NCBI GenBank assembly: GCA_038373865.1
Contig: JAXGGA010001642.1
Span: 62,001-126,000 of the forward strand
Direction: 5' to 3'
DNA from: Uloborus plumipes
Taxonomy: Eukaryota > Arthropoda > Arachnida > Araneae > Uloboridae
Length of the DNA: 64,000 bases
The position numbers and the translations under genes are program-made. Below, one piece after another: positions 1 through 64,000 of this stretch (the stretch's first letter is position 1; each line of letters opens with the position of its first letter). The notes under the pieces were generated by a model. It saw nothing but the letters and a program-made list of their open reading frames with translations. It did not search any database and had not been told where the DNA came from.

Positions 1-644
1 TAGAGTATAGACATTGACAAAGTGGGAAAAGTTTCCAAAGGGGAAAAAAATATATATTTCAAAACCTGGCTAAAATGTTGCGGAACAAAAAAAAAAATAA
101 ATGTGGACCCTATCAATTTAAATAAGCACAGAAAGGAAAAAAGAGAGAAACGTCTTTATATTCTTCTTGCGTGCTTATTTTCAGTACCGAATAAAGATTT
201 TTTTTTATGAGACTAAATTGAAAATGGAAGCTAAAAGACTGAAAAAGATTAGACAGGTAGTGTTACAGTGCAGTGTGATAATGCAGATGTAATATCTGAA
301 GACATTGTGTAAATTTCACGCAGGAGGAGGAGGAGTTTTGGAAACGTAGAGTAATCACTTATAGGGCATAGAAATTGACAAAAAATAAAAGAAAAAATTG
401 GAAATGGGGAGAAAATGCATAATTTCTAAACATGGCTAATATTCTAAATTGTAAGAAAAAATTGTCAGAAAGTGCGTCAATTAAAAAATAATAATAATTA
501 GTGAATGAAGAAAGAAAGGAATATTTTTTTTTCTTGCATACTCAATTTAGCTACCAATAAAGAGTTTTTGATCCGGCAAAATTAAAAATGGAGGCGTAAA
601 AGCTGGAAAAAGTATAAGCCGTTAGTGTTAACATTGTAGAGTTA

Positions 645-788
645 GGGCCCTGCTCCACATTGACGTAAAGCAGAAAAATAAAGCAGAAACGTAAAACGGA
701 TTAAATGGTGTTCCTGTGGAAAGTACCCGGATTTTCGGTTTCTGCCTTCGGTTTCGGTAGCGTTTTCTGTTGATGTGGAGCAGGGCAC
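645..788. mobile_element. PIF/Harbinger-type MITE, 144 bp
   Basis: The ends are 16-bp inverted repeats G(G/T)GCCCTGCTCCACAT, and the element is flanked by TTA on both sides (642-644 and 789-791). GG-start ends with a 3-bp TWA duplication are the hallmark of PIF/Harbinger elements. The neighbouring tandem unit at about 1373 (GAGTTATAGTGC) shows the site without the insertion. No coding capacity. Confidence 0.8.
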
Positions 789-824
789 TTATAGTGCTCC
801 TGCATGCTTCGTGCAGGTTAGAGG

Positions 825-1116
825 GGGCCGTGGTGTCCCGATCGGTAAGGCATCGGACTCGTGTCCGGAGGGACCCGGGTTCGATCCCAGTCGATCAAAG
901 ATCCACCGTCTTGATTAATGGTGGCTGGGAGGCGTTAAAAACGTCGTGGTCACAAAGTCCTCCAAGTGAAACGATACCTCTGGGGGTGCTGGGCCTAGGG
1001 TTTGCTCGACCCTAGGTTCTGGTTCAAAATTAAGAACAGAGCGCTCTTCAGGGCCCTATCCCGGTTAAACTACGAAGCTGTGGTAGGTACGGGGGACCCT
1101 GGAGTGTGAAATGAAA
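825..1116 (+). mobile_element. tRNA-derived SINE, 292 bp, with 12-13-bp TSD
   Basis: The 5' end resembles a tRNA: an A-box-like region near 831-845 (TGGTGTCCCGATCGG) and a canonical B box GGGTTCGATCCC at 877-888, with an anticodon-arm-like CGGA/TCCG hairpin holding CGT. That suggests a tRNA-Thr-like ancestor (inference). The tail is AT-rich (ATGAAA). The direct repeat TGCAGGTTAGAGG flanks it exactly (812-824 and 1117-1129). The third tandem unit (about 1408) shows the unoccupied site. Expected to be transcribed by RNA polymerase III and mobilised by a LINE. Confidence 0.85.
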
Positions 1117-1512
1117 TGCAGGTTAGAGGAACAGCAAAAGATGCGGTGGACTGAGAACCAGAAAGAAAAAAAGAAATCGCCAACTCGCAGCGGTGTGCGT
1201 CGCTCTCATAATCGGGGTGGGCCAAATTATCAGAAAGTATGTCAATTAAGAAAAAAATTACCAAATAATAGAAAAAAAGCGTGCTCTTTTTTTTCAATAA
1301 AAACGTTTTGATTTGGGAAAATTAAAAATGGAGCCGTAAAAATTGGGAAAAGCGGTTAATGTTAACATTGCCGAGTTATAGTGCACCTTTTTCATGCATG
1401 CTTCGTGCAGGTCAGAGAAACAGCAAAAGATGCGGTGGACAGAGAACCCGAAAGAAAATAAGAAATCGCCAACTCGCAGCGGTGTGCGTCGCTCTCATAA
1501 TCGGGGTGGGCC

Positions 1513-1640
1513 GATCTCTGCGCGGCCGAGCAAGCGCAGAGTGCGCGGGAGAGCTGCCCGACCCCCGCTTTACGCTCTTTACGGCGGCCACGGCGCGCAG
1601 TAGTCCTGCCGTCGGAAACGGAGCTCGTGGGTGGTTAACG
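1513..1640 (+). promoter_or_regulatory. GC- and CpG-rich block, possible promoter
   Basis: Immediately after the last tandem unit the sequence becomes GC-rich with many CpG (GCGCGGCCGAGCAAGCGCAG, GGCGGCCACGGCGCGCAG), in sharp contrast to the AT-rich surroundings. It lies about 500 bp upstream of the candidate first exon. A TATA-like ATATATACATATA lies at about 1720. Promoter function is inference from composition and position. The block could instead be more of the adjacent repeat. Confidence 0.35.
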
Positions 1641-2138
1641 GCGTGGGAAAAAAAACAGCACTGGCCCCCTTCAAAGGATTACTCTCGCCAAAGAAAAACA
1701 CAATTCGGTGCTAATGCCACAAATATATACATATACCTCAAGGAGTTTTTTCCCCGGATAAATTAAAAAAAAAATAATAATCGACGGTTGTTTTGTGCTA
1801 AACTCTTTCGGTGTTGTTTTTGTGTGTTCTCTCATCATCCACGTGGGTGCTTCTTAAAGATAATCCAGCCAATCGTTTGTATTATATGTGTAGTACGTCA
1901 TAGTGGAGTGAATTTTTCCGCCCCCCTCACTGCCCAAAAGAGCTGAAGGAAGCAACGAATTAAAGTGTCTTTGTGATAAAGCGAAATTTGCTGGCTCAAA
2001 TAGACTGCTCAGCGGGGAGACTTTTTATTGGGATTAAAACCTGCGTCCTCTTCTGCACGTGTATCCTTTGAGAATCTTTCAATTGTTTTTACTTTCAGGT
2101 AATCTCTGTGTCTCGTTCCGGTTGTCTTCTTTATCGGA
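1641..2138 (+). other. Putative 5' leader with a possible splice acceptor
   Basis: Non-repetitive sequence between the GC block and the candidate start codon, with several upstream ATGs. A pyrimidine-rich run ending in ACTTTCAG at 2091-2098 is a good splice-acceptor match, so the coding exon may begin at 2099, with a 5' UTR exon upstream. The same CAG|GTAATC could also be read as a donor, so the exon boundary is not settled. Confidence 0.35.
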
Positions 2139-2208
2139 ATGTCTGTGTATCATCTAAATGTTATCTTCTTTATCGTCTGTGGGGTTTTTGATGTCGGTCT
2201 CTCCGATG
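2139..2208 (+). CDS. Candidate first coding exon: signal peptide of a secreted or membrane protein
   Basis: From the ATG at 2139 there are 23 sense codons, then a single G followed by GTAAGT, a near-consensus splice donor, at 2209-2214 (intron phase 1). The peptide has a short polar start (MSVYHLN), a hydrophobic core (VIFFIVCGVF) and a polar end (LSD). This is the layout of a signal peptide close to its cleavage site. The -3 base is a purine (G). Genes for receptors and cell-adhesion proteins often have a first coding exon holding just the signal peptide, followed by a phase-1 intron and a very long first intron. The family cannot be told from 23 residues. No matching second exon was recognised downstream. 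It may be a chance open frame, but signal-like content plus a strong donor in the right place is more than most short frames here show. Confidence 0.5.
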
Positions 2209-2214
2209 GTAAGT

Positions 2215-3340
2215 TTATTTTTCTTCTTTTTTTTTTTTTTTTGAAAAAATGTTGTTTTGTGTTGTTTTAGAAAAATGGAAAGACTTGGCTTTGAACTGTG
2301 ATTCACGTTTTTTAAAGAATGTTTTCAGAAAGCTGAACACAATAGAAAATAACTTATTTATGATTTAAATTGTCATTATAAAGTAAGCAACTGATTATCA
2401 TAATCATATAAATTCAACACTGCTACAAATTTGAATATTTATTCGTTTTTTCTTATTTACTTATTGTTAGGATACTAATGGTGCGAATAAATATTCCAGT
2501 TGTAACTTTTTATTTTATCACTGGACCACAAAATAGGAAAACCATACTTTCAAAATGTTATTTTGGAAATATTTACATTTTTTCATTATCTAGAAAAATT
2601 GTTTTGTAGGAAATTTCCTTATTACAAAAAAAAAACCGAAATCAATGTATGCCATGAAATGGATTTAAAAAAACGCAAAGTTTTTCTACTTAAAAATAAT
2701 GTTTTTTTTTACTATAATGGCGAATTTTTAGAAAATAAGTTTGTTTTAAAATAGAAAAAAAAAGGGAATGAAAGATGTTGAAAACATTGTTTGAGAAAAA
2801 AAAACACACACTTAATTTCTTCAGTACTTTAAAGTTAGCGCAAAATTTCAGCGCATGAAATGCTCAGAGAAATGCATTGCTGCACTGATGGAATAGCACC
2901 AAATAACTGGGAATAAAATTCAATTTGTCAGAGTATAGATAAAGGTAAAAAAAAAAAAAAAACATGTGTACATAATACAGCAAAACTAAAAACGAACTGA
3001 TGCCACTACAGATTGGAAAGAAGAAATGTCTGCCATGAAAGAAAGACCTCACAAACTTTACAAAACCATGACGCTGATAAAATCCAACGGAAAAAGAAAA
3101 GAGAGGAAGGGGGAAACGCGAAGTCTTGGGGTTGTAACAGTAATTACATTTATGTAAATTATTATACTAAGATTTATAGTTAGATCTAAAACCATGGAAT
3201 CGAGAGGGAGAAGTGTCAGCACCGATGGCTGTGGTAATTTTTTTTTCTTAGGGGGGGGGGTGCCTATCGCAGAACTATAAGAAATATTTCTAACGTGCAT
3301 TTTGAATCCCTTTGGGGTCTTTATAGTCGTAGGCCGTCCT
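2215..3340. other. AT-rich DNA without recognised gene
   Basis: Low-complexity AT-rich sequence with several A and T runs and a G10 run near 3250. Short open frames on both strands have no recognisable domain. Nothing else seen. Confidence 0.6.
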
Positions 3341-3360
3341 CAAAATTCTGACATTTATGA

Positions 3361-3407
3361 CATGGTACATCTACCAGTGACTATAGGGCTCTGGTAGATA
3401 TACCATG
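3361..3407. other. Short near-perfect hairpin
   Basis: CATGGTACATCTACCAG (3361-3377) is followed after 13 bases by CTGGTAGATATACCATG, its reverse complement with a single transition. The 17-bp stem could form in DNA or RNA. It is shorter than a usual pre-microRNA stem, so I do not call a microRNA gene. Confidence 0.5.
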
Positions 3408-3489
3408 TTATACCCTTGGGTTAGATATATCTTTCTTGTTCACAAATTTTGGCACATTCGCAGGTTTAGGATTAGTAAGTCAACTGTTT

Positions 3490-4215
3490 ACAAAACATTG
3501 CGGGAATGCATTAAAAACCTTTATTTTTTACCCTAGATAAATCCAAGTAAGCACTATATTATCTAAAGGATTTCTTCATTGCCCCGTGACAAGCAAAATT
3601 TAAATCTCCTATTTTATGCATAGATAAGTCCAATAAAGTATTGTGTTCTTGAACGGGTTTTAAGGATTCGTAACATCACAAAAACATTCCCAACTGTTAT
3701 TTCATGCCTATAAATTCCAAGGAAGCACGATATTGTCTAAAGATTCCTTACTATACCATCCTCAACACATTAAAATTAAATTATTTTATGTCCAGCTAAA
3801 TTCAAGGAAACACGGTTCTAAAAAGAGTCCTAATTGCACTGTCAAGAATACGAGTACATTTAAAACTCTTATTTTATGCCTAGATAAGTCTAAGGAAGCA
3901 CGGAATTATCATAAGAGTCGCAATCATATCATCTTTACCTCATTCAAAGCTATTATTTTATGCCTAGATAAATCAAGGAAGCACATCCTTTTGTAAAGAG
4001 TCCTAATTATACCATCTCGAACTCATTCAAAGCTCCAATTCTATGCCTAGATAATTCAAGGAAGCTCGGAATTGTCTAAAGAGTCCTAATTCATTCGTCA
4101 CAAGCTTTTGCGAAGCTCTTAATCCATGCCTAGATCAGTGCAAGGATTTCCTTTATTGTCTAACGGAAATACTAGTTGTGCCATTTAGTGAAAACCCTGA
4201 AATTTTATGCATAAT
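3490..4215 (+). repeat. Degenerate minisatellite, about 85-bp unit, eight copies
   Basis: A landmark TTTATGCCTAGATAAATC..AAGGAAGCAC recurs with tagat-equivalent positions near 3534, 3621, 3709, 3794, 3881, 3965, 4048 and 4131, that is spacings of 83-88 bp. Units also share GTCTAAAGAGTCCTAATTAT. Copies are well diverged, so the array is old. An 87-codon open frame over 3733-3996 is a by-product of the repeat. Confidence 0.8.
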
Positions 4216-5136
4216 TTAATCCCATAAGGTGCCGCTAACATTAAAATAAAGCCTTGTAAAGTATTTTTTTTTACAAGCAACAAAACATAGTTTTTATCAA
4301 TATTTATTTTGTAATATTGATGAAGTGAGCACATGCGAAGCATCCCGTGCTAAAGCTGTAAAACAGCATGCGCAGTACGCAACAACACTGCTGGCTCCGA
4401 TTCTAGTAAATGAAGCCATGAAATAAATAAAATGTAAATGAAGTAAATGAAGCCAACTCTAAGAATCAAGAGCAGCTTTCAAAAATTGGTATGTTTAGAG
4501 CATGCTACTCTACTGAAAATTTACTTAAAGAGAAGAAGAACTATTTCACCTTTTGTTCAAATTTCTTTGTTAAAGAATATGATTTTTACAATGCAAAACA
4601 TTTGTTATAATTTAGATTTTTTTTTTTATTTCTATATTTGTCTGTTCTCTTAAATTTATTTTGCTGCAACTTAAAAAAAATCTTCTGAAGTTTAGTCTAA
4701 TAAAAAAAAAGTTTCATTGATAGCTATTTTTTTTTTGTTACTTCCGTCGAAAGATCAAAAAAATGGATTTATGTAAAATTGGAAACTATTTGGACCTTAG
4801 AACCAAGTTTTATTTGTTCTCAAATTAAACTAAAATCTACCTTTAAACATATTGTTACTTATTTTTTTCAGCTTTATCTTGTTCTGTAAATTTGTTCCAC
4901 AAACCTTACATTATTCACTACCTCAATACTTGCAAGCCGAAGGTTAACTGCAAAACTTTCACTCATTGAATTCGCCGTCGAAAGGTAAAGGCAAGAATCT
5001 AAAACAAAATGAGTTTTAGAGATATTTGAAAAAACGCGATGTGGTTTCTATAATTACAATAGGGAAATACTGTGATTCCTCAGTTTTTTTTTTTTTTTTT
5101 TTTTTGTTTTATTCTCAGTAGAAACTAAATAAGCTA
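4216..5136. other. AT-rich DNA without recognised gene
   Basis: Mostly AT-rich, with poly-T near 5080-5105. A pyrimidine tract with TTTTTTTCAG at about 4862-4871 looks like a splice acceptor, but no frame runs to a convincing donor. Nothing else supported. Confidence 0.5.
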
Positions 5137-5548
5137 CACTGAAAAAAATGAACTGTTGTTTTTATAGTATAATTCTGGCAGCCGATGTTGCAATTTAAAA
5201 CTGAGAAATGCTCAGTAATAAACTGAAAATTTATCGATTTTACAGTTTCTTACTGTAAAGTAAGAAGTTTTAGAGTTTATTGCCGTAAAATTTAGCTCTA
5301 TTTTACTGTAAAAGCAGCAGTATAATAATGGTAGGAGCGGTTCCAGTTTAAAACTGTAACATGCACGGTAATAAACTGTCAAATTAGCAGTTTTACAGTT
5401 TATTACTGTAAAATTAGCAATTTTAGAGTTTATTACCTCAAAGTTGGCAATTGTACAGTTTATCGCCGTAAAATTAGCAATTTTTACAGTTTATTACTAT
5501 AAATTTAGCTGTATCGTACTGTAAAAACAACATTCATATTTTACAGTG
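5137..5548. mobile_element. CACTG-TIR MITE (ACAGT-rich family), copy 1
   Basis: Begins CACTGAAAAAAATGAACTG and ends TTTTACAGTG with TA on both sides (5135-5136, 5549-5550). The interior is a series of half-palindromic blocks such as AATAAACTGTAAAATTAGCA and CAGTATAATACTGGCAGCC. It has the same ends and interior as the elements at 27.6, 43.6-46.1, 54.3-55.0 and 55.9 kb. No coding capacity. The superfamily is uncertain; the TA site suggests Tc1/mariner. Confidence 0.75.
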
Positions 5549-7451
5549 TAGCTTGTACAGTAAAGATAAGTACAAGAAATGGTAAATCTGCAAAAAAAAG
5601 GGAATATGGAAATTTTGCGGACCATTCCATTTTCCTTCTGGCGGCAAATTTTGTATCTTATGCAACGTATCAATTAGCTAAAAGTACAACAAAATAGAAA
5701 AAGTATTTATAGATTTACGTTTAAAACTAACTATTTCTAACAGCATAGACTAGATGCTCATAATTTTTCCAAAAAAATAAGCAACTTGCTTTTGACTGAA
5801 GCATTTTGTAAAACGATGTGCGTGCTGTGTATGTAGGTAAATATTAAATCACGCAAGTTTTACGCTCAAAATTTCAGCTATAAACCGATAAATCATTGAA
5901 TTGGGTAGTGTGCTTTATAGCTAAGCGCCTCATGAAAGTATTGAAGAGGGTTTCAAAGAAGATTTATATTTTCAACAGCAGGTATATTGGTTTATAAAGC
6001 TTGATAAATGCCGACAGATAGCACAACATTCGTAATCATACTATTATTGAATGTTTATTTGTCCAAAACATTTGAAAAACATAATTCACTCATTTCATTA
6101 CCATATGTACTTGTAAAGTGATTAAATAATAACGCTTTTAAATAATTAAAAACTATATTTTACTCTCTCTGACCCGACTTTTTTGCCAGAAAAATGTTCT
6201 TCAAGTTATTAATGTTTACCCATGAAAAACAACGGTATGCAATAGATCATGTTCGTCAGTTTGGCCGTTTTCTTTCTGTTCCAAAATACATAGTAATTTT
6301 GAAAGAAAAGAAACAAAGGTTTATATAAGTTTAACCAATCCCTCTTCGTTAAGTCTTAGGAATTAATGAAACCAATAATATACGTGTCATCGGAACTCGA
6401 TTACTACTTTTGCTTTTTGACCATTAGTGTTTTTTCTTTATCATTATAAGAAACTTATTTTTATCTTTTTTGATTCCTTTCATTAATAATAAAATTTTCG
6501 TTAATATTATTTTCTTTTAATTTTTATTTTGGCTGAATTTAAAATTATTTAGTATAAGTAAATATTTTAAATGGTTTTATAAAATAAATAAAACGGAAAT
6601 TTTTTAATCCATATTGAATTTTTTAAAGTATTTTTGTCTCCTAAAGATTACTTAGTTACATTGATATTTTCAACGCCTCTACTGGCAAATTTGAAACGTA
6701 TAAAATGGGAAATAGTCGTCAAAATTTTAATCTAGCTGATTTTCATTTAAATCAGCGTTACATGTTGTATTTAATAAAATAAAGTAGCCTCGCAAAAAAT
6801 AGAACAAAAGAAAAATAATTAATTAAAAAATATTTTTATTGAATTTTAGGTTATTGTTTTTCTTTTTTTGATACAAAATGTCAAACACTCGTAGCCTTGG
6901 CTGTCAGCATATATTTCACATCTCTTCGGCCTCTTTAGAAAGAGATTTTTTTAACGAGATTAATCACTATTATGAGCTTCACTGTTTTCGTATATTTTAG
7001 TCCTCCAAAATGAATTTCATTCCTTTAAAATATTCAAGAGATCTCTGAACGCCTTCAGAAGAAATAAAAATCATATGCTATATCTCTACTTATCTATAAA
7101 CAAATTAACCAGTTTAATTTTAGCTCTCTGTTAATTATTTTCTAAATAACAAAGATACTTTTTTATTACTTGTGTAGATGTACTTACTATTAGATCCATG
7201 TTGGTAAAGTGGCATGTTGTAAAAAGATTACTCCGCCACCTTTGTTATAGCTGCGATAACTCAAAAGCAGTTTTTTTAGCTTAATTCAGCTGAAACTTGA
7301 AATTTTAATTTCCTAAATCCGCTCGTTGAAAATGACGCTCTTCAGTATTGTGGATGGCAATTCCGCCCTAATATAAACTTTCTCATTAAATAGTAAAAGT
7401 TTATTTGTACTACAGTTAAAACATCAGTTGTAATGTTATGAATACTGGCTA
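5549..7451. other. AT-rich DNA without recognised gene
   Basis: Low-complexity sequence with many stops in all frames. No element ends or RNA gene recognised. Confidence 0.6.
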
Positions 7452-7710
7452 TATCGTCGGCACCATGCTAAAATAACGAATGTGAAAAATCGCGTTTTTC
7501 AAGTTCGTTTTTCAAGTTCGAATTTTACAAATAATTAAAATTAAAATGATGCCTTCAAACGATAGTTTTGCACTTAAAGATATCTATAAAAATTAAAAAA
7601 AATATATAATAACCAAAAGCGTCAGGTGGGAAAAAATTATGTTCAGTGTTTTGGCTCTCCTGAAAATTGCCAATTTTCACATTCGTAATTTTAGCATGGT
7701 GCCGACGATA
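7452..7710. mobile_element. MITE with about 37-bp inverted repeats
   Basis: ATATCGTCGGCACCATGCTA at the left (7451) matches the reverse complement of the right end (about 7673-7710) for roughly 37 bp with one mismatch. TATA lies at both borders, fitting a TA target. The 260-bp interior is AT-rich and non-coding. Confidence 0.75.
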
Positions 7711-8931
7711 TATCCGGAAGTAATATGATACATTGTACTCTAAATAATAGATTTATTAATTTTTCAACAAAATATTTTAGTTAGAAGGCTAATCAACTTA
7801 CAAAACTTCTTCATACTTATTTTATCTCAACCACCACTTTATAATTCGTCGGTTTCAGGAGAGTTATGATACTGCAACATAACCATTTTGTACTTTGATT
7901 TAGCTGTAAGTTAATTTTATAGGATCAAATTTATTTTTCAAAAATGATGCTCTAAGATATTGTGCATCGCTACATTTTTGTAAATTATTGATATCTTGTC
8001 CATAAACAGTAAAATTGTCTTTCTGTAACAGTAAAAAGTCCGTAGTAATTCTAGTTGAAATATTATTAAAAGAATCAGTTAGTTGTGTAATAACAATCAG
8101 TCTATTACACGGAATTTGTAAATTTTCACGAAAATACTTCTAAAATTTGACCGTTTTATTCTTGTGTTTTCTTCCTTTATGAAAATATAATCAACTACGT
8201 AAAGTTATATTAATAAAGAGCAGTAATAACATAAAATTATATCCAATTCATTCATAGAATAATAAAAAAAATAATAATGTATTTACTTACTTAATTTTTT
8301 TGACATAATATAATTTACAACTCTGATATTTTATATAAAACAATAACACCAAGAGTCTCTACGTTAAAATAATAAATAACAATCTACTCTACGTGGGTAA
8401 AAAAAATTGAAATTAGTATTATTTTACATGTTCTTTTTATAATTGTAGTAAAATTTTGCTACAACATAATAAATTTTGTATAAAAATACTGGCTAAAAAA
8501 TCAAGTGTGAATATTAATTCTCATTTCATAGAACTTTTACTTTTAATATTATAATTTCCACAATGAAAGTCTCAAATTTTATTCTTTAACTTTCAGTCTA
8601 ACTAAATTTTTAAGCGATTAATAAATAATTTTTCTTGCCTATATAAATTTTTAAATTATTCTTGTCATTTAATTACTTGTCTACCATGTTACTATCTGGA
8701 ATTAAACCTGTATATCAAAATTAGCTGCCGTGAGATTTACAACAAATTAATTATTTTTATTTCATCAAATGAGATATTTCTGTATTCCAGGGTTCCCCTC
8801 CCCCTCAAGTCCTTGAATATGTATTTTTCGCGTTTTTCAATACCATTTTGTATAATCATGTTTCGTTGTTACTATCTAATCTTTTTTTTTTCAGTATTAA
8901 AAACATAAAATAATCTTTTCTAAACTTCTTA
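7711..8931. other. AT-rich DNA without recognised gene
   Basis: AT-rich sequence, no recognisable element or frame. Confidence 0.6.
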
Positions 8932-9208
8932 TAGGGTGAATATCAGGAAAAGTGCTAATTTAAGTCACAAATGAATTTCTCAAGCACTTTCAAACAAAAA
9001 CCAAAAAATTTTTTTTTTTCATACATTAAACTGCGTCGCACATACAATTCATGACGAAATTTTCAGGTTTTACCTTGACCATGTCCCTAATTTTTTTTTA
9101 ACTGTTACTAATGTGTATTTGAAATACCCTATAACTTTATTTTCTGATTATCTTTAAAAATTGAAAATTTCCATGTACAAATTGGCATTTTTCCTGATAT
9201 TCACCCTA
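8932..9208. mobile_element. MITE, GGGTGAATATCAGGAAAA ends
   Basis: Inverted repeats of about 33 bp (TAGGGTGAATATCAGGAAAA...) bound a 277-bp segment, with TA/TATA borders. The subterminal AAAGTGCTAATTTAAGTCAC resembles AAAGTGCCAATTTGAGTCCC in the end of the 1.6-kb element at 51121-52745, so the two appear to be relatives. Confidence 0.7.
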
Positions 9209-9671
9209 TAACATTTATCTTACAAAACTATGTTTCTGCTGTTAAACTTACGCAAATTTCTCATAACGTGCTAACTTACATTGGCAGCTTAAACTATCTT
9301 TAAAAATAATAAGAATAATAATAATAATAGACGTATCAATTTCTGCACAGTTCAGCACACTGCAAACTTTCCGAATATGCTAGTTTCTTGTTTTGTTGCA
9401 TGTACTTTAAGAAAAGCATGAACTGTAGATTTCTGTAATGTAATTAAGTTTTGATTATTTATGTAAGCAATGTTTAAATATTTGCTTTGCTCAATAACAA
9501 ACGTATCTCAAAATTTGGGTCCGTTACTGAGCCAAAAAAAATTCAATGATATTTCAATAACTGCACTTTATAGAAATAGAGTCCACTTTTTTCACGCAGT
9601 TCATGCAGTGAAGCAAAAATCAAACATAAAAAAATATAAAACAACGTATTGATGCTCAAATAAGTAGAAAA
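9209..9671. other. AT-rich DNA without recognised gene
   Basis: No supported feature. A short AAT microsatellite lies near 9308-9330. Confidence 0.55.
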
Positions 9672-9832
9672 GTTGTATACACGTGTTTCAGCGTCACAAA
9701 GAGCGCCTTTTTTTTCATTCAAAGAATATGAGCTTATGAATGAAAAGACAGCTGATAAAAGCTCTTTCACCCAGAAGCAGATTCTTTGGGTTGAAAAAGG
9801 CGTTGCTTATAATACCGAAACACGTGTGTGCA
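9672..9832. repeat. Imperfect palindrome around CACGTGT
   Basis: Left arm CACGTGTTTCAGCGTCACAA...GCGCCTTTTTT (about 9679-9713) is matched in reverse on the right (about 9793-9826, AAAAAGGCGTTGC...GAAACACGTG). It is likely a small foldback or MITE. No clear target duplication. Open frames across it are incidental. Confidence 0.55.
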
Positions 9833-10284
9833 AATTTCTTGCTCATTGGTGCACTAATACGACGTTTTATTTTATTATTCTTTTATTTTTCAAGCACAAA
9901 AGTATTTATTTAATTCTTAAGAATATAACATAGTTGTAACCTTTGTGGGGTGTTTGGAGCAAAAAATGATAAATATGTAAAAATAGAATCGCCCAAAGTT
10001 AAAATTTTTACTACGCGAATCAAGAAATACCATAAAGCTCAGACACCGTTTGTCGTTTTATCGATTGTTTATATGTATTCCTGATTTTCAATCTTTTATC
10101 CAGCACTTAAAAAGTAAATAAAAATACATTCCTCAATTTGTTGTGATATTTATCTGACAAAACACCCCTCTCCTGTTTAAGTTGCTCAAATTTCCTTCCA
10201 ACGTATTAACTTTTTATTGAATTTCCATATCTTACCAAATAGAATGCTAAATTACCGCATAGATGTTGAAAAGAATTTCTAGCA
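9833..10284. other. AT-rich DNA without recognised gene
   Basis: Nothing recognised. Confidence 0.55.
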
Positions 10285-10570
10285 AAAGCACCGCCCAGTG
10301 AAACCACCGATATCAGCTCTCCCCTCTTTTCTCTTCTTTTCCTCGGTGCTTAATTTTTTCCCGTCTATTGGCTCGGAAGGCATTATTAGCTAAAAATAAT
10401 GGTCTTAAAAGCAGATAACTACACGCAAAAAATTCTCCGAGACTTCACAATGCTAATTAGTCGTTATCAGAAAACCCTTGTTTTCCAGCGTCATTATGAT
10501 ACCGTCATTAGCTGGCTTTAGTAATCAACATACAAGACGCCATTTTGGCTAGTTGCGCTGTTTTGATTGG
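10285..10570. promoter_or_regulatory. Candidate cis-regulatory island with homeodomain- and MEF2-like sites
   Basis: A more complex, less AT-biased segment. It contains CTAAAAATAA, an exact fit to the MEF2 consensus YTAWWWWTAR, and several ATTA/TAAT cores in the contexts GGCATTATTAGC, GCTAATTAGTCG, GTCATTATGATACC and GTCATTAGCTGG. A repeat-array unit begins right after it (10591). No reading frame. Enhancer function is inference from site clustering, which AT-rich DNA can also produce by chance. Confidence 0.3.
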
Positions 10571-10590
10571 GTGAATCGCCCAATCAATCC

Positions 10591-11740
10591 CCCTCTTGTG
10601 AACCTTTTAGTTTGACTGCAGTGACACGCATTTGAAAGTACCTTTTGTGTTTTTCTTTTGCATTATTTTTAATATACTTTAAAAAAAAATCTTTTTCGCG
10701 TAATGAAGGAGTAACTTTTTAGTTTAAATTTCGTTTTCATTTCTTATTTCAATTGTCGACAGAAAATTGTTTTTGCATTTTAAAGATTCATATTTTGTAG
10801 CATCATTCTTATTTTTGAACGGTTTATTTTTCTTTTTATTTCATTGCGAATTACAAATTTTAATTTTCGCCCTAAAATCTATTTTAATAAAGTTTGTGGT
10901 TAAATTATTGTTTAATTGCAAACTATTATATTATCCCTCTTGTGAAGCTTTTAGTTTGACTGCAGTGACACGCATTCGAAAAAGAAAACTGAATTTTCTT
11001 TTATCCTGCGTTCTTATTAATATACTAAGAAAAAAAATACGTAATTAAGGAGTAACTTTTTAGTTTCAATTTTCTTTTCATTTCGTACTTCAGCTGTTAT
11101 CATTAAATGGATTTTGCTTTTAAAGATCCATATTTTGCAGCAGTATTCTTATTTTTGAAGGATTTATTTTTTTATTTCCTTCCATGTTACTCTAAAATGT
11201 ATTTAAATACAATTTGAATTATTATTTAAATACAAACTATTATATTATCACTCTTGTTAAATTTCTAGTTTGTCTGCAGTGACAAACATTTGAAAGTAGC
11301 TATTGTGTCTTAAGAAAACGGAATTTTCTTCTCTTTTGTCATTATTAATATACTAAAAAAATGTTTTCGTTATTAAGGAGTAACTTTTTAATTTCAAATT
11401 TCTTTTCATTTCGTACTTCAGCTGTTATCACTAAATTGTTTTTGCTTTTAAAGATCCATATTTTGCAGTATTTTTCTTATTTTTGAAGGATTCATTTTTC
11501 GTTTATTTTATTTTTCATTGCTCTAAAATATATTTTAATACAGTTTTCATTTAAATTATTGTTTAATTACAAACTATTGTGTTATTCCTCTTATGAACCT
11601 CTCAGTTTAACTACAGTGACAAGCACTTGAAAGTAGTTTTTGTGCTTAAAAAAGCTTACTTTTCTTTTATTTCCTATTGTATTACTTTAAAGCATATTTC
11701 AGTATAGTTTGTATTTTCAGGCAATTTTTGTTTTCTGTAT
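10591..11740 (+). repeat. Tandem repeat, about 3.5 units of 314-344 bp
   Basis: Units start near 10591, 10935, 11249 and 11586 with a CCTCTTGTGAACCTTTTAGT-like start followed by TTGACTGCAGTGACACGCAT. Each contains GGAGTAACTTTTTAGTTT, then TTTTAAAGATCCATATTTTG, and ends with TTGTTTAATTGCAAACTATT. The last unit is partial. Divergence is moderate. A 93-codon frame at 10767-11048 lies across two units and is not a gene. Confidence 0.85.
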
Positions 11741-14051
11741 ACTGAAATATTAAAAACATTTTTAAAAATAAAACATTAGTGTTTTGCTTCAGAAATTACT
11801 TGCGCTCATGTAAAACTTTTTAATCACGTGAAGTGCTAAATCTAAAAATTATTTTATTGTGTCAAAAAAAATGTTTTTTAACTAGTTTTTTTAAAAAATC
11901 TCAATTAGCTTTACATTTTAAATTATTCTTTTCTGAGCTATACATTTTATTTTTTATCACGATTGAAGCACAATTTAACAATTATCATTACTTGAAAAAA
12001 AAGTAAGTTTTTTCCTTTATATGTGTAAATTCGCTTTTACCACCGATTTCCGCAAGGTTATTTTTCAAATCTCTTTCGTGGGAAAAAAAACGTTTTAGTT
12101 GTTTTACATGCAATTATATATCAGCTTTTTTCTAATTATTCCAATACAATTAGTTTTTTTATCGATATGTTAAGTCCTTTCCATTTTAAATCTTGCATTT
12201 GAAAATATTTTAACTCTGAAAGCGAGTGTAATTTTGTGTTTGTTATTAATTTTCTATAAATCCTGGGTAGCAGATAATCAACTTTTTGCCTGTTTTGGTT
12301 TCCTCCTCCTGTTTTTTTTTTTTTTTTACCTAAGAAAGAATATATTTTGAAATTTGATTTTAATTTCTCAACAGATAATGATTTTACTAAATAACATTGC
12401 TACTTAGAGATGGGGCAAACAAAAAATTTGAATAGATTTAACGGTGGACTGACGTCACTAAAATTTAGTATAAAAGTATTTTTTTTTACTATTATTATTA
12501 AAGGGAAGTAGGTAAAAAAGAAAGAATAATTATTAATTTATTTGTTGGCTTTTTCTTTGAGAAGGTACATTTTTCTTTGAACTGTTTCACTCTTTCACTG
12601 GTGTTTGTTTTCTTTTTTTAATAAACTAGTAAATATTTCTTGAGAAACTAAATTTATTATGAAAATAATCTCTTACTGTCTCTTTATATTTTAATAAAAG
12701 TTTTTAGCATTGCTCCTTTCATTCATAAATCTGTTTTTTTTTTCAAAAGAAGGTTCCTTGTTACTCAGAAACCCGTGCATGTAATTATTATTTTAATTTT
12801 ACTGATGCTATTATACTTTTCTTCTTACAGAAAAAAAGTTGCGTATTTTATTTTTCACTTACTGATGATTTGGGATATTAGGTATCAATTATCAAAGCTG
12901 TGAGTTTTTTTTTTTTTTTTTTTGTAAGTTTCGTTCTTTTTTGAACTTTTGGAATATTTTGTTTTAATTAACCTCTTAACGGACACAAGCTAATTTTTTC
13001 CGAAGTTTGCACTTAACAGTATAATTAAAAAAATTAAGCTCATTTATTACCCAAAAAATATTTTTTCAATTTTGCTGTTGTTTCTATTGTTTTTAGGAGG
13101 GGTGGAAACCTATCAAGTACCGCCCGAAACAAGCAATGGCATTTTACTGATTTATTCCATAGAAAAAATGTAAAATACAAATAATTTCACAAGTAAATAT
13201 GCATTTTTGTAAAACTATTTGTTATTAGTTATTCCAAAATAAAAATATATTAATTACGCATGAAGTAAACAATAAAAAAACTAAATACACTGTAAATTGC
13301 CAAAAATAATTTTAGTTTTTATAATGGAACAACAAGAAACATTGAGCAGCGCATAATGGAACATTATATTTGGTAAAAAAGCTTTTGTGCGTTTTAAGTT
13401 CTGGCGTGGTGGTAAGAATATTTACCACCTACTTAAAAAGAGTTAAAGTTCACCGTTCTTTATATAAAGAACAAAAAAAAGCTCTTTGAGCGATTCATTA
13501 TATTTTTACTTTATAAAATCCATTTCGTAATGCTAAGAATTTCTATAGAAAAGTGCTAATATGAAAATTACTCAACCCTCTACTTAAGTTGCATTTCGAA
13601 ACTAACAGCTAACGTAGATCGCATAGTTTCAAACATTTTCTCATTGTATGCAATGATTTAAAACTTTAATTAAGCCCAATAAACTTTCGGATAAATTAAA
13701 CCCTTTTCATTGTTATCTTCTTTACTACGTAAAAATTCCCGAAACTTTCGTCTAAAATTCAGCACACAGTATAGCTTCTTTCCGACTGAATATTACTTTG
13801 CTACATAAGAATATACTTTGATACGTAGGGTATTTGTAATGCAGTTGTGAGATGTCAAATCCATTTATTCCGACTAATAATGAACAGCATTTATTAAATT
13901 TGCTAAATTGTTTATTGAATTAAGAATGTTGTGGTTAATTTCTAGTTACCTTGAAATTCCATAACCACTGAATACGTTACACTATTTCTCAAGTTTATTA
14001 ACTACGAAACTAATTAAACTTCACTATCAGTAAAGCGGTTAATGTAGCAAA
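11741..14051. other. AT-rich DNA without recognised gene
   Basis: Long AT-rich stretch with T runs (about 12310, 12907). No element ends, RNA gene or coding frame recognised. Confidence 0.6.
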
Positions 14052-14055
14052 TTAT

Positions 14056-14575
14056 CCCATTTATGCCCAAGTTTTTTTAACAATTGTTTCCAATTTTTAT
14101 CTACTTAAAACTCTTACTTGGAATGGTTTACATACATTTTAGGCTTAAAATAGTTCGCCGTTGCCATATTTATTAAGTTATTTAACGTCCTGTTTATGGG
14201 ATATTTTGCAGATATGTGAGCAAAATACCACCGTACTTGACTTTACTTGTGCAAAGTAACTTTACAGGAAGCATCTGTGATCAATTTTAAGCAAATAATT
14301 TTAAAATAGTTTAATTTGATTAAAAATAAGTTCGCAAAAAAAAGCTTACTTTCTGTGGCTACCCATGCTAAATCGTTGTTTGACTGATTTGTCTGAAAAT
14401 AGCTGTCAATAAATAAACTTTGATGTCCAACTGGTGGCTCTAACTGGTTTTCTTAAGAAAAAGGACTATTTAAGTTTTGTGATAAGCAGCTTTAGTAAAA
14501 TGATATACCCATTACAGGTTTTTGTATGCAGTAACTAACAAGCGTCCCGTTTTTAGGCTACTGGGCATAAATGGG
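14056..14575 (+). mobile_element. TTAA-type (piggyBac-like) MITE, copy A
   Basis: Bounded by CCCATTTATGCCCA / TGGGCATAAATGGG, next to TTAT on the left and TTAA on the right (14052-14055, 14576-14579). CCC ends at a TTAA target are characteristic of piggyBac. 520 bp, non-coding. The interior is closely matched by copy B in reverse orientation 400 bp downstream. Confidence 0.8.
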
Positions 14576-14978
14576 TTAAGTACTGTAAGCTAATAAAATT
14601 GAGCTTATAAAAATATCTCAATTAACGAGTGTGGAATGAGAGTTGGTTCTAAAATGAATGTGAAATTGGTGTTTAAAAGAAATCTATTGTTGGCTTCTGT
14701 GAAGCAGCTATAAATGTTGAAAATGAATAAATTTCTTAAATAATGATAAAAAGCTAAGAATTTCATGAAATAAAATATAGACCATTTATAGTAAAGAAAT
14801 TATCTGAATTTTAAATTAAACTAAATTGGCAGAATATATAATAAACCTCTTTGTGCCACATTGAAACTTTCCAATACAAGCAAGCATGTTTCTAACGTTT
14901 GTATTCATTGCACTATTTTAAGTTCGGTTTAAAAATATCTTTCCATGCATTATACTATACTTAAAAGGTAATCATTAA

Positions 14979-15487
14979 CCAATTTATGCCCAGTAGCCTA
15001 AAATCGAGACGCTTGTTAGTTACTGCATATAAAAACCTGTAATGGGTATATCATTTTACTAAAGCTGTTTTTCACAAGTTAAATAGTCCTTCTTGAAAAA
15101 AACAGTTAGAGCCACTATTTGGGCATCAGAGTTTATTTATTAATAACTATTTTCAGACAAATTAGTCAAGCAACGATCCAGCATGGGTAGCCACAGAAAG
15201 TAAGTTTTTTTTGCGAACTCATTTTTCATAAAATTCAACTATTTGAAAATGATTTGCTTATAATTGATCACAGATGCCTTCTGTAATGTTACTTTGCAAA
15301 AGTTAAGTAAGGTCATATTTTGCTCACCTTTCTGCAAAATATCCCATAAACGGGACGCTAAATAACTTAATAAATATGGCAACGGCGAACTATTTCAAGC
15401 CTAAAATGTATGTAAACCATTCCAAGTGAGAGTTTTAAGCAAATAAAAATTAAAAAAATATATTTAAAAAACTTGGGCATAAATGGG
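14979..15487 (-). mobile_element. TTAA-type (piggyBac-like) MITE, copy B, inverted
   Basis: Reverse-oriented sister of 14056-14575, with TTAA on both sides (14975-14978, 15488-15491) and the same TGCCCA inner ends. 509 bp. Similarity to copy A runs throughout the length. The two copies form a large inverted repeat with a 400-bp spacer. Confidence 0.85.
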
Positions 15488-15491
15488 TTAA

Positions 15492-16649
15492 AGTTACCCA
15501 CTATTTATCCAAAAAAGTACTTGTTTTCACTACAAAAAAAAGGTGTTTAAACAGACAAATATCACTATGTAACAACGCGTTTGACCTTATTTTTTCTGAC
15601 TATAATGAAGCCTATAAAAACACGTGCATTTAGCTTTCTAAAGTGTCATACAAAGAGGTGCAGGCGTACATGAATATAAAGCTTGAGACTTAAAAAATTT
15701 GATAATGGCCAGTGACCAATAAGCCCCAAAAAAGCGGTCACTTTGGCGTTGCTGGTAACCAATTTGAACCATGCTCCAAATCTATAATACTAGTCCACTT
15801 AATTATGCATACAGTAATATTACACTATGTATTTGAATATATCTTAAATGAATTACTATGTATTAAAAAAAGTTTGAAAAGAAACTACCGAAACTTTCTT
15901 GAAAAATAACATTATTCATTTCGAAATCCAAATAAGACATTATGCAAATGAAACAAAAACTAAACGCACATGCATACTTGAAGTTTCATGAACATTCTGT
16001 TTAATTTGCTGCTTGATAATAAATTTGATCATCTTTTACTGTTTTTCTAATAAAGTTTCAGTGCATTTTCTAGGTTGAAATTTCTAAAATGATAATTCTC
16101 GACTGAACTTATTGCGAAATTCGGAACTATATTGGGCCGTTATTTGGGCCGCCTTACGAAAGTCGACCACTAGTCTAGACATTTACATGACTACCACAAG
16201 CTACAGCCTGAGCCTGAATTAGAGAAATGATATTGAGAACGAGGTTTAATATAGGTTTTAAATTTACTCAGTAGCCGACTAGTCCAGGTGTTTAGATCAG
16301 TATTTATTAATTATTATGGATAAAGACCATTAAAAAAAACCCAAGACATTGCTGGAGAAAATATTGTCCTCTGTGTGTTAAAATGTTTTGTCCTTTAAAT
16401 ATTTTTTTTAACTGATGTTCATTTCAACTTTGACTTTTTATCACTATTATTGGCTAGATTTCTTGTCATTAATAATGCAGAGGTAAAAAAAAAGATAATT
16501 TGAACTTTTATAAAACTATTTTATTTTCAACGCCCACTTTTATTATATGAAGATTTCACGTTCAATCTTTCCTCATAATATAAAAGACCAAAGCTCAACC
16601 ATTCATTTAATTTGCCGAGATGTTAGATAGGAGCTTTCAAAGTGTTAAA
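15492..16649. other. AT-rich DNA without recognised gene
   Basis: No supported feature. Confidence 0.6.
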
Positions 16650-16935
16650 CACATCCGTGAGTCTTTTCTTTGCCACCACCCTCTCCAGAAAACGACAAGA
16701 AATTCATCAGAAAAAAAAGAAAAAATAAAAACTTCCATAAGTCCTCCATATCTGCACCACTTTCACACCACGCGAAAAGAGAACAGCGCCTCGTAACAAG
16801 ATATTGGATTTGCATCTGGGATGGGTACGGTCTTCCAAAGATCGGAAAGAATACACGGCGATAAGATGACTTCGACGGGGGGGGGGGGTATCCCCGTCTC
16901 TTCCCCACATAGTTTCTCTCACTCATCACAAAATC
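16650..16935. promoter_or_regulatory. Candidate conserved noncoding island with POU octamer
   Basis: Higher-GC, complex stretch with an exact octamer ATTTGCAT (in GATTTGCATCTGGGATGGG, about 16807-16825), GCGCCTCGTAACAAG and a G10 run at about 16878. Open frames exist on both strands but overlap one another without domain content. Regulatory role is inference only. Confidence 0.3.
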
Positions 16936-19900
16936 GAACGATGGCTTTCAGTCTGTTTTTGTTACAGCTCATTATTATTTGTTCTTTTGCGTCGTTCTTT
17001 CTGATAAAGCAAAGATAGCCGCATTAAAGTGAAAGGGTGCAAAAAGTGACTTTCCATAATAACGGAGTGTCAAAAATGGTGGCATATTTGGCTGTGTGCA
17101 CTGTTTGGATTTGTAGTAATGGCAGTGTGGTTTCCTATCATGTTGGAAATAGTCTAAATGATGTGATAATTTAAAACGGTAATTTTTGACGGTATTTAGC
17201 AGTTGTATTATAGCATCTGTAAATAGACTTTATAAAAACGAAACGTGAATTAAGTATTGAATTGCGATAAAAATTTGCAGCGATGCAAGGAGTAATGATC
17301 CAAGCCAAATAGCCTTGTGGTAAATCGAAGGAAAATCAAGGGTGATTCTAAATTTATGTTCCTCAAATGTTCCCCTTCCTTCAGCTGATTAGTTTTCTGT
17401 TAGTAATTTAGTGTTTGTCTCTAGGTCTTTGTTTTCGTCTCGTCTCGGTTTTGTTTTTCTGTTGCTCAAAATTATTTTTCAATTTATTCTTTTGATTTTT
17501 TATTGAAAATTTTAAATGTTTTTTTGAAACGTGTCTAAAGAAATGCACTTAATAGATGTGTTATTCAGGCAAAACTTTTCAAAACTCTAGAAGTTGTATA
17601 TATTTTATACTAACACACTCTCAGTTCTTTGCTCCTCTTCATTGTTTTGTTCCCTTAAAACCTGCGCTAGAAGAAGTTAACGTAGCTCTTGCGCCAAGAC
17701 AACCAAAAGAACCAACCAATTTTCATTTGCATAAAATTTTCATTAACGCTTGTGATTCCAGAATCGACTAAGAAAATTATGTAACATAACTGACGTCTCC
17801 AGACTCTACGACAAAGGTATTATCGTTTTTGCAGTCTGTGCGAAATTAGCATAAGATAGTTACACAAAAAAGTGATTCATTGTCTTTGTACTTCCATATC
17901 ATTTTTCTCTAAACATCAACTAAAGGGTTTCATCAATGCGCTTTGATACATATTTTAAAATGCTAGCATTGTTGAGCTCCCCCCCCCCTTCTCTATTACC
18001 CCATTTTTGATTTATTTTATGTTTTATTTCTTTTTTTCTCAGTAACAGAAAGAGCATTGTCATATCAATATTCGTGGTTCTTGAAACATAATACTTCTCA
18101 TTCTTTTAAAATGGTTTTTATGTTCTAATGAAAACATCAGAACATAAAACAAATACCGTTCCATTCAAAAAGCTAACTTTTCTATAATTCCTTCTATGAA
18201 AATGCTGCTTTAGCTTTTAATATTGCTACCTTCTAAACAAAGCAGTATAATTTTTCGCCATAAAGTCTCAAACGTACTATTTCTATTCCATATATGCAAT
18301 AGGTACAGGTTTTACCGATAAATTTTAGTCGCTCTCACATCTTTTATTCTTTTGTTGAGAAAAGATAACAATTCTACATGAAAAGAGTGTTAAAATATAA
18401 GCAATATATTATACATTTAGTGCCAAGAATCGCGTGATAATTTCGCTTGGAGGCAGAAAATTTGTTTAATTCTATGCTGAGCAAATACGTAAGCACTCAG
18501 CGAGAGCAATGTATTTTACGAAAACTCCCAATTTTATTCTTCTTATACAATTAGCTAAAAAGTCAATGATGCATTTTATTTGCTTCAATTTTTATGCTAC
18601 GTTGAAAGTAATACTGAAACGCCTGTTTTTTTAACTCAACTTTAGAAAATAGAAATTATCCAAACGTATACTTTTAGCGCAATTAGTTTTGATTTTTCCA
18701 AAAGTTTCTCTCTCTCTCTCATTATTGTTTGCTTCTATTAAGGAATAACTTTCAAATTAAAAATGAAAAATAATTGACGAAAAACATGTTTACGGTTTAA
18801 GGGATCAATATAATATTTTGCTTTAAACTCCTCCCTGAATTTCCATTTAGTTTAAAACATTATTATATTAAACTGACCGATAAACATTTTAGCTGCTCAA
18901 ATTGGGGGAAAAAAGAATAACAACTAATGAAAATAGCTTGTGCTGTTGGTCTATAAAACGAGTTTTTCCCTTTTTTTTTTTTTTGCTTTCTCATTAAGGT
19001 TGCATTTTACTTTTTTTTTTTTTTTGAGTAATTTTTACAAATCTATTTCTCATCTTTTGCTCTTTTTGTAAACGAAATTCGCTTAGTAGAGTTATAAAAC
19101 GTATATAGTATAATAAATGCCTTATCATTTGAAATTGTATGTTTTTTCATGCTTCCATTAAAAAAGGCATTGCGTTAATTTTTAAAACGTTAATATGAAG
19201 TTTTAATAATATTAGCGTACAAAAAATATTAAAAGGCTATTTTCAGTTATTGCATTGAGTTTTATGTATTGATGCAAAATCTTCACTTGAAGAGACATTA
19301 AATGCAAAATGTAATGTGTTCAAAATACGCTTTTTGTTAAATATATATTTATTGGACTTCTGTCAGATTTTTCTTTCTCATTTTTAAATGAAATTATGGT
19401 ACTAATTGTTCTATTTTTTGGGAATGGAACACAGCAAAATTATTTTTCCAAAAGTGTAAATAAACTGATTTTTGTTTCGTATCAATTGTTGTCATAACTG
19501 AAATATATTGTTCAATATTACAAATTAAAAGTAAGCATTCATGATGAAAGCTCGTTGGATGCCTTTTCTTCCAGTAAATTCAACAAAAGGGTGTAAATTT
19601 TGTGCACTTCCCGTCCATCCGGAAAAAAAACCTACTGCTTGAGAAAATAATTGCATTTTTTTTTTCGTGTGTTCGTTTACAAGAATGTTTTTTGTTGTTG
19701 GTTTTGAATTTTTTACTTATTTTATTTTTCAACAATAAAAGTATATACTTAGGTTTTTTTATATATTTTTTAATTTATTTATTTACTTATTATAACTTCT
19801 GATTTCTTATCGCCGATGCAGCAAGGAAGTTTTTAAAAGGTAGCCCCTAAACAGATGAATCGATTTTAAAAATTATTTTTCTGTTCGAAAGAAAACTTGA

Positions 19901-20698
19901 TCGAGAGTATTCTTAGTCATATGTCGTTTTTGTATGACTTAAACTACTTAGGACGTTCATTAAAAACTTTGGAAAATAGCGTTTTTGTGACTTGGTTGAT
20001 AAAAATATACTTACACACTTAAAATATTAGTACCAAAAGAAAACGCAAATTTTTCTGTGTTTGATAAAATTTGTTTGGAGCTTAAAGTTATATAAAACTG
20101 AAATTTCCAGCAAATTTCAAATTCAATCTAATTCATGCGAGTCGTAGCAGCGATGACATTGTTGAGTGTCAAGGAAAGAAATCTTAATGGTTTAAAATAT
20201 TTCCCTGTTCTCAGTTTCCGTTTGCTAAGAAGTAAAATGCCTGTAGTTCATTTTAGTATACGAGAGAGGATTTTCAAAGGATTTTTAATTTTTCATCTTA
20301 ATTCTGCTTTTAAAACTATCAAATTCTACTAGGCCTGATTATCTTTTTTTCCATATTTCTTCTGTCATCTAGAAAAGTTTAAATGCAATTAAATTTCATA
20401 TGAGTTCTGGTCCGTAAAGTTAATTTGTGAGTCCGACAATCAGTGTGACTTTTATTTATTTTTTTAAATAAGATAGTAGTTTTGGTTTTTATTTTATTTA
20501 TTTATTTAAATCCCACCAGTCAGCACCGTACCTACCCTGATGAGGGCTTAACTGGTTGTGGTGAATGAGAGGAAAAGAAAAACCAACGAACGACTAACCG
20601 CCCGCTGTGAAACGTACATAAACTGGACATTATCTTACACAGAAAAGCTCATAAAATGCTGGAAAAAAAATTGATACGTACAGAAACAGACAATAATA
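16936..20698. other. AT-rich DNA without recognised gene
   Basis: Contains T runs near 18970 and 19011, a C9 run near 17980 and a short TC repeat near 18708. Small frames (for example 17556-17771 and 20135-20332) show no recognisable domain. No RNA gene found. Confidence 0.55.
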
Positions 20699-20772
20699 CC
20701 AGGCAACCAACAAAGTTCGTGCGGTTTTGAATGTTAATAAATAAAACATAAAAAAATGGGTTTAAATAAAAT

Positions 20773-21066
20773 TTATTCAGAAAAATAATCACCATCAGCA
20801 AGTATTACCTTTTCCCACCTAGACAGAAGACCATATATCCCGTTTTTATAAAAAGTTGGGTTTTGAGAGTTAAAAAAGTTTTTCACCTCGTTTTCCAAAT
20901 CCTCTCTATTTTGAATCCGCCGATTGCGCATATGGTTGTCCATTGCCAAAAACAGGTGATAGTCACTTGGGGCTAGGTCTGGTGAGTACGGAGGGTGGGG
21001 TAGAACTTCACACTGTAATCGTGCCTGAGTTTCTTGAGTGATTCTTGCTGTGTGTGTTCGTTTCAC
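20773..21066 (-). pseudogene. Mariner transposase, C-terminal fragment (97 aa)
   Basis: Continues the transposase after the deletion. RTHTARITQE is a decayed version of the DNARPHTA block. It is followed by PHPPYSPDLAPSDYHLF, which carries the third catalytic Asp of the mariner DD34D triad, then the usual C-terminal helices ending near DGDYF. The first catalytic motif is missing and the second Asp is not preserved, so it cannot be catalytic. A stop and frame change separate it from the N-terminal fragment. Confidence 0.9.
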
Positions 21067-21071
21067 TCAAT

Positions 21072-21440
21072 TCATGTGGTACCCAGTTGCTTAGCTTCCA
21101 TCGTTTCCCAACCAAGCTGGTGCAAATGTTTACGAATAGTTTCATCACTCACATTGAATCTTAAGGCAAGTGCTTGACATATCTGACTTGAATCCTGCTC
21201 GATTGCCAGCTTGATCTCGTCGTTGTTGACCGTTGATGGTCTCCCGGAGCGAGGTTCATCTTCCAGATTATCATCCTCCGAAGTAAATTTCTTGAACCAC
21301 TTCTGACCCGTCCGTTCAGCTACAGTACCTTCCCCAAAAGCAGTGCATATCTTACGACAAGCTTCTGCAGCTTTGGTACCAAGTTTGAACTCATAAAGTA
21401 AACAAGCACGAATTATTGCGTTTGACATGGCCATACTCAA
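21072..21440 (-). pseudogene. Mariner transposase, N-terminal fragment (122 aa)
   Basis: Encodes the paired DNA-binding helix-turn-helix region. The first HTH is at about residues 8-60 (YEFKLGTKAAEACRKICTAF, then VAERTGQKWFKKF). The linker EPRSGRPS is at about residues 82-89. The second HTH is at about residues 92-112 (SDETIRKHLHQLGW). These are the mariner signatures for recognising the inverted repeats. The frame stops just where the catalytic domain should begin, at the internal deletion, so the first catalytic Asp (usually in a TGDE-like motif) is absent. It might still bind element ends as a truncated protein, but nothing shows expression. Confidence 0.9.
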
Positions 21441-21939
21441 CTACAGATTTTTCACTTAAATTCAAAGTATTCAAACTAATCAAATACTCTAAATAATACT
21501 GCATTAAATAAGCTTTAATTTGTCTACAAAGATACCCCCACCACTTCATTCTGTTTACTCAATATAATCCAGAGAAGTAAACAATAAATAAAAACCGCAT
21601 GAACTTTGTTGGTTGACTAATATTTTATATAAGTTTTCAGGCGGGAAATTTGAAGTCTTCTATTTGAGTACTGAATAAAAATATTATTTTATGGAGATTC
21701 CTGCGAGTAGCTGAATGAAGTAGAATATAAACTATATTTCTGGATAAAGGAAGGTTGGAATTATATGTGCAGTGGAAAGAGCTAGTTAACGGGCAATTGA
21801 ATAAGTAACGTTCAGGAGCTCCAAGTGACTCCAAACACATAATGGTGATTTTATTATCTTGAATTCAACCTGTAGTTCTGGTTATAAGATAAATGCTAAA
21901 TATATTTTTAGTGCATCTCGAGAAATATAATAACCCAAC

Positions 21940-22400
21940 AAATGAGCCTTGTCTCGAGCAGGCTAACTGCCTGGTTTTGGTTACTCCAGAAATTTCGAGA
22001 AGTCTCGGCATAATATGAGCAGAGATATAAATTACAATTACGCGGATCTTGATCTTGCGATATCTTGTAGCCAACACAGCATATTTGGCGACGATTGGCA
22101 CGGGATCGTATATTCTTATTGGGCAGACGGGGCCGAGGTAAATGAAAAGTAATGGCTGCTCGTATTCTGGGCTCCTCGGTAATGAACGGTTCTGCTAATG
22201 CCACCCACCAAAGCCCATTAGTTTCATTTTGAAAGGCTTTAAGGGTGGTTGCAGATCCAATGGAATATTGAATAATAAGGTTCCCTCTTCTGTCACTCGA
22301 CACTTCATTGCTGTGGGGGGAAAAAGAGAAAAAAAATGGCGACCAGAAGCACAAAAGGAATAGGGAACAAAGGATTCGAACAATCGATTCGAGAGTCGTC
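21940..22400. promoter_or_regulatory. Higher-GC island, noncoding or cryptic exon
   Basis: Distinctly more GC and complex than the flanks. The minus strand is open for 148 codons (21908-22354) and one plus frame is open across about 21991-22147, ending GCCGAG|GTAAAT, a donor-like site. Neither peptide is recognised. The plus-strand frame needs a phase-2 acceptor and so would not join to the phase-1 exon at 2208. A conserved noncoding element is the likelier reading, with low certainty. Confidence 0.25.
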
Positions 22401-25138
22401 GTTCTCGAACGTTTCCGGAATTATTTCAGCTAATCTTTTTCGATTTTTTTTTTATGTATAGGTGTTCTTATCTTCATCTGGCGAGTATTTAAGGAAGAAA
22501 TGATACAGAACAAATGGCGTGTTCGATTGACATAAAAATTTATGAGTGGTTTTAATGAAACTAAACCATCAATTAAGGCTAAAAGAATGCGATTGTTTGA
22601 GAAGCTATGATCATCGGTCATTGCTGAGATTGTAAAGGTCTTGTTTTGAAGAATTACCGGCTATGCTTGTGAATGAGACTGGTAAATCACGTTATTCAAT
22701 TTACTGAAACATATTTGCATGATATTGCGAGATGGACCAAAATAGTTCGGATTATTTTGCATATGTTTCGTATAGTGGCTGCAAAAATGATAAGAACGTA
22801 TCAGTAAAAAACGTTACTGAGAATGTGATTAACATAAAGTTTTCCGTTATTCCCAATTTGCAGTTTTCATAACCCATTTTCAAGGGCGTGATATTTTTAC
22901 TCATACATAAAGAGTGTTAAAAAGCATCGACCTTATTTTATTATCATTATTATTATTTTATTTGTTTATTTTTTGTGAAAACCAGATCTGTAACAATTAA
23001 GCGCACTTGATTGATACAACTTTGAATCCTTCAGTGCATGTGTGAATTTTTTCCCGTTCTTCAATATGATCAGTCGCTCGCAAACAGAGTTTGATTGACG
23101 TAACGTGTAGTTCCCTCGTCGTAGTTTTTAAATTTGAAATGAAACATTTTTTACCATTAAAAATGTTGAGATAAAGTGCTGAGAAATCGTCACCAAAAGC
23201 CGTCCGTATTTTATACATGATTTTTACTTTCATCCAGTTTCTGTCGAAATTTGTTGCTGTTCAGCTGCAGTCGTTTTGTCATTTTACTTGAAATCAAAAA
23301 ACTCCGCCGAGGGCACAACACTTTACGTCATTCAAACTCTGTTAGGGACTGCTGTTCTCAAAAGTCTGGAAAAAATTCACATGTGCTGAAAAGTTCAAAT
23401 TTAGCTCAAGTAAGAGTTCTTGGTTAATATTCATCTGGTTTTCGAATAAAAAATTAGGTCGAATGCTTTTCTAACAGTCCTCGTATTTGTACTTTGTTCC
23501 TGGAAGTGTAAACTTTGGCTTTAAGTTGCGATACGTTCGAGTATTTGGAAGGAACTATAATGTACCATATCTTAAAGTCTTAACATGAAAAAAGTACTGG
23601 AAAATAATGAGTTGTACGTGTTGCAGACGTGATTGTGTTTGATCACACCAGCAAAACACCCAAATTATTATCTCTCAAATAAAAGAAAACTTCTTTTGAA
23701 AAATAAATAAATAAATAAAATAAACTTCATATTTGAATCGCATTAAATCGAGTACATCACAATTAAAGGCCAATTTTTAATTCCGGAAATAAAACATGAA
23801 TATACGCGTAAAAAAGTCTCATTTATGTAAATGAATTGAAAACGTTGAAACTTATTTTATTCTAATAGAATTTAAAAATAATAATAATGTACTAATAACC
23901 TTATCATTGCTAGTCCATGTGCCCGAAACTTATTTATTTAAAATTTTCTACCTCGTCAAAACTTTTTTTTTCTTTTTTTCTTTTTTTTTTGCAAATAAGA
24001 GAAAATTTTTGTAGTACTACTTAAAATAATTATGATAAAATTTCAATTCTTTCGCATACATATTTGAAGTGATGTGTAAATAGCAATTATTTTGTTAAAT
24101 TGTTACTCATAATTATTCAAGTGGGAACGCTCGTGCAATTTGTTTAAATGCGAATGACTGCTTGAGAAGCTGCAGAACGTAATTAGATGAATTAGAAACT
24201 ACCTGTTTTGTTTAATTATTTGTTCTAAACACCGAGTTCAATTACTATTAGGAAGCCAAAATTCCACCGCAGCTCATTAACACAAAAGGCAAATACGTAA
24301 ATAATAGATACCGTTTGACGTTGCAGAATCAATATCGCTGCTCTGCTTTATGAAATCATATTTGTATATTTATGTGTTAGATGATATGAATTTAACTGTA
24401 GTACGTAAAGCTGCTATAGTTAAATGAATGTATATTTAACAAATCGAATTCCATTTAAACTTGCCTCTGGAATAGAGAAAGCACCTATATGTTGTGTACC
24501 AGGGATTTATTTATCAAAAAAAAAAAAATGACAACTAACTGCAACGTTACGACAGAGATGACTAGGACCTAAAAAAATATGTTCGAAAAAACTTAAATTT
24601 TCACAAGCCAAAAGCGACAAATTATCTGAAGCGTTTTCCAAAATTACTTATTTTTATATTCATAAAACTGTAAAATATTTTCTTCTATTTATGCGTAGGG
24701 ATAGTTTTTATTTAAACAATTTTTACTTGTAGAATATAGTTGTCTCTTGTTAAATAAGTAGCAATTAAAAAATTAAAAAACCACAATGTGACCTTAATGC
24801 TTTAATATTATCCTTTCTTTAAGTAGTGTGAAATTTAATTTTATAAGGAAAAATATTCGACGAAGTTTGATACCTAATGAAACTATATGATAGGAAGTCA
24901 TAAGTAAAATTTGATTACGTTTTATAAGATCTTTTCACATTCTACCGTAAATTAAATGCACAATACTGCGTAAAAAATCGTAGATCCCAAACGTTTAATA
25001 GATTTTGCAGGAGAAATTTTTCCTTTTTGTTACTACTGTATCAGCGTAGATTGTAAGAAACAAAATCTTTAGTAATTTTCAAAAAAAAACGTATTTTCCT
25101 AAATTTGGTGATGTCTTTTCGCTTTTTCCTCTTAATTA
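22401..25138. other. AT-rich DNA without recognised gene
   Basis: AT-rich, with T runs near 23964-23990 and short A runs. No element or frame recognised. Confidence 0.55.
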
Positions 25139-25696
25139 CAGTGAACTCTCACTTATACGCCGGCTTAAGAGACCAACAGAAAAAGGCGCATAAGTGAGAG
25201 AGACGCATAAGTAAACAAACCTATTTAAAGGATTAAAACGCAACAGAGTTTCTAATGAAAGAATGAATAAGAATGTTTCTATAGAAAAGGGACATATTAC
25301 TACGTTTCTGCAATTACTGGAACTTAACTACAATGATAAAGAGAAAACAAAAATTGTAGCATACCTAATTACAAACTGTTCCCTTTAAAACGATGCATAA
25401 CAGATAATTGTCTCTCTCCCAATTCTAGTTCATGCGAAAAAAATGCCTTTCGTAAGCATAAAGGCGAAAGATTAAAGAGGAAAGTGAAGAAAAATGCTTA
25501 TATTTAAAGAAAGTAAATTAATTTTTTTACATTTTAGGAAAAATTCGGTGCATGAGTGAAATATTTATGTTTAGAGCGACGCATAAACGAGTGAAACTAT
25601 CATTATTTCACTATGGAATGTGCTGGAACCATTTAAAATCGTCGTATAAGTGAAAAAGGCGCATAAATGAGGCTGCGTATACGTGAGAGTTCACTG
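25139..25696 (-). mobile_element. Pogo/Tigger-like MITE, copy 1
   Basis: Ends CAGTGAACTCTCACTTATAC / reverse complement, flanked by TA (25137-25138, 25697-25698). 558 bp. Inside each end there are further copies of the GCGCATAAGTGAGAG motif. CAGTG..CTCRYTTATRCG ends at a TA site recall pogo/Tigger elements. Reverse-oriented relative to the copies at 48.9 and 52.8 kb. Non-coding. Confidence 0.85.
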
Positions 25697-27034
25697 TAAA
25701 TGGACTACTTTTGCTCGGAACAATCCAATGATATAGAAAACTTGATAGATACTCATGCACATTGCACATACATCACAAACTTAAAGCACGCTTTAAGAAA
25801 TGCCATGCATAAGTTTTTAAAAATAAAGTGTTAAAATGTTTTATTACAAAACAAAAAATGCACAAGTGGCGGTGGAATAAATAAAACAATTTTCGCAATA
25901 AAATATATTTTATGTTAAAAGTAATATTCGCGGAATACCTGTACTTTCATAGATAATTTGTTTGCAATTCATTTCATCATAATTCATAGATTTTTATGTT
26001 GCTCAGACACTGTTGCACTGTCAAAAGTTCACGACTTTTTTTTATATTTTTAAAACATCTTTTCCCTGAGTACTTTACCACAGCCATTGTTTCACTCCCA
26101 TAGAATAAAACACAAATATTAAATATTCATTCATAAATACATCTCAATTCATTTGCAGCTAATTTTTGATCAATCTACATTCTTCAAGCGTTAGTCTTTT
26201 AAAATGCTTCAGTATCCTAATTGTATACCATCTTAAGTCTCAAAAATCATAAGATCTTATTTCTTGCACGTTAAGTTCATTGAGAAGACTTTACAGTTTA
26301 GATGTGTTTCTGTTGTTCAAGTGCTAAATATTTTGAAGAACCGCTATTTTATTGGTCATTTGGGTGAAATTGATCAATGCCCCTGTCTTTGAGAAATCAA
26401 TGTATTTCCATGTATGGGCTTGTTCAGATGTTATTTTTCGATTTAACTAGACCCCTTTTGAAATGAGGATGCTGGCTTTAGGACTTACAATACATGAAAG
26501 TCTTTAGCTTCACAATTTGTGTCATCAAACTAATTGATATTATTTACTTGTTACGGTAAAAAAAAGTATGATCCTCATGGCATTTTTCAAAATTACTTTG
26601 AAAAATATCGTTTTACAATTATTAGTGAAGCTCTTGTCTTGGAATGTTCCGTGTAAAATAAAACTCCTCTTATTTCTTCTGTGTAAGCGGATTTTTTAAA
26701 ATAATCTTATGAAAGTAAAATTTTACCAACTTTCCGCTTCATCTGGGCGCTTGCAATTGTATCGCTGTTGTGAGGAGAATATTCAAAAAGAGAAATCATT
26801 TTTTATAAAATATTATATTCGAATTAACTATTAACATTTCGACTATTTACTTCTCAAACTGCAACAAAATCAACTCAGAATGTTCCATCAAAAATCAACT
26901 ATGTCTTTTCTTTCCATCAATTTTTATTATTATTAAATTTTTTTTAAATCTCATTCTTCACTTCACTTCAATTTGGTTCATTTCATTGAAACCAAGAAAA
27001 GGCTAAAATTAGTCTGCAAACGATCGAAAGCTCA
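25697..27034. other. AT-rich DNA without recognised gene
   Basis: No supported feature. Confidence 0.55.
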
Positions 27035-27300
27035 GTTGCGAGACCGTCTTATGTAAAACATTTCATACCAGAAAATAAAATCCGGAATCTCTTTCTTAAT
27101 CATTCTACAAATGTATGCAAAAATATTCATCAACTTTTCAGTGTAGAGCAAGACGATGGCAACGCAAAAATCATGTCCAGACCCGTTAGAGCAGCTCCAT
27201 TGTTGGTAACCGTGTACACTCACGCAAATCGTTCCCCCGCAGAAATCACCTACTCCGTGGACACGCATCGGCGCTGTTTGGCACACTTTTCAGGAAGAGC
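27035..27300. promoter_or_regulatory. Candidate noncoding island, member 1 of a diverged pair
   Basis: Complex sequence containing ACTCACGCAAATCG (27218) and ACCTACTCCGTGGACACGC. A related arrangement occurs at 28.2-28.4 kb with near-identical spacing (43 versus 44 bp between ACTCACGC and ACACGC). A minus-strand frame (27032-27286) has no recognisable domain. Regulatory role is inference. Confidence 0.3.
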
Positions 27301-27582
27301 AACATCTATATTGGACGCTAATAGTCTTGTTGATGATTAGGGATTTGATTGATTTCAGCGAATGATTCTCATTCGGGCATCAAAAAGGACAGGAGGCTCA
27401 CATCAACTGTTAATGTGTTTCTAAAATTGTATTGTAATTGAGTCGCGTTATTCCGAAAAAAAAATAGCTTTTCCACTTTTGCAACTTACGCTAGACAAGA
27501 ATTTCACTGTTTTATTTATAAACATTACTTGCTACTAATGTATGATAAGTTTTATGACTAATCTAATTAAGGTTTACTAGCA

Positions 27583-27894
27583 CACTAAAAATTGAATGTT
27601 GTTGTTACAGTATAATACAGCTAATTTTATAGTAATAAACTGTAAAATTGCTAATTTAACAGTTCATTACCATGCGTTTTACAGTTTTAAAATGGAACTT
27701 CTGCTTCTAGTATTATACTGTTGATTTTACAATATAATACAGTTAAATTTTACGGCAACAAACTAAAATTGCTAACTTTACAGTAAGGAAATGTAAAATT
27801 GCTATTTTTATTTTATTATTGTGGTTTTTAGTTTTAAATTGGAACCTCGGCTGCCAGTATAATACTATAAAAACAATAGTCATTTTTTGCAGTG
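27583..27894. mobile_element. CACTG-TIR MITE (ACAGT-rich family), copy 2
   Basis: Starts CACTAAAAATTGAATGTTG and ends TTTTTTGCAGTG. Internal blocks such as TACAGTATAATACAGCTAAT and CTCGGCTGCCAGTATAATAC are shared with the other copies. 312 bp. A 95-codon frame overlapping its right end (27819-28106) is element sequence plus flank. Confidence 0.75.
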
Positions 27895-28204
27895 CAGACT
27901 GTTTTTTGGATTGTTTAGTCTTCGTTGCAGACTGTAAAAAGGACTTCTTCCTACTTGATTTTCTGCTTCAAAATAGTGATGAAGGCTTGTTTAAGATAAA
28001 TAGCCTATTTTGTCCCACTTTGCTATATTATACAAGCCATTTACGATATCAGTTTTTGTATGATGATGTCTTCCGACAGATTACTCAGAGAGACAGACAG
28101 AGTTGATCTTTTTTTTTTTTTTTTGTGTAACCAGTGTAGACCAGCAAGCAAGCATTTTCTATAATTGTAATAAACCCATTTTCCCTTGGTCAAATATTTA
28201 GGGA

Positions 28205-28400
28205 GTGGATAGAAAATGGAAAAAGACTGTCCAAATCGTTAGGACAAGTCGATAATCAACTTTTCCTGCTAACTCTCGATACTCACGCGAAATAATTCTC
28301 TAGACACCATTACCTATTTCCCCAACACGCTCCATTGCAACTGGACATATTGGGTACGACGGATGCGGAGCCACTGTATGGATTGCTAACATTCCCTCCT
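28205..28400. promoter_or_regulatory. Candidate noncoding island, member 2 of a diverged pair
   Basis: Shares CGTTAG..CA, TAAC, ACTCACGCRAA, CACC.TTACCTA and AACACGC in the same order with 27.18-27.27 kb. Divergence outside these blocks is high, which suggests selective retention of short motifs or chance. No frame. Confidence 0.3.
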
Positions 28401-30435
28401 TTTGATTGGTATTTGTTTTGTTTCTAATGTCGGTATTTTAGCGCTGTTTTACGTTTTGTACAAAAAAAAAAAAACAGTTACTAGATGGTAGTGAAAAACC
28501 GAAGCAAATAAAACACGCAATTTTGCTGTATTTTCGTGATAATTTGCGCTTTATTTACGTCCGTTTTTCACTTTCGTCATACTTTAGCAGGAATATCATT
28601 TTTCATTTAAGAAGAATTACTTGCACAACTAATTATTGTGCTCATGAAATTTCATGAATAAAGTAAATATTTCTGAGCAAAATTAATTTGAAGATCTTGA
28701 AACAAATATCTTAGTCCAAAAATTATGGTCTTCTGGGAGTTTGCTAATGTTTATAAGGCTCAAAGCATGCCCACATAAATCTTAATCTATTAATCAAAAA
28801 ATTGAACAATAACCAGCTAGAATAATAGTATCAAAAGATGACTAGCAAATGAAACAAATTTACTAGCCCGAATTCCATGAGCATAACACTTGCGATGAAA
28901 ATTTTATCTCTGTCGCAATCAAAGAAAATCCGATTTTAAGTTTCTGTTGCGAGTCCGGCACAAAATTAGGAAATCTTTCAATGAATACTCTGCTCACTCT
29001 TGTGAAATAAGCGCATTTTTTACAGCAATGCACCAGAAAGTCGTTATCCATTGTTATAATATCCATAGTAGTTGAAAAAATCACAAAACACCCCCAAACA
29101 CAACGGTAAACGCGTATTTACAACCACAAGATGAAGTGCTATTACAAAATCACAGAGCATAATCTTCGTAGCAGTAGAACTAAAGATGCCCTTTTACTCA
29201 CAGATAACTATATCTTAATACATCTACTCTTTATGCACTACCTTAAAAGATTTATCTGCAAGATTATTTTCATTCTATAGGTTATTGGGTTCATCCGTGA
29301 AATTCTGTGTATCTGTTAGTTTTGAAATACTATCGTTCTACTTTACATTTGTAGCGTCGCCAAAATTTTCCACTTTTGGTTATTTCTCGCCAAGTTTGGC
29401 CTCAAAATTAGGTCGCCAAAAAAGATGCCAATTAGACGATGTCTTTTAAACATCTCGCCATAGGCGTAATATAAAATGGTGCACAGCAGACAAAATTAAC
29501 ATACAGGTAAAGTTTTAAGAGCAAAGGTAATTTTAGGTAACTTTTAAAACAATATGTTCCCGCAATTTACCAAGATAACAGAAAATTAAGTTCATAAAAA
29601 TAAACTACTTACAAAATTGATAAGAATGCTTTTAATGCATTAATTGATCCTAACCTATGTACTATGGCGGAATTTCGATTCGTTTACACTTACCAGACAA
29701 AAGTTGAATGTGTGCTTTCAGTAATAAAATGCAAAACCGTTGTATTGAAATGACAAATTTTCAAACCGTCGCCGTCGCAGCATATCTCATTTTTAACCAT
29801 ATCTTTTTGCCCCTTTTCTTTTGTTTAAAAATACTTAACACAGAACTGCAAACAGCACGAGTTTATTATTGTTATAAGCTTAGACATAACTCCATCTGCA
29901 AATTCCCATATTGTTTGTCAATGTATTTCTATCAACTGAACGTAACACCGAAACAGCCATTTTCTTCTAACATATTACTTCCACAAAATCCTAATGCTGT
30001 AGTACATTGTTTCGTTTACGGCCAATTGTAAACGTCTTGAGTTCAGAAGTTTCATTCTTCTTTTCACACATTACTTTTTCAATATCCTTACGTAATTCAC
30101 AGTTTTGTTTCTGCCTTACTCCTAATATCTTTTGTTCTATAATTCGTCAGTAGAATTGGAACAGAAAGTTCCCCGAAACGCATTATGCTTCTTAAAGTGA
30201 TAACATCTGACAGTTTCTTAGTTTTCTTGTGCATAGACGAAATAGGGAAAACTCGCCTCTGCCTTTTTTGCTTTCTCCTTTTGGAATAGAGATGTCAGGA
30301 ATAATTTTCTTTATTTCAGAGCCTCGGAATCCACTATTCCGTAAACTCTTGATTCATGTTCTGTGAAGAACCACTGAAGTTTTAAATTCCCTTCTGTGTT
30401 CTTACACTTAAAAATATATTTGTTGACCTCTAAAC
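28401..30435. other. AT-rich DNA without recognised gene
   Basis: No element ends recognised. A 107-codon plus-strand frame (29708-30031) shows no domain, biased composition or splice context to support a gene. A segment at 29350-29470 has several CGCCAA words, possibly a repeat remnant. Confidence 0.5.
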
Positions 30436-31171
30436 TAGGGATGCACTGATAAGCAAATTGGCCGATTACCGATTAATCGGCTGTTGATAATCGGCCGATT
30501 AATCAGCTGAGCCGATTAATGATAAGGACAACTGTTTTCTACTACCAATTTTACCATCACTGTTTTATATCTCTTATACAATTCCAAGCTTAGAAATAGT
30601 AAGTAATTTATTTCTGGGAGAAGATTTTTTTTTTCCATTCTCCTAGTTTTCACAGAATAATTTCAATATTTTATCAAATTTCTTAGAACCAATTTTCATA
30701 TTAGTGTCAGTAATATTATTAACACATTGTTAGTTATGTTAATTGGAAATAAAAATTTATAAAAAAAGGAGAGAGGGGGAGTGTGTGGTGAACACCCTAA
30801 TTTAGGGATACTTTTAATTTTTTATTTTTAGTAATTATAGTAGCAATTTAATTCAATACTTTTATTCTTTGAAAATTAGAGGTTATCTGAAAGCACTGTG
30901 CTAAGGAGAAAACTATCGCCACGTGAAAAATGTTGCGCCATTGTCTATGTATATTTATTCAAAGTAGGAGAATTAATTTTAAAAAATCTTTATATCAACT
31001 GTGAGGATTATTATTACTGTTAATAAAATTATTCATCATAGTTTCCTAGTGAAAGTACTTTAAAGAATAATATTTGAAAAATATTTTTCAGCCAATTAAT
31101 CGGCCCGCTTTTGCCGATTATTAATAATCGGCAAAGTGGCCGATTATGGCCGATTAATCGGTGCATCCCTA
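30436..31171. mobile_element. hAT-type non-autonomous element, 736 bp
   Basis: Inverted ends TAGGGATGCAC(C/T)GAT with subterminal repeats of GGCCGATTAATCGGC. An exact 8-bp duplication CTCTAAAC flanks it (30428-30435 and 31172-31179). 8-bp duplications and (T/C)AGGG ends are typical of hAT. The interior is AT-rich with no transposase frame. Confidence 0.92.
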
Positions 31172-32999
31172 CTCTAAACGTTGCAGTTTTATGTGATGAC
31201 TATGTAAATGGTGAAACAGTTTGGTACTTTTTTCACCACTGTCATTGAAAAGCACTATCGGTGACATGAAAGATTTAACAAATGTTTTGTATTGCAATTA
31301 ACGTAAAATGGGTGGTAGTTAGCTGACTTATAACGATAACGTGTACTCTGGTAAATTATCTTATAGTAATACGATTTACTATCGGTATGCGCTGTAATGA
31401 ATTGTTTTCAATTTAACAATTGCCAAAAAAGTGATAGATAAAATAGCTTATGACATTAAATATTGGTATAAATAGAAGGCTTAGGGAAGATCAAAATTAC
31501 TTTAAACCTAGGTTATAACTCGTTTTAAATAACATTAGGTAACTACTACTCAATACCATTAGGTAACACAGCTAAAATTTAAGGGACGTGATTAAATATA
31601 GTTTAACGGTGGGTGAAAATTTACGCTTTATGGCAGTAATTCTCTTGATGAAGGCTGAACCGCAAACATTTCGATAGTACTAATCCTACAAACATTATTC
31701 ATTTTGCACTACTATTGCAAATGATGAAAGGCAGGACAATGCCAGCAAATATCAATTTACTAAATACGCTTAGTTGAATTACAAATAAAGGATAAAAACT
31801 TTTCTTTTTCATAAAGCAATCCTTAATCGCAAAACGCTTAATCTGTCAAAAACAGATTCAGCGATCTTTATATTTTCTTAAATTTCACTTTTTACTACTT
31901 CAGTCACTTTCGTTTTTCACGTTGTCAAATAAGCGCCATATTTTTGCCTTCACGAGATTCTTCTCTTTAATGTCACCTCCTCTCGTTTATCACCGCTGGA
32001 GGCAATCATCTTCTGGAATGAATGCTCTCCTAGTACTCTCCCAACTTAATAAGACACCAGCTCATGAAACAAAACTAAAGTAAGAAAGCTAAATCAATTT
32101 TTTTTCCTCCAGCGCTATTTACTCTCACTGTCGCTTTTTGGATTTTAATTGAAGTTTCTGGCAACCAGAATTGAGCTCATTATGGATTTTGGCATTTAAA
32201 GGTCATTAGCATGCGAGATAGCTGGATGGACGGACAGCGGTGCCGATGACTGCGTAACTTCTAAAGCCAGTTTTAGCTCTTGGATTTTGTTTTTCGTTGT
32301 CATTTTGACAAAGAAGGGGTTTTGTTTTTCTTCGCAGAATCTCTAAATTATCACCTTATAATGAAAGACCGTCTCCTGTCATAGCGTTAGAAATAATAAC
32401 ATTCGTTTTCTTGCTTTGTTCTTTGAACGTAATTAATGATTTTTTTATATATATATAGTAGAACTTTTTTCTAAAATTATATAATAACTCGTTTGTTTTA
32501 CGTTTCTATTCAAAACGTTACATTCAAAAGCTATTCAGCTATATATGGTCCAACCACCGTGCATATGTGTGGTTATAAAAATAACTGAAAATTCATAGAA
32601 GTATTTTGAAAAGTCTTTATGAATAAGACTTAATAATAGGACTTAAATAATAAGACTATTTAAAAATGCCATCTTTTCCATACTTTCATCAAACTCATCA
32701 AAAGGAGAGACATTTTTGATTGGCCCACTTGTAAATCTACTCCTTAAAATTATTGCCCATCATCACAATGAATAAATATAAATAAATGAAATGCAGGGAA
32801 AGTGAAATATCCGTAATGTGAGAAAATAGTGTTTGAATCAAAAAACAAGACCTGGTATTTCCACTCGTTTCTTATCTATATTTTTTGCTTAAGCATACCG
32901 AGAAATAAAAAAACCTCTGCTACCCAGCGTAGAAATGAAACAATGTTCTTGTCTAATCCCCGGATAAAAAGAGAAAATGTCTGTCCACCCCTCCACGTC
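31172..32999. other. AT-rich DNA without recognised gene
   Basis: Mostly featureless. 32150-32300 is somewhat more complex (GGCAACCAGAATTGAGCTCA, AAGGTCATTAGCATGCGAG) and could belong to the noncoding islands. A TA dinucleotide run lies at about 32447. Confidence 0.45.
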
Positions 33000-33340
33000 A
33001 GCCTTCGCGCCAACAGGCTGCGCTAACACCCAAACAAAACCCATTCCGTGACGAGGCCTTCCCAGCACCACCAGGACAGATAGAAGAGAGTAACTCTGTC
33101 CTATTCATTACAGTTGCGTGTTTGACGGGCCGAAAGTCGGCACCGGTGCGGGGGGAGGCAAAAGAAAGGGACTCTCTCCCTCTCCCCCCACCCCCTCTGG
33201 GGAATTTCCATCATCAAATGGAAGTTGGAGTCTGCCTCACAAACCCATCATCTCGATTAAATTGGGTGCCGGCCGAACTCCCCTGGACGGAACATACGGT
33301 TCTGCGAGAGAGAGAGGTTTTAGACCTACGGAATAAAAAG
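33000..33340. promoter_or_regulatory. GC-rich island, possible regulatory element
   Basis: GC-rich with a CCCCCAC-rich pyrimidine block (about 33172-33200), GGCACCGGTGCGG and GGTGCCGGCCGAACTCCC. Overlapping short frames on both strands carry no domain. CpG density is high for this window. It could be a CpG-island-like promoter of an unseen transcript or a conserved noncoding element. Confidence 0.3.
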
Positions 33341-33765
33341 GTTGAACCTTTTTTTTTTTCTTTCTTTCTTTCTCCGTGATATATAAATGTATCTGCGAGT
33401 TATAAAAAGCTTACCGTTGATCGGTTAGATGCACTTAATGCTGAGAGCTTTGCAGTTCATGCATGTTATGTTGAGTAAATATAGCCGAGTTGTGGAGTCG
33501 CCGCTTTTAATCACTGGGGAATATTGATACGTGCGCTTTAGGTCTCTTTCGTGCGATATTGCTTTAAATGTTGATCGTTTTATTATTCATTCATGCTATA
33601 TTTTAGCATGTGAAAGGAGAAACGTCCGTTGAATTTCTTGAGACATAGGAGAAAAGTTGTCCACTCTCTCTTTTTTTTTTTTGTTTCTTTCTCATTTCTT
33701 TTTTATTCTGTTTTTTTTGCAAATTTCCTGAACCAATAAGACGCAGATCATGATTTATACATATA

Positions 33766-35193
33766 CACTGGCGGAAAAAAAAGTCCCAACACCAAGAAAA
33801 AATTGCCGTAGAGTAATGAAATTTGGGTAATACAATTGTCTAGTTAACATGTTTAATTGATTAAATGTACAAGATCAGTGGCTAATTTAAGCTCAAGAAA
33901 ATGCTGTGCAAATGTGAAATTATGTTAATTTAATAGAGGGTGTAACCTCCAGAATTTTGAAGGCAAGCCTGCAAGCGTGCATGCATTATGTCATACAGGT
34001 GCCGAATGTCACTTTGTGGTATGGAGTTCCATGCTTGTTGCACTTGCTGTGTCAATACTAGGACCGTCATTGCTGACTGTGGATGATGCTCGAGGTGCCA
34101 TCCCATGATATCCCATACGTTATCAATTGGAGACAGACCTGGTGATTTTTCAGGTCATGGTAACATGTCAGCACTCTGTAGAGCACTTTGCGTTACAGCA
34201 GCGATGTGAGGGCGAGCGTTATCCGGTTGGAAAACGCCCCCTTGAATGCTACTCATGAAGGGCTGTACTACTGGTTAAATTAACAGACTGACGACAAATT
34301 TTCAGTCAGTGAGTTTGGGATAACTACAAGAATGCCCCTGCTGTCGTAGGAAATTTCTCCAGAGACCATAACTTCAGGTGTGAGTCCCGTGTGTCTAGGC
34401 CGTAGACCGCTTGGATGCAGGCTGTCCCCTGGCCTCCTTCTGACCAATATACAGCCACCACTGGCACTAATTCAGAATCTGTTTTCATCAAAAATTACAA
34501 CAGATCTCCACTCTGACCTCCAGTGAGCTCTGTCGTGGCACCACTGCCGTCGGAAAAGGCAATGGTTTGCAATCAATGGAATACTGGCTACAGGCTGCCT
34601 GGCTCGGAGCTGTCCTTGAAGTAAACAGTTTCTTACCGTTCCTTGGGTCACGACGGTACCAACTGCAGCTCGAATGTCAGCCGCAGATGCAGTACGATGC
34701 GCCACAGCCGTACGCAAGATTCGGCGATCTTCCTTCTCAGTCGTGCCACGTGGCAGCTCGGAACTCGATCTTCTTGAGGTAGTATCATCCCTTGCCCATA
34801 GCTTCCAATAATCATGCATGGTGGAAACATTTCCACCGAAGTCTTTCTGCAATATCGCGAACTGAAAATCCACCTTCTCGTAACCAATTTGTACGACCTC
34901 GTTTAAACTCGGTGAGCTGTTGATAATGGCTTCTTCGTCTTCTTAAAGGTACTCCTGGCTAACATGAACACAATTCGTCAAATTTCACGGAAAAATAATA
35001 GACACGAGCTTCCCAACACGCTTTTAAAACAAGCCTTATTTGCATGTTATGAGTGACGCCAGCTGCGCCACACTTATGCGCGGAACACGAAATTTCAATC
35101 GATGTCATCTTTCAGTTGTATAAACACGCCTACCAAATTTCGTTTATCTAACAAAAGTCTTTCTTGGTGTTGGGATTTTTTTTTCCGCCAGTG
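33766..35193 (-). mobile_element. Tc1-like transposon, 1428 bp, decayed
   Basis: Inverted repeats of about 34 bp: CACTGGCGGAAAAAAAAGTC then CCAACACCAAGAAA, with TA at both borders (33764-33765 and 35194-35195). Near full length for Tc1. The transposase lies on the minus strand with stops and frameshifts. Ends differ at only one or two positions, so the copy is not very old. Confidence 0.93.
33930..34965 (-). pseudogene. Tc1-like transposase pseudogene
   Basis: Reading from about 34965 down, the decayed N-terminal HTH (QLTEFKRG..WLREGGFSVRDIAE) is followed after a frameshift near 34850 by a 133-codon open block (34472-34873). That block holds the second DNA-binding region (RGTTEKEDRRI, TQGTVRN) and reaches the first catalytic Asp in VVIFDENRF. 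Downstream, the second Asp survives in FQPDNARPH (about 34235). The third position reads SPIDNVWD, with Asp where Tc1 (DD34E) normally has Glu. Stops interrupt after DENRF and in the LPWPxKSP-equivalent segment (TGG to TGA). The C terminus ends near NSGGY before 33930. Not functional. Confidence 0.92.
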
Positions 35194-35815
35194 TAGTTTT
35201 TCCCTCACGCATACATGCACACGTGTGTGCATATTAATTAGATGAATTATCAAAATTTATCAAAATTAATGATTTACCTGTAAAAGAAAGCCAAGAAAAA
35301 ATACTTTCCATTATATTTAAAAAAAATCATTGCAATATGCCACATCAATAGCAGTTGATTTTTCTAATGTGTATACTGTCCAGACGATGGTAAAAGTGAA
35401 AAAACGCTATTTTTCTTCCTTTCTCACAAACTTACATTTTCTTGTATCTTGTATTTAGACAAAAATTGTTAAACAAAAGTTAAAGTAATTTGAGAAAGAA
35501 AAATTCCAAACCGCACACTGACTCAATTCATTTGCACAGGTGTAGTATTTCAATTATCCGCACTTTATTTTGAAAGTTTAAAAACTGACTTTTAATTTTC
35601 TTTTTTTGAATGTAAGGAATGTATTACTATTTTAAAATTATGGTACATATTAAAGGATCCATACATAATGTCCATACTTAAATCATTATTACAAAAATGA
35701 TTTTGTTTCTTAATAAGACGGAACTTTGTGCTACTGTGTCTCACTGTCGCCTTTTTTTTTTTTTTTTGAAAAATGTTTATGAATAAATTTGGTCTAAAAA
35801 GTGCCTTGCTTAGTC
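35194..35815. other. AT-rich DNA without recognised gene
   Basis: T run near 35752-35767. Nothing else recognised. Confidence 0.55.
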
Positions 35816-36290
35816 ACACAAAACTGCATTACATCATACTCAAAGGCTAGAAATAAAAATATCTGAACTATGCTTTTAACAATTAAAAATACTAAGTTAT
35901 AAAAATTGTATTTTGTCAGGTATCAAAGACTCACATTATCTTGCACCGAATGTTTAGAAATAAAAGTGTATAGAATTTGCTATCTATTAAATAACCACCT
36001 TGATTGAAGGCATCAAATCATCAGTAAATTGAGAGTTTGTTATGGAAAGTTCCTTGTGTCTCCGGTGTTCAGGAGGGAAAGTCTGTGAACCTGTCCTCCA
36101 TTTAATGCGCTATTTTTCCTTAATGAAGTCTTCGTCGCTGCCCGATTTGATAATCAAGACTCTTTGAACTACAGATAGAAAAATCATGGACAGGAAAAAA
36201 AAAACAGCATGTCTAAAACTATCGCATTTCTTCATGTTTTTCAATATGGTCGAAAGTATGCATTTAATTATGAGGAAAAGTTAAAAAAAA
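35816..36290. repeat. Segmental duplication, copy A, with a strongly similar core
   Basis: Matches 36961-37340 in order and orientation. Flanks are diverged, but the core (about 36070-36175; GGAGGGAAAGTC, GAACCTGTCCTCCATTTAAT, TTTCCTTAATGAAGTCT, CGTCGCTGCCCG) is nearly unchanged. The frame open in copy B has a stop here (TGG to TGA), and differences are not biased to synonymous sites, so protein coding is unlikely. A duplicated conserved noncoding element is the better reading. Confidence 0.6.
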
Positions 36291-36304
36291 TATTTTCCAT
36301 TATA

Positions 36305-36954
36305 CAGGGTGTCCACTCCAATCGTGGACCAATAGCTAATTTCTAAACCGTTAGAGATAAGCATATAGTTTATTTAGGAAAAAATCTCCAAATTATGAAA
36401 GGAATTTTGGGTCTATTCAATGTTTTTCAAAAAATCAAATTTTGAAAGAGTTACGAAATTTAAATTTTTATACAGCCCCCCAGTCCTATCAATCATATTT
36501 AGTAAAACATTCTTGACACTGCAACGTTTAAAACTAAAAAAAATCACTCTTCTACCACAAAAATTGACCGAGTTATGACGTTTTAAAAAATCAAGATTTT
36601 GAAGGATTTCGCATACGGTCTCTTAAGCCATCTCTCGATGACGTCATGAAACAATGCAAAATCTTGATTTTTCAAAACGTCATAACTCGGTCAATTTTTG
36701 TGGTAGAAGAGTGATTTTTTTTTAGTTTGAAACGTTACAGTGTCAAGAATGTTTTACTAAATATGATTGATAGGACTGGGGGGCTGAATAAAAATTTAAA
36801 TTTCGTAACTCTTTCAAAATTTGATTTTTTGAAAAACTTTGAATAGACCCAAAATTCCTTTCATAATTTTGAGATTTTTTCCTAAATAAACTATATGCTT
36901 ATCTCTAACGGTTTAGAAATTAGCTATTGGTCCACGATTAGAGTGGACACCCTG
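36305..36954. mobile_element. Long foldback element, 650-bp near-perfect palindrome
   Basis: Arms of about 296 bp (36305-36600 and 36658-36954) are almost exact reverse complements with a 57-bp spacer. Ends CAGGGTGTCCACTCYAATCG, with TA on both sides (36303-36304, 36955-36956). It sits between the two copies of the surrounding segmental duplication. An RNA copy would be a 300-bp hairpin. No coding capacity. Confidence 0.9.
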
Positions 36955-36960
36955 TATATC

Positions 36961-37340
36961 ACAAATTTACATTGCCACGCAAAAGCTAGATACTATAAAA
37001 ATATCTGAGATGTGCAATTTATAGTGAAGAATACTAGGTAATACAAAATAGATTTTCAGGTATCAAAGACTTACAAAACTTTACAACAAATGTTAAAAAT
37101 AAAAGTGTCTAAAAGTAGATATCCATTTAATAACCACCTTGGCTGAGGACAGCAAATCATCCCCAAATTGTGTTTCTTTAATGAACAGTTTCTTGTGGTA
37201 TTCAGGAGGGAAAGTCCATGAACCTGTCCTCCATTTAATGCGCTATCTTTCCTTAATGAAGTCTCCGTCGCTGCCCGCTTTGATAGCCAAGACTCTTTGA
37301 GCTCTGGACAGAAGAACCAAGGGCAGAAAAAAAATAAACG
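36961..37340. repeat. Segmental duplication, copy B
   Basis: Second copy of the segment at 35816-36290, with the same core at about 37200-37305. A 99-codon minus-strand frame (37071-37370) crosses the core. It is interrupted in copy A and shows no domain, so I do not call a gene. It continues into a further complex island at 37380-37620. Confidence 0.6.
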
Positions 37341-37379
37341 AGTAATAACAACAGCCGGGAAAAAAATCACTCCGAATAA

Positions 37380-37620
37380 TTCGCGCCAGTGGAGCGTGAG
37401 AGAAAAGGTGTCTTGGGGTGAGGTTTAGGGGGCTGCCCGCAAGATGATGATTAAGCCGATTACCGCCAACAATCTCCTCTCCGGTTAGAAATGATGAGAT
37501 GGTGGAAGAAAGCAAGTGTCGTTCGATTTTCGAAAAGAGAGGCGAGCAGAACCGATTTACGTTCGAATCGGGATTCTATGGGATTTGGGGGGACGGTACG
37601 CTGGATTATAGGAGTTGTAC
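37380..37620. promoter_or_regulatory. Candidate conserved noncoding island
   Basis: Complex, GC-elevated sequence with GATGATTAAGCCGATTACCG (two Bicoid/Otx-type GATTA cores), CGCGCCAGTGGAGCG and TTCGATTTTCGAA. No frame of note. Directly adjacent to the duplicated core, so the three islands may form one regulatory block (inference). Confidence 0.3.
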
Positions 37621-38439
37621 TGAGTTATTAGATTTGCGTTGGAAAAAGAAGTAGAATGCGATATGTATGTATCAGAAGAATCGAAATGAGATTTTTAAAT
37701 TTGGTTTTATTTAAACTCAATAGTAATGTCTGAGTTAAAACTTTGAATTTTTAGAAAGTAAAAATATAATTTCAGTTAAAACAAGTTAGATACAATGTTT
37801 GGTAGCTCATAGTTAAAAAATGACAAACCGAATACTTTTTTATTTATCCTTAACAAAACAGTTGTTTAGATTTTTTCTCATTTTTCCCAATTATGAACTA
37901 AAATTAAAAAAGGGTTGTGTTTCAAAGTGTTTGTGAACTACTGTCTAACCATTTTTTTATTTCAAAATTTTGAGTTTTTGGAGAATCATTAAAAGGAAAG
38001 AAAGATGTTTATGCTGCATATTGTGTTATACAGCGTATTCAGAGCTAAGAGTTTAAAACTTGTTTTGCAGTTTTGAGAAACCAATTTGTCTAAGTCTTCA
38101 ATTGGTAACCCTAGACCACACGATGTGTTTCCATATTTTTTTCCATTTTATGCTTTAAATCATTAATTTTCTCGTTTATTGTGTTTTTTCATGAAAGCCA
38201 AAGTTTTCCTTGTTAAGACAAAGTGCTTGCACTTTTTCTCATTATAGATGGGCTGGATAATAATAGTCAGTCAGTTGCTCATTCTAGGGGAGGACGGGTG
38301 AAATCCCTTATTAGAAACATGTACCAGTGATGGGCGTATTATATCTCGAAATGTTTTGTTTCGATTTTTCTGTACAATAAATTTTACTGTAACGTAAACT
38401 ATGTTATTGTTGCTGTCTTGTGCCAGTTAGGCTGGTAAT
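37621..38439. other. AT-rich DNA without recognised gene
   Basis: Nothing recognised. Confidence 0.55.
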
Positions 38440-38640
38440 TTGGGGTGCGTTGCTTGGCTTTTCCAACTGTATACAACTTTGGTGTGAAGTCCGTCTTCTC
38501 CGCATTACAGACATACCATGGGGACCCGTTTATAGGGTAGGCAATTATCCATTCCCGAGCTGGAATTCGAACCCGGGGCCCTTCTATCCCAGTCAGACTT
38601 CTGTGACTACTAGCCTAGGTGGACTGCTACCTAACAATGT
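38440..38640 (-). mobile_element. tRNA-derived SINE fragment
   Basis: On the minus strand, a B box GGGTTCGAATTCC (38562-38574) is preceded at tRNA-like distance by an A-box-like CCTAGGCTAGTAGTC (about 38607-38622). The remainder (AGCTCGGGAATGG, CCCCATGGTATG) would be the SINE body. Boundaries and target duplication were not found, so the extent is approximate. Confidence 0.5.
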
Positions 38641-38690
38641 GAACAAGCAAACTAGTAGAAAAATGAAACCAATGCATGTAATGTCCAAAC

Positions 38691-38850
38691 TAGGGCTGCG
38701 ACATCGATGTTGATGTTTAGAAAGCATCGATGTTTTCACCATCGATGTTTGAGGGTCGATGTTTTCCCAACATCGATGTTTTGGGTTCGATGTTTTTTTT
38801 TTTTTTTTTTTTTTGTCGATGTCGATGTTTTATAATCCAGCCCAAAAAAG
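38691..38850. repeat. CATCGATGTTTT short-period repeat
   Basis: Begins TAGGGCTGCGACATCGATG, which resembles a hAT end, and then repeats CATCGATGTTTT several times around a T20 run. The opposite end of an element was not found nearby. It is probably a decayed hAT end that expanded as a simple repeat. Confidence 0.5.
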
Positions 38851-41207
38851 CTTGATAAATAAATGCGATAAGCTGACGTATTAAGAAGTGTTCATCCTTA
38901 ATCAGAAGTTTCAGTATTAGTCTCATTAGAAAACATTTCCTATGATTATTATCGATGTTTTGCTCTGGATGTTTCTAAAACATTTCTAAGTTGCTTTCGC
39001 CAATTTTTTTTAATTTTTTTTCCTTCGATGTCTGTTTAACACTTCAGCAAAAAGCAATAAAAATATGCAATACAAAAGATTCATCTTTAACAGTTGCAAT
39101 AGCTATCGTATTGAAATAGTTTTTTTTTTTTTTCAAAAATTACTACCGATGATTTACGGTCAACGATTTTTATACATTGTTGTTTTTGTTTTGCTTTTAA
39201 AAAATTTTTCGACGACGGTGTTTTAGATTTCAACAAAAAAAAGTTTCATAAAAAATGCGATAAATAAAAGTTATACAGTTAATCAACAGTTGCAGTATCT
39301 ATCTCACTAAAAAAGTTTTCTATAATTGGCATTGATATCATACTGTTGATGCTCTTCAGGAGGCAAAATATAAATCTAATTGAGTTATATAAAGAGGCGC
39401 AATGTACTGGGGAGTTACTGTATTACTGTACATTTAAATGTGTAGGTAATTTTTGTAAAAAAAGATTGATATTTTGAAACACGCCTGGCAGCCACGAATG
39501 CTTCCATTTGAAACAGGAGAGATAGGTTAAGGATGCGCACTTCCCGATGCCTTCATCTTTTGTTCGCTTGCTACTTCCTCGTTGCAGTTCCCCTCCTATT
39601 TCGCGAAAGTCAGAAGAGACTTGGCGCGTGCGCAGATGGTTCGGAGGTCGCACGAAAAAAATTTAGACAGTAGTCCAAACAATAGCTTTAAAATTTAATG
39701 ATTGCTAATTTATCTTCATGACTGTTGTTTGAGGGGTGATCTCCTTTTTTCTTATTGGTTAGTTTTCCCTTCCTCTGTGTGCTCATTTGTCAGTTCTAAA
39801 CCCATTTTTTACACTTTGAAATATCTTCATTTTATGCATTACTCTTTTACCTCTCTGACTAATTGAGTGCGGCACCGACGAAAGAGTGAGGTTCTCGGAA
39901 CTTTAAGACTACGTTTTGCTTTAACAAGCAAAATAGGAAAGGTTTTTTATTTTCCCACATCGGTTTTGTTTCATTTGGTTCTTACAAACAAGTATTTTTA
40001 CTCTTTTTTAATAAGTTTATCATTTGCATTAACTCTTGCATCTTTGGAAAAATCATCTCAGTTTCTCTTAGCACTTAATTCTTGCACAAAGAGATCTAGT
40101 TTATGCAGAAAATTATCACTGTTTCATTTACTCTCGATATTGCAAGAATCACAAAAAAAAGTCTTCTGTAACTAATTTTTGTGCATATTTCTTTTTTCTT
40201 TGGTTTAAAATGATTATCATTTGTTTTTATTTGCTCTCGAAGTATTTTTTTAAAATATCTTCCTCATTAAAATGCAAAGGTTTACTCTTGGAATCGCACA
40301 AACTTAGAAGTCATCACTCATAACTGAAAAACATTAGAAAACTAGAAGAAGCAATGGTGGATTTTTTTGTGTAAGAAATTTATCTGCTACATTTATCTAT
40401 GATTTTTTTTTTTTTTTGTGAATAAATAAATACTCATCATTCAGTAATTCCCATCCGTGGATACGTTTAACGTTTTCTTTTACTTACTTTCACCGTATTA
40501 CTTTTTCTTTGTCATTGAAATGCAATAGTTGGCTCTGGGATGCGGCTTCTTTCCTCACTTGGGACAAACAACAAGGATGGAAAAAAAATCTTTTCCTTTT
40601 CTCTGACTCCGGTTGAATCTGAACTTCCTTAAGAGAAAAAACTTTGATTTAGTCCCTTCCCACTTGTGGCAAATTGATCCGCATCCCACATATACAGTCA
40701 GTCTGGAACTGTTAGGACCTGGGGTTTTTTTCATCGATTTTTTTTTTCATCTAAAGATGAAGAAAGGGATGTGTATCCCACGAGGAACATTTGCTATCTT
40801 TTGTTTCGTTTTTCCTATGAATACCAATCGAGATGTTGTGTGTTGCGAGAAAGTATTGCAGGTGTTTGTCGGGGAGATGAAATGTATTTTAGAGTCGTTA
40901 ACTATTGACTCATACGTTGATGACCTGAAGTATCTTACAGTGCGCTTTAAAACTACATTAAATATCGATTGTAATAAGTTTTGAGATTCAATTCCCCTTT
41001 CCTGTTTTTACTATAAGAAAAAATGTTTGTTTTGCTTGAATAAAAGCCAAACTTATAATTCTGCAAAAATTAATGACCTTCAAAAAAATTAAATATACTT
41101 TAAAGTAATTGTTTCTCACTTTTAGAAAGCGCTCTTCTTCTTAAAGTAATTTTATCAAAAAAATATTGCATAATATATTAAGATAAATTACTATGCATAA
41201 AAATAAC
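38851..41207. other. AT-rich DNA, one complex island at 39.48-39.66 kb
   Basis: No gene recognised. 39480-39660 is GC-elevated (GGCGCGTGCGCAG) and contains a strong acceptor-like pyrimidine run ending GTTGCAG at about 39587. Reading on in phase 1 gives about 28 codons before a stop and no donor, so an exon is not supported. A 102-codon frame at 39867-40175 and a 123-codon frame at 40613-40984 have no recognisable domains. Confidence 0.4.
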
Positions 41208-41379
41208 CAGGGGACGTCATTTCAAGTTTTTCCAGCGGGGGGGGGGGGGGCAAAGGGTCCAGACACAATGTAATTTCATCGGAAAACATAACCATGCCCA
41301 CTTATATGTAAATACATTGATTTCTCAAAGTCGGGGGAGGGGCAATTGACCCCCCCTGCCCCCCTGAATGACGGGCCTG
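41208..41379. mobile_element. hAT-type MITE, 172 bp
   Basis: Ends CAGG..ACGTCATT and, reversed, CAGG.CCGTCATT, with an exact 8-bp duplication AAAATAAC (41200-41207, 41380-41387). The interior has a G12 run and a C-rich stretch that partly pair with each other. Non-coding. Confidence 0.88.
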
Positions 41380-43598
41380 AAAATAACACTAGTTCTTAGG
41401 GCATGTATGGAAAATTAATTGATGTGTTTTTGTTGCAGGTTTTCTACCTAAAATTTCAGTATTTTCTGAAAAATAAGGTCAGTTTTTAATAAAAACTAGT
41501 TATTTTAAGTCCCAAATGCAACTAAAAATAGAAAAAAAAAAGAAAACTAAAAGAAAATTCGATGCATAAAAATACTTGGCTCTTATACAACTAGTTAACA
41601 GTAATTGAAGGGCTTGGAGGATGAAGGAGTTATGGTAAATTTTAAAAAATGAACTCTCTATACAATGTTAAGCAATGGATACATGTTACCGAATAAAACA
41701 TGGTACATCAAAAAGTAGGTGTCGTTAGACCAATTTCATGCGCACACTAACGACAAAACCAGAAAACAAAAAAGCTGCTACAACTGCAACAATAAAACTT
41801 CGAACTTTAATTACTTACAACTTCTGTTTTGTCACATAACCCCTTCATCTTCCAAGTCCTTTAATTACCACAATTACTCCAGGGCTAATACAGAACTGCA
41901 AACATATACAGAGAGTGCGGATACTGCAGTCGATGAATGTCGTATCCAGGCTATCTGCACGTGCCTGCAAAATTAAATACCATGTACAAGATGTAAGAGT
42001 TTCCGCGAACATTATCAGCAGTAGGGTTTGTCCATTGATTTTATTACGTCAATTACTTAAGAATCTATTATATGCTAAACGGTAAAGGATATAATAGTAC
42101 ATGTATCCCTAGAGATGAGCTACAATATCTGAATTTCAGATTATGCTGTTGCTTTCCACATTCTGTAAACTCATAAGCTGTTGGAGCTAGTGGTAGGGGT
42201 AATATTGCCGATCGACCAAATTTGATCTTAGCGTTGTAATTCACTCTCTGTTCATTGATTGTGTTAGCCATTTGCGTATAGATTAAGATAAATTGAGCTT
42301 TTCTTGCTCCGTATCCAGAACGCTGTTACGCATATAAAATATGCTAGCTGCACCCCCCCCCCCCACACACACACTTTGCATAAACGTGATAATATGCCTA
42401 TCACTAATTTAGCGCTTGTTAGGATATACAATTATGATGCCTTCATTTCGAAAAAACTCTACGCTTTCATTTTTATTCACAAAAATAGCTCCAAAGCCTA
42501 AAATGTTCCAAATTTGGAAAAACTGGATCAAATTTCTAGCTTTTGTTCTTTCATCCAATTAATGTTGTGAAATGAGAATTTCTTGTAAATAGAAAGCACG
42601 TCTAACCTGTTTGTACTGAAAATTTGCGTCTTCCAGCGTTGAACAAAGACAATCATTTTTTAGCCTTTTTTATTTATTTTATTTTATTTTTATTTATTTA
42701 TTTTATTTTATTTTTATTTATTTATTTTATTTTATTTTTATTTGTTTATATATTTTTTATGTATTTTATCAAGTTCTAATTCTTCCTTTTTTTATTCATT
42801 CATAAAATCGTATTAGATACGACATAGCTATAAAAAACTAATATAAAACGTCATCAATACCCCAAGAAAGGAAAGAAAGTCGCACAATGTCTTTATATAA
42901 ATATCGAAATTATAATAATCTCGAATGTATCAGAAATAAATCATAATAAAGATTAAAAACAGTGAAAATATTTACTTCTCCTGCAATTCTACAATCATAT
43001 CTTATCACCAATCTCAACGTATTTCGAGGGAAAAAAAGTAAATCCGTAAATCAAACTGGAACTTGATATTCTTTCTCAAACTACAACAAAAATATAACTC
43101 GGAAACAAAGACGATATAATACTACAGTGATTCGTTTTCTATAAGCGGTTGACTGGGGAAAATCAGAATTTTTCCTCTCTACAAATGTATGAATTTCCCC
43201 ACTGACTGGAAACAGGCAAAGGCTCGTGTTTTTTGACCTGTGAAATAAAATGAATGCTGTAGGAAATTATTTTTTTTGGCGGTACAGTAAAAGCGAGATT
43301 GGGTGTATTTCAGAAATTCTTCTCATAATTGAATTTACTGGATTATAAAGGATACCTCTGGTAGAGATTATTTCTGTACTTGTAATCAGAAAAGGAAACT
43401 ATCTCTTTGGCTCATATTTTCTAGTTTCTCCTTTTTTTTCTTAATTTTGAGCAATGACGAATTGCTATTTATTTTTATTATCGACCTCAGCTGTCGTGTT
43501 GCTCAGCGCTTTTTCAGATTGGGCTCGAACTCTACAACACCGTGCTTCCCGGTGCTCCACATCCTGGGACGTCTACCCCCATGTCATGCACAAGCATA
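41380..43598. other. AT-rich DNA with a minisatellite at 42662-42760
   Basis: No gene recognised. 42662-42760 is about three units of a roughly 31-bp TTTATTTTATTTTATTTTTA repeat. A C11 run followed by an AC repeat lies at 42352-42372. A weak B-box-like GAGTTCGAGCCC on the minus strand near 43523-43534 may be a SINE remnant. Confidence 0.5.
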
Positions 43599-43696
43599 CA
43601 CTGTAAAAAGTGAGTGTTCTTTTTACAGTGTAATACAGCTAATTTTATAGGAATAAACTGTAAAAATTGCCAGTTTGACAGTAATAAACGGTAAAA

Positions 43697-45799
43697 TTGC
43701 TAATTTTACAGTTTATTACCGTGCATTTTAGACTTTTAGACCACAACAGCATTAGGTTTGGGATTAAGTTTGATATGCACAAAGACAAAAATTTTAGGTT
43801 TGTACCTAATTTCAGAAATACTGATTTTGTCGCACTCAGGCAGAGTTTGAAAGTGGTTTTTTCATCAGGTTTGGACAATAGCGATGTAAATTTGCAGTGG
43901 ACAGAGTTTAAGGAAAAACTAGCAAAAACAGTTGGAGATTTTGTTCCTTTTAGGAGAAAAGGGTTAAACACAAAAATTTGGCCCATGTGGTTCACTAGGG
44001 AAACTAAGGATGCTCTAAATCGTAAGCAAGCTTCTTTTCGTCGATTAAAAGAAACTGGTCACAGCGCAGACAGGCTACAGTATTGTGAGGCTAGGCGTAG
44101 TTTTAAGTATTTGGTACGGTTTCAGAAAAGAGAATTGGAACAAAAGCTGGCAGATAATATTGACAGGAATCCAAAGGAGTTTTTTGCATACGCAAATTCT
44201 GGGAAAGTTCGAAATAGTCAAATTGGGCCACTAGTAGATGAGCATGGAAATTTAATTCAGAATGATGGTGATATAGCAAATGTTCTAAATGACTTTTTTT
44301 CCAGTGTTTTTAACGATAACTGTATCTCAACAGTTGACACAAGCAAGACACAAGCTACTACACAGCTTGAGGACTTTGTATTTTCCAGGGAGGACGTTTT
44401 ACTTTATTTGAAAAAAATTAAAACCACAAAAGCTCCGGGACCAGATAATATTTATCCAAAAATTCTAGTAGAATGTGCAGAGGAATTAGTTGACGCTATA
44501 GTTAATATATTCAATGCTTCGTATAACTCAGGGATAGTGCCAGAGGACTGGAAACTAGCTAACATTACACCACTCTTCAAGAAAGGGTCTAGAGGTAATG
44601 CAGGAAATTATAGGCCTGTGAGTCTGACTTCAGTGGTATGTAAAATTTTTGAAACATTGATCAAAATTAAGATTATGAATTTCTTAGAAAATAATGGGCT
44701 GTTGAGTAGTTTGCAGTATGGTTTCAGAAAAGGTAAATCGTGTGCTACTAATTTATTACATTTCTACGACAAGGTTACCTTGGCTTTAGATAGCAAAAAA
44801 TGCGTAGATGTTGTTTACATAGATTTTCAAAAAGCTTTCGATAAGGTACCGCATGTAGCACTACTTAGCAAATTAGCTGGTATAGGGATAGGAGGTAAAA
44901 TTCTAGTTTGGGTTAGGAATTGGCTGACAGGAAGGAAACAAAGAGTAGTTGTTAGGGGTAACTATTCTAAATGGAGTGAAGTTTTAAGTGGGGTTCCCCA
45001 AGGATCAGTTTTAGGTCCCCTTTTGTTTATTATTTTTATGAATGACATTCATGAAAATGTTTCTGGAAACATGAATTGTTTTGCCGATGATGTCAAACTT
45101 ATGGGGGTTGTAGAAAATGACGAACAAATAAATCAGCTGCAACAGGATTTGGATCATATTACTAAATGGGCAGACAAGTGGGGTATGGCAGTTAATGTTG
45201 GGAAATGTCAAGTGCTGCATTTCGGTCATGGAAATAAGCATACAAGCTATTATTTACAGGGTTCAGTCATTAGTAGGGCAGATAATGTTATGGATCTAGG
45301 TGTCTTAATAAATCAGGATTTCAAGTCCAGTCAACAGTGCAGCATAGCTAGTAACAAAGCCAATAGGATGCTTGGGTTTATTAATAGATCTATTTCAAAC
45401 AAATCTAAGAAGGTTCTTCTGCCTCTATATAGAAGTTTGGTAAGACCTCATTTGGAGTACGCTGTTCAGTTTTGGTCTCCTTATCTGAAGAAAGACATTA
45501 ATTTATTGGAAAGGGTACAAAGGAGGGCTACAAGGTTAGTGAATGGACTTTCTAATTTAGACTATGATTCCAGACTTAGAATGCTTAATATGTATAGTCT
45601 TGAGCAACAGAGAATTGAGCAACGGAGAACAAGGGGTCATTGTTTTAAGCTGTTTAAACCTCAGGCGAACCTGGAAATTCGAAAAAATTACTATTTTAGC
45701 AGGGTAGTGGGAACTTGGAACAGCTTACCGGAAGAGGCGGTAAAGAGCAATGGAGTAGATGGCTTTAAGAGGGCCATTGATCTTCATTGGGGTCTTTAA
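43697..45799 (+). CDS. LINE reverse transcriptase, 700 codons, endonuclease truncated
   Basis: RNA-directed DNA polymerase of a non-LTR retrotransposon, which copies the element into a nicked target. Codons 1-14 come from the MITE and supply the ATG. LINE sequence starts at codon 15 with DHNSIRF, the tail of the apurinic endonuclease domain whose SDH motif ends there. The RT domain spans about residues 240-520: KAPGPD (245-250), RPVSL (306-310), GFRKGKS (342-348), motif A YIDFQKAFDKV with the first catalytic Asp (about 376), motif B GVPQGSVLGPLLF (432-444), and motif C CFADDVKL with the Asp pair at 464-465. The thumb and C-terminal region follows (LEYAVQFWSPY, about 587-597; TWNSLPEEAV, 673-682). 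No stop or frameshift interrupts it, so the insertion is young. It lacks target-nicking activity on its own. I assign it to the CR1/Jockey group by motif spelling; the exact clade needs a tree. Confidence 0.93.
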   Translation: MLILQFITVHFRLLDHNSIRFGIKFDMHKDKNFRFVPNFRNTDFVALRQSLKVVFSSGLDNSDVNLQWTEFKEKLAKTVGDFVPFRRKGLNTKIWPMWFTRETKDALNRKQASFRRLKETGHSADRLQYCEARRSFKYLVRFQKRELEQKLADNIDRNPKEFFAYANSGKVRNSQIGPLVDEHGNLIQNDGDIANVLNDFFSSVFNDNCISTVDTSKTQATTQLEDFVFSREDVLLYLKKIKTTKAPGPDNIYPKILVECAEELVDAIVNIFNASYNSGIVPEDWKLANITPLFKKGSRGNAGNYRPVSLTSVVCKIFETLIKIKIMNFLENNGLLSSLQYGFRKGKSCATNLLHFYDKVTLALDSKKCVDVVYIDFQKAFDKVPHVALLSKLAGIGIGGKILVWVRNWLTGRKQRVVVRGNYSKWSEVLSGVPQGSVLGPLLFIIFMNDIHENVSGNMNCFADDVKLMGVVENDEQINQLQQDLDHITKWADKWGMAVNVGKCQVLHFGHGNKHTSYYLQGSVISRADNVMDLGVLINQDFKSSQQCSIASNKANRMLGFINRSISNKSKKVLLPLYRSLVRPHLEYAVQFWSPYLKKDINLLERVQRRATRLVNGLSNLDYDSRLRMLNMYSLEQQRIEQRRTRGHCFKLFKPQANLEIRKNYYFSRVVGTWNSLPEEAVKSNGVDGFKRAIDLHWGL

Positions 45800-45876
45800 T
45801 TTGACTAGGACCAGCCAAGTTGGGCCCTGAGCCTGCTGCTGGTCGCCACATTTGTATTTGTATAATTTGTATTTGT
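43739..45876 (+). mobile_element. 5'-truncated CR1/Jockey-type LINE
   Basis: A 2138-bp insertion flanked by a 14-bp exact duplication ATTTTAGACTTTTA (43725-43738, 45877-45890). The 3' tail is a short TTTGTATTTGTA repeat rather than poly-A, as in several CR1/Jockey-group LINEs. Truncation falls inside the end of the endonuclease domain. The element lies inside a MITE. Confidence 0.92.
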
Positions 45877-46099
45877 ATTTTAGACTTTTAAACTGGAACC
45901 TCTGCTGCCAGTATTATACAGCTAAATTTTACGGCGATAAATTCTAAAAGTACTAACTTTGCAGTAAGAAACTGTAAAATTGCTAGTTTAACAGTTTAAT
46001 ACGGTGCAATTTACAGTTTTAAATTGGAACCTCGGCTACCAGTATTTTACTGTAAAAACAACAATTCATTTTTTGCAGTGTAGACGCCTGCACTTTTTT

Positions 46100-46440
46100 C
46101 AACATACGTCTATAAAACATCTTCGAGATGTTCAGTCTCAGGATGCCATGATCGAGCTGTGGGTGCATTTGCTTCAGTTCTGCCTTAGCCCTTTCTTATG
46201 GGCGGTAACTCATTGCATATTACCCAGCTTTTGCCTTCAAATTTCGAGTTGAGCCGCATCATGGTTTGCGGATGCTCGCTGGTAAGGTATATTCATTTCA
46301 TCTACCAGTTTGTTGGCAATCTTAGCTACAATAAGAGGATCATTGAGTCCAGGCTCGGTCAATGACTATTCCTGACTGAGGAGTCCAGAATAGGACGAAA
46401 CTGCAGTCTCACGATGTCATGACCGAGCTGTGGGTTTAAT
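46100..46440 (+). mobile_element. Retrozyme-like repeat, 271-bp monomer with hammerhead ribozyme
   Basis: CAGTCTCA(G/C)GATG(C/T)CATGA and CGAGCTGTGGGT occur at 46133-46164 and again at 46404-46435, an offset of 271 bp. The second occurrence is the 3' part of a complete hammerhead ribozyme. The first has the same 3' part but lacks a recognisable core. The predicted cleavage sites (after 46137 and 46408) would define a 271-nt monomer. Size, repeat layout and ribozyme type match animal retrozymes and Penelope-like elements as a class. Outer borders and a target duplication were not found. Confidence 0.65.
46351..46430 (+). ncRNA. Type-I hammerhead ribozyme A
   Basis: All core elements are present in order. 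CTGAGGA is at 46376-46382 (position 7 of CUGANGA is free). Stem II is GTCC/GGAC (46383-46386 with 46393-46396, loop AGAATA). GAAA is at 46397-46400. Stem III is 2 bp (A46400-T46407, C46401-G46406) with loop TGCA, and the cleavage triplet GTC ends at 46408. Stem I pairs 46373-46375 with 46409-46411, then after an internal loop GCTCGGTCA (46353-46361) with TGACCGAGC (46420-46428), nine perfect pairs. An internal loop in stem I is where natural hammerheads make their activating loop contact. Self-cleavage would be expected between C46408 and T46409. Activity is not shown. Confidence 0.85.
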
Positions 46441-46969
46441 TGTTTATAGTATGGTTATTGTTGTAACTCCACCATTAATTAGATGGCACCATAAGCGACC
46501 AAAACAATAACTTTAACTTCGACTTGGCTCTCGTTACTTTTGTACTTTTGCGTAGTCGTCTCTGGTCGTGTTTCATTGTCCTCATGTATGTTTGTATCTG
46601 TTAAATGTGTAATAAAACTTAAAATACTACAAATGGGTCTTTCCTAAAACTTCCCATCCTATCGTGTTCCTACAGTTATATTTAGAATTTGAATTTCTGA
46701 TGTCACTTTTAAGTAACTTGTTTTCTTCGTTCGCCTGTCTCATCTTAATTTTTAATTTCTGTTTTTTCCGGTGACCATTTATTAATCTCAGGTCTTTAAA
46801 AATAAATATGCAATCATTTTGGACGAGGTATCTTAGGCATGTGTAGGGTGGCACAACGTCAGTTATACATGAAGTGTTAATTTCATTTACAGAAACATTC
46901 ATCTTATCTACAACAGTGATTAACCGCCCCTAAGCAAAGGCTAAGGCAGGAATATGCAATACACCGCCG

Positions 46970-47048
46970 ACTCGTTCATTTCGATCCATGGACTGCAGCT
47001 TCGGGCTTATTATGCCCTCTTCAGCATGGAATACGAAAATAAGCGAGT
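46970..47048 (-). ncRNA. Hammerhead ribozyme B', minus strand, variant core
   Basis: In reverse complement: CTGAAGA (plus 47018-47024), a perfect stem II GGGC/GCCC (47014-47017 with 47003-47006), then GAAG instead of GAAA, and GCTGCAGTC with the cleavage triplet ending at 46991. The A15.1 to G change would turn the conserved A-U pair into G-U and probably reduces or abolishes cleavage. It lies in the opposite arm of the palindrome to ribozyme B. Confidence 0.65.
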
Positions 47049-47112
47049 TGGAGGCAGAAATCCTCTTATAGAGCAAAGAGGATTTTAATCTATAAGAGGA
47101 TTTTTGCCTCCG

Positions 47113-47190
47113 ACTCGTTTACTTTCGTTTTCCATGCTGATGAGGCATAATAAGCCCGAAACTGCAGTCCTTGGATCGAAATGAACGAGT
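47113..47190 (+). ncRNA. Type-I hammerhead ribozyme B, plus strand
   Basis: CTGATGA (47137-47143), stem II GGC/GCC with one bulged C (47144-47146 and 47154-47157), and GAAA (47158-47161). Stem III is A47161-T47168 and C47162-G47167 with loop TGCA, and the cleavage triplet GTC ends at 47169. Stem I is CCATG/CTTGG-type pairing (47131-47136 with 47170-47175, one mismatch). It is extended past internal loops by TTTCG/CGAAA (47123-47127 with 47177-47181) and ACTCGTT/AACGAGT (47113-47119 with 47184-47190). The core is intact. The imperfect stem II may weaken it. Confidence 0.8.
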
Positions 47191-47219
47191 TGGCGGTGTA
47201 TTGCATATTCATCTTATCC

Positions 47220-47569
47220 GTTGTTTTGTTAGATTATACCATCTCTTGGAGTACAAGACTTTATCTTTTAAAGCACAATACTCTTAAATACAATTACTAT
47301 TAGGCACTAATTTGGATAGACACCCAGATGCTTATTTTCACAATACGGATAAATAGTACCTACTTCAAATTTGCGAGAGTAAAAGAAAACTGCGGATCTA
47401 TCTCATTAAATATGAAATTGCTTCTCCAATCCATTTATTACGGCTAATTTTTCGTTCCAGTGTGACCGTTTTTTCGCCATTTAGATGCCACCCTCAGTCA
47501 ACAATTCACTTTCCATTTCTCTTCGCATTGAAACAATACAAACAAAAATTATTTATCCTCATGCGATTT
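47220..47569. other. DNA without recognised gene
   Basis: Nothing recognised beyond AT-rich sequence. Confidence 0.5.
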
Positions 47570-47800
47570 CTTGGAAGCTAAAACGATCAAAGCGAAAAAG
47601 CTTTGATTTCCTGTTTTCTAAGTTTCTAGGAAAACTGATCCCTATCTAAAGAGTAGTGTTTCTGAGCTACGCTCTGCAAAAGCGATCTTTATTTTTGCTG
47701 GAATCAAGAAAAGAATGTAAGCCCGATGGGAATTGATGCATTACCTTTTGTTTTCCCCATATCTACGTCTTTGATGGCCTGATACGTTTGAAGAAGAAGA
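47570..47800. repeat. Diverged duplicate segment, member 1
   Basis: Shares AAAGCTTTGATTTCCTGTT exactly with 50023-50041, then further blocks in the same order (ACTGATCC, GAGCT..GCTC, AAGAATGTA/AAGAATATG, GATGCATTAC/GATTGCATTAC). Non-coding. It may be a duplicated regulatory element or an old repeat. Confidence 0.45.
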
Positions 47801-48202
47801 TCTAAATAGAAGCATCGTTTTTGAAATCTTTATTTAATGTCTAATAATTCTTTAGTATTTTGCCATGCTTTTTAGCTGCAAATTAGCAGCATTTTTTTTT
47901 TCTTTTGGTGTGTCTAATTAAGTATAATTTATTGATATTTAATATTAAAGAGATAAATTTATGGGGAAGGCGATTAAAGTGTTTAAATATGTGCAACGTA
48001 ACTTGGCAGAATATGAAACTTGACTTTATGTCAGTCATATCTATCTGCTTATTTTTAAAAGTGATTTCAAAAACCAAAAAAAATTTTACTTTAACAACAG
48101 ATGGTTCGATATCAGATACACGAGTGGAGCACTGGATTCGGGAGACACAGTTGAATACATTGAGTTGTGTAAAAACGGTAATAATTTCGACTATTATGTG
48201 TA
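47801..48202. other. AT-rich DNA without recognised gene
   Basis: A 101-codon plus-strand frame (47905-48210) has no recognisable domain and runs into the next MITE. Confidence 0.5.
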
Positions 48203-48585
48203 CACTGTAAAAAAATTTCCTGAAATTTTACAGTAAAAGTCACTGGCATCCATGTTGCCAGTAACTTTTACCGTAATATATTTTTTTACTGTGAAATTTA
48301 CGGAAGAGAAAACGAGAACTAAAAAGAGCGAGATACGAACGACAAGGTTCGAACCCGGGACTTAATTTTTTCACACTGCTTTTCTATCCACAGTACTATA
48401 TGATACACATCTGGAAAGCGAAAATAGGGTGTCATCTGCGTCTTACAGTAAGTTACGGGGTGATCAATTGGCGCTGCAATCGCGATTTTTTTATCGGTAT
48501 ATTTTACTGTAAAAATTTTCTGTGCTGTAATCGCTACGTTTTACAGTAACATTTACCGTAAGAGCTTCCTGAATTTTTAACAGTG
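48203..48585. mobile_element. MITE with CACTGTAAAAA ends and an internal tRNA-type B box
   Basis: Ends CACTGTAAAAAAATTTCCTG and, reversed, CACTGTTAAAAATTCAGGA, flanked by TA (48201-48202, 48586-48587). 383 bp. Although the end resembles the ACAGT-rich family, the interior differs. It contains GGTTCGAACCCGGGAC at about 48345-48361, a perfect RNA polymerase III B-box-type word in a palindromic context, possibly captured tRNA or SINE sequence. No A box identified. Confidence 0.7.
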
Positions 48586-48890
48586 TACAATTATGAACTG
48601 TTTTCATTTAGTACCCTGTTTGTCTTAGTTGTGTCCAACAATTGTTTCTCATTACTAACTGTTTTGTGTACTTGTTCATCATTTGGGGGAGGGGAGGAGA
48701 TCGCCTTATCCACAAGTTTAAGCTTTCTCCATACGGTATTTTAAAATTAAGAGGGGGAAAAAATCAAGTGAATTGGTTAATATGGCAGATTGCGAAGCTG
48801 TAGCACTTGAAGATGCTGACTTTGCACGGAGAAAGTGGCACTTTTACTAAAATAGCGATATTTTCGGGAAATAATTTTACTAATGATATA

Positions 48891-49437
48891 CAGTCAACTC
48901 TCATTTATACGCCGCCTCATTTATGCGCCTTTTTCACTTATGCGACGATTTTGAATAATCCCAGCACATTTCATAGCAAAATAATCATAGTATCATTCGT
49001 TTGTGCGTCACTCTAGAGATAAATGCGCCGAACTTTCCCTAAAATGTGAAAAACCTAATTTATTTTCTTTAAAGAATAAGCATTTTTCTTCCCTTTCCTC
49101 TTTAATCTTACGCCTTTATTGCTCACGGAAGGCATTTTTCCGCATGAACTAGAGTTCGGAGAGGGACAATTATCTATTATGCATCGTTTTAAAGGGAACA
49201 GTTTGTAATTAGGCATGCTTCAACTTTTGTTTTCTCTTCATCATTGTAGTTACGTTACAGTCATTGCCCAACAGTAGTAATATGTCCTTTTTTATAGAAA
49301 CATTCTTATTCATTCTCTCATTAGAACATATGTTGCGTTTTAGTCCTTGAAATAGGCTTGTTCACTTATACGTCTCTCTCACTTATGCACCTTCTTCTGT
49401 TGCTCCCTTGGGCCGGCGCATAAGTGAGAATTCACTG
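48891..49437 (+). mobile_element. Pogo/Tigger-like MITE, copy 2
   Basis: CAGTCAACTCTCATTTATAC at the left, reverse match ending GAATTCACTG at the right, with TA borders. 547 bp. The same interior as the copies at 25.1 and 52.8 kb, including the TTATGCGCCTTTTTCACTTA subterminal block. Non-coding. Confidence 0.85.
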
Positions 49438-49439
49438 TA

Positions 49440-49989
49440 AATAAGTATCTAAATATTATGGAAAATATACTACACAACTCAAATGCCCCATAATACAAGT
49501 TTCTATAGTGCTACTGTTACATGCAGCATTTTCTTCTTGTTTACTAAGATGTAATAACATCATTGGTCACTAACTTCACCTTCTTAGACGTTGGAAAAAA
49601 ATTTAATTGCAATAAAACTAATGTAAGATGAAGCTGAATACATTTCCGAGTAATTTCAGTAAATAGTAGTAGTTAATTGATTTGTTTCAAGTGATCGGTG
49701 ACGGGTGAATTTTTAGAAACGACCAATTAAAATTTGAACTTTCCATTTGTCGCAATCCTTAAATATACTCAAATGTACCTAAATTTTGTTTTGGTATTTT
49801 ACATTATTTAGTGGAACAAGGGCAGCAATGTTTAGATAATTATTCTAATGTTTTTCTCTTATCTTTTCGGACGACAATAATACATACACACACACACTCT
49901 AGTATTCTAAGTGGACGACTGAAGAACACAATCTCTATCTCCACGTTGATCCGTACAATAGACCAAAAACTATCTTCTCTCTTGTGACT
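49440..49989. other. AT-rich DNA without recognised gene
   Basis: An AC microsatellite lies at about 49883-49898. Nothing else. Confidence 0.5.
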
Positions 49990-50215
49990 TCTTAGAAAAA
50001 AAATTCAGCCAAAGAAACGCATAAAGCTTTGATTTCCTGTTCTTCGTTTTCTGCTATACTGATCCAAATCTCAATATTTCAGCTCCAACCTGCGCTCCAG
50101 GGAAAACTTTTTTCTGATTTTTCCTGGCTTCTCCAAAGAAGAATATGTATTTTTTGCCGTGGATTGCATTACAATTCGTCGTATTCTTAGCTCCGATATA
50201 TATTTTACTGCTTTT
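49990..50215. repeat. Diverged duplicate segment, member 2
   Basis: Partner of 47570-47800, in the same orientation 2.4 kb downstream, with the same ordered blocks. Confidence 0.45.
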
Positions 50216-51120
50216 GATTGTTGAAACAGCAACTTCTTGTAAACAAAAATGCTCTCGTTCTGATTAACGTATTTCGATAGTTTTCTTTTTTTTTTAATGT
50301 TTTTTTTTTTTTTTAATTATATCAGTATAATTTTAATACTCGTGAAAATATCGAATATTATTAATTAATTTTCTTAAAATCCGTATGAACGTATCTTATT
50401 ATAAATATTTATAATAACTATTTCTTACCATTTTCAGCTTTTTGACTTGAAATGTAATTGAATTTCGTTAGGTTATTTCAAAATAAAATGCGTTTCCTAT
50501 GGAACTCTGTCGAGATTTTCTGTGTAATTGAAGTTATAGTTTAGATAACGAAATAAAGACGAAATTTTCTATAGAAGATAACGACGAAATTTTCTATAGT
50601 TATGCTGTTAATATTCAGCAAATACTCGTTATGTTTTATGATTTTTGTCACAACTATTGACCTTTATAACTCCGGACTTGAGTATCATTGAAGCTGGAGC
50701 ATCATATTTAATATCAGTTATGAAATATATATCAGAAACGTTATTTATGAAACAGAAAAAAAATCTGCACGTAGACTCCTCGTGTTTTTAAAAGAATATG
50801 TTTACGAAACAAAACGTGACAAGAAGGGAAGGGAAGAAAACAAAAAGTATAATTTTTGAAATAAAATAATTTGTCATTCTCATTATGAGTATACAAACTC
50901 TAGAGCTAAAAATGTAAGCTTACATAATTCAAAAACAATGTTTAGCTTTTTGTATCTAAATACTATCAATCTTCTAACAAACTAGAGTAGAAAAGGGTAG
51001 ATGCTTCAGCGTTTATTTAGCATTTTACTCCTAAACAAACACAAATAGGCAAGTACGCGGGAAATGTGGTAAGCAACTCAAGCAAAAATTATTTATCCTT
51101 TTAAGCATCAACTTTACATA
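50216..51120. other. AT-rich DNA without recognised gene
   Basis: T runs near 50285-50315 and a short direct repeat GACGAAATTTTCTATAG at about 50548 and 50583. No gene. Confidence 0.55.
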
Positions 51121-52745
51121 TATGAGCTAATATTTAGAAAAGTGCCAATTTGAGTCCCAAGTGAATTTTCACTGGTATTTCAATAACTAGTTAAAAAAAT
51201 AATTTTCCCCAGAAAGAAGATAAGTTTTGCTTTCATTTCATCTAATAACATCAGAAAAAAAAAATTTTTTCTTCAGAAAATATTGTTTTTATACATCAAA
51301 AATCAGAACGGTAACGTGTCCCAAGTAGCAAAGCTTAGCATGCAAACAGGTCATGCGCACTTTCTAACTTCCCAAAAAAACGCACTTGTACAAAAAACGA
51401 TTCTATTTTTACCCCTTTGTTAATATTTTACTTCATTTTTGTTTTAATCGATTTCTGATTTTCTAGCCGATGCGAAATAAGCGTGTCCCAAGTTCCGCCG
51501 TCAGAGTGGTAACAATAACTTCCGATCTATGTTTAGGCTCCCAAAATCATTTCCTGCACCTATACCACGTGATACTGAGTACCTGGTGGGATGTTTTATT
51601 GAATCGTAATTAAAAATTTGCATTTCTGCATCTAAAATTGTAGGTAAGATTTTTTAAAGTGATTTATAAAATGTGTGTCATTTGAGTCATCAGATCGGTA
51701 ACACGCTCTAAAATGCGCAGTTTTTATTATTTAAAAAATTATTTTATATATAAGTATAGTCCTTTATTACAAGTGAAAAAACCACGTGTTTGATTTTGGT
51801 TTAGTGCGATCGACTCGGAAATAAAAAAAAAAAAAACTTCGTCAGTTTGTCAGATCGGTAACAGTCAGAGCGGTAACATTGAAAAACAGCGAATATGTTA
51901 CAGAACTAACTCACACGTTTCAGAATTATAAAAAGCAAAAATCATAGGTTTTAGCCATAATATTGAATATTTTTGTTCTTAAAAAATGAAAAGCAATGAG
52001 TTTTAGTACAATTGCTTCATTTGTAGTTTGTATGACCAAACAATAGAAGTTAGCAAAATAAGAAAAATTGACACTGCAGAAATTAAGTTAATTAATTATT
52101 ATTATTATATTTATTTATTTATTTATTTTTTGGTGCTTCAATTTCTCATAACTTCGTTAAATAACTAGATAATAACTAGCATGCTAAATTTGAATTTCTG
52201 ATCAAGAAATTAAATTTCTTGCAACTAATTAAAGAAAAGCAAGCAGCAGAGTTGTGTGTTGAAAAAGTTGAAGTTGTGTGTTGTTTCAAAACAAAACAAA
52301 TGTATTATTAGCTTGGATTTGGTAATCTCATAATTTATTTTATCTAAAAACCTTATCGCTCATTTTTATTTCCAAGAAATGCTTTTTTAAAATGAAATTT
52401 GATTTTTAGCCTAATATATATATTTTAATATAATTATCTTAAATCTATGTTAAAAATGCAAGGAAATGATATCATATTTAGAGATGTTAACGAAGACTGA
52501 AAGCATAAATTCAAATATGTAGCTCATATTAGCATCAGATCTGTAACATTCATCAGATCTGTAACGGCTTAAAAGTGGGTAATCTCAGGAGGGGGTAAAT
52601 AACTTCCTTGACCTCCCCCCTTTTATTTTCTTGCATTTAGACCCAATTTAGACTTAAAATCCAATATTAGTTTTTTTCTGAAAAAAAATATTTTTTTCAA
52701 AAAACTCCAACTTCAAATTGGCACTTTTCTAAATATTGGCTCATA
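51121..52745. mobile_element. 1.6-kb TIR element with repeated TCAGANCGGTAAC motif
   Basis: About 33-bp inverted ends TATGAGCYAATATTTAGAAA...GTGCCAATTTGA, with TA borders. The interior has no long frame but carries TCAGANCGGTAAC (one or two bases variable) at about 51303, 51501, 51690, 51850, 51865, 52535 and 52553, plus GTGTCCCAAGT twice. The ends are related to the 277-bp MITE at 8932-9208. The repeats might be binding sites of its own transposase (inference). Superfamily unknown. Confidence 0.7.
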
Positions 52746-52758
52746 TAGGCAATCAATA

Positions 52759-53326
52759 CAGTGAACTCTCACTTATACATCGCCTCCTTTATGCGCCTTT
52801 TTCACTTATAGGACGGTTTCCAATGGTCCCAGCACATTCTATAGCATAATAACGATAATATCATTCGTTTATGCGTCGCTCTAAAGCTAAATATTTCACT
52901 TATGCGCCGAATTTTTTGTAAAATATTAAAAATTTATTTCATTTTCTTTAAAAAATAAGCATGATTGTTCACTTTCTTCTTTAATCTTTTGCCTTTATTG
53001 CTCTCGGAAGGCCTTTTTTCCGTATAAAATAGAATTCGGAGAGGGACAATTATCTATTATGAATCGTTTTAAAGGGACCATTTGTGATTAGGTACGCTAC
53101 AATTTTTGTTTTCTCTTTATCATTGTAGTTACGTTACAGTAATTACCAAATGCCAAAAACCGCAGTAAGATGTCCCTTTTCTATACAAACATTCTTATTC
53201 ATGCTCTCATTAGAACTTATGTCGCGTTTTAGTCCTTTAAATTGGCTTGTTCACTTATACGTCTCTCTCAGTTATGCGACTTTTTCTTTTGGTCCCGTCG
53301 GCCGGCGTATAAGTGAGAGTTCACTG
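52759..53326 (+). mobile_element. Pogo/Tigger-like MITE, copy 3
   Basis: Ends CAGTGAACTCTCACTTATAC / GAGAGTTCACTG with TA borders (52757-52758, 53327-53328). 568 bp. Same orientation as copy 2 and only 13 bp beyond the 1.6-kb TIR element. Confidence 0.85.
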
Positions 53327-53328
53327 TA

Positions 53329-54262
53329 TTATCATCTGATGACAGCAATGATTTACCGGACTTTTGAAAAATTAGGGTAGACTGACCAGTGAATAAACAT
53401 TTAAGCGAAATTTCGTTTTTAAAAATTCGTAGCATCGTTGAAAATTGCTGCCTTTTCCACATGACAGTAGAAACACTTTAGCAGATATATGTAATTGATT
53501 TTTTAAATATTGCGTTGTTTTTTGGTTGGTTGAAGAGGAAAAAAGAGCCCAGACCCCGTGAATGAACACCCCAAACAAAGGACAAATGCAGCATTTTCTA
53601 ACTGTATTCTTTTTGGAAATGTATAGAATGAAGTTACTACTGCCTGTTTATCTAAGAAAAATGTTTTTAAAACGTATTTTTCCAAGAAAATTGCGAGGTG
53701 TTCATTCACTGGAAGTGTTTATTCATTGGTTGGTCTACCCTATATTTCTAAAAACAGCTCCATACTGTAAACCAAAATTGACCAAGAACGCAGCAATAAA
53801 TAAACGAAAGTGCTACTTTTTTTTCTTTTTTCAACAGCAAATTCAGTTGTGGATGAAGTATATTTGGGATCCCTCTCTATGTTTTCCTAACACTTGTGTC
53901 GTCCCTTCAAGTGATATCTTCTTGCAGCCACAAAAAGGAATCTCCCCGAAGCATTAAAATGCGCTCGATCCTCGATATCTTACCTCCTCGAACGCTTTCT
54001 TAATTCCTCCACTCTTTATGATTCTCGTGCTCGGATTCCTGGAGTTTTATTATTTGGGGTTTCTTAATCCATCTGAAGCAATTTAAGTCATTTTCCCGGA
54101 ATGAGACTTAGGTTGTACTTGATGTGGATAGTAAATAAAATGAGTATGAGAAACAGATTTCGAAAAGTTACTGAGAATCGTAATTGGTATAAATGAGTCA
54201 TGTTCGATCAACTGAACTGAACTGAATTACAATAAACTTAGAGTTAAATAGAACTATTTGTG
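53329..54262. other. DNA without recognised gene, complex island at about 53.85-54.06 kb
   Basis: Overlapping frames on both strands (for example 53562-53957, 131 codons) show no domain. 53850-54060 is more complex (GCGCTCGATCCTCGATATCT, CTCCTCGAACGC) and could be another noncoding island. An acceptor-like TTTTTTCAACAG lies at about 53827, but the following frames close quickly. Confidence 0.4.
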
Positions 54263-55019
54263 CACTGCAAAAAATTTACTGTTGTTTTTGCAGTATCCCT
54301 AGCATCATCATCTCATCGGCCGATGATCGGCCATTCATCGAGACCCGATGAAATTCTCATCGGCCGATGATCCAATATGTCTCATCGGCCGAGCAGAATC
54401 CGAGCAGCAAAATCCGATGAGAATACGATGAGATTTGGAGCAATTTACGAGCAGAACAGTCCCGTGCCGATGAATTTCATCGGGAAACTTGACTGGAGGG
54501 ATATCGTTTTCCGATGGAATATAGCTCGGCTTATTTTCATCTGGAAAGTTGATCGGAAGGATATCGCTTTCCGATGAAAAGTAGTTCATCGAAAACCGTG
54601 CTCGGATACTGATTGGAACGATGTCATCGTGCGTTACGGGATCAGTTTACGAGGAGTTCGATGATCGGCCGAACAAAATCTGATGAGTTGATGCTACTTG
54701 GTATAATACTGGCAGCCAAGGTTTCAATTTAAAACTAAAATGCACAGTAATAAACTATTAAGCTACCTATTTTACAGTTTCTCATTGTAAAGTTAGAAGT
54801 TTTACAGTTTATTGTCGTAAAATTTAGCTTTATAATAATGTAAAAACAACAGTATAATACTGGCAGCTGAGGTTCCAGCTTAAAACTGTAAAATGCATGA
54901 TAATAAACTGTAAAATTGGCAATTTTGCTGTTTATCATTGTAAAATTAGCAATTTTAACAATTTATTACAATAAAATTAGCTGTATTATACTGTAAAAAC
55001 AACATTCTTTTTTACAGTG
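54263..55019. mobile_element. CACTG-TIR MITE (ACAGT-rich family), copy 4, with an insertion
   Basis: CACTGCAAAAAATTTACTG at the left, TTTTTTACAGTG at the right. After removal of 54296-54701 the halves join at GCAGTA|TAATACTGGCAGCC as in the other copies. A TA follows the right end (55020-55021). Confidence 0.8.
54296..54701. mobile_element. MITE rich in CATCGGCCGATGA, inserted in another MITE
   Basis: 406 bp with imperfect inverted ends (TCCCTAGCATCATC..CTCATC versus CCAAGTAGCATCAACTCATC), flanked by TA (54294-54295, 54702-54703). The interior has repeated GATGA/TCATC and CGGCCGATGATCGG words, so both strands contain short open frames. Superfamily not assigned. Confidence 0.7.
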
Positions 55020-55021
55020 TA

Positions 55022-55939
55022 GTTGCACAAGTTAATGTATTATTAGAATTTCAGCTAGCTTTTTTACTGAACCGGTTAAATCTTATCTGAAACTAAAAAT
55101 AAGCTTCTAGATAATTGTTAACTTACGCACTTAGCTTACCTGTTATGTAGTAACTGTTATCCTATCTCAAGGCTTCGTTCATGGTCCGTTCTTTATTCCT
55201 TAAACGTCCCTTTTTTTACTTTATTTTGCATAGTAAATGAAGTATTGTAATCACGAAAATATGTTTACTTTCAAGTGCTCAAAAGTTCACTTTTCGAAAA
55301 ATCTGGTTCTCTTTTTCCATTTCTTAAAAACATATAACGAAAAATGTAATGTAAATTATTATAAGCATGAATATATTTTGAAAAATTAAAATTATTGCAA
55401 TCGAAAATGTCAACCAAGTTTTGTTGTTTTTTATTTAATATTATCTTTTAATGAAACCGGGGGGGGGGATGTAAAGTTGATTTCTTAAAGCTTTGAGAAA
55501 AACGCGTGCTAAGTTCAAACTAGTGGAAGACTTTCATTGGCGTTTTCTTCTGAATTCTACTGTATTGCAAAACCTGCTAGGGTCTACAATCTCTTGTCCT
55601 GAAACAAATCATCATTCTATTTACCGTTTGTACTGGTTACATTCAAATTTTTAAATTTGGCACCGTTGTTCCTAGCGGCCTTTTATAGTCTTCTCCTCTT
55701 TGTGCATGAACAAACACGTTTCAACCTCCCAGTTTGCAGTTTTGATTGCCCTTTTAATCAACACTTTTTTCAATTACAGCCCATAAAAGATGAAACCAGG
55801 ATGACTGAGCTCCTTGGAAAATTCCGAATTTTTCTATACTTAATTTAACCAGTAGCTCCCCACTACTCCGATGGAAATATTGAGACACAGACACATACGT
55901 TTGTTAAAAATAACACTTCGCAGTCAGAGTCCTTAAGTT
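55022..55939. other. AT-rich DNA without recognised gene
   Basis: G9 run near 55460. Nothing else recognised. Confidence 0.55.
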
Positions 55940-56336
55940 GTAAAAATGGATGTTGTTTTTACAGTATAAAACAGCTAATTTTATAGTAAAAAACTGCTAA
56001 AATTAATAATTTTACAGTAGAAAACTGTAAAATTTCTAATGTTACAGTACTAAACTGTAAAATTGCAAATTTTACTGTAATAAAGTACAAAATTCCTAAT
56101 GTTACAGTTTATTACCGTGCATTTTACAGTTTTAAACTGGAACCTCTGCTGCTGGTATTATACTGCTGGTTTTATAGTATAATACAGCTAAATTTTGCGG
56201 CAATGAACTGTAAAATTTCAAAATTTACACTAAGAAACTAAAATTCCTAGTTTTAGAATTTATTATTGGTCAGTTTACGGTTTTAATTTTGCTGCCAGTA
56301 TTTTCCTGTAAAAACAACAATTCACTTTTTGCAGTG
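55940..56336. mobile_element. CACTG-TIR MITE (ACAGT-rich family), copy 5
   Basis: Interior blocks TTACAGTATAAAACAGCTAA, AATTTTACAGTAGAAAACTG and CTGGAACCTCTGCTG match the family. Right end TTTTTGCAGTG at 56336. The left end is decayed (no clear CACTG), so the left border is approximate. Confidence 0.7.
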
Positions 56337-56929
56337 TGGTTGATAACGTGTTCGTGAAAAGGAGTAAAATTCTATGCGATGCAAGTAAAACAACAAATGT
56401 GCTTAAAATCATCAAGCTATGCATTTCTGAAAATATTTAAAATTTCAAAACATAGCTCTGACAAGGATTGATGAACTTTTCAAAATGATTTTGAAACGCT
56501 GTAATTTAACAATACGTTTCAACTCTTATGATTACTCTTCCACTGTTTTAACTCTGATGATTTAACAATGATGTTTCGTACGGTGTAAAATCCCCTTTCT
56601 TCTATGGCTAATTTAAAACTGAAATAAAATTGACCTAAATTACCTGTCTAGGAAGGTTAATTTAAAACTAAATTAAAATAATTCACTCATCTATAATCTA
56701 TAATTATAGTCTTTATAAAACAGATGTATTCCCTAATCAACTGTCATACCCTTAACATGCAACCTTTAAAAGGCAATTCGAAACATGATGACGGAATTGA
56801 TACGCTATAACATCCGATATAAATATTTATAGTTGCATTTAAATTCCTTGTATATAATGTTATAAATATTAAATGAATAGCCTCCGAAGAGAGAGAATAT
56901 GTCTACGAAAATCCAAGCAATAAATATTG
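56337..56929. other. AT-rich DNA without recognised gene
   Basis: Nothing recognised. Confidence 0.55.
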
Positions 56930-57470
56930 CATTATCCGGGAATATTTTAATCCTTTCAAATTAAGAGCCGACAACGGCTCTTGTCGGTAAGTTGCCCGAC
57001 TTAATTAAACTAACTTAACTCAGGTGTGTTAATTGCCTGATTGTTCACTTTCGAGTAATCCCAGGTAAATCTCCGGGGAATATAAAAGGCCTGCATCGGC
57101 TCCTGCAGTTAATAATAATTTCCAGCCTCCCCTCCCCCCCGAAAAGCGCGGCAAAAACGAAAAGACTTTAAAACTTGTGTAAGAGCCTTGTCCTTCGCCG
57201 GCCGCTTGGGGCACCTCGTTTTCGTCGCCAAGCAACTTGTTTTCGGCGAAACAATCCACGAGTTAATTCGAAAGCTGATGCTTGATTCGGAAAGTGCTCG
57301 GAGAGTAAGGGAGCGTTAATTTGTGTCGAAGAAAAAGTTCATTTTGAGCTCGAATCTAATTACTTGGCTGCCTTTGAGTTTTAAGGTTAAAAATAGGAAG
57401 AGGCTTCGTCGTCGCCTTCGCGTAGGGATTGCCCATTTTGTTTAACTTTGGCAACTTGGGGTGAAATAAG
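56930..57470. promoter_or_regulatory. Largest candidate noncoding regulatory island
   Basis: About 540 bp of complex, relatively GC-rich sequence. Words include TTTTAATCCTTT (Otx/Bicoid-type TAATCC), GACTTAATTAAACTAACTTA, CAGGTGTGTTAATTGCC (T-box-like AGGTGTG next to a TTAATTG homeodomain core) and GGCCGCTTGGGGCACCTCG. There is a hairpin AGAGCCGACAACGGCTCT at about 56965. The 76-codon minus frame (57029-57259) has no domain. Enhancer or conserved element by inference only. Confidence 0.35.
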
Positions 57471-57686
57471 AGAATATTTTGTACTTAGAGCAAACTATGA
57501 GTTCGTTTTATGAGGCCCCCGTTATTGGATCGGTAATCGTTTACATATGTTTTCTTTGTATTTTACAAACATGCTGAATTTGTGTTCATAACAGTCAAGC
57601 ATTTCATACAGTGCTTATTTGAATCGCGTATGATCTGGTATGTTCTTAATTTTTTTTGTTCTAATAATTCAATCCAAAGGTAGTAT

Positions 57687-57852
57687 AGAGCCCGCTTATT
57701 AGAATATCGGTTAAAAGAATATCCCACTTAATGTAATACATTTTCAGTGTACCAAACCGTTGTAATGCATTATTTTTATCCCGGATAATGGAATATCCCG
57801 CTTTTTGGAATATTTTTCTGTGGCACAATGCTTATTTCATTAAGCCGGCTCG
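57687..57852 (+). mobile_element. Pogo/Tigger-like terminal fragment
   Basis: GAGCCCGCTTATTAGAATAT, then CGGTTAAAAGAATATCCC and CCGGATAATGGAATATCCCG, show the repeated AATATCC(G/C) layout of Tigger/pogo ends next to a TA. The other end is not seen within the window. No coding sequence. Confidence 0.55.
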
Positions 57853-58948
57853 ACTTGATTAAATTTTTCCAAGAGACAATTATGATGCTTTAATAGTAAC
57901 ACGTTGAAGATAAATAAAAATGTACTTTAATTTAATTAATTTAAATTAAGTTTCATCTCAATAAAACCTTAAAAAAAAAAAAAAAGATTACCTCTGTTTT
58001 CTCCGAAGAAACAATTTTCATTTTGTTTATTTTATAATGTTAAGGAGTACTATCCACATTGTATTTTATTTATTGATCAAATATTCTCAACTGTTAGCGA
58101 AAAAAAAACCCAGCAGTTACAGACAGTGTTCATGAAAGATGAAAAGTTTTATGGTTTTGACATATTTATTGCTCTGACTATACTATTAAATAATTTTAAC
58201 TATAAATATTTGTGGTTGTATGTTTATCCTTGCTTATCGAAAAAATCTAACTTGCAAGGATAACCGTTATGTGATCATGAAAACCTTGGATAAATAGTTA
58301 TGATTAAAAAGGAAAACCTGTAATAAATAAGGATAGAAAAACATTTCAGATTAAAACAGAGACTAAAATTGGATCTAAAACTTTTGCAATGTCCAATCTA
58401 CATTTTGCCTTGATTGACAAATTGAACTGTGTAAATAGATAATGATAAATACATACTAATTGTATTGATAACTTACTTTCGCATTGATACACTCGGTCTT
58501 AATATCTCGTTTTATAAACGCTTTGAAAAAAAAAAAAATATTTTTCAATACAAATCTACAATTTGTATGAATTTTTCAGCTGAAAAATTCATATAAATTT
58601 TCATACTATGTACATTTAATGCATAAATTTATGCAATCACTCATAATGATTGAAAATTAAGTGGAAATTCAAAGTTTGAAAAAAATATTGCATGGAGCAT
58701 TTTGAAATTTTGTTTAAAAATTTTTACATTTTAAATTTCAAAAAAAGTATTTATTGCTTTTGCACCAATTTTTTTATGCTCTTAAATGTAGTACATACAC
58801 AAGCACACAAAGTTTTAGACATTTAGATCAATAACTGTAAAAAAAAAATGTGTCCACTGTATCCTTAAGTGCATTAAAACACGCCCTTAGAATCTCCTTA
58901 TAAGCTCTTAACTGAAACTGCAGTCTTATTATTTTAGATCTTTATATA
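57853..58948. other. AT-rich DNA without recognised gene
   Basis: A runs near 57970 and 58530. Nothing recognised. Confidence 0.55.
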
Positions 58949-59432
58949 ATGGGGGAGTTTCCTTCAGTCAAAAGTACTACTTTTTGTTACTGAAATTGAT
59001 AGAATGATATAAAAAAATAACATGGGCCCGGAAAATGCTTTAATTTTCCCAACGGTTTATTTTTTATTACTTTTTTTAAATACCCTACCTTGAAAACGGG
59101 GCGTGGTTTTTGGGACGTCAGTGGTGCACCTAACAACTCCCTTTTCAATAATAACACCATTTCGCTTGACTTGAGTTGTCCAATTGCAGGAATCGGTGAC
59201 ATCACGACCTTCGTCATCTCACTACAACCATTTAGATTTCGCGCTTACGAGCACCACTGACGTCATGCGCAGATGTTTTTTTTTTTTCGGAATAGCATCT
59301 GCGAAACCGGTTAAAATAATTCACAAAAAATGTATAACTGTGTCAAAAAATAAAAAAAGGTCAATTCCTATGTTTTTAAGCATGCTCTTTCAGAAAAAAA
59401 TACTTTTGAAATTTCGGAACCTCCCCCATTGT
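58949..59432. mobile_element. TIR element, AATGGGGGAG(G/T)TTCC ends
   Basis: AATGGGGGAGTTTCC at the left matches the reverse complement of GGAACCTCCCCCATT at the right, with TCAAAAGTA following in both. The interior includes CACCACTGACGTCATGCGC. About 480 bp, superfamily unassigned. Short frames inside are not genes. Confidence 0.65.
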
Positions 59433-59874
59433 CTAATCATATTTTTGAAAGTTTTTATTCCAAATTTATTAATTTACTAGCAGTACCCGCACGGCGATGC
59501 CCGTGCATTTAAATGGGGAGGGAGTCTACTGAATAAATTTAAATTCACTCCAACTCTCTGAAGTAAAATTATTATAGATGAAGCGGTATAGTAATTGGCC
59601 ACTTAAGCGACATCGTATTTGTATGCTTGAAATAAAAAATAAATGAAATATTTCTGCATTAATAAGAAATACTTCATATGATACTATATTAATGCATTTT
59701 ACTACTCATACTGTCTGAAAACACTTTTTCAGATATATTATTAGAAAAAAGTCAACGCAAAAAAAAAAAAAAAATGTCAAATTGATTGTAATTGGCCATC
59801 TTATCATAGTTACTGGCCATGTAAACATTCAATGGTATACTGGATTATTCATATACATATGAATCAATCTTATA

Positions 59875-60731
59875 CGAACTTTTGACCTGCGCGCAATAGT
59901 ATGAAAACGTTCCGCTGTTATTGGCTGTTAGGTTGGTTTGTCAGGAGTGGGGGAAGCACGTGACTCATCATCATAGACTCGCTCAGTGTCCATCGTTACG
60001 ATGTCCGAGCAGGAGGTACCTCCCTCTATTGCGCAACGTATTGTTATCAAGTTTTTAGCTGCAGAAGGTGTAAAACCGGCTGAAATCTTGAGAAGATTGA
60101 CTGCACAGTTCGGGGAAGAGACGCTGTCGCGAGCTAGAGTGTTTGCTTGGCATAAACAGTTCGTGGAGGGCCGTGAACGTGTTGAAAATGAGAGCCATGA
60201 CCGCAGACCCCGCACCAGCATTACAGCGGCAACATCGACAGTGTTCGTCAACTTGTTGAAGGTGATAGGCGTCTAACAATTAATGCGGCATACTACTGCA
60301 AAATTTTGACTGAGGTCAGACTTGCATATCGCCGCAAAAGACGAGACCTTCCGATGAGAAAAGTGATTCTCATCTCTCGCCCCCATACAGCAGCCCTGAC
60401 TGTACGAAAATTGGAGCAACTGGGTTGGGAGACACTGGAACACCCTCCATACAGTCCAGACCTGTCTCCCTGCGACTTCCATGTCTTTGGTCCTCTCAAG
60501 GAAGCTTTGGGAGGGCAAAATTCCACAGCGATAATGAGGTGTGCGCAATTGGCTACAAACACGACCTGACTCTTTTTACCTGGAAGGAATTAAAAAATTA
60601 CCTATACGCTGGGAAAAATGTGTTTATAAATCAGGAGATTATGTAGAAAAATAAACTATGATTGTTTGTGCGTTTAAAATCAAAATAAATATTTTAAAAA
60701 ATAAGTCTTGTTTATATTTGATTCACCCTCG
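59875..60731 (+). mobile_element. Second mariner, internally deleted
   Basis: The 3' end ATTCACCCTCG abuts TA (60732-60733), a typical mariner terminus. The 5' end is probably CGA at 59875 after TA, but the rest of that inverted repeat is altered, so the left border is tentative. Different lineage from the mariner at 20.7 kb. Transposase broken (next entry). Confidence 0.8.
59986..60569 (+). pseudogene. Mariner transposase pseudogene
   Basis: The N-terminal HTH region is well kept: QRIVIKFLAAEGVKPAEILR then FGEETLSRARVFAWHKQFVE (about residues 17-62), and RRPRTSI as the linker. A frameshift near 60230 moves the reading frame, where DNIDSVRQLVEGDRRLT follows in another frame. Then a deletion removes the second HTH and first catalytic motif. 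The remainder (60306-60569) keeps RPHTAALTVRKLEQLGW and HPPYSPDLSPCDFHVF with the third catalytic Asp. The second Asp (normally HDNA) is lost, LISRPH being found instead. Cannot be catalytic. Confidence 0.9.
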
Positions 60732-61161
60732 TACATATGAAAATCTTATTCCTTTACATGAATATAGTATACCATTGTATGAAGGAATTATATCGTTAAT
60801 AGAATCTATTTTCCATTCATTAAATATATTATAACATTATAGCATTCAATATCTTTCTCCATCTTTTCCTTTTCTATTTTTTGACTTCTCTTTATTTGTT
60901 TTAGTCTTCTTTAAAGCGTTTCCTTCCTGTACAGCTGCTTGTCCATTCCATTTTCTTTTCTTTTCTTTATTTTTCACTTTTTTGCTGCTTTTTGTGTTCA
61001 TTGTTTTCAATAGCTGCTCTGTAACTCTCAGAAATTATAAAGAATAGTTCAATTGTCTATCGTATTAAGAAATTTTCTCCTACTTTTTGGCGCATTTCGT
61101 TGGTAATCATCGATAAATTTGCTACAATGAGTTGTTTTGTTTGAAGTAGAGGTGAAAATGC

Positions 61162-61322
61162 GCTTTGGGTCCCTGCTTGGCGCATTTTCAAAAAATCGCC
61201 AACTGGCGCGTTTTTCCTTGTTGTCTCGCGTAGTTGAAAGCTCCGAGAGACATTACGCAGAAATGGCGTTTCTATGGCGACAAAACAGAAATCCGTGTTT
61301 GGCGAGAAAAGGGACCCAAAGC
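61162..61322. mobile_element. Small MITE, GCTTTGGGTCCCT ends
   Basis: 13-bp perfect inverted repeats at 61162-61174 and 61310-61322, with TTGGCG following each. 161 bp. Lies inside the 59587-61912 element. Frames across it are incidental. Confidence 0.7.
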
Positions 61323-61560
61323 ACAGATTAACCGATGTAGATGGCGTATACAAATTTATAGGAGTTTTCAGAGGAGTTATCACAACTGTTGCTGCTGTCA
61401 CATTATCTTCATTAGTCAGATTTGCATTTGTTGTTATAATTGCAGTCAGTATTGGTAGAGTAGTTTTTAGAAAAATCATTCTGGAAATCAAAGCGCCAAA
61501 CTTTGTATAACAGTCATGTGTTATTTGAAACTTCCTTCTGATATTTCGGTGCTTTTATCG

Positions 61561-61866
61561 GATGAATCCTAGTTTAAGGTCCGGCGATAAATTCTTGTCC
61601 ACTTCGCCTCCAAAAATATTTTGGAAGTCTTTTAGAGACATGAGCTTATTTAATACATTAAATTCTTCATCTGATTTTTTGTTGCTAAACATTTAGAGGG
61701 ATGAATCCTAGTTTAAGGTCCGGCGATAAATTATTCAATCTGGCAACCTCAGAATTATCATTGGATGATTGGATTATTTGGCAATTTTAAGCTAAATGAT
61801 TGCAACCTTAAGCTACAGTCTGAAAAAAATCGCCAAACCCGGACCCTAAAGTAGGATTTTACCCAT
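61561..61866. mobile_element. MITE with a duplicated left end
   Basis: GATGAATCCTAGTTTAAGGT CCGGCGATAAATT occurs twice in direct orientation (61561 and 61700), and its reverse complement relative (CCGGACCCTAAAGTAGGATT) at 61839-61858. This looks like one element that inserted beside or into another copy of itself, or an internal end duplication. Confidence 0.6.
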
Positions 61867-62650
61867 TTAGAGTTATCAATAACGTTCTCATCATAGGGGG
61901 CCAATTACTATAATTTTCTGAAAATGTTGAGAGAGCTATTGGCCACAGCAAAACTTTAATTTTTAAGAACATATCCTTATATTTCACCTCAAATTCACTA
62001 ATTAGGCATCGCAGCTATAAATCTCATAGTATTTTAAAAGCTGTAAATGCAGTGAGTTTTTTTAAAATATCGCATAGAAGATTCTAGTCTTACCGTTTTA
62101 TCCACAACCTTTTAAACTGCACTAAAAGTCTTTTTAAAGTTTAAAACAATTCGCCAAATAAATCAAAAAGACAGGAGATATACTCAAATTCAGTAAATTT
62201 TCAAGGCTTAACTCTATACGTAAATTTAAACCACGGAAGAAAGAGCAGCTTGTACGGAAAATGGATCTAGTAGTTCCTTTTTGTGTAGAGTTATGCCTTG
62301 AAAATTGACTAAATTTGATTAATTAATATCTCCTGCCCTAATTAACGGACAGAAATGTGCTAAAACTTTTCTTTTTCAGGAAAAAAAACCCTTTCCAGCG
62401 ATATATAATGTTATGGGGTGGAGGAAGTTTTTCCTCCCTCAATTATGGCGGATACACCAAAAATGATACTAATTAATTAATTTAAAAATAACTAATTCGA
62501 AATTAAAAATTTGGCTTTCGAGGTGCATTACACGGGGATACGTTCGAATTTTTGGGCCAAGTTTCAGGTCTGTGGGTGCTGCGGGGGCTTCTGGCCAGCG
62601 GTTACAAACGTACAAACAGACAAACGAACACCGTCATCTTTATATATATA

Positions 62651-63209
62651 CTAGCAGTACCCGCACGGCGATGCCCGTGCAACAAATGTAAAGGAAGTTA
62701 ACTAAATAAAGTCACTCACTCTAACCCTCTAAAGTAAAATTATTATATTTGATTCAAATGTGCTCCCCAACCTTTTGAATTCCACTAAAAGTCACATTAA
62801 AGTTTAAATCAATTCGCCAAATAAACGTTTCAATGGAACTTTTGAGATAACTGTAGTGGCAAGATTTTCGAAAACTCTCAACGAACACAGCAATTTTGCC
62901 CTTGAAGTTTAACATAATCCACCGATTTAACCGTAATTTCAATGTAAAATTGGTCGCCAAATTTAAATTTATTAACATAGGGAACCGATTGTGTCAGGTA
63001 GCTCAGCCTCAACCATTCTTCCATGATTTTAATGTGAACATTAAAAGGCAAGAAATATAATGTCTTTCGCACCATCTCTTTGAAGTGAATACAATCTATA
63101 ACAGTAACCCTCAAATAAGCAAGATTTCCCTGGCTGGCAGGTTTGGTAAATTTCCAGATTGTTGCCAAATTTCCAGATTGTTGTCAAATACGAAGAGTAA
63201 CTTCATAGC
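62651..63209 (+). repeat. Dispersed repeat, copy 2 (interrupted)
   Basis: Begins AGCAGTACCCGCACGGCGAT and carries the AATTCGCCAAATAAAC block at about 62811-62826. A 63-bp region near 63140-63190 has a tandem AAATTTCCAGATTGTTG(C/T)C. A MITE follows at 63210. Confidence 0.6.
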
Positions 63210-63495
63210 GGTGTTACCGAAAATGTCAGAATGGAACTATTAAAAATTTAGGTTTGGCGACATTATATACATGTTTTAAACGTACAATAAAATACTTTTT
63301 AGACTGCAAACAACTACTGTTCCTTCACAGAGCGTTTTCTTTTTCTTTAATTTGGAGAAAGAAGTGTTTCACTGGCTGGGAGGTTTGGTAAATATCCCTA
63401 TTGTTGCCAAACTTTACTGAGTACTACCAAGTAGCTGATAGCCATCACTATTTTTTTAACAATAATAGTTCCATTCTGACATTTTTGGTAACACC
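63210..63495. mobile_element. MITE with 33-bp inverted repeats, 286 bp
   Basis: GGTGTTACCGAAAATGTCAG then AATGGAACTATTA at the left, and its reverse complement with one mismatch at the right. Interior includes GGGAGGTTTGGTAAATAT. No clear target duplication. Non-coding. Confidence 0.8.
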
Positions 63496-63720
63496 AAATT
63501 TTGAGGAACTCAACTGAATAAATTTAAATTCCCCCCGACCCCTCTGAACTAAAATTATTATATCCTTTAGTTCAAATGCGCTTCATCTTTTAAACTCCAC
63601 TTAAAGTCATGTTAAAGTTTAAATCAATTCGCCAAATAAATCAAAAAGACAGAAAATTAAGAAAGAAATAAGAGATACTAGGTGACCCGTGCAAAATTTG
63701 GCAAAAAAAAAAAAAAATGT
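63496..63720 (+). repeat. Dispersed repeat, copy 3 (partial)
   Basis: Carries ACTGAATAAATTTAAATTC, CTAAAATTATTATATCC and TTAAATCAATTCGCCAAATA in the same order as copies 1 and 2. The GCACGG start is absent. Probably the continuation of copy 2 or a separate fragment. Confidence 0.5.
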
Positions 63721-63833
63721 AAAATCTTGTACGTTTGCACGACATCGCCATCAACTGCCGTCGTTCTGACAACTTTTCAAAGAGATCAAAGACACGTTCA
63801 CTTTTACAACTACTACAAAAGTGATACCCTATA

Positions 63834-64000
63834 CAGTCGACGCTCGTTATAACGACCGCACGTTATAAAGACCATCCTAATATAACGACCGGTGAGAAAA
63901 CCCCCAACTGTATCCCAATATACTCTATGTTCTACCTCTTATAGCGACCACTCGTTATAGAGACCGTTTTCTGTAGAACGGAGACGGTCGTTATATCGAG
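63834..64000 (+). mobile_element. Pogo/Tigger-like MITE, cut by the window end
   Basis: After TA (63832-63833) begins CAGTCGACGCTCGTTATAAC GACC, with subterminal repeats CGTTATAAAGACC, TATAACGACC and TTATAGCGACC. Same general layout as the CAGTGAACTCTCACTTATAC family but a distinct sequence. The right end lies beyond the window. Confidence 0.7.

Follow-up and report, generated by a model that had tools for sequence, protein, structure and literature searches.

The window, a 64,000-nucleotide stretch of the Uloborus plumipes genome, carries what an initial annotation had read as a hammerhead ribozyme in a short repeated monomer, which raises the questions of whether the ribozyme is genuine, what kind of element bears it and how such an element comes to be inserted. 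The hammerhead is genuine. It was matched by the Rfam covariance model RF00163 (Hammerhead_1), a check that the annotation had proposed, at 45.3 bits (E 2e-8; gathering score 34), and it is complete as claimed, each named part being in place: CUGANGA (46376-46382 by sequence reading), a GUCC/GGAC stem II (46383-46386 with 46393-46396), GAAA (46397-46400), a stem III of two pairs enclosing UGCA (46402-46405) and GUC (46406-46408), with the predicted cut site between 46408 and 46409. The three inner pairs of stem I (46373-46375 with 46409-46411) stood as described, but the outer stem is longer than the nine pairs first given to it, since these (46353-46361 with 46420-46428) are followed by a bulged A and four further pairs (46363-46366 with 46416-46419). 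With this long stem I, the ribozyme is predicted to fold at -37 kcal/mol (z -4.31), and 0 of 200 shuffled sequences were equally stable. An exact search for the hammerhead core pattern in viral contigs gave 0 matches.

Relatives of this copy were sought in the window's own genome (1,424,420,891 bases in 25,906 contigs). Rfam gave at least 55 matches, 54 of them over the cut-off, among 74 scored of 186,141 candidates, and a DNA search with window positions 46085-46440 gave at least 155 matches among 40 scored of 3022 candidates. Whole-genome pattern searches allowing up to 2 mismatches located the A-type core at 1538 places (769 + 769) and a 3' "tail" motif at 7321 places (3772 + 3549), with 0 places for the reversed-pattern controls of both. 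The copies fall into two subfamilies: A, with a 271-nt unit, to which the window copy belongs, and B, with a 268-nt unit; a comparison of one unit from each (L058 and L101) showed 204 of 265 aligned positions to be identical. Tandem arrays reach 18.6 units in L080 (98% matches by TRF), 9.3 units plus an inverted 0.76 unit in L070, and 5.9 units plus an inverted 0.49 unit in L071. The search for related and tandem copies that the initial annotation had advised was thus positive, with thousands of places and long arrays, and its term "retrozyme-like" was well chosen. As side observations, the B-type post-cut motif recurs every ~157 bp at C514:170087-172699, which looks like a satellite derived from a shortened unit, and other sequence, possibly captured or inserted later, lies between retrozyme pieces at L053:1150-1460 and 885-1098.

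The ribozyme stems appear to have been maintained at the RNA level. In an alignment of 62 of the 63 ribozyme rows (L059 was excluded), 85.4% of cells were paired in the standard hammerhead structure, and cells changed on both sides numbered 120, compared with 45.7 +- 6.5 in shuffled alignments (0 of 500 reached 120) and 22-40 in structures whose partner strand had been slid. Columns 25/64, for example, show compensatory changes from GC to UA and to AU, and columns 36/46 one from CG to GC. Two of the five covariation measures were not above shuffles, namely pairs changed on both sides (12 versus 10.7, with 154 of 500 shuffles reaching 12) and further pair types (33 versus 32.3, with 233 of 500 reaching 33). 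Because rows were chosen by their core motif, invariance of the core proves nothing, while the stems were free to vary; loop positions 17-21 were conserved in at least 90%. RNAalifold recovered only three stem II pairs from this alignment, and covariation was therefore counted on the named structure instead. Whole units are also predicted to be self-paired: the A monomer (46138-46408) folds at -90 kcal/mol (z -2.95), with 1 of 200 shuffles equally stable, and the B monomer is likewise more stable than its shuffles (z -5.12).

The window copy itself spans ~1.16 units. Its 3' end lies at +37 after the cut by alignment and at +39 when read against other copies, its last ~12 nt having diverged, and no target duplication was seen around it by eye. 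No frame of at least 120 aa overlaps 46133-46447, and the element has no frame for a reverse transcriptase (RT) or GIY-YIG endonuclease. The initial annotation had noted that the 3' half of the motif recurs 271 bp upstream, which is correct (46404-46435 resembles 46133-46164), and had gone on to propose that two cleavages would release a monomer. The latter did not hold: the upstream repeat consists, by sequence reading, of the post-cut part plus CAGTC and lacks the CUGANGA...GAAA core, so that one cut is predicted in the window copy, not two. This copy therefore looks unable to release a monomer; two-cleavage release could occur in multi-unit arrays such as L080, which has 17 motif-complete hammerhead cores.

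Other mobile sequences are found in the window. A LINE reverse transcriptase with a 703-aa open frame (RVT_1 by Pfam, E 3e-36), which we take to be CR1-like, occupies 43688-45799 and runs out in ATTTGTATTTGTATA repeats at its 3' end, which lies ~330 bp before the retrozyme. Transposase fragments of the Mos1/mariner type (21072-21440, minus strand; HTH_48, E 5e-20) and the Tc3 type (34472-34942, minus strand; HTH_Tnp_Tc3_2, E 4e-9) are present, as are arrays whose near-palindromic 30-bp unit is built around ACTGTAAAATT...AATTTTACAGT, at 5375-5509 and 55975-56108, with similar units at 27749-27804 and 43641-43712.

How these elements are inserted is best seen where two arms meet. With arms mapped on circular unit coordinates, many insertions proved to be head-to-head pairs in which 5' ends are central and 3' ends point outward: 34 such pairs were found in 53 loci detected by their hammerhead, and 21 in the 35 loci with a match from a tail-found set of 38 stretches near the head of the 7321-place list (one locus can contribute more than one pair). 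Outward ends are concentrated at two sites downstream of the cut, a short one at +39 in A or +35 in B and a long one at roughly +80 to +85 in A or +76 to +86 in B, and 92 of 113 ends lie within bins 25-44 or 70-94. Inner ends, by comparison, are scattered in the hammerhead-found set and crowded round the ribozyme in the tail-found set. In this tail-found set, six of 72 inner 5' ends (L083, L085, L092, L103, L104 and L108, of which L103 and L104 are duplicates) coincide at position 232 of the B unit (268 nt), immediately ahead of the ribozyme core; this may be an alignment effect.

The two outward ends of a pair are usually different. Defining short ends as 27-44 and long ends as 68-92 after the cut, and leaving out duplicates (L013, L087, L096, L104) and reference loci (L101, L102), we classified 51 of 65 head-to-head pairs, 14 being unclassifiable. 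There were 26 short/long, 21 long/short, 4 long/long and 0 short/short pairs, so that ends were discordant in 47 of 51, compared with 25.3 expected from end frequencies (binomial p 1.2e-10). Discordance was found by each route of discovery (23/25 for hammerhead-found, 14/16 for tail-found and 10/10 for DNA-found pairs, the last of which were picked for a visible inverted arm and thus test the ends and not the frequency of pairing). Exact flank duplications of at least 7 bp (7-14 bp) surrounded 32 of the classifiable pairs, as opposed to 58 of 2550 mismatched flank pairings, in a comparison that took in the outermost 6 nt of the element at either end, for pairs and controls alike; in a stricter test with hand-set boundaries, the counts were 9/20 and 5/380. 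Head-to-head arms, two favoured 3' ends and flank duplications are thus directly visible in the genome.

One such pair lies in the window itself, downstream of the ribozyme (Table 1), and this second element, together with the head-to-head arrangement and the two favoured ends, goes beyond what the initial annotation contained. Both of its ribozyme cores are, by our reading, damaged, and neither was reported by Rfam at E<=1. An Rfam match to MIR1888 at 47033-47128 (40.6 bits; gathering score 72) was rejected, as it spans the palindromic centre of the inverted pair; a similar sub-threshold miRNA match was obtained on a palindromic Penelope-like element (PLE), L121.

Table 1. Retrozyme-related features of the window.
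Feature	Position	Strand	Basis
Single-arm A-type retrozyme copy of ~1.16 units, with its 3' end close to the short site	46133..~46447	+	Sequence, alignment
Upstream repeat of the post-cut part, without hammerhead core	46133..46164	+	90.6% identity over 32 nt
271-nt unit, upstream cut-site equivalent to hammerhead cut; predicted self-paired RNA	46138..46408	+	Sequence, fold
Outer stem I, 5' strand (9 pairs, bulged A, 4 pairs)	46353..46366	+	Sequence and fold
Type I hammerhead ribozyme	46370..46414	+	Rfam RF00163
Catalytic core CUGANGA - stem II - GAAA - stem III - GUC	46376..46408	+	Sequence reading; 62-row alignment with compensatory changes
Outer stem I, 3' strand	46416..46428	+	Sequence and fold
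12-bp target-site duplication ATTCATCTTATC, left copy	46897..46908	+	
B-type head-to-head pair; long 3' end on the left arm (-), short one on the right arm (+)	46909..47206	.	Outer limits from duplication
B-type hammerhead-like core, - arm, GAAG replacing GAAA	46991..47024	-	Authors' reading
B-type hammerhead-like core, + arm, damaged stem II	47137..47169	+	Authors' reading
12-bp target-site duplication ATTCATCTTATC, right copy	47207..47218	+	

By anatomy, the window feature is an animal non-LTR retrozyme, and the family, as its sequences present it, is a non-autonomous, non-coding retrozyme with a type I hammerhead and a unit of 268-271 nt. It has in common with the animal retrozymes described by Cervera and de la Pena 2020 (PMC7229834) a type I hammerhead, here with an intact core, and head-to-tail arrays; their RNAs measure 170-400 nt, and the units found here (271 and 268 bp) occur in multiple and tandem copies and are within the ~150-450 bp that we took as typical. 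Also shared are a predicted self-paired RNA, coexistence with PLEs and target duplications of >4 bp (as in the 32 pairs above), and the family is non-coding at our threshold of at least 120 aa per frame. The accessible text of that paper describes tandem repeats but no head-to-head arms with a pair of preferred 3' ends, and the words "inverted", "tail" and "head-to-head" are absent from it. We found no description of head-to-head retrozyme insertions or of their two ends in the open-licence literature, supplements aside. Plant retrozymes share the non-coding hammerhead element and a proposed circular RNA intermediate, but they are described as having LTRs, PBS, PPT, type III hammerheads and 4-bp duplications (PMC4918200, PMC7229834), unlike the type I hammerhead and the flank matches of 7-14 bp seen here.

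The closest parallel to the insertion anatomy is instead found in PLEs. These elements are described as carrying inverted pseudo-LTRs (pLTRs), with an optional 31-bp tail on one of them, and target duplications of 8-10 bp in some copies and none in others (PMC3846280). The accessible text of the same source attributes head-to-head junctions to self-priming and not to two primers, and reports no cross-mobilisation between PLE types in a rotifer. For an anole PLE, two adjacent internal RT start sites bound the tail, and the protein cuts and extends both strands; ribozyme mutants had no effect on in vitro insertion there, and no start-site difference between strands was seen (PMC11167929). In the anole element the hammerhead cut lies 26 nt inside the ORF and reverse transcription begins 111-118 nt inside it (PMC11167929); the distance from cut to RT start is, by our subtraction, 85-92 nt, compared with ~+80 to +85 for the long retrozyme end. 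The Penelope/Poseidon type and the retrozyme thus share a hammerhead upstream of two RT starts, a tail on one arm, inverted arms and, in many copies, a short target duplication. They differ in that the retrozyme has no RT/endonuclease ORF and its unit alone forms arrays, and in that PLE hammerheads are described as minimal variants lacking helix III or loop contacts (PMC7761336), while that of the retrozyme combines a 2-bp stem III with a long stem I. With PLE-type anatomy (inverted arms, a tail optional on one, a duplication) in 47 of the 51 classifiable pairs out of 65, the retrozyme, to judge from its insertions, inserts like a PLE without being one.

PLEs are, by their detected sequences, abundant in this genome: Pfam gave 69 GIY-YIG matches, and a search with a PLE probe found open frames of up to 855 aa (150 scored of 3063 candidates). 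One PLE insertion (L121, C12517:32000-33200) is a perfect 1188-bp head-to-head palindrome with arms 100% identical, in which, by eye, the long end is on the left and the short end on the right, and the repeat TTCAAATATAGT flanks both sides, its left copy ~8 nt off the arm. Counted from a hammerhead-like motif that we recognised by reading and for which Rfam gave no match, its long end lies at +79 and its short end at ~+53 to +55. Its tail has no similarity to that of the retrozyme (blastn E<=1), which makes it a parallel case and not a partner. The perfect identity of its arms, not seen in the retrozyme pairs compared, means that this palindrome is either very young or made by self-priming, and does not speak against the latter. 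Among other PLE frames located through PF01541, L063 and L067 (endonuclease ahead of RT, by our reading) were rejected as candidate partners, their retrozyme matches being <=21 nt with E >=0.018. Some PF01541 endonuclease matches lie head to head, and many of equal score, e.g., L067-L069, contain one in-frame TGA, possibly for selenocysteine. PLEs of spiders and clams encode selenoproteins.

The lengths and likeness of the arms bear on the template. Of 114 segments, 27 are longer than one unit. If RT starts downstream of the cut, a cut linear unit could give arms of only ~39 or 82 nt, so that arms exceeding one unit need a ligated circle, an uncut multimer or later DNA amplification of units. 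Median identity was 0.978 between units within an arm (dominated by L080, with 171 of 250 comparisons, and L070, with 45), 0.952 between the two arms of an insertion and 0.916 between different loci. Units within the long arm of L070 had a median identity of 0.944, compared with ~0.86 for arm versus arm and 0.862 for other loci, and the corresponding values in L028, over 60 nt, were 0.973 within the arm and 0.867 between arms. The arms of these two insertions are as unlike as other loci, which points to separate RNAs or sources and argues against self-priming there, and a single template for both arms was rejected as a general rule; arm-versus-arm identity was 0.978 in L071 and 0.988 in L033. 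A footprint of cleavage was sought in the genome and not seen, exact counts giving no clear excess of template ends at the B cut: upstream of the B post-cut anchor, counts were 1051, 811 and 572, and the loss per nt was 0.086 over the three positions spanning the cut, as against 0.070 over the next five. Among tail-found inner ends, 9 of 72 were within 3 nt of the cut, versus ~1.6 expected, a number that includes a twice-sampled place and palindromic joins.

PLE machinery most likely inserts these retrozymes, as far as their ends reveal it, and we consider it highly probable that the overall explanation, a retrozyme family whose RNA is cut into units and inserted by a PLE-like protein, is correct. 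Speaking against it are the long/long and the unclassifiable pairs, the two covariation measures no better than shuffles, the negative outcomes of the searches for a cleavage footprint and for an autonomous PLE with the retrozyme tail, the window copy's apparent inability to release a monomer, and the rotifer and anole findings on self-priming, cross-mobilisation, ribozyme mutants and start sites. We infer transcription, cleavage, circularisation and the enzyme as follows. Multi-unit copies would be transcribed and their RNA cut into units by the hammerheads, the units then being closed into circles, probably by a host ligase. A Penelope-like protein (RT plus GIY-YIG endonuclease) would bind circles or uncut multimers and cut the two target strands with a stagger of roughly 7-14 bp. 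Each exposed 3' target end would then prime one cDNA; counted downstream from the hammerhead cut, one of the two would usually start near +39 and its counterpart near +82. Joining of the cDNAs back to back at variable 5' ends would produce a head-to-head insert with a target duplication, and an arm passing more than once round its template would yield head-to-tail units. In its most specific form, paired PLE RTs would act on one staggered break with one proximal and one distal start, often on separate RNAs, and arms longer than a unit would be rolling-circle copies of a hammerhead-made circle; on this form we are evenly divided.

Alternatively, the hammerhead might be a relic within ordinary satellite DNA, whose repeats multiplied through unequal exchange and segmental duplication and never passed through RNA. 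The longest arrays do carry shared variants, as from exchange (12 shared and 8 singleton in L080; 17 shared and 21 singleton in L070), which suggests later exchange or a multimer template, and L012 and L013 have ~1.7 kb in common, so that some copies have spread by DNA duplication. As a general account this is nevertheless very improbable in view of the thousands of places, the duplicated flanks of 32 of 51 classifiable pairs and the preference for two 3' ends, and of the variants in L071 (5.9 units), where 20 are singleton and 1 is shared, as expected from rolling-circle copying or, more generally, from units that were identical at insertion. Mobilisation by a LINE such as CR1 with twin priming, and not by a PLE, seems very improbable to us, even though LINE twin priming also yields inverted pieces and the LINE in the window ends close to the retrozyme. 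That LINE ends in ATTTGTATTTGTATA repeats absent from the retrozyme ends, and a PLE insertion of matching anatomy (C12517) exists in this genome. Two internal start sites, one per arm, are to our knowledge not a known feature of LINEs. In favour of a LINE, the candidates put forward in a review of 2024 are LINEs or PLEs (PMC11722881), and the 15-bp duplications of Nematostella hammerhead repeats have been likened to those of LINEs (PMC4918200).

A closer relationship to PLEs is also conceivable, in which the unit would be the pLTR of an autonomous PLE family and its copies would be solo and tandem remnants of that pLTR. PLEs are described as bearing pLTR hammerheads, tails and inverted pLTRs (PMC3846280, PMC11167929), and the long end lies at a similar distance from the cut in the C12517 PLE (+79 by our count) and the retrozyme (+80 to +85). 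We regard this as unlikely, since arrays built of nothing but the unit reach 18.6 copies, the PLE probes used matched none of the examined retrozyme loci (tblastn E<=0.01), and no autonomous PLE sharing the retrozyme tail was found in a search that is far from complete.

The hammerhead alone would be ordinary. In the accessible text of earlier work, the mover of animal retrozymes is left open between LINEs and PLEs (PMC7229834; PMC11722881, 2024), and for one retrozyme family the insertion ends described here point to PLEs. The rule of one proximal and one distal start can be applied to any retrozyme-bearing genome and to a purified PLE system. If the reading of paired RTs on one staggered break is true, retrozymes would be trans-mobilised parasites of PLEs, and their insertions would constitute a readable record of PLE integration.
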